Positions 1-20,254 of a DNA stretch of 20,254 nucleotides are shown one piece after another. Position numbers and translations under genes: made by a program. How positions within the stretch are numbered: position 1 is the stretch's first letter; each line of letters opens with the position of its first letter. Below the pieces are notes generated by a model. The model was not told where the DNA came from. It ran no database searches and saw nothing but the letters and a program-made list of their open reading frames with translations. The DNA is from Chloroflexota bacterium. GTDB lineage: Bacteria; Chloroflexota; Dormibacteria; Dormibacterales; Dormibacteraceae. The stretch spans positions 1 through 20,254 of the forward strand of contig VBJR01000322.1 of assembly GCA_005880175.1 (NCBI GenBank). The letters run 5' to 3'.

Positions 1-1
1 G

Positions 2-508
2 AAGATGATCGCCTCGCTCGACGCGATCCTCGACGACTACCCGGAGCGGGTGCTGGTGCACACGCACACGTACGGCATCGCGCGCCAGGTGCTCGCCACC
101 TCGCGGCACTCCGGCCGGATGCTGACCTACGGCGGCGCTGACGAGCGGGAGCGGGCGCTGAACGCCTTCACCGCGGCCGACGGTGAGGGCAGGGTGCTGG
201 TCGCGCCCTCGATGCAGCGGGGCGTGGACCTGCCCGACGACCTCTGCCGCTGCGTGGTGGTGATGGTCGTGCCCAAGCCCTACCAGGGCGATGCGCGGGT
301 CCGGCTGCGGCTGCGGACGCCGGACGGTCAGCGCTGGAGCCAGGTCCACCAGATCCGCGAGCTCTGCCAGATGACCGGGCGCGGCGTCCGGCACCCGGGC
401 GACCAGTGCGACACCTACATCCTCGACATGGAGTTCGCGCGCCTGTGGCGGAGCGCCGCTGCCCGCCGGCTGTTCCCCGGCTGGTGGCGGGAGGCGGTGG
501 TCACGTGA
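2..508 (+). CDS. Superfamily-2 helicase, C-terminal part (DinG/Rad3-like), partial at 5' end
   Basis: The reading frame is open to the left edge, so only the last ~169 residues are present; the Met at base 5 is probably internal. The segment is a RecA-like helicase domain 2. It has a motif IV-like strand (VLVHTHTYGIA), a motif V-like VLVAPSMQRGVDLPDD and a motif VI-like QMTGRGVRHPGD with the arginine-finger pattern QxxGRxxR. The QxxGRGxR form with a preceding long insertion fits DinG/XPD-type DNA helicases better than RecG or UvrB. Such a protein would unwind DNA with ATP during replication or repair of the element. It overlaps the next gene by GTGA. The Walker A and B halves lie outside the window, so subfamily and Fe-S cluster status cannot be judged. 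Confidence 0.75.
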   Translation, partial: KMIASLDAILDDYPERVLVHTHTYGIARQVLATSRHSGRMLTYGGADERERALNAFTAADGEGRVLVAPSMQRGVDLPDDLCRCVVVMVVPKPYQGDARVRLRLRTPDGQRWSQVHQIRELCQMTGRGVRHPGDQCDTYILDMEFARLWRSAAARRLFPGWWREAVVT

Positions 509-714
509 TCCGCTTCCTGCGCTTCGACTGTGCCCGCGCTCGGCATGAGGTGCCGGCGCTCTCGGACGCCGCGCTGAGGCAGGCGCTGGCCGACGTGCGG
601 CGGATCAGCGAGGACGTGCTCGCCGGGCGCCGCCGGATGGCGGAAGGTGCCGAGGAGCAGCTGCTGGGCATCGCCATGACCGTGCGCCGTGAGGCGGATC
701 GGAGGTGGCGGTGA
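505..714 (+). CDS. Small hypothetical protein (69 aa)
   Basis: The start GTG overlaps the helicase stop (GTGA) and the end overlaps the next gene by GTGA, so it is translationally coupled on both sides. The product is highly charged and mostly helical: MIRFLRFDCARARHEV followed by a long amphipathic helix rich in Arg, Glu and Ala, with no cysteine pair, membrane segment or recognisable motif. I do not recognise a family. Its place between a helicase and a DNA polymerase suggests a replication accessory or linker protein, but that is inference from position only. Confidence 0.6.
   Translation: MIRFLRFDCARARHEVPALSDAALRQALADVRRISEDVLAGRRRMAEGAEEQLLGIAMTVRREADRRWR
701..705 (+). promoter_or_regulatory. 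Shine-Dalgarno GGAGG selecting the GTG at 711
   Basis: GGAGG lies 5 nt before the GTG at 711. The alternative GTG at 705 overlaps this motif and cannot use it. The same GGAGGTGGC string recurs before the starts at 6452, 14814 and 18611, so it looks like the element's house ribosome-binding sequence. Confidence 0.6.
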
Positions 715-3009
715 TCGGCGAGGAGCGGCTGAGCCAGGTGGTTGCCGGGCCTGCTCCGGGTGCCGTCGCAGCCGGCCGCGACGTCCTCGCCGCTCTTGCA
801 AGGCGTGGCATCACGGTCCGGCTGGGCGAGGAGGGCCGGCTGTGGGCGGGCCCGGCCGAGCTCATCGACGAGACCGACCGGGCGCTGCTGACCGAGCATC
901 GCGAGGACGTCGTGGCCGCTCTCCGTACCGCGGCTGGGGGGAGCCAGCAGCCGCCCGCTGACGCCGTCGGGCCGGATGCGGATGGCGAACACCGGCGCGC
1001 GGTCCACATCGTCGTGCCCGGCCGCGATGCGAGCCTCCTGGACGAGATCGCAGCCGTGCTGGTCCGGCACCCCGGGCAGAACGAGGTGCTGCTGCACTTC
1101 GAGGTGGACGGCTGGGAGGTGGCCGTGCAGGCGGGTGAGCGCTTCCGCGTGGAGGCGGGCCCGGCGCTCCAGGCAGACCTGGAGGCGTGCCTGCGGCAGT
1201 CGGGACTGATCGACGCGGCCGGGCCCGCGGTCGCTGCGGCTTCGCAGACGCTGCCAGCGCCGGATCTCCACCTGGTGCCCACGGGCCCGGCGGAGGAGGA
1301 ACCCCGGGTCGTGGCCGGCGCGCAGACCATCGACGTCGATCGCGTTCTGGTGACCGAGTCGTCGGAGTGGGAGCGCGTGAAGGCCGACCTGCTCGCTGAG
1401 CCGCTGCTCGGCCTCGACACCGAGGCGACCGGCCTCGATCCGTTCACGTCCCGGCTCCGCCTGGTTCAGCTCGCCGCCCGCGGCCGCGCCTACCTGGTGG
1501 ACGTGTTCCGGCTCGACCCGCACGCGCTCCAGCCCGTCCTGGACCGTGCCGGCCGGCTGGTCGGGCACAACCTGAAGTTCGACCTGCGGATGCTGATGGC
1601 CGCGGGCCTCCGGCTGCCCACCGACCTCGGTCGCCGCGTCAGCGACACCATGCTGGCCGGGCTGCTGCTGGGTGCGGGCGTCCAGGGCGAGCGCCACCGG
1701 CTGGCCGACCTGGTGCAGCGCTACCTGGGCGTCACCCTGGACAAGACCGAGCAGGTGTCGGACTGGTCGGGCGACCTGACCGCCGACCAACTCGCCTACG
1801 CCGCCCGCGACGCGGCGGTGCTGCTCCCGCTCCGCGACCACCTGCGGGCGGATCTCGAGCGCGCGGACCTGGGCCGGGTGGCGCTGATCGAGAGCCGGGC
1901 GCTGCCGGCGATGGCCTGGCTGGAGCAGACCGGCGCCCCGTTCGACCAGGCCGCCTGGCTGGCGCTGGCCGAGATCGCCGAGCGGCGCCGCCGTGGGCTG
2001 GAGCGGGAGCTCGACGCGCTCGCCCCGTCTGACTCGCTGGCGCTGCCGCTGGCCGGGCTGGAGGAGGTCTCGACGCGCTGGTCCAGCCCCGCCCAGGTGC
2101 TGAACCTGCTGGAGAGCCGCGGCGTGATGCTGCTCGACACCCGCGAGCTCCTTCGGCAGGGAGTTCCTGCGCTTCGTGCATCCGGTCACCGGCCGCGTTC
2201 ACGCCGACTTCTTCCAGTTGGGCTCTGCAAGCGGTCGTGTGTCCTGTCGCGCACCGAACCTCCAGCAGATCCCGCACACCGCGGAGTACCGCGCCTGCTT
2301 CCGCGCGCCGGAGGGCCGGGTCCTGGTCGGTGCGGACTATTCGCAGATCGAGCCCCGGATTGCGGCCGAGATCAGCGGCGAGGAGCGCCTGCTTGCTGCC
2401 TACCGGGAGCGGCGCGACGTCTACCGGCAGGTGGCGTCCGAGCTGGGCGTGGAACGCGGCGTGGCCAAGACGATCGTGCTGGGCGCGCTCTACGGGCTCG
2501 GCGCTCGCGGCCTGGTGCGCAGGCTGAAGGCGGACGCCGGCATCGCGATGGCCGAGGAGCAGGCGCGCTCCTACCTGGACGCGTTCTTCGCCGGCTACCC
2601 GGCGCTCGACCGCTGGCGCAGCGGTCGTCGCGGTGACGGGCCGGTCGCGACCCGGACGTTGTCCGGCCGGCGCCGTCTGAACGTCGAGGACTACACGCGC
2701 AAGATCAACACCCCGATCCAGGGCGCCGCGGCAGACGTGTTCAAGGTGGCCATGGCGCTGCTCTACGAGAGCCGCGAGGTGGCGCCTGACGCTCAGCTGG
2801 TCCTGAGCGTCCATGACGAGCTCGTGGTCGAGGTTGGCGAGTCACACGCTGAGGAGGCTCGCCACTGGCTGGCCGGCTGCATGCGCCGGGCCGGAGAGCA
2901 CTTCCTGGAGCGCGTGCCCGTGGTCGTCGAGGCGGGAACTGGCCCGACGTGGGCCGACACCAAGAAGACCGCGGCGCCGGTCGAGCCGCCGGTTGAGGTG
3001 GCTGCGTGA
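711..3009 (+). pseudogene. Family-A DNA polymerase with TubC-like and DnaE-C-like N-terminal extension, broken by an out-of-frame deletion
   Basis: Order from GTG 711: a TubC docking-like domain (~residues 20-70, DVLAALARRGITVRL), a segment resembling the C-terminal OB-like domain of DnaE (~95-165, LVRHPGQNEVLLHFEVDG), a DEDD 3'-5' exonuclease (~200-380; LGLDTEATG, GHNLKFDLRML, YAARDAAVLL), then PolA thumb and palm. The first frame reads to SPAQVLNLLESRGVMLLDTRE, ending at 2147. The rest continues in another frame from ASSFGREFLRFVHP (2143 on) to the stop at 3009. Roughly 25 residues normally between these blocks are missing. Later motifs are intact: motif A DYSQIEPRI (~2335), O-helix KTIVLGALYG (2467-2496) and motif C HDE (2812-2820). 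The separate open frames are 711-2636 and 2176-3009. An intact version would be the element's replicative or repair polymerase. A split two-protein enzyme or an assembly error remain possible. Confidence 0.8.
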
Positions 3010-3320
3010 TGCGACCCTGCGGCGCCTGCGGGCGCACGTTCATCAGCGCGCCGCCGACCTTCGACGGACGACCAGGCCACGCCACGCCGCCGCCGCGGCC
3101 CGGCTCCCGGTGTCGCGTCTGCCTGGCGGGCGGCGTTTACCCGTGCCGTTGCGGGCATCCGGCGCACCGCGGCGGCTGCACGTGCTGCGACTGCCGCAGC
3201 TACCGACCGGACACGAGCGTCGATCAGCAGCCGGCCGGCGGTCGCCAGCGAGCGGCGACGCGGGCCCAGAGGCGATCGGCGTCCGAGACCCAACTCACCC
3301 TGCGAGAGGAGATCGGATGA
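3009..3320 (+). CDS. Cysteine-rich zinc-binding small protein (103 aa)
   Basis: The ATG at 3009 overlaps the polymerase stop (TGATG); a GTG at 3006 is an alternative adding one residue. The product has ten cysteines in the first 62 residues, arranged as CGAC (4-7), CRVC (35-38), CRC (46-48) and CTCCDC (57-62), with histidines at 24, 50 and 53. That can ligate two or more zinc ions, as in zinc-ribbon nucleic acid binding proteins. The last ~35 residues are Arg/Gln/Ala-rich and probably disordered. The stop overlaps the clamp gene start by ATGA, so both are made from one message. I do not recognise the family; nucleic acid binding in the replication module is inferred. Confidence 0.6.
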   Translation: MRPCGACGRTFISAPPTFDGRPGHATPPPRPGSRCRVCLAGGVYPCRCGHPAHRGGCTCCDCRSYRPDTSVDQQPAGGRQRAATRAQRRSASETQLTLREEIG

Positions 3321-4456
3321 AGTTCGACTGCGATGCGACGATGTTGGACAAGGCGCTCGGCGCGGTGGTGCGGGTCGTGCCCAACCGGGCGACGCTGCCG
3401 ATCCTCGGCCACGTGCTGCTGGAGGCTGGCGCGGAGGGCCTGACGCTCACGACCACCGACCTGGAGGTCGGCATCCGCACGTCGGTCCCCGCCGAGGTGG
3501 CCGAGGCCGGCGCGACCACGGTGCCGGCCAAGCTGCTGGCCGGCGTGGTCGGCGAGCTGAACGAGGACCGCGTGACCATGACGCTGAAGGACGACCGTCT
3601 GCGGATCAGCGCCGGCCGCTCCAACACCACGCTGGCCACGATGGAGGCGGCCGAGTTCCCGCCGGGCCCGCAGCCGGCGGACGGCGAGGCGATCAGGCTG
3701 CCCCGCGAGGAGCTGCTGACCGCCATCGGCCAGGTGCGGCCGGCAGCCTCCACCGACGAGGCCCGCGCGGTGCTGACCGGCGTCTTCGTGCGCCTGGACG
3801 GGGAGCACCTCACCCTGGTGGCGACCGACGGCCACCGGCTGGTCGAGAGCCGGCTGGAGGGCGTGACCAGCGCCGAGGAGGCGGTGATCGTGCCGGTCAA
3901 GGCGCTGGTCGAGTTGGGCCGGGCGTTCAAGGACGAGTCGGGCGACGTGGAGGTCCGCTTCGCGCCCGCCCGCAACCAGGTCTTCTTCCGCTGCGGGTCC
4001 TCCGAGGTCAACTCGCGGCTGATCGAGGGCCAGTACCCGAACTACGACGCGGCCATCCCCAAGCAGGCGTCCTCGGTGGTCCGCGTGTCGCGGCCGGAAC
4101 TGCTGCGCGCCGTGCGAATGGTCGGCGTCGTCAGCGAGTCCGGCGGCGCCCGGGCCGTGAGCCTGCTCATCGAAGCGTCCGGCATCCGCCTGACGTCCCA
4201 GGCGCCGGAGGTCGGCGAGGCGGAGACGGAGGTCGAGGCCGGCCTGGAGGGCGGTGAGATGCAGATCGCGCTCAACTCGCGCTTCCTGCTCGACGCGCTC
4301 TCGGCCATAGACGCCGACCGTGTCGAGATGCGGCTCGACGGCCCGACCGTGCCGGCCGTGATCCGCGGCGTCGATGCCGAGTCCTGCACCTGCGTGGTGA
4401 TGCCGATCAGGATGGCGATGCCGCCGGTGGCGAAGGCGAGGAGTGAGGCGGCGTGA
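3317..4456 (+). CDS. dnaN: DNA polymerase III beta subunit (sliding clamp)
   Basis: This is a full-length clamp of 379 residues, the normal family size. It forms the dimeric ring that tethers polymerases to DNA. Recognisable blocks are the N-terminal NRATLPILGHVLLEA with TTTDLEVGI, the central LVATDGHRLVESRL, LIEGQYPNYDAAIP in the second/third domain region, and the C-terminal CTCVVMPIRM, close to the usual VVMPMRL end. The ATG at 3317 overlaps the preceding stop and has GAGGAG a few bases upstream. Host chromosomes normally carry dnaN beside dnaA; here it sits between a family-A polymerase and rusA, so it is an element-borne clamp, probably serving the element's own polymerase. The C-terminal PPVAKARSEAA tail is a short extension beyond the conserved end. 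Confidence 0.95.
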   Translation: MKFDCDATMLDKALGAVVRVVPNRATLPILGHVLLEAGAEGLTLTTTDLEVGIRTSVPAEVAEAGATTVPAKLLAGVVGELNEDRVTMTLKDDRLRISAGRSNTTLATMEAAEFPPGPQPADGEAIRLPREELLTAIGQVRPAASTDEARAVLTGVFVRLDGEHLTLVATDGHRLVESRLEGVTSAEEAVIVPVKALVELGRAFKDESGDVEVRFAPARNQVFFRCGSSEVNSRLIEGQYPNYDAAIPKQASSVVRVSRPELLRAVRMVGVVSESGGARAVSLLIEASGIRLTSQAPEVGEAETEVEAGLEGGEMQIALNSRFLLDALSAIDADRVEMRLDGPTVPAVIRGVDAESCTCVVMPIRMAMPPVAKARSEAA

Positions 4457-4749
4457 CGGCAGCCGACACGAGCGTGATCGTCGAGATGGACGAGCTGCGG
4501 CGGCGCGCAAGCGAGGAGCGGACGCGGAACCGGCAGGCGGCGGCCGCCCTGGCTGACGCGATCGTAACGGCGTTGCCGGTGCTGATCGAGGCGGCGCGGG
4601 TGGTCAGCGGGAGCGGCGACTGGCCCTGCCGGGAGCCGGTCCCGCGCGTCGGCCGGGGTGGCGCCATCGAGGAGATGGAGCCATGCGGGCGCTGCCTGGG
4701 TTGCCGGATGACGGCGGCCCAGGAGGCGCTGGCCGAGGTTGATCTTTGA
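4453..4749 (+). CDS. Small hypothetical protein with C-terminal CxxCxxC motif (98 aa)
   Basis: GTG overlaps the dnaN stop (GTGA) and the stop overlaps the TTG start of rusA. The first half is helical and charged (ELRRRASEERTRNRQ, then an alanine-rich helix). The second half has PCGRCLGCRMTAAQEALAEVDL, a compact three-cysteine knuckle preceded by one further cysteine at WPCREP, which could bind one zinc. I know no named family. Position between the clamp and the resolvase argues for a role in replication or recombination, which is inference. Confidence 0.6.
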   Translation: MTAADTSVIVEMDELRRRASEERTRNRQAAAALADAIVTALPVLIEAARVVSGSGDWPCREPVPRVGRGGAIEEMEPCGRCLGCRMTAAQEALAEVDL

Positions 4750-5288
4750 CCGTGACCACGGCACCGCTGCCGTTCGACCAGCTGGCCGGCGACGCATCTT
4801 CGCCGACCAGGCTCGCGTTCGAGGTCCCGGGCGAGCCGCAGCCGCAGGGGTCCACCAAGGCGTTCAAGCATCGTCACTCCGGGCGCGTGATGGTGACCAG
4901 CGACAACACGCGACTCCGGCCCTGGCGTGACGCTGTCTGCTGGCACGCGCGACAGGCGCTGTTCGGTCGCGAGCCGCTGATCGGGCCCGTGAAGGTGCGG
5001 GTTGAGTTCCGCTTCGCTCGGCCCGGGGGGCACTTCGGGAAGCGCGGCCTGCGTCCGGCAGCGCCGCGGGAGCACGTGGTGAGGCCCGATCTGGACAAAC
5101 TGGTTAGAGCGCTCCTGGATGCTCTGAGCGACGCGGGCATCTGGCGCGACGACGCGCAGGTAGTCGAGACCAGGGCGCGGAAGCAGTACCACGAGAGACC
5201 GGGCGCGGTCGTCGAGATCACGCCCGTCGAGGCGATCCGCGCCGCCAGCACGCGCGTCGGCCTCGCAGACGTCAAGGAGGCCGGATGA
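4746..5288 (+). CDS. rusA: RusA-family Holliday junction resolvase
   Basis: RusA enzymes cut four-way DNA junctions and are typical of phages and plasmids. The 180-residue product has the N-terminal VPGEPQPQGSTKAF and the catalytic block RPDLDKLVRALLDAL followed by GIWRDDAQVVE, giving the clustered aspartates (DxD and DD) that bind magnesium in this family. The ending AVVEITPVE matches the usual final strand. About 25 extra residues precede the conserved start and 20 follow the fold. TTG 4746 is favoured because GAGG at 4735-4738 lies 7 nt upstream; GTG 4752 is the alternative. It would resolve recombination or replication intermediates before transfer or packaging. Confidence 0.9.
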   Translation: MTVTTAPLPFDQLAGDASSPTRLAFEVPGEPQPQGSTKAFKHRHSGRVMVTSDNTRLRPWRDAVCWHARQALFGREPLIGPVKVRVEFRFARPGGHFGKRGLRPAAPREHVVRPDLDKLVRALLDALSDAGIWRDDAQVVETRARKQYHERPGAVVEITPVEAIRAASTRVGLADVKEAG

Positions 5289-5872
5289 CGGACGTCTACG
5301 TCTCCATCGACATCGAGAGCACGGGCCCCGCGCCGGGCATCTACTCGATGATCTCGCTCGGCGCCGCAGCCTTCGAGCGCGACGGCGCGAAGCTGGGCAC
5401 GTGGAGCGCGAACTTCCATGAGCTGCCCGATGCCATCCGGCATCCGGACACGATGGCGTTCTGGGAGCAGCACCCCGACGCGTGGGCGCAGGCCACCGAG
5501 AACCCGCAGTTCCCCATCGGCGCCATGCACGCGTTCGAGACGTGGGTCGTGAGGCTCGGGGGCAAGCCCATCGCGGCGGCCTGGCCGGCGGCGTTCGACT
5601 TCGCCTTCGTCAACTACTACTGCCACCGGTTCCTCGGCCACAACCCGCTCGGCTATGCCTGCCTCGACATCCGGTCGCTGGCCCAGGGACTGACGTACTC
5701 GCGCGGCTACTACGACCTTCGCGAGAACCAGATCAAGGCGATGCGGAACGAGGTCGATCGCGAGGGGCTGATGGAGCACGTCGCGGTCGATGACGCCGTC
5801 GAGCAGGGCCGGTTGCTGGTGGCGATGCTCAGGCGGACGAAGGGCGGCGCGCCCAGGGAGCCGCGTTCATGA
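5285..5872 (+). CDS. DEDDh 3'-5' exonuclease (DnaQ/RNase T-like fold)
   Basis: The start ATG overlaps the rusA stop and has a strong AAGGAGG 5-10 nt upstream. The 195-residue protein shows the ExoI motif SIDIESTGPAPG, ExoII PAAFDFAFVNYY and ExoIII HVAVDDAVEQG (histidine plus aspartate), so all four acidic residues and the DEDDh histidine are present. The text around FHELPDAIRHPDTMAFWEQHP resembles the small exoribonuclease family that includes mycobacterial Rv2179c. It therefore hydrolyses 3' ends of RNA or single-stranded DNA. The exact substrate cannot be read from sequence. It may act with the resolvase and polymerase, or proofread for a partner. Confidence 0.8.
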   Translation: MTDVYVSIDIESTGPAPGIYSMISLGAAAFERDGAKLGTWSANFHELPDAIRHPDTMAFWEQHPDAWAQATENPQFPIGAMHAFETWVVRLGGKPIAAAWPAAFDFAFVNYYCHRFLGHNPLGYACLDIRSLAQGLTYSRGYYDLRENQIKAMRNEVDREGLMEHVAVDDAVEQGRLLVAMLRRTKGGAPREPRS

Positions 5873-6459
5873 CCCTCGGAACCCGAAGCGTCCTCTTCGG
5901 CGCGCACCAGTTCGCGATTCACCCGTGGTTCGTCGCCGCAGCGTGGTGGCGGCTCTACGGCTTTCCGTGGGATCCGCGGCTGTGGCTCGCGTTCGCGATC
6001 CACGATCTCGGCTACGTCGGCAAGCCGAACATGGACGGCGCCGAGGGCGAGACGCACCCCGTGTGGGCCGCCCGGCTCATGGGTCGGTTGTTCGGGCCGC
6101 GCTGGCACGACTTCTGCCTGCTGCACAGCCGGTTCTATGCCAAGACCCTGGATCAGCCGTTCTCGCGGTTGTGCGTCGCTGACAAGCTGGCCATCGCCCT
6201 GACGCCGTCGTGGCTGTACGTGCCGATGGTGCGCCTTACGGGCGAGATCGACGAGTACAGGCAGGGTGTGCGCGGTCGTACCAAGGCCCGCGTCGCGTCG
6301 AAGGGCTGGAACCACGACGACGAGGAGAGCGACTGGTCGTGGCACCGTCGTGTCCAGGATTACTGCCGCGCATGGGCGTACGAGCACCGCGATGGCCGCG
6401 AGGACACGTGGACTTCGGCCGCGGTAGCGAACGACGCAACGGGAGGTGGCGATGCCTGA
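5869..6459 (+). CDS. HD-superfamily phosphohydrolase-like protein
   Basis: This 196-residue protein is coupled by ATGA to the exonuclease. It carries an HD pattern: H18, H45-D46 in AIHDLGYVG, H63 in EGETHP, H86 in LLHSRF and D105 in CVADKLA, spaced as expected for a metal-dependent HD domain. Such enzymes hydrolyse phosphate esters, often nucleotides. Nearby tryptophan-rich segments (PWFVAAAWWRLYGF) could look like membrane helices but are short and part of the helical fold. Given the modification genes 1.2 kb downstream, a role in shaping the nucleotide pool is attractive. It is only an inference; second-messenger or other phosphohydrolase roles are equally open. Confidence 0.65.
   Translation: MTLGTRSVLFGAHQFAIHPWFVAAAWWRLYGFPWDPRLWLAFAIHDLGYVGKPNMDGAEGETHPVWAARLMGRLFGPRWHDFCLLHSRFYAKTLDQPFSRLCVADKLAIALTPSWLYVPMVRLTGEIDEYRQGVRGRTKARVASKGWNHDDEESDWSWHRRVQDYCRAWAYEHRDGREDTWTSAAVANDATGGGDA
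6441..6446 (+). promoter_or_regulatory. Shine-Dalgarno GGGAGG selecting ATG 6452
   Basis: GGGAGG lies 5 nt before ATG 6452. An in-frame GTG at 6446 overlaps the motif and is unlikely to be used. Confidence 0.55.
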
Positions 6460-6874
6460 GCCCGACTGGGCCTTGCTGGGCCGCCACCTGTACGACGCCC
6501 TCGGTGTCGTCGCTCGTGAGCGCAGCGACCTGCACGGCGACGATGCCTACGGCGAGGCGCTGAGACTTGTGACCGCCGCCGGCCATCTCGTGACGCTGGA
6601 GGCGCATCGTGCGGCGGTAGCCGAGGCAGACCGTGTCGCCGACGGCAACCGCGTGCTTCTGGAGGCGGCGCACCGCGACCGCCTCGCGGAGGCGGCCGAG
6701 CGGCAGCGTCCGGTGGATCGCCAGATCGCCGAGGCGTTGGCCGGTCTCGCAGACGAGCTGCGCGCCAAGGCCGGCCGGGAGCCCGCTCAGCCACCACGTG
6801 CGGCGCGGTGTGCTGCTCGCGGCCGACTGGCTCGCGGCGCCGGCTGCGCGACGGTCCGTCGCCGAGAAGCGTGA
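6452..6874 (+). CDS. Hypothetical helical protein (140 aa), possibly frameshifted at its 3' end
   Basis: Starts inside the stop region of the HD gene. Residues 1-113 have normal high-GC codon use and predict long helices (LEAHRAAVAEADRV, EAAERQRPVDRQIAEALAGLADELRAKAGREP). After that, the frame turns into an Arg/Ala/Cys string with poor third-position G/C. At the same point the frame one base different takes on good codon use and a sensible sequence. So either the gene ends with a non-conserved tail overlapping the next gene, or one longer gene has suffered a frameshift near 6785-6800. I do not recognise a family. Confidence 0.45.
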   Translation: MPEPDWALLGRHLYDALGVVARERSDLHGDDAYGEALRLVTAAGHLVTLEAHRAAVAEADRVADGNRVLLEAAHRDRLAEAAERQRPVDRQIAEALAGLADELRAKAGREPAQPPRAARCAARGRLARGAGCATVRRREA

Positions 6875-7130
6875 GGACGTGCTCACCGACAGCCTCGATC
6901 TTCTCTGCGAGCGCGTCCGCGAGCTGGAGAGCGCGCTGAAGGGTCTCATCGACGAGTGCTTGTTCCAGGGCGACAGCCGAAAGCCGCGGCCGGCGCTGGC
7001 GCATGCCGACACCGTGCTGTGCATGCGTGACAGGCGACCGGCCTCGGGTCATTTCGACCCGGTGCAGACCGCCGGCGACTTCACAGTCGCCGAAGCGAAC
7101 CGCGACCTGGAGGCATCCCGGCATGGGTGA
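6798..7130 (+). CDS. Hypothetical protein (about 110 aa) or 3' half of the preceding gene
   Basis: From GTG 6798 the frame has strong third-position G/C and reads as a helical protein (VRRGVLLAADWLAAP, then DSLDLLCERVRELESALKGLIDECL). It ends in a tail containing HFDPVQTAGDFTVAEANRDLEA. It overlaps the preceding frame by 77 nt, much more than the 1-4 nt overlaps used everywhere else here, and GTG 6798 has no clear Shine-Dalgarno. The reading is therefore either a nested start or the continuation of a single ~225-residue gene interrupted by a frameshift. Function unknown. Confidence 0.45.
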   Translation: MRRGVLLAADWLAAPAARRSVAEKREDVLTDSLDLLCERVRELESALKGLIDECLFQGDSRKPRPALAHADTVLCMRDRRPASGHFDPVQTAGDFTVAEANRDLEASRHG

Positions 7131-7686
7131 GCCGATGTCGCTGGCCGACATCGTCGCCCGCGGGACGGCGGTCGTTGCGCCGCTGACCGACCGCTGGGCC
7201 GACAAGCAGCTCGTGCGGCACGCCGACCTGCTCGTAGATCCCGCGGCGATCAGGTGGCGACCGAAGCCAGCCACCGGCTTCCGCGCGAAGTTCCGGCGGC
7301 ACTACACGACCGAGCAGCGCGAGGCGCTGCGGGCCGCCAGCGACCGTCGAGCCCTGGCCAACCGGGCGCGCACCGCGGCGGCGGAACCAACCACACGCCC
7401 CGCGGCGACACCGCCGCGTGGAGCTCGGCCACCGCGGCCCGACGCCGGTACGAAGCCAACGCGGCCGGTCGCCGCGGCGGTGCACCCGCGCACCATCACC
7501 GCGTCCGCGATTGCCGAGGCGCCGCTGCCGGCGGCCACGAACGTCGAGCGGCTCGCCCTCGCCGCCGAGCTGCGCCGCGCCCGGCAGCGAATCGCCGAGC
7601 TGGAAGCGGAGCTGGAGCGGCACCGCGCGGTGGCGGACGACCTGCTTCGGCGAGTCGAGGTCGCCGTCGGACGGAGGGCGGCGTGA
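7123..7686 (+). CDS. Hypothetical protein with disordered middle and C-terminal coiled coil (187 aa)
   Basis: The ATG at 7123 is preceded by GGAGG (7109-7113) at 9 nt spacing and overlaps the upstream stop; ATG 7135 is an in-frame alternative. The N-terminal ~70 residues look folded (SLADIVARGTAVVAPLTDRW, then GFRAKFRRHYTTEQREAL). Residues ~75-130 are Pro/Ala/Thr/Arg-rich and probably unstructured. The last ~50 residues form a coiled coil (LAAELRRARQRIAELEAEL). The stop overlaps the Mom-like gene by GTGA, so it belongs to the modification operon by position. Not recognised; a DNA-binding or scaffold partner is a guess. Confidence 0.55.
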   Translation: MGEPMSLADIVARGTAVVAPLTDRWADKQLVRHADLLVDPAAIRWRPKPATGFRAKFRRHYTTEQREALRAASDRRALANRARTAAAEPTTRPAATPPRGARPPRPDAGTKPTRPVAAAVHPRTITASAIAEAPLPAATNVERLALAAELRRARQRIAELEAELERHRAVADDLLRRVEVAVGRRAA

Positions 7687-8498
7687 TCGAGGCGGCGTCC
7701 GACTTCTGTCTGCGGTGGCATGCGCGCCGGCACTCATGGCGCCACCGGTCCGAGGGCGGCTTCGACGCTCGCCGGTACGACGTCGCGCCGCTGGCGGAGT
7801 CGGCCGCACGCACCTTCGTCGAGATCAACCACTACGCGGCGAGCTACCCGGCCGCCCGCCTGCGCTTCGGGCTCTACGACGGGCCGTGGCTGGTCGGCGT
7901 CGCGGCGCTCGGGGTGCCCATGCAGCGGCGGGTGCTGACCGCGGTGTTCCCGGACCTGGAGCCGTACGCGGAGTCGCTCGAGCTGAGCCGCTTTGTTCTC
8001 GCGGAGTCGGTGCCGGCGAACGGAGAGAGTTGGTTCCTGGCCCGCTGCTGGGAGCTCGCGGTCCGTCAAGGCGTACGCGGTGTGGTCAGCTTCAGCGACC
8101 CGGTGCCGCGCCGCACCGCCACCGGCGATCTCGTCTTCCCCGGCCATGTCGGCACGATCTACCAGGCCAGCAACGCGGCGTACCTCGGCCGCACGACGCC
8201 GCGCCGCGTGCTGCTGCTGCCCGATGGCCGCGTGCTCAGCGAGCGCGCGTTGTCCAAGGTGCGCGGCGACGAGCAGGGCCACGCCTACGTCGAGCGGGAG
8301 CTCGTGCGCTTCGGCGCCCGGGCCCGGCGGCCAGGTGAGGCCGGCGCCGCGTGGCTGCGTGAGGCGTTGGCGGCGGCTGGCGTGCGGTCACTCGTGCACG
8401 GCGGCAACCATCGGTACGCGTTCCGGCTGGGGGCGCGGCGCCGGCTGGTGGCGGTGGGGCTTCCGGTGGCGGCGTACCCGAAGGCGGTCGCGGCGTGA
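7683..8498 (+). CDS. Mom-like DNA modification protein (GNAT-type fold)
   Basis: The 271-residue product matches a family found in actinobacterial plasmids and phages and related to phage Mu Mom. Mu Mom converts adenine in DNA to N6-carbamoylmethyladenine and blocks host restriction. Characteristic blocks are HYAASYPAARLRFGLYDG, VLTAVFPDLEPYAESLELSRFVL, ESVPANGESWFLARCWELA (GNAT-like core), VVSFSDPVPRR and HVGTIYQASNAAYLGR. A C-terminal NHRYAFRLGARRR ends the domain. The GTG start overlaps the preceding stop and its own stop overlaps the methyltransferase start, so the two are co-translated. The assignment to the Mom family is from remembered motif pattern, and the modification made here is unproven. 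Sequence specificity and co-substrate are unknown. Confidence 0.75.
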   Translation: MIEAASDFCLRWHARRHSWRHRSEGGFDARRYDVAPLAESAARTFVEINHYAASYPAARLRFGLYDGPWLVGVAALGVPMQRRVLTAVFPDLEPYAESLELSRFVLAESVPANGESWFLARCWELAVRQGVRGVVSFSDPVPRRTATGDLVFPGHVGTIYQASNAAYLGRTTPRRVLLLPDGRVLSERALSKVRGDEQGHAYVERELVRFGARARRPGEAGAAWLREALAAAGVRSLVHGGNHRYAFRLGARRRLVAVGLPVAAYPKAVAA

Positions 8499-9859
8499 AC
8501 GATTGGCAGGACGGTCCGGTGCGTGTTCTGGTCGGGGACTGCCGAGGGCGACTGCGCGATCTGCCGGACGCGAGCGTTGACGCACTCGTTACCGATCCGC
8601 CAGCCGGCATCTCGTTCATGGGTCGGAGCTGGGATCACGACCGCGGTGGCCGCGACGCCTGGGTGCGCACCTTTACCGCCACCTTCCGCGAGGTGCGCCG
8701 CGTCCTGAAGCCGGGCGCGCATGGCCTGGTCTGGGCGCTGCCGCGCACCTCGCACTGGACGGCGACTGCGCTGGAGGACGCCGGCTTCGAGGTCCGTGAC
8801 ATCGTGCATCACCACTTCGGCTCGGGGTTTCCGAAGAGCAAGAACCTGGATGGCGAGTGGGAGGGTTGGGGCACGGCACTGAAGCCGGCCACCGAGCACT
8901 GGATCCTCGTGCGCAAGCCGCTGTCGGAACCGAACGTGGCGGCCAACGTACAGGAGCACGGCACTGGGGCGCTGCACATCGACGGCTGCCGCATCCACAC
9001 GGCCGGCAGCGAGGCGAAGCCCTACACCGTCACTCGGCTCAAGCCCGGAGCCACGCTCAACGCGACTGGCGGCAACTGGCGGCCCGAGGAGGGCGACGTC
9101 AAGTACCACGGGGAGACCAGGGCCGGCCGTTGGCCGGCCAACCTCGTGCTCAGCCATGCCGAGGGCTGCCGGACGGTGGGGGCGCAGACCGTCCGGAGCG
9201 ACGGCCATTACGCGAACGGCCGCGGCCACGATGGCGCGATCGCGACCGGCCTGCGTGGCGCAGACGCCGGCGGGGACCGCTACACCGGCCGGGAAAGGGT
9301 CGAGGCATGGGAATGCGTCGCGGGCTGCCCGGTGGCCGAACTGGACCGACAGAGCGGGAGGCTGTCCAGCGGGTTCATGGCCGCCGGCACGGAGCGTGAG
9401 GGACTCGGGTACCGAGGCGGTCTCGGTACCCGAGTCCGGCACGACACGATCGGCGACACGGGCGGGGCGTCGAGGTTCTTCTATGTCGCCAAGGCGAGCG
9501 CAGCCGAGCGCGGCGCCGGGCTGCCACCAGGCGATCGGAACACGCACCCCACGGTCAAGTCGATCGCGCTCATGCGCTGGCTGTGCCTGCTCGTGACGCC
9601 GCCCGGCGGCGTCGTGCTGGACCCGTTCATGGGCAGCGGGACCACGGGCTGCGCCGCGGTCCTTGAGGGGCTCGGCTTCGTCGGCATCGAGCAGGACTCC
9701 GAGTCGGTCCGGACGGCGATTGCTCGGCTGGTTCACTGGAGCCGGCAGCCACGCCTCGATCTGCGGCCTGTCCGTAGTCACCACGAGATCGCCGGCTCCC
9801 GGCCAGGCGCGCCTGTAGCCGAGACGCTGCCGCTCTTCGACTTCGAGGACTCCGCCTGA
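8495..9859 (+). CDS. DNA methyltransferase, class beta (amino-methyltransferase)
   Basis: Catalytic motif IV comes first (VTDPPAGISFMG, D34-P35-P36-A37). The AdoMet-binding motif lies near the C-terminus (VLDPFMGSGTTGCAA, ~374-388, followed by FVGIEQD). This order marks a beta-class N6-adenine or N4-cytosine methyltransferase. The tetrapeptide is DPPA instead of the usual DPPY, a substitution I associate with a phage/plasmid subfamily that also has ALPRTSHWTATALEDAGFE and HHHFGSGFPKSKN, both present here. A long central insertion (~130-290) probably recognises the target. With no restriction nuclease beside it, this is an orphan enzyme, likely protective or cooperating with the Mom-like and DpdA-like neighbours. 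GTG start by GTGA overlap. A perfect 16-bp inverted repeat lies inside it. Confidence 0.88.
   Translation: MNDWQDGPVRVLVGDCRGRLRDLPDASVDALVTDPPAGISFMGRSWDHDRGGRDAWVRTFTATFREVRRVLKPGAHGLVWALPRTSHWTATALEDAGFEVRDIVHHHFGSGFPKSKNLDGEWEGWGTALKPATEHWILVRKPLSEPNVAANVQEHGTGALHIDGCRIHTAGSEAKPYTVTRLKPGATLNATGGNWRPEEGDVKYHGETRAGRWPANLVLSHAEGCRTVGAQTVRSDGHYANGRGHDGAIATGLRGADAGGDRYTGRERVEAWECVAGCPVAELDRQSGRLSSGFMAAGTEREGLGYRGGLGTRVRHDTIGDTGGASRFFYVAKASAAERGAGLPPGDRNTHPTVKSIALMRWLCLLVTPPGGVVLDPFMGSGTTGCAAVLEGLGFVGIEQDSESVRTAIARLVHWSRQPRLDLRPVRSHHEIAGSRPGAPVAETLPLFDFEDSA
9401..9437 (+). repeat. Perfect 16-bp inverted repeat inside the methyltransferase gene
   Basis: GGACTCGGGTACCGAG (9401-9416) is followed by a 5-nt loop (GCGGT) and its exact reverse complement (9422-9437). 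It contains two GGTACC sites. No T-run follows, so it is not a standard terminator. It falls in a glycine-rich coding segment (GLGYRGGLGTR). Confidence 0.85.
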
Positions 9860-10620
9860 AGTTCTACCTCGGCGCGCACCACCCTCACTGGCTGGAGCGC
9901 GCGCCGTTCCCACTCTTCGTCAGCCACCGCCGCCTCGCTGTCCGGCGCCGGCTGCCACGGGCCGCCACCGGCTGGGCGCTGGACTCGGGCGGCTTCACGG
10001 AGCTGCGGTTGTACGGCGGCTGGCGGACGACGGCGGCCGAGTACGTGGCCGCCGTCCGCCGCTACCGCGACGAGATCGGCAACCTGGAGTGGGCGGCGCC
10101 GATGGACTGGATGTGCGAGCCGTTCATGCTCGCGAAGACGGGGCTGACCGTCGCCGAGCACCAGCGGCGGACGGTCGCCAACTACCTGGAGCTGTGCAGC
10201 ATGGCGCCGGACCTGCCGTTCGTGCCCGTGCTGCAGGCCTGGAGCCGAGCCGACTATCTGCGCTGCCTCGACCTGTACCAGGAGTCGGGCATCGATCTCA
10301 CCGCGGAGCCGCTGGTCGGCGTCGGGTCGATCTGCCGCCGCCAGGCCACCGGCGAGATCGAGGCGATCGTGCACTCGCTCGCGTCGTTGGGGCTGCGGCT
10401 GCACGGGTTCGGCGTCAAGGCTGGCGGGCTCGTGCGCTACGCGGACTGCTTGGTGTCGGCCGACTCGCTGGCCTGGAGCTTCGAGGCGCGGCGGGCGGCG
10501 CCGCTGGCCGGCTGCACGCACGCCAACTGCGCGAACTGCCCGCGCTACGCGACGGCGTGGCGGGAGCGGACGCTGGGGCGGCTGGGTGCGGTGCAGCTGC
10601 ACCTGCAGGTGGCGGTGTAG
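9856..10620 (+). CDS. DpdA/TGT-like base-exchange enzyme (deazapurine DNA modification family), CTG start
   Basis: The TIM-barrel family related to queuine tRNA-guanine transglycosylase swaps guanine for a 7-deazaguanine. DpdA members act on DNA. Here: KFYLGAHHPHWL at the N-terminus, ALDSGGFTEL (catalytic-type Asp at ~43), APMDWMCEPFML, GVGSICRRQ, HGFGVKAGGLVRYAD and a terminal cysteine group CTHANCANCPRYA that could hold zinc. The frame has no ATG, GTG or TTG between the in-frame stop at 9775 and TTG 10009, which is past the DSGGF motif. The only sensible start is CTG 9856, overlapping the methyltransferase stop as CTGA and giving the expected MKFYLG-type N-terminus. 254 residues from that start. 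preQ0 synthesis genes are not in the window. DNA rather than tRNA as substrate is inferred from family and context. Confidence 0.75.
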   Translation: MKFYLGAHHPHWLERAPFPLFVSHRRLAVRRRLPRAATGWALDSGGFTELRLYGGWRTTAAEYVAAVRRYRDEIGNLEWAAPMDWMCEPFMLAKTGLTVAEHQRRTVANYLELCSMAPDLPFVPVLQAWSRADYLRCLDLYQESGIDLTAEPLVGVGSICRRQATGEIEAIVHSLASLGLRLHGFGVKAGGLVRYADCLVSADSLAWSFEARRAAPLAGCTHANCANCPRYATAWRERTLGRLGAVQLHLQVAV

Positions 10621-10634
10621 GTATTCGCATGCAC

Positions 10635-10675
10635 GAGTCAGTGGACTTTGCGACTTTCTGAGCCGTAGTCAGGTC
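10635..10675 (+). repeat. Left terminal inverted repeat of the IS-like element
   Basis: Contains GACTTTGCGACT (10644-10655) and continues inward with CTGAGCCGTAGTCAGG, imperfectly matching the right end read inward. Confidence 0.65.
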
Positions 10676-10755
10676 GTCGCAGATCGGCCCGACGCTGCCA
10701 AGGCTCTGGCGCGCCGTGGGTCGCGTCAGCATTTGCTGCACCGCGGTCCGAGTGC

Positions 10756-11604
10756 CTATGCTGCTCGCCGACGCAGGCTTCGCGAGCGCATGACGCCCAG
10801 GTGGTGGGCGGCGTGCCAGGCCAGGTCCGGCGCCTCGTCCATCCGAGCCCAGCAGGCTACCGCTGTGTTCGCCGTCGTGAGCTCTGCGAACAGCGTCAGC
10901 AGCTGAGGATCGGCCTCCGGGAAAGCTTCGTGGCAGCCGACGAAGCCAACGTCCGCCTCGATGGGCCCCACGCAGACCGTCTCCAGATCGATCCATCGGA
11001 CCGCGCCGCGCACGATCAGCCGGTTGTAGCTGTGCGGACTACCGTGGATTGGCTGGAGCCGCAACTCCAGCCGGCCCAGGTCGGCGCGGAGGCGATCGTG
11101 CTCCTCGACGAGGAAGTCCCGGTCGCGCTGCCGCAGGCGCCGCGAGTGGCCCCTCTCGAAGAGTGCTCGTGCGTCGGGAATACCCGCACGGAAGTCGGGC
11201 AGCGCGCCCGGGAACGACGGCAACGCGCGGTGGAGATCCCGCAGCGAGTCCGCGATCGCAGCGCACGGCACCCGGACATCGCGGTCCTGTTCGTAGTATC
11301 GCCAGAAGGTCATGGCCAGGTCGCCATGCCAGTGGACCTGGCTGGGCAGCTCCGGGCTGGGCTCGGCGACCGGTGCGCCGAGCGTGGCCAGGTGCGTGGC
11401 CACTGCCAGCTCGCGGCCGAGCGCCTCAGCGCCCTCCGACCGCCGCTCGTTCGCCGCAACCTTGGCCACGACCGGCGCCGGGTACAGGTGCACCACCGTG
11501 TTGTTGGAGTCCCAGAGCACGCGGGGCCGGCCGGTCGGGACGCCGTGACGGGCCGCCACTGCGACGGCTGCCGTCACCGCTCGCTCGCTGCGAAGCATGG
11601 ACAC
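10756..11604 (-). CDS. Aminoglycoside-phosphotransferase-fold kinase (APH family) with altered catalytic loop
   Basis: 282 residues. GTG at 11604 is chosen because GAGGAGG lies 9 nt upstream; ATG at 11598 would sit 15 nt away. The N-lobe has TVVHLYPAPVVAKVA with the ATP-site lysine (K48). The catalytic loop reads HGSPHSYN (187-194), where the family pattern is HGDxxxxN: the catalytic Asp is Ser. The metal-binding Asp is kept in RWIDLETVCVGPIEADV (D206). HWHGD at ~91-95 is a second, non-catalytic HGD-like string. The family phosphorylates antibiotics or small metabolites. With the base Asp missing, antibiotic inactivation cannot be assumed. The gene lies inside the IS-like element, divergent from the transposase, so it travels as cargo. 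Confidence 0.8.
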   Translation of the reverse strand: MSMLRSERAVTAAVAVAARHGVPTGRPRVLWDSNNTVVHLYPAPVVAKVAANERRSEGAEALGRELAVATHLATLGAPVAEPSPELPSQVHWHGDLAMTFWRYYEQDRDVRVPCAAIADSLRDLHRALPSFPGALPDFRAGIPDARALFERGHSRRLRQRDRDFLVEEHDRLRADLGRLELRLQPIHGSPHSYNRLIVRGAVRWIDLETVCVGPIEADVGFVGCHEAFPEADPQLLTLFAELTTANTAVACWARMDEAPDLAWHAAHHLGVMRSRSLRRRAA

Positions 11605-11903
11605 GCCTTCGAACCTCCTCTGGATGGAACGTGATCGGAGGCGGTGTCGCGAGACAGCGTACCAACTTATCGGGCCCTGCGGTCACAGTCTCTGCGTTGA
11701 GGCCGACCGAGCGGCAGGCATCTGCGCCAGTTGCTGATGCTCCAGGGGCCCTCGGGCCGAACATGAAGACGCCCTCTCGTGGCATCGTGTCGAGCTTGCA
11801 CACCCAAACACCGCCAGCAGGAGGGCTCGCCGATGGTACCGCATAGAACGCGTGACCGACAGCGCAGCTCGACGCTGCTTGCGGCCAGCGGAGATTCCTC
11901 TAC
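11605..11903. other. Divergent intergenic region between the kinase and transposase genes
   Basis: This 299-bp stretch must drive both divergent genes. I see the kinase Shine-Dalgarno (about 11611-11617 on the - strand) and a GGAGGG at 11819-11824 placed 9 nt before ATG 11833. That ATG is in a different frame from the transposase body. No convincing -35/-10 pair stands out on either strand. Confidence 0.4.
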
Positions 11904-13220
11904 TTGCCTGCACCCGCTTCCTGGCTCACGTTCCTGCACCTCTTCGCCGGCTGCTTCACCGCTCCGGGCCAGCTCCTGTTCGAGCAGCTCGTCACCGCCT
12001 GGGCGCTCTGCCCCGGCCGCCGCACCTTGACCCGGCTCTGGAGCGTCATCCCGCCCGAGCGACGTCGGCGCTACGGCGCCTACGCACGCTGGGTCCGGGA
12101 GGGCAGATGGTCGCCGGACGAGCTCTGGCGGCGCCTGGTCGTCCAGCTCGTCGAGCACTGGGCGCCGACGGGCCGGCTGGTCCTGCTGCTCGACGACACC
12201 CTGGTCAACAAGAGCGGGCGCAAGGTGGACGGCGCCGGCTTCTTCCACGACGCGGTCACCTCGACCGCGGTCGCCCACAAGGTGACGGCCTGGGGCCTCA
12301 ACGTGGTCGTCCTCGCCCTTCCCGTCCCCCCTCCCTGGGGTGGCGAGCCGCTGGCGTTGCCGGTGATGATCCGCCTGCACCGCAAGAGTAGGGAGGCGAC
12401 CGAGGAAGAGGAGGAACTCAGCCTGATCGAACTGGCGGCCTGGATGGTCTTCCAGCTCGTCGAGTGGCTGCCCAACCATCGCTTCCGGCTGGTCGCCGAC
12501 GGCGCCTACGCCTCCCTGCTCCGCTATGAGTTCCCGCGCACTGCCGTCATCACCCGCATCCGCCGCGACGCCGCCCTCTTCGACCTGGCTCCTCCGCGCA
12601 CCGGTCGCCGCGGTCGTCCCCGCACCAAGGGCCAGCGCCTGGCCACGCCGCTCGGCCTGGCCGCCGCTCTCACCGACGTCGACTGGACTACGGTCGAGGT
12701 CTGCGTTCGCGGCCAGATGGTCGAGCGCAAGCTCTGGTCGCGCGTGCTCCTGTGGTACGAGACCGCCCGCTCTCGCCCCCACCTGCTCGTCATCGTCCGT
12801 GACCCCTCCGGCCACCAGCACGACGACTACTTCATCACCTCCGACACCTCGATGACCGCCGCCGAGGTGGCCAGCCTCTACTCCGACCGCTGGGCCATCG
12901 AGGACGCCAACCGCAACTTGAAGCAGTACCTCGGCGTCCAGAACCCCCAGTCCTGGGTCGGGGACGGGCCCGAGCGCGTCGTCGCTCTCGCCGGCTGGCT
13001 TTACTCCGCCGCCTGGCACTGGTACCTCGTCGCCCACGCCGAGGACCCGACCTGGCCCGACCGACCTTGGTACCCAACCAAGCGCACGCCCTCGTTCGCC
13101 GACGCGTTGGCCGCCCTTCGCAGCGAAACCTGGTCGGCAATTCTCGGCGATCTCGTTCGCGACCTCGACTCCCCACAAATCGTGACCACGCTCATCTCCG
13201 TACTGGCCAGCGCCGCCTGA
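11904..13220 (+). CDS. IS701-like DDE transposase (DDE superfamily endonuclease)
   Basis: 438 residues with the ordered catalytic triad: D97/D98 in RLVLLLDDTLVNKSG, D199 in RLVADGAYAS, and E332 in YSDRWAIEDANRNLKQYLG, where WxIE(x)5-6K resembles the family's final motif. The N-terminal segment SWLTFLHLFAGCFTAPGQ and CPGRRTLTRLW match the IS701/DDE_5 type layout. It cuts and rejoins the element's ends. The only in-frame start is TTG 11904; the frame is closed by a stop at 11853. A well-placed ATG with GGAGGG at 11833 is one frame off, so the natural N-terminus may be reached by a frameshift or have been damaged. The stop lies about 12 nt from the right terminal repeat core. Confidence 0.9.
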   Translation: MPAPASWLTFLHLFAGCFTAPGQLLFEQLVTAWALCPGRRTLTRLWSVIPPERRRRYGAYARWVREGRWSPDELWRRLVVQLVEHWAPTGRLVLLLDDTLVNKSGRKVDGAGFFHDAVTSTAVAHKVTAWGLNVVVLALPVPPPWGGEPLALPVMIRLHRKSREATEEEEELSLIELAAWMVFQLVEWLPNHRFRLVADGAYASLLRYEFPRTAVITRIRRDAALFDLAPPRTGRRGRPRTKGQRLATPLGLAAALTDVDWTTVEVCVRGQMVERKLWSRVLLWYETARSRPHLLVIVRDPSGHQHDDYFITSDTSMTAAEVASLYSDRWAIEDANRNLKQYLGVQNPQSWVGDGPERVVALAGWLYSAAWHWYLVAHAEDPTWPDRPWYPTKRTPSFADALAALRSETWSAILGDLVRDLDSPQIVTTLISVLASAA

Positions 13221-13249
13221 TCAACGACAGGAGTCGCAAAGTCAACAGT
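13212..13249 (+). repeat. Right terminal inverted repeat of the IS-like element
   Basis: Contains AGTCGCAAAGTC (13232-13243), the exact complement of the left core. The matching extends inward over the transposase stop codon. Confidence 0.65.
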
Positions 13250-14097
13250 CATGCACTCTGAGGCAATGCCTGCTGTGGCATCGGGCTTGTCGGTTCGGTA
13301 GGTTGCTCATCGTTTGCGGCTGGTACCGACCACGATTCCAGCCAATGCCGTACGGACGATCCTCTCGACCGCGTGCTGCGCGTACTACATATGCGTTGCG
13401 AAATGGCTGAATCAGCCGATACGACCTTGCCATCTCGAACGGATGCCGCAAACAATGCGCGCGCCGACTCAGCTCTCGTCGTATGCAGGACTCTTGCGGT
13501 CGTCGGCAGTGTCGCCAGGAGATCAAGAAGATAGACCCATCTTTCGGATCGCGTTGCCTGCGCGAGACTAGCAAGGTGCTCTTCAAGGAACACTTCGCGC
13601 TCGTTGGCTGGAAGCAGCCTAGCCAAGAATTCGAGCAAGTATGCCGGTCTCCAAGGCTCTTGAAGGTTCTCCGCGAAGGCCAAAGCAAGATCACGAGCCC
13701 GGTGCAACGCTCGGTCTCGAGCACCGATGAGAGCGTCACGTCGAGGATCGCCGGCTAGCACTCGATCACGGGCCCCGCGACGCCCCGGTAGTTCATTGCA
13801 AGTGAAGGCGATGTTCAGAGCCATTTCTGCGTCTTGGACCACTTCGACGAAACTGAGCCAGATAGCCTGTGTGCCAGCAACATTCGTGTTGGGCTGCCGA
13901 ACTCGCGCGGACGGGTCGGCGTTGGTCAACTGTCGGCGCAATCGTAGTGCTAGATCGCACGCCCGTCGAAGGAATGGGTCGCCGACTCCGGGTGTGCAGT
14001 CCACCGCCATCGCCATGACTTGGGCTTCAGCCAGGGCGTCTATGAGCTCGACCACAAGAGCGCGATCGAGCGCGAGCAACGGGTTCCTCTTGCTCAT
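13249..14097 (-). CDS. Unrecognised helical-repeat-like protein coupled to a PadR-like regulator
   Basis: Start ATG 14097 overlaps the regulator's stop as ATGA, so the two genes form one operon. The 282-residue product is mainly helical and soluble. Paired helices such as RPAYLLEFLARLLPANEREVF and RSERWVYLLDLLATLP suggest HEAT/TPR-like packing, and the first 60 residues (ALDRALVVELIDALAEAQ) are also helical. The final ~55 residues are Ser/Pro/Gln-rich and look non-globular. Its TGA (13249-13251) lies exactly on the edge of the IS-like element, so the C-terminus may have been truncated by that insertion. The DNA is visibly less G/C-rich than the backbone, a sign of separate acquisition. I do not recognise a family; stress or defence roles would be guesses. 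Confidence 0.65.
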   Translation of the reverse strand: MSKRNPLLALDRALVVELIDALAEAQVMAMAVDCTPGVGDPFLRRACDLALRLRRQLTNADPSARVRQPNTNVAGTQAIWLSFVEVVQDAEMALNIAFTCNELPGRRGARDRVLAGDPRRDALIGARDRALHRARDLALAFAENLQEPWRPAYLLEFLARLLPANEREVFLEEHLASLAQATRSERWVYLLDLLATLPTTARVLHTTRAESARALFAASVRDGKVVSADSAISQRICSTRSTRSRGSSVRHWLESWSVPAANDEQPTEPTSPMPQQALPQSA

Positions 14098-14432
14098 TTG
14101 AACTCGGTCCTCCATGCCCACATGGCCGGCAACTTCCTGCGAATGCTCTCCTTTGCCCTTTGCTCCCCGAGGTCAGTGAAGCGGTAGAACCGCCGTCGAG
14201 GATGCCCTTGGCAATGTGCCGTGTACTCGTCTTCCCAGTACCAGGCGAGCCATCCTCCCGCGACAAGTCTGGTGAGAATCCTATTGACTGTTCCACTACC
14301 AAGTTGAGTTCGCCGGCACAGGTTCAGCATGTACCAGTCGGTACCTCCAGGCGGGTCACTTAGGAGTGCGTCTAGGAGTTGCATGGTCTGAAGGGTTATT
14401 CGCAGAGACTGCTTGGTGGACGTGCGTGGCAT
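14094..14432 (-). CDS. PadR-like winged-helix transcriptional regulator
   Basis: 112 residues. The DNA-binding core WYMLNLCRRTQLGSGTVNRI (helix-turn-helix), then LTRLVAGGWLAWYWEDE, then HPRRRFYRFTDLGEQRAKE, follows the PadR layout of SGTLYPLL-like recognition helix, E-containing wing and RRxYxLTxxG motif. PadR proteins are usually repressors of an adjacent gene and of themselves. A perfect 7-bp inverted repeat 29-47 nt upstream of the ATG is a plausible operator. The partner gene downstream is coupled by ATGA. The C-terminal dimerisation part is short, as in PadR subfamily 2. The ligand is unknown. Confidence 0.75.
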   Translation of the reverse strand: MPRTSTKQSLRITLQTMQLLDALLSDPPGGTDWYMLNLCRRTQLGSGTVNRILTRLVAGGWLAWYWEDEYTAHCQGHPRRRFYRFTDLGEQRAKESIRRKLPAMWAWRTEFK

Positions 14433-14460
14433 GTCCCCGAGGAATGTAGTCGCCGTGCCC

Positions 14461-14479
14461 GAAGGGAAGACATCCCTTC
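14461..14479. promoter_or_regulatory. Candidate operator: perfect 7-bp inverted repeat upstream of the PadR-like gene
   Basis: GAAGGGA (14461-14467), loop AGACA, TCCCTTC (14473-14479). It sits 29-47 nt before the divergent ATG, a typical position for autoregulation. Binding is inferred. Confidence 0.45.
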
Positions 14480-14595
14480 ACCTATGCCCACTTCGATGCA
14501 ATGTCGCCGTCCTAAACAGTTCTTAACCTAGGTCGCGGCCCGGCGTGGGCAGCCACTCGGTGAGGGACTGGTGCTTCCGATCCTCAAGCGCCGCT

Positions 14596-14652
14596 GGCTC
14601 GCCCCTCCTCGTGCCGGAGCGAGCCGGATGACCGACCCTCCGCCGGCTCGCT
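14596..14652. repeat. Nested inverted/direct repeats GGCTCGC - GCGAGCC - GGCTCGC
   Basis: AGCGAGCCGG (14618-14627) pairs perfectly with CCGGCTCGCT (14643-14652). Its core can alternatively pair with GGCTCGC at 14596-14602. Two mutually exclusive hairpins are possible, as in an attenuator, but no T-run or leader peptide was seen. Confidence 0.5.
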
Positions 14653-14753
14653 GGGCCAGGTTCGCGCCACCTGCGTTCCAGCAGCAGGGCAACTCCGCGA
14701 CCCCGCCCAAAGAATTCCGGGTCTCATCCATCCCTCTCGTGCGAGTACTTGGT

Positions 14754-14813
14754 ATGAGGACTTTCACGTTCGACACGACGGAGCGCCGGCCGGCCGGCGC
14801 GGAGGTGGCGTAG
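14754..14813 (+). CDS. Very short ORF or 3' remnant of a truncated gene (19 codons)
   Basis: From ATG 14754 the frame reads MRTFTFDTTERRPAGAEVA and stops at TAG 14811-14813, immediately followed by the GTG of the next gene. Codon use is backbone-like, but there is no Shine-Dalgarno before the ATG. It may be the surviving tail of a gene whose front was lost to the upstream insertion. Function unknown. Confidence 0.35.
   Translation: MRTFTFDTTERRPAGAEVA
14783..14800. repeat. Perfect 18-bp palindrome directly before a ribosome-binding site
   Basis: GCGCCGGCCGGCCGGCGC is self-complementary over its whole length and abuts the GGAGG (14801-14805) of the gene at 14814. As RNA it could form a tight stem next to the ribosome site; as DNA it could be a protein-binding site. 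Confidence 0.6.
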
Positions 14814-15098
14814 GTGGAGTACGCGCAGATCGTCGCGGCCACCGAGCGCCAGTTCCAGGACGAGGAGCGCGACATCGAGGCGAAGCAGGCCGAGATGGAC
14901 GCGGCCCAGGGGCTGCTCGACCGCCGGCGCAAGGCGCTGCGGAAGAAGAAGGCCGGCTTCGAGCGCCTGATGCGCAACTACCGCGACCTCGACGTCGAGG
15001 TCATCAGCGGCAAGCCGTCGCGCGCGGACGCGGCCGGCGACGAGGACGAGCCGGACGAGGACCGCCGGGAGCCGGCGGGCGGCGAGGCGGCTGCGTGA
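14814..15098 (+). CDS. Coiled-coil small protein at the head of the packaging operon (94 aa)
   Basis: GTG 14814 has GGAGG 8 nt upstream. Residues 1-60 form one long charged helix (EYAQIVAATERQFQDEERD, KQAEMDAAQGLLDRRRKAL), a likely dimeric coiled coil. The C-terminal 30 residues are acidic and disordered (DEDEPDEDRREPAGG). The stop overlaps the next start by GTGA. No named family recognised. It could be a phage-type regulator or scaffold given the terminase genes downstream. Confidence 0.6.
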   Translation: MEYAQIVAATERQFQDEERDIEAKQAEMDAAQGLLDRRRKALRKKKAGFERLMRNYRDLDVEVISGKPSRADAAGDEDEPDEDRREPAGGEAAA

Positions 15099-15271
15099 GG
15101 AGTCAGCTGTTCGCCTTCGGCTGCCGCGTGTGCGCGGTCGAGGTGATCGTGGCGGGCGGTCGTCGCAGGCGGTTCTGCGACGACTGCTCGCGCCGGCTGG
15201 CGATTCGGATGCGGCGGATGCGCCAGGAGCGCTTCGTACGGCGATTCGACCAGGTGCGGGAGGCCGCCTGA
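15095..15271 (+). CDS. Zinc-ribbon-like small protein (58 aa)
   Basis: GTG overlaps the previous stop (GTGA). The product has two cysteine pairs, GCRVCAVEV and RFCDDCSRRL, separated by an Arg-rich turn (VAGGRRRR), then a basic helix (LAIRMRRMRQERFVRRFDQV). This is a classic small treble-clef or zinc-ribbon outline with a nucleic-acid-binding basic helix. It ends one base before the small-terminase start. Such mini zinc proteins are common next to terminase or HNH genes; no HNH residues are visible here. Confidence 0.6.
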   Translation: MRSQLFAFGCRVCAVEVIVAGGRRRRFCDDCSRRLAIRMRRMRQERFVRRFDQVREAA

Positions 15272-15272
15272 G

Positions 15273-15791
15273 ATGACGGCTGCCCAGCCGGAGCTGCGCG
15301 GGACGGACTGGCGGAGCGGCACGACGCTCGAGCCGGGGACCTGGCACCGGCTGCTCCAGGCCTTCGACGCCGGAGCCCCGCCGCTGCTCGCCTGCCAGTA
15401 CGCGGGCGTCCGGTTCGAGACCTGGCTGGCGGAATGCCGGCGCACGCCCGAGTTCGAGCTGGTGGCGCAGCGGGTGCGGGCAAGCGGCGCCGTCGCCTGC
15501 CTGCTGTTCATCCAGCAGACCGCGGCCACGGACTGGCGGGTGGCCAGCGAGTTCTTGAAGGTCGCCTTCGCCGAGCACTTCGGCTCCCGGGCCCGCGACG
15601 TCTCAGGCGTGGAGCTGGTCGGCGACGAGGACCCCGAGGCCGAGGTCAGCCCGGACGACGTCGCCGCTGTCCTGCGCATCCTGCGCGCCAACGGGCTGGG
15701 GCGCAGCGAGGTCGATCTCGGTGTCGAGGTGGACGGCGGCTCGAACGGGCGCGCGAACGGCGCCCATCGCGACGGCGAGGCGGCCGAGTGA
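15273..15791 (+). CDS. Small terminase subunit-like protein
   Basis: 172 residues. ATG 15273 has GGGAGG (15258-15263) at 9 nt. Residues ~25-60 form a helix-turn-helix-like unit (LLACQYAGVRFETWLAEC). Then a helical segment follows the pattern seen in small terminases and phage HTH proteins: FELVAQRVRASGAVACL, IQQTAATDWRVASEFLK and a VAFAEHFG-type end matching the common DWRAAxxLLxRxFPxxxG. Small terminases recognise the packaging start site on DNA and hand it to the large subunit. The C-terminal ~60 residues (acidic linker and SNGRANGAHRDGEAAE tail) are variable. Order relative to the large terminase is as in phages, with a tiny ORF between them. Confidence 0.65.
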   Translation: MTAAQPELRGTDWRSGTTLEPGTWHRLLQAFDAGAPPLLACQYAGVRFETWLAECRRTPEFELVAQRVRASGAVACLLFIQQTAATDWRVASEFLKVAFAEHFGSRARDVSGVELVGDEDPEAEVSPDDVAAVLRILRANGLGRSEVDLGVEVDGGSNGRANGAHRDGEAAE

Positions 15792-15901
15792 TGGGCGATC
15801 ACGTGGCAAGGCGAGGCGTGGCCTGGCAGGGCACGGCGTGGCATGGGTGGGTCGGCGGCAACCCCGCCGGCCCACATCACCGCGGCAGGGGGCGGCGATG
15901 A
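15791..15901 (+). CDS. 36-aa ORF encoded by a GGCNN pentanucleotide array, coupled on both sides
   Basis: ATG 15791 overlaps the small-terminase stop (TGATG) and its own TGA (15899-15901) overlaps the large-terminase start (ATGA), exactly the junction style used by the real genes here. Because the DNA repeats every 5 nt, the peptide repeats every 5 residues: ARRGV-AWQGT-AWHGW, then a Gly/Pro/His/Arg tail ending HHRGRGRR. It is basic and tryptophan-containing, with no known domain. It may be a genuine micro-protein, or an intergenic repeat that happens to be open and keeps ribosomes moving between the terminase genes. Conservation of the frame in relatives would decide. Confidence 0.5.
   Translation: MGDHVARRGVAWQGTAWHGWVGGNPAGPHHRGRGRR
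15805..15844 (+). repeat. Eight tandem GGCNN pentamers
   Basis: Consecutive units GGCAA, GGCGA, GGCGT, GGCCT, GGCAG, GGCAC, GGCGT, GGCAT, followed by degenerate GGGTG and GGTCG. The first three bases are constant and the last two vary, so it is a patterned array and not a simple microsatellite. Confidence 0.85.
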
Positions 15902-17289
15902 GCAGCTCCACGGTGCGATCTACCATCGAGCAGGGCCCGGCCGCCATGCCGCTCGCGCTCACCGAGCAGGACGTGCGCCGCGCGTACTCGCTCATGCGGC
16001 GAATCGCGAGGAACCCGTACATCCCGGCCAAGCCAACGCTGAAGCAGCTCGCCTTCCTGCTGGCCGAGGAGCGCGAGGTGTTGATGACCGGCTCGGGCGG
16101 TTGCGGCAAGTCGATCGGCTTGTTGATGTCCGGCCTGCTCGACGTGGACCGGCCGGGCTACCGCGCGCTGCTCGCACAGCGGACCTTGGCCGGTCCCGTG
16201 TCACTGGGCGAGTTGGCGCGGCAGTGGCTGGAGCCCACCGACGCGAGTTGGGACAGCACCGCCCGCGTCTGGCGCTTCCCGAGTGGCGCGTCACTCGGCT
16301 TCGGCCACGAGAGGCTCATGTACCTGAGCGGCGAGTACCACATGGTCGGCTGCGACGACCTGACGCTGTTCAGCGACGTCGAGTACCGCCGCCTGTTTCA
16401 GGTCTGGCGCCGCCGCAGCGGCTCGACGACGCCGATGCGCGTGCGCGTCGCCACCTCGCCGGGCGGGCCGGGCCACGACTGGGTCCGCGAGCGCTTCGCC
16501 ATCGACAACCCCGCCTCCGTGCTGCCGCTCGGCCGGCGGGTGGTGTTCGCGCGGATGTCGGATAACGAGCATCTCGACGTTCAGGAGTATCGGCATTCGC
16601 TGAGCAACCTGGACCCGGTCCGCCGGGCGCAGTTGGAGACCGGGGACTGGTCGATCCGCCAGGGCGGCGCCATCTTCCAGCGCCAGTGGTTCCGGATCGT
16701 GGACAGAGCTCCGGCCGGGCTGCGCAGGGTCCGCTTCTGGGACCTGGCGGCGACCGCCGAGCCCACGCGCACCGACCTCCTCTACGACCCCGACTACACG
16801 GTCGGCGCGCTGCTCGGCCTGGCCCACGACGGCACCGTCTACGTGCTCGACGTCATCCGCCGCCGCCTCGACTCGCCCGACGTCAAGCGGCTGGTCCGGC
16901 AGACCGGCGAGCTCGACAGCCGCGAGGTGGTGATCAGCATGCAGCAGGAGTCGGGCGCGTCGGGCAAGGCCGTCATCTCCCACTACAGGCGAGCCCTGGC
17001 TGGCTGGGTCTTCCAGCCGCGGCAGCCGTACGCGGACAAGGTGACGCGGGCGGCGCCCTACGCCTCCTACGCGGAGGGCGGCGGGGTTCGGCCGGTGCGG
17101 GCGTCCTGGAACGCGCAATTCCTGCAGGAGCACGAGCAGTTCCCGCTGGGGGAGCACGACGATGTTGTGGACGGGCTGTCAGGCGGCTTCAACCTCCTGT
17201 TTCCGGAAGCGAGGGCGAGGACCGCCAACGGCCGGGACCGGGCCCGCGCCCACTTCAACCCGTGGGCCGCCGAGGACTTCGAGCAGTGA
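15898..17289 (+). CDS. Large terminase subunit (packaging ATPase-nuclease)
   Basis: 463 residues. Walker A is MTGSGGCGKS (K71). A Walker B-like strand ends in MVGCDDLTLFSD (D153-D154), where most relatives have DE. Motif III is suggested by VRVATSPGGPGHDWV. The RNase-H-like nuclease follows, with RFWDLAAT (D282), a central DSREVVISMQQE segment and EHDDVVDGLSGG (D421, D422, D425). This matches phage TerL proteins that pump and cut DNA at the capsid portal. Start ATG 15898 has a G-rich Shine-Dalgarno and ATGA coupling. No portal or capsid genes follow in the window; the next genes are conjugation-like. The packaging role is therefore by family, and co-option in an ICE or phage-plasmid is possible. 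Confidence 0.85.
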   Translation: MSSSTVRSTIEQGPAAMPLALTEQDVRRAYSLMRRIARNPYIPAKPTLKQLAFLLAEEREVLMTGSGGCGKSIGLLMSGLLDVDRPGYRALLAQRTLAGPVSLGELARQWLEPTDASWDSTARVWRFPSGASLGFGHERLMYLSGEYHMVGCDDLTLFSDVEYRRLFQVWRRRSGSTTPMRVRVATSPGGPGHDWVRERFAIDNPASVLPLGRRVVFARMSDNEHLDVQEYRHSLSNLDPVRRAQLETGDWSIRQGGAIFQRQWFRIVDRAPAGLRRVRFWDLAATAEPTRTDLLYDPDYTVGALLGLAHDGTVYVLDVIRRRLDSPDVKRLVRQTGELDSREVVISMQQESGASGKAVISHYRRALAGWVFQPRQPYADKVTRAAPYASYAEGGGVRPVRASWNAQFLQEHEQFPLGEHDDVVDGLSGGFNLLFPEARARTANGRDRARAHFNPWAAEDFEQ

Positions 17290-18614
17290 GCGCCCCCAAG
17301 CGATCGGCGGCCGCCAACGAGCTGCGCGACTGGCGGGTGTGGGCGATGGTCGCCGTCGCGGTCGTCGTGCTGGTCCGCGCCGCGCTGCTGCGGGTCGGCT
17401 GGTGGGCGGCGCTGGCCGTGCTGCCGGTGGCGGGGGTGGTGTTCGCCATCGTCGCGATCCGGCTCCTGCGCCGGCCGGCGGCGGCTTCGGGCTTCCCCGC
17501 CGAGGCGACGCGGGCGCTCGCCGCCCACCTGCCCGATGGCGGCCGGCCGCCGCGCGTGCTCGATGCGCGCCAGAACGGCGAGGTGTGGGAGGTCGAATGG
17601 CGCCTCCACGACCGACGCTCGGGCCAGGCGCTGCTGAAGAAGACGCGAGACCTGGAGCACGAGCTGGGCGCGGCCCTGGAGCTGCACCACGACAAGCACC
17701 GCCTCCGGATGCGCGCGGGCACCGCCGAGATCCCGGACGTCGTGACGTTCGAGGAGTTCTACCGGCATCCGGCGCCCGACGGCGAGCTGGTGGTGGGGAT
17801 CGGGATGTCGCGCTGGGGTGCGGTCTGGGCCGATCTGGTCAAGCTGCCCCACCTGCTGATCGGCGGCACCACGCAGTTCGGCAAGAGCGTGATGGTCAGC
17901 CAGATGCTGACGCGGCTCGCGCTCACGTACGGGCCCGAGCACCTGAAGCTGGCGCTCGTCGACTTCAAGCGCGTCGAGCTGAGCGCCTTCGAGGGCCTGC
18001 CCCACGTCACGCCGCCCGACGGGCAGGCGGCCTCGATCGCGGTGGCCAAGGACATCGAGGCCTACCTGGAGCTGCTCAAGGTGCTCTCCGAGTCGCTCGA
18101 CGAGCGCCGGCTCCGCTTCGACCTGGCGCGCGTCAAGAACATCCAGGACTGGAACCGCCGCCCGGAGCTGGGCGGCCGGCTGCCCTACGTGCTGCTGGTC
18201 ATCGACGAGCTCGCCGAGGTCAGCGTCGAGGAGGCCGGCAACCCAGAGGAGAAGCGGCAGCGTCAGGAAGCGCTGGCGCTGCTCGCCCGCATGGCGCGGC
18301 TCGGCCGGGCCTTCGGCTTCCACATCATCGCCGCCACCCAGCGGCCGGCCGTGGAGACGGTGCCCGGCCCGATCAAGTCGCAGCTGCTGGCGCGGATCTG
18401 CTTCAAGGTCGCCACCGGCACCGAGAGCCGCGTGGTGCTGGGCGAGGACAACTCGACCGGCGCCGAGCTGCCGGCGCATCGGGGGCGCGGGATCTGGCAG
18501 TGGTCGCTGCCGGCTGTCTTCCAGGGCCCGCTGCTGACCGACCCCGAGCCCCTGCTGGCCGGCCTGAAGCGGCCGGCGGTGCTGGCCGTGGAGTCGGAGG
18601 AGGAGGTGGCATGA
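17286..18614 (+). CDS. FtsK/SpoIIIE-type DNA translocase, conjugation coupling protein-like
   Basis: 442 residues. Two N-terminal membrane helices (~18-34, VWAMVAVAVVVLVRAALL, and ~37-60) anchor a cytoplasmic RecA-like motor. Walker A is GGTTQFGKS (K200), Walker B LLVIDELAEV (D307-E308) and sensor-type HIIAATQRP follows. Late blocks GPIKSQLLARICFKVAT and SRVVLGEDNSTGAELP are characteristic of FtsK/TcpA/TraB motors. There is no C-terminal gamma winged-helix domain, unlike chromosomal FtsK, and the four-helix N-domain is reduced. That favours a mobile-element coupling protein that drives DNA to a secretion channel. It is coupled by GTGA to the terminase and by ATGA to the next membrane protein. 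Confidence 0.88.
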   Translation: MSAPKRSAAANELRDWRVWAMVAVAVVVLVRAALLRVGWWAALAVLPVAGVVFAIVAIRLLRRPAAASGFPAEATRALAAHLPDGGRPPRVLDARQNGEVWEVEWRLHDRRSGQALLKKTRDLEHELGAALELHHDKHRLRMRAGTAEIPDVVTFEEFYRHPAPDGELVVGIGMSRWGAVWADLVKLPHLLIGGTTQFGKSVMVSQMLTRLALTYGPEHLKLALVDFKRVELSAFEGLPHVTPPDGQAASIAVAKDIEAYLELLKVLSESLDERRLRFDLARVKNIQDWNRRPELGGRLPYVLLVIDELAEVSVEEAGNPEEKRQRQEALALLARMARLGRAFGFHIIAATQRPAVETVPGPIKSQLLARICFKVATGTESRVVLGEDNSTGAELPAHRGRGIWQWSLPAVFQGPLLTDPEPLLAGLKRPAVLAVESEEEVA

Positions 18615-19165
18615 ACGACCTGTACGACGTGCTCGACGACGACCGCCCGATCCCGCTCCGGCGCGCGGCGAGGCCGGCGGTTCCCGAAGTCGCTGCCAGC
18701 GATCACGCCACGCTGGGGAAGGGCGCTGTTTCAGAGTCGCGCGGTGCGACTGTGATCGACCGGGGGCCGGGCGGGGTCGTGGTGGCCAGCGGTATCCACC
18801 CGGACGCCAACCGTGGTGCTCTGAACCACGGTTGCCCGGAGCCTGCCGAGCTGACAACCCGGCCGACGGGCGCCGTGACCGAGTCGCATCGTGTGACTCG
18901 CCTCGATCGCGCGGTAGTCGGTGACGTGGCCGAGGCCGCGCCGCCGGTCGCCGCCTGCTGGCCGGCGGGCCCGGCGTCCGCCGCCCACCCGATGACCGGC
19001 CTGCGCGGCTTCCGGCTGGAGCCGGTGCTGGTCGAGCGGCCGGACGCGGGCAGGCACGACCTGGCGCGCTTCCTCATCTCGTTCGCGCTCGTGATGGCGT
19101 TCGTCTACGCGCTGATCGTGGCGTTCGTCCTACTGCTCGCCCACACGCGGGGGACGCCGCTGTGA
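18611..19165 (+). CDS. C-terminally anchored membrane protein with internal repeats (184 aa)
   Basis: AGGAGG lies 4 nt before ATG 18611. The N-terminal ~150 residues are low-complexity and contain two related segments, GAVSESRGATVIDRG and GAVTESHRVTRLDRA, about 49 codons apart. A single hydrophobic helix near residues 155-178 (FLISFALVMAFVYALIVAFVLLL) suggests a tail-anchored topology with the repeats in the cytoplasm. No family recognised. Operon position between the FtsK-like motor and the pilin-like gene makes it a candidate component of the transfer apparatus. The DNA coding the repeats also contains three hairpin-forming inverted repeats. Confidence 0.65.
   Translation: MNDLYDVLDDDRPIPLRRAARPAVPEVAASDHATLGKGAVSESRGATVIDRGPGGVVVASGIHPDANRGALNHGCPEPAELTTRPTGAVTESHRVTRLDRAVVGDVAEAAPPVAACWPAGPASAAHPMTGLRGFRLEPVLVERPDAGRHDLARFLISFALVMAFVYALIVAFVLLLAHTRGTPL
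18734..18900. repeat. Three hairpin-forming inverted repeats and an 18-nt imperfect direct repeat
   Basis: AGTCGC/GCGACT (18735-18740, 18746-18751), AACCGTGGT/ACCACGGTT (18809-18817, 18825-18833, perfect 9 bp) and CGAGTC/GACTCG (18880-18885, 18895-18900). GAGTCGCNNNGTGNGACT occurs at 18734 and again at 18881. All lie in the low-complexity part of one gene. Confidence 0.6.
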
Positions 19166-19230
19166 ACGCCTTGCTGATGGCAATGGGGCCGGCCTTCGGC
19201 CCCGAGCGGAAGTTGGAGACAGACACGTGA
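19162..19230 (+). CDS. 22-aa ORF coupled on both sides, possible leader peptide
   Basis: GTG overlaps the previous stop (GTGA) and TGA overlaps the next GTG (GTGA). It encodes MNALLMAMGPAFGPERKLE and a short tail. The middle is a GC-rich hairpin. It may be a translated spacer coupling the pilin-like gene to the operon. Confidence 0.4.
   Translation: MNALLMAMGPAFGPERKLETDT
19185..19203 (+). repeat. GC-rich hairpin (7-bp stem) upstream of the pilin-like gene
   Basis: GGGGCCG, loop GCCTT, CGGCCCC. It ends 23 nt before GTG 19227. No T-run follows, so it is more likely an RNA-stability or translation element than a terminator. Confidence 0.5.
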
Positions 19231-19526
19231 ACCTGATCGTGAGCATCTTGCTCGACGTCAGCCTGAACCCGGACCCGACCCAGTTGCCCGGTGGCGGCAC
19301 GCTCGCCGACCTCGGCAACGGTCTGCTGGGGTGGGGCCTGATCATGACCGGCGTCGCCTTCGGATTCGGAGGAGCGCTGTGGGCGGCGGGCACCCTGAGC
19401 AGCAACATGGCCTGGGCCGAGCGCGGGAAGCAGACCCTGGTCGTGGCGGCCATCGCGGCCCTGATGGAGGGCGCCGCGGCCATCATCATCAACTTCTTCT
19501 TTCACCTCGGGGCGGGGCTGCACTGA
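19227..19526 (+). CDS. Small two-helix membrane protein, DUF6112/pilin-like (conjugation locus)
   Basis: 99 residues with two hydrophobic helices (~32-55, LLGWGLIMTGVAFGFGGALWAAG; ~70-92, TLVVAAIAALMEGAAAIIINFFF). They are preceded by NPDPTQLPGGGTLADLGNGL, with a short loop GTLSSNMAWAERGKQT between them and INFFFHLGAGL at the end. This layout (NPDxxxLPG, two helices, a GKxxVLV-type turn and an INFF end) resembles DUF6112 proteins of actinobacterial conjugative elements and, more distantly, VirB2/TrbC pilins. It could be the pore or pilus subunit of the transfer channel. The family call is from remembered pattern. The stop overlaps the next start by TGATG. Confidence 0.65.
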   Translation: MNLIVSILLDVSLNPDPTQLPGGGTLADLGNGLLGWGLIMTGVAFGFGGALWAAGTLSSNMAWAERGKQTLVVAAIAALMEGAAAIIINFFFHLGAGLH

Positions 19527-19864
19527 TGAACGTCCAGATCGTCGTCACCTGGGCGGCAGTCGTCGCCCCGCTCGGCGCCGTCGTGGCTCTCCTGGCATGG
19601 AGCCTGAAGCCGGCGCTGCGGGCCACGTTCGGGTCATCCGACGAGGCCCAGCGCCATTCTCTGTACGAGACGGCGATGAAGCGCGGGCTCATCGCCATCC
19701 CCGGCATCATCGGGGCCGACATCTTCTCTCGCTGGGTCTGGCGGGAGCCGCTGGACAAGGGCAACGCGGGGCTCGACGCACTGCTGGCCGCGGTCGGCTT
19801 CGTCATCCTCGTGCAGTACCTGGGCCTCACCGCGCCCAGGCGTCGAGGCGGAGGGCGACCATGA
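19526..19864 (+). CDS. Small integral membrane protein of the transfer operon (112 aa)
   Basis: ATG 19526 overlaps the previous stop. Hydrophobic segments are at ~6-24 (VVTWAAVVAPLGAVVALLAW), ~52-62 (LIAIPGIIGADIF) and ~83-100 (LDALLAAVGFVILVQYLGL), with a basic, Gly-rich C-terminal tail (RRRGGGRP). This gives two or three membrane passes. Position directly after the pilin-like gene suggests a VirB3-like inner membrane channel part, but no diagnostic motif is visible. The stop overlaps a tiny downstream ORF by ATGA. Confidence 0.6.
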   Translation: MNVQIVVTWAAVVAPLGAVVALLAWSLKPALRATFGSSDEAQRHSLYETAMKRGLIAIPGIIGADIFSRWVWREPLDKGNAGLDALLAAVGFVILVQYLGLTAPRRRGGGRP

Positions 19865-19941
19865 CGCGGGTAGCGCCTCCACCGTCGGGCGCCTGTGCGA
19901 TCCTCCTCGTCCTGGCAGCGGAGGGATGGCAGCGTGGCTGA
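19861..19941 (+). CDS. 26-aa ORF, coupled micro-ORF
   Basis: ATGA overlap with the preceding gene. It encodes MTRVAPPPSGACAILLVLAAE and five more residues, with a short hydrophobic run and one cysteine, loosely like a lipoprotein signal (LLVLAAE) but with the cysteine before the hydrophobic run. It has no other recognisable feature and may be a translated spacer. Confidence 0.35.
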   Translation: MTRVAPPPSGACAILLVLAAEGWQRG

Positions 19942-19964
19942 CCGCACCACTCCGCGAGAGGCAT

Positions 19965-19972
19965 GGAGGAGG
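19965..19972 (+). promoter_or_regulatory. Shine-Dalgarno GGAGGAGG selecting GTG 19979
   Basis: The motif lies 6 nt before GTG 19979. The in-frame GTG 19934, which overlaps the previous stop region, has no such site. Confidence 0.55.
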
Positions 19973-19978
19973 TCGAAC

Positions 19979-20254
19979 GTGAACTCGTACGCCTACGACG
20001 AGAACGGGCGGCGGCGCTGGGTCCTGGTCGCGGGAGCGGGGGCGGCGCTGGCGATGGTGGTGCTGCTGGCGGTCGCGTTCGTCGCTGGCCGCGTGTCGGC
20101 GCCGAGCGCTGGCGGGCAGGGGCAGGCAGCCGCGCCTCGTGCTCAGGGCGGGCCAGGCCCGGCGCGCGTCGTGAACGGCGTGCCGGTGGGCTACGCGCAC
20201 ACGCAGGCGGGGGCGGTGGCGGCGGCTACGAACTACCTGGAGGTGTTCTACGGG
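19979..20254 (+). CDS. N-anchored transfer protein, partial at 3' end (VirB8/TcpC-like candidate)
   Basis: Open through the right edge; 92 residues visible. A short cytoplasmic head (NSYAYDENGRRR) is followed by one membrane helix (~14-34, WVLVAGAGAALAMVVLLAVAF). A Gly/Ala/Pro/Gln-rich linker then leads to VVNGVPVGYAHTQAGAVAAATNYLEVFYG, where the periplasmic/extracellular domain begins. The GVPVGYxHTxxGAVAAAxNYL block is one I associate with conserved proteins of actinobacterial conjugation loci. Bitopic topology and position fit a VirB8/TcpC-like scaffold. The domain itself is off the window, so this stays tentative. Confidence 0.6.
   Translation, partial: MNSYAYDENGRRRWVLVAGAGAALAMVVLLAVAFVAGRVSAPSAGGQGQAAAPRAQGGPGPARVVNGVPVGYAHTQAGAVAAATNYLEVFYG

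Follow-up and report, generated by a model that had tools for sequence, protein, structure and literature searches.

What is a run of GGCNN pentanucleotides doing between the two terminase genes of a phage-like gene set in Chloroflexota? The stretch analysed here (contig VBJR01000322.1, 20,254 nt; hereafter the window) carries such a run downstream of a putative small terminase gene and upstream of a large terminase gene; together with a hairpin that follows it, the array takes up most of the 106 nt that separate the two genes. The features concerned are these:

15273-15791, + strand, putative small terminase gene, so called from its size and position alone
15791-15901, + strand, 36-codon frame (the 'micro-ORF' of an earlier note made from the sequence alone), judged not to be a gene; the same frame is open from 15434
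15805-15844, + strand, eight strict GGCNN units, candidate guide, based on sequence and shuffles
15847-15875, + strand, 12-bp hairpin, candidate 3' tail of a vrRNA (the RNA of the VIPR system described below), based on folding against shuffles
15898-17289, + strand, large terminase gene (PF17289, E 8e–11), with its ATG at 15898

The units read, in order, GGCAA GGCGA GGCGT GGCCT GGCAG GGCAC GGCGT GGCAT, giving the variable (NN) string AA GA GT CT AG AC GT AT, with seven distinct dinucleotides among eight. The earlier note had reported eight successive units with fixed GGC and two varying last bases, and this was confirmed, as was its argument that a fixed GGC with free NN is not the mark of slippage. 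It had named random occurrence as an outcome that would count against its reading, and two tests speak against chance. Six GGC in phase occurred three times (overlapping) in the window and on average 0.00 times in 100 dinucleotide shuffles of it; and when all 64 triplets were scanned as XYZNN (at least seven units, at least five of them distinct) in 123 loci that had been fetched for other reasons (1.23 Mb), one array was found, of the GGC type, in L205. On these two results a chance origin of the window array was ruled out; a rough independent estimate for eight GGCNN units is 1.5e–6 per window, counting both strands. A CRISPR array was likewise rejected: tandem and direct repeat scans of the window gave no identical repeats of 25–45 nt with unique spacers here, and the period is 5.

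The hairpin, overlooked in the earlier note, begins two bases past the array end and has the form GUGGGUCGGCGG-CAACC-CCGCCGGCCCAC. Because the array runs straight into this 12-bp hairpin, the bases GGTCG GCGGC belong to the hairpin rather than to the array. Folding of 15845–15880 gave z = –4.4, with 0 of 200 shuffles as stable; longer stretches of 57, 88 and 110 nt fold less distinctly (z = –2.8, –2.0 and –1.7). An Rfam search of the window returned nothing reaching the gathering score.

The small terminase frame matched no Pfam family at E ≤ 0.01, and no relatives of it were found. The large terminase as sole query retrieved 7 loci at 22–28% identity; an alignment of 17 large terminases retrieved 7 loci in genome contigs, at up to 45%, and among viral contigs the best 80 of 102 reached up to 47%. 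The closest large terminases, those of P0001–P0021, are 67–98% identical. With the whole window as query, high-identity searches gave short matches of 73–79% to phages (7 records, with the match falling in the DpdA gene in 6) and none among plasmids. That gene belongs to a DNA-modification cluster at 7632–10620, in which genes for a Mom family protein (PF25680), an N6/N4 DNA methylase (PF01555) and DpdA (PF23859) are adjacent. A DDE transposase gene (PF13546) lies within the phage-like gene set at 11904–13220, the frame at 10756–11604 (– strand) may, judging by eye from a motif, encode an aminoglycoside-phosphotransferase-type kinase fold, and an FtsK/SpoIIIE-type ATPase gene (PF01580) follows the large terminase gene directly at 17157–18614. 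Ten proteins of the window were scanned and included no head or tail protein, which suggests that the window covers the genome incompletely.

The earlier note had an impression that similar arrays occur in phages and proposed a search with the degenerate pattern. Such arrays proved common: searching viral contigs for seven in-phase GGC gave at least 120 loci. Twelve low-complexity arrays (three or fewer distinct units) were left out, and with them 10 of the 120 listed loci, leaving, among the matches listed, 259 arrays of at least seven units at 110 loci. The following counts all refer to these 259 listed arrays. Eight units are present in 49 and seven in 44. The fifth base is uniform (23–26% for each nucleotide), while the fourth is purine-rich, with C at 13%. 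The triplet right after the array is GGT in 60 cases, GGA in 22 and GGG in 18; GGT being the commonest there points to GGY as the underlying motif. By simple gene calls, 129 arrays lie between two genes of the array's direction and 6 between two opposite ones, 63 are inside a called gene of the same direction and 15 inside an opposite one, 15 are between divergent or convergent genes, and 31 are at a locus end. The array of L014 and the first of L023 sit just past a stop codon and just ahead of a ribosome-binding site and start codon.

One protein of about 190 amino acids is encoded again and again next to the arrays. Built up from its copy in L014, a profile matched 83 of the 120 listed loci, and all 83 fall among the 110 with degenerate arrays. 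The whole records of the remaining 27 listed loci added three (one of them, in L074, a 36-aa fragment where the contig ends), bringing listed records with both a degenerate GGCNN array and the protein to 86 of 110; the corresponding figure for listed loci with low-complexity arrays only was 1 of 10 (L068, a 43-aa fragment). In the 83 listed loci holding both, 212 of 219 arrays share the protein's strand, and all are within 2 kb of it. Among 87 loci chosen by their large terminase, two have GGYNN arrays (six or more units), and the same two encode the protein. All six copies scanned were assigned to phrog_4652, a family of unknown function, and no Pfam family scored above cut-off. An AlphaFold model (55 sequences, pLDDT 97.3) resembles CRISPR Csm3/Cas7 proteins: all 49 PDB matches at E ≤ 0.001 came from Csm3 or from complexes of CRISPR type III or VII; the TM-scores were modest (0.4–0.6).

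The association of array and protein was found before we knew of a 2026 preprint on VIPR (bioRxiv 10.64898/2026.04.26.720920; PMC13142463); the fold test came after. As described in the main text of the preprint, VIPR consists of Vipr, an early-branching RAMP protein, and vrRNAs of 9–16 GGY/NN units with a structured 3' tail; the hypervariable NN pair with double-stranded DNA, one base being skipped per unit, mostly the wobble base of a codon, and the complex represses competing phages (PMC13142463). The same text proposes the system as both an ancestor-like relative of CRISPR and a phage-against-phage weapon (PMC13142463). Its account of GGY every five bases as a scaffold read by the RAMP protein (PMC13142463) makes selection on spacing the closest of the earlier note's readings. 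Literature searches listed no other paper on VIPR.

Phage SUSP1 connects the two data sets. Our profile matched its CDS at 28474–29061 (E = 5e–47). On the same strand this CDS is preceded by a GGY run of 11 units and followed by strict runs of 6, 4 and 4. The preprint gives SUSP1 one vrRNA upstream and three downstream (PMC13142463); the runs are interrupted by non-GGY units and leave that count unsettled. Judged by the profile match, the array-linked family includes the Vipr locus of SUSP1. Among four other named phages, arrays were seen in Gordonia phage Trine (12 units, lying 58 bases beyond the vipr frame), in Gordonia phage MakoManhole (7 units) and in Pseudomonas phage LESphi2 (10 units), while Mycobacterium phage prophiBWHA-1 has only a strict run of 4. 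Past the arrays of the two Gordonia phages (L370:3686-3745 and L369:2952-3011) the tail resembles a tRNA T-arm by eye: GGGGTTCGACTCC in Trine and GGGGTTCGAC in MakoManhole. A tblastn search with a single Vipr matched 155 of 50,697 phage records.

Two variants were seen alongside these arrays. In L082 and L050 arrays reach up to 29 GGCNN units, against 9–16 in the preprint, and may be fused or staggered vrRNAs. GCGNN arrays (L222–L338, e.g. L223, L230 and L233) accompany Vipr in 69 of 91 loci with degenerate arrays, and 175 of 187 run opposite to the vipr strand, i.e. read CGCNN on that strand; being themselves Vipr-linked, they are unsuited as a negative control. The preprint mentions 'a related consensus' (PMC13142463).

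Were NN taken from coding DNA, skipping the wobble base, one would expect them to be composed like codon positions 1+2, on either strand. We compared this model with alternatives after dropping exact duplicate guides. For the listed arrays in Vipr loci (216 arrays, 2114 NN), codon 1+2 came out ahead of each alternative in 300 of 300 bootstraps, with a margin of 115 nats against codon 2+3, 441 against codon 3+1, 273 against reversed dinucleotides and 78 against a GC-only model. For the 40 arrays (319 NN) of the 27 listed loci whose fetched DNA has no Vipr, the model again led the codon alternatives in 300 of 300, with a weak lead over GC-only (4.5 nats, 249 of 300 bootstraps). We regard this signature as support rather than proof, because avoidance of GGCC self-pairing could partly lower C at the fourth base. 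The earlier suggestion of a small mobile repeat that spreads while preserving frames is not supported, since GGC alone is constant and NN carries information, as in a guide.

Direct searches identified no target. In viral contigs the window guide matched exactly at 4 places, a scrambled order at 29. Two of the four (L128 and L130) fall inside a gene such that the skipped base is the wobble base, but two cases carry no weight. No target with up to 3 mismatches was found inside the window, and the guide of the lone array in L030 had 0 matches. Skip lengths of 0–3, compared for 199 guides in a small DNA sample, made no difference (mean best match 0.787, 0.789, 0.786 and 0.784).

What sets the window apart is the missing protein. 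No profile match to Vipr at E ≤ 10 was found in its 20,254 bases, and profile–profile comparison of its 88 ORFs of at least 100 aa gave at best 2.6%, against 98.6–99.0% for four left-out family members. With no Vipr in 20 kb, the window is not a VIPR system as seen, a statement that holds for the window and not for the whole virus. It is not alone in this: 24 of the 110 listed records with degenerate arrays have no detectable Vipr, many of them fragments. For 13 of the 24, the fetched DNA extends at least 1.9 kb to either side of the array, and profile comparison of 118 gene calls of 80–450 aa in those 13 loci found no Vipr (best 4%; L001 contributed one gene only). Of the 27 listed loci whose fetched DNA has no Vipr, three encode it elsewhere in the whole record. 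These 27 have fewer arrays (1.48 on average, a single one in 18 of 27) than the 83 listed loci with Vipr (2.64, a single one in 26 of 83). Several lone arrays lie, by eye, between head, tail or other phage genes; those in L017, L036 and L104 run against their neighbours. The preprint's main text makes no mention of arrays without vipr (PMC13142463).

Hairpins add a little. Leaving aside flanks that contain another array, the 27 listed loci with no Vipr in their fetched DNA had a strong hairpin (z < –1.5) within 45 nt past 5 of 17 array ends and in 0 of 13 upstream flanks, and in two of them (L066 and L120) the lone array runs directly into a long GC-rich hairpin, as in the window. Vipr-linked listed arrays showed no excess by the same threshold (22% of 79 downstream flanks against 19% of 72 upstream, P = 0.63), and a hairpin alone therefore proves little. 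In L120 a type II hammerhead ribozyme (RF02276) was found at 7940–8010 (– strand), about 3 kb from the lone GGCNN array; in some VIPR types, hammerheads have been described as lying between vrRNAs (PMC13142463).

Taking these results together, we consider it probable, at roughly 70%, that the window array is a solitary VIPR-type vrRNA-like guide of eight GGCNN units and a 3' hairpin, encoded on the + strand within the terminase pair. By analogy with VIPR we infer that it would be transcribed, loaded with Vipr and aimed at a target. Copies of Vipr, the small Cas7-like RAMP protein, would sit on the array RNA at each GGY, leaving the 16 variable bases to pair with double-stranded DNA of the pattern AAxGAxGTxCTxAGxACxGTxAT, and this pairing would block transcription of a competing element. 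Vipr would be supplied by sequence of this virus that the window does not cover or by a co-resident element. The former is possible given a 73-kb virus record (L076 and L219, non-overlapping parts) that has arrays beside its Vipr and a separate second pair away from it. The array shares with vrRNAs the five-base GGY/NN units, whose NN vary from unit to unit here, an intergenic position, a structured 3' end in the form of the 12-bp hairpin, and membership of a class of arrays tied to a RAMP protein; it differs from those described in the preprint's main text in having no Vipr within 20 kb, one array only, and a place in a terminase gap (PMC13142463). Several points count against the guide reading: the window encodes no Vipr, its eight units fall short of the preprint's 9–16 (PMC13142463), the searches found no target, hairpins are not enriched after Vipr-linked arrays in general, and no promoter-like or terminator-like site was found in 15200–16000 by simple consensus. 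The earlier observation is thus partly confirmed and its interpretation partly supported.

For the window array and the other lone arrays alike, Vipr may be encoded elsewhere or borrowed, or the array may act as an RNA decoy. This last alternative, in which a lone array would be an anti-VIPR RNA soaking up the Vipr of a competing element, we hold to be unlikely. It would suit the 24 of 110 listed array records, and the window, that have no detectable Vipr, but many of those records are fragments, and a decoy would need no particular NN, whereas the 40 listed Vipr-less arrays lean, by a weak signal, to codon 1+2. Still less likely is a relic, i.e. a former vrRNA that became neutral when vipr was lost: the missing Vipr, the eight units on the short side and the single copy are as expected of one, but drift would soon destroy GGC, and here all eight GGC and the hairpin are intact. 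We give little credence to a pac- or cos-type packaging signal read by the terminase and periodic by accident; the site between two terminase genes would favour it, but the only GGYNN arrays of at least six units in the 87 terminase loci (L200 and L205) adjoin vipr and not the terminase. The G-strand structure proposed in the earlier note, a G-quadruplex or R-loop built on GG pairs every five bases, is more improbable again. Four GG pairs with three-base loops could give a two-tier quadruplex, but GG would then suffice, yet the third base is C in the arrays and a pyrimidine is preferred there in the next triplet, where C is of no help to such a structure; the Cas7-like partner is also left unexplained. 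As for a translationally coupled micro-ORF with a selected pentapeptide-repeat product, its first and last codons do overlap the terminase genes as first described (ATG on the small-terminase stop, TGA on the large-terminase ATG), but we set this reading aside almost entirely, because the frame is already open from 15434 (the 36 codons are the tail of a 155-aa ORF, 15434–15901, of a length unremarkable at 71% GC), NN = TA, which makes TAG in one frame, is not avoided (1.45 times background in the 259 listed arrays), arrays are mostly intergenic, and the five-residue period is arithmetic.

A solitary guide of this kind has parallels in known systems. In type I and III CRISPR, as would be the case here, a Cas7-type RAMP protein coats a regularly spaced guide RNA, and the Vipr model resembles Csm3; unlike in CRISPR, the window has no repeat-spacer array, its candidate guide bases being distributed, as NN, over the repeat units themselves. 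Racr RNAs, solitary CRISPR repeats in phages, are anti-CRISPR RNAs that soak up Cas proteins. They too are lone guide-like RNAs in a virus without the effector gene, although the effector is another one and decoy action of the window array is a hypothesis.

With VIPR itself published in 2026, it is the lone-array variant that invites testing. We tentatively raise the idea, which we think has the odds against it, that lone GGCNN arrays, that of the window included, form a distinct and widespread set of stand-alone guide RNAs, one vrRNA per vipr-less virus, placed in gaps between other phage genes and arming or jamming a co-resident Vipr. Such guides could be detected without the protein, by combining a degenerate pattern search with the codon 1+2 signature of NN. 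If guides do travel without the protein, VIPR conflicts would gain a layer of borrowed guides or RNA decoys.
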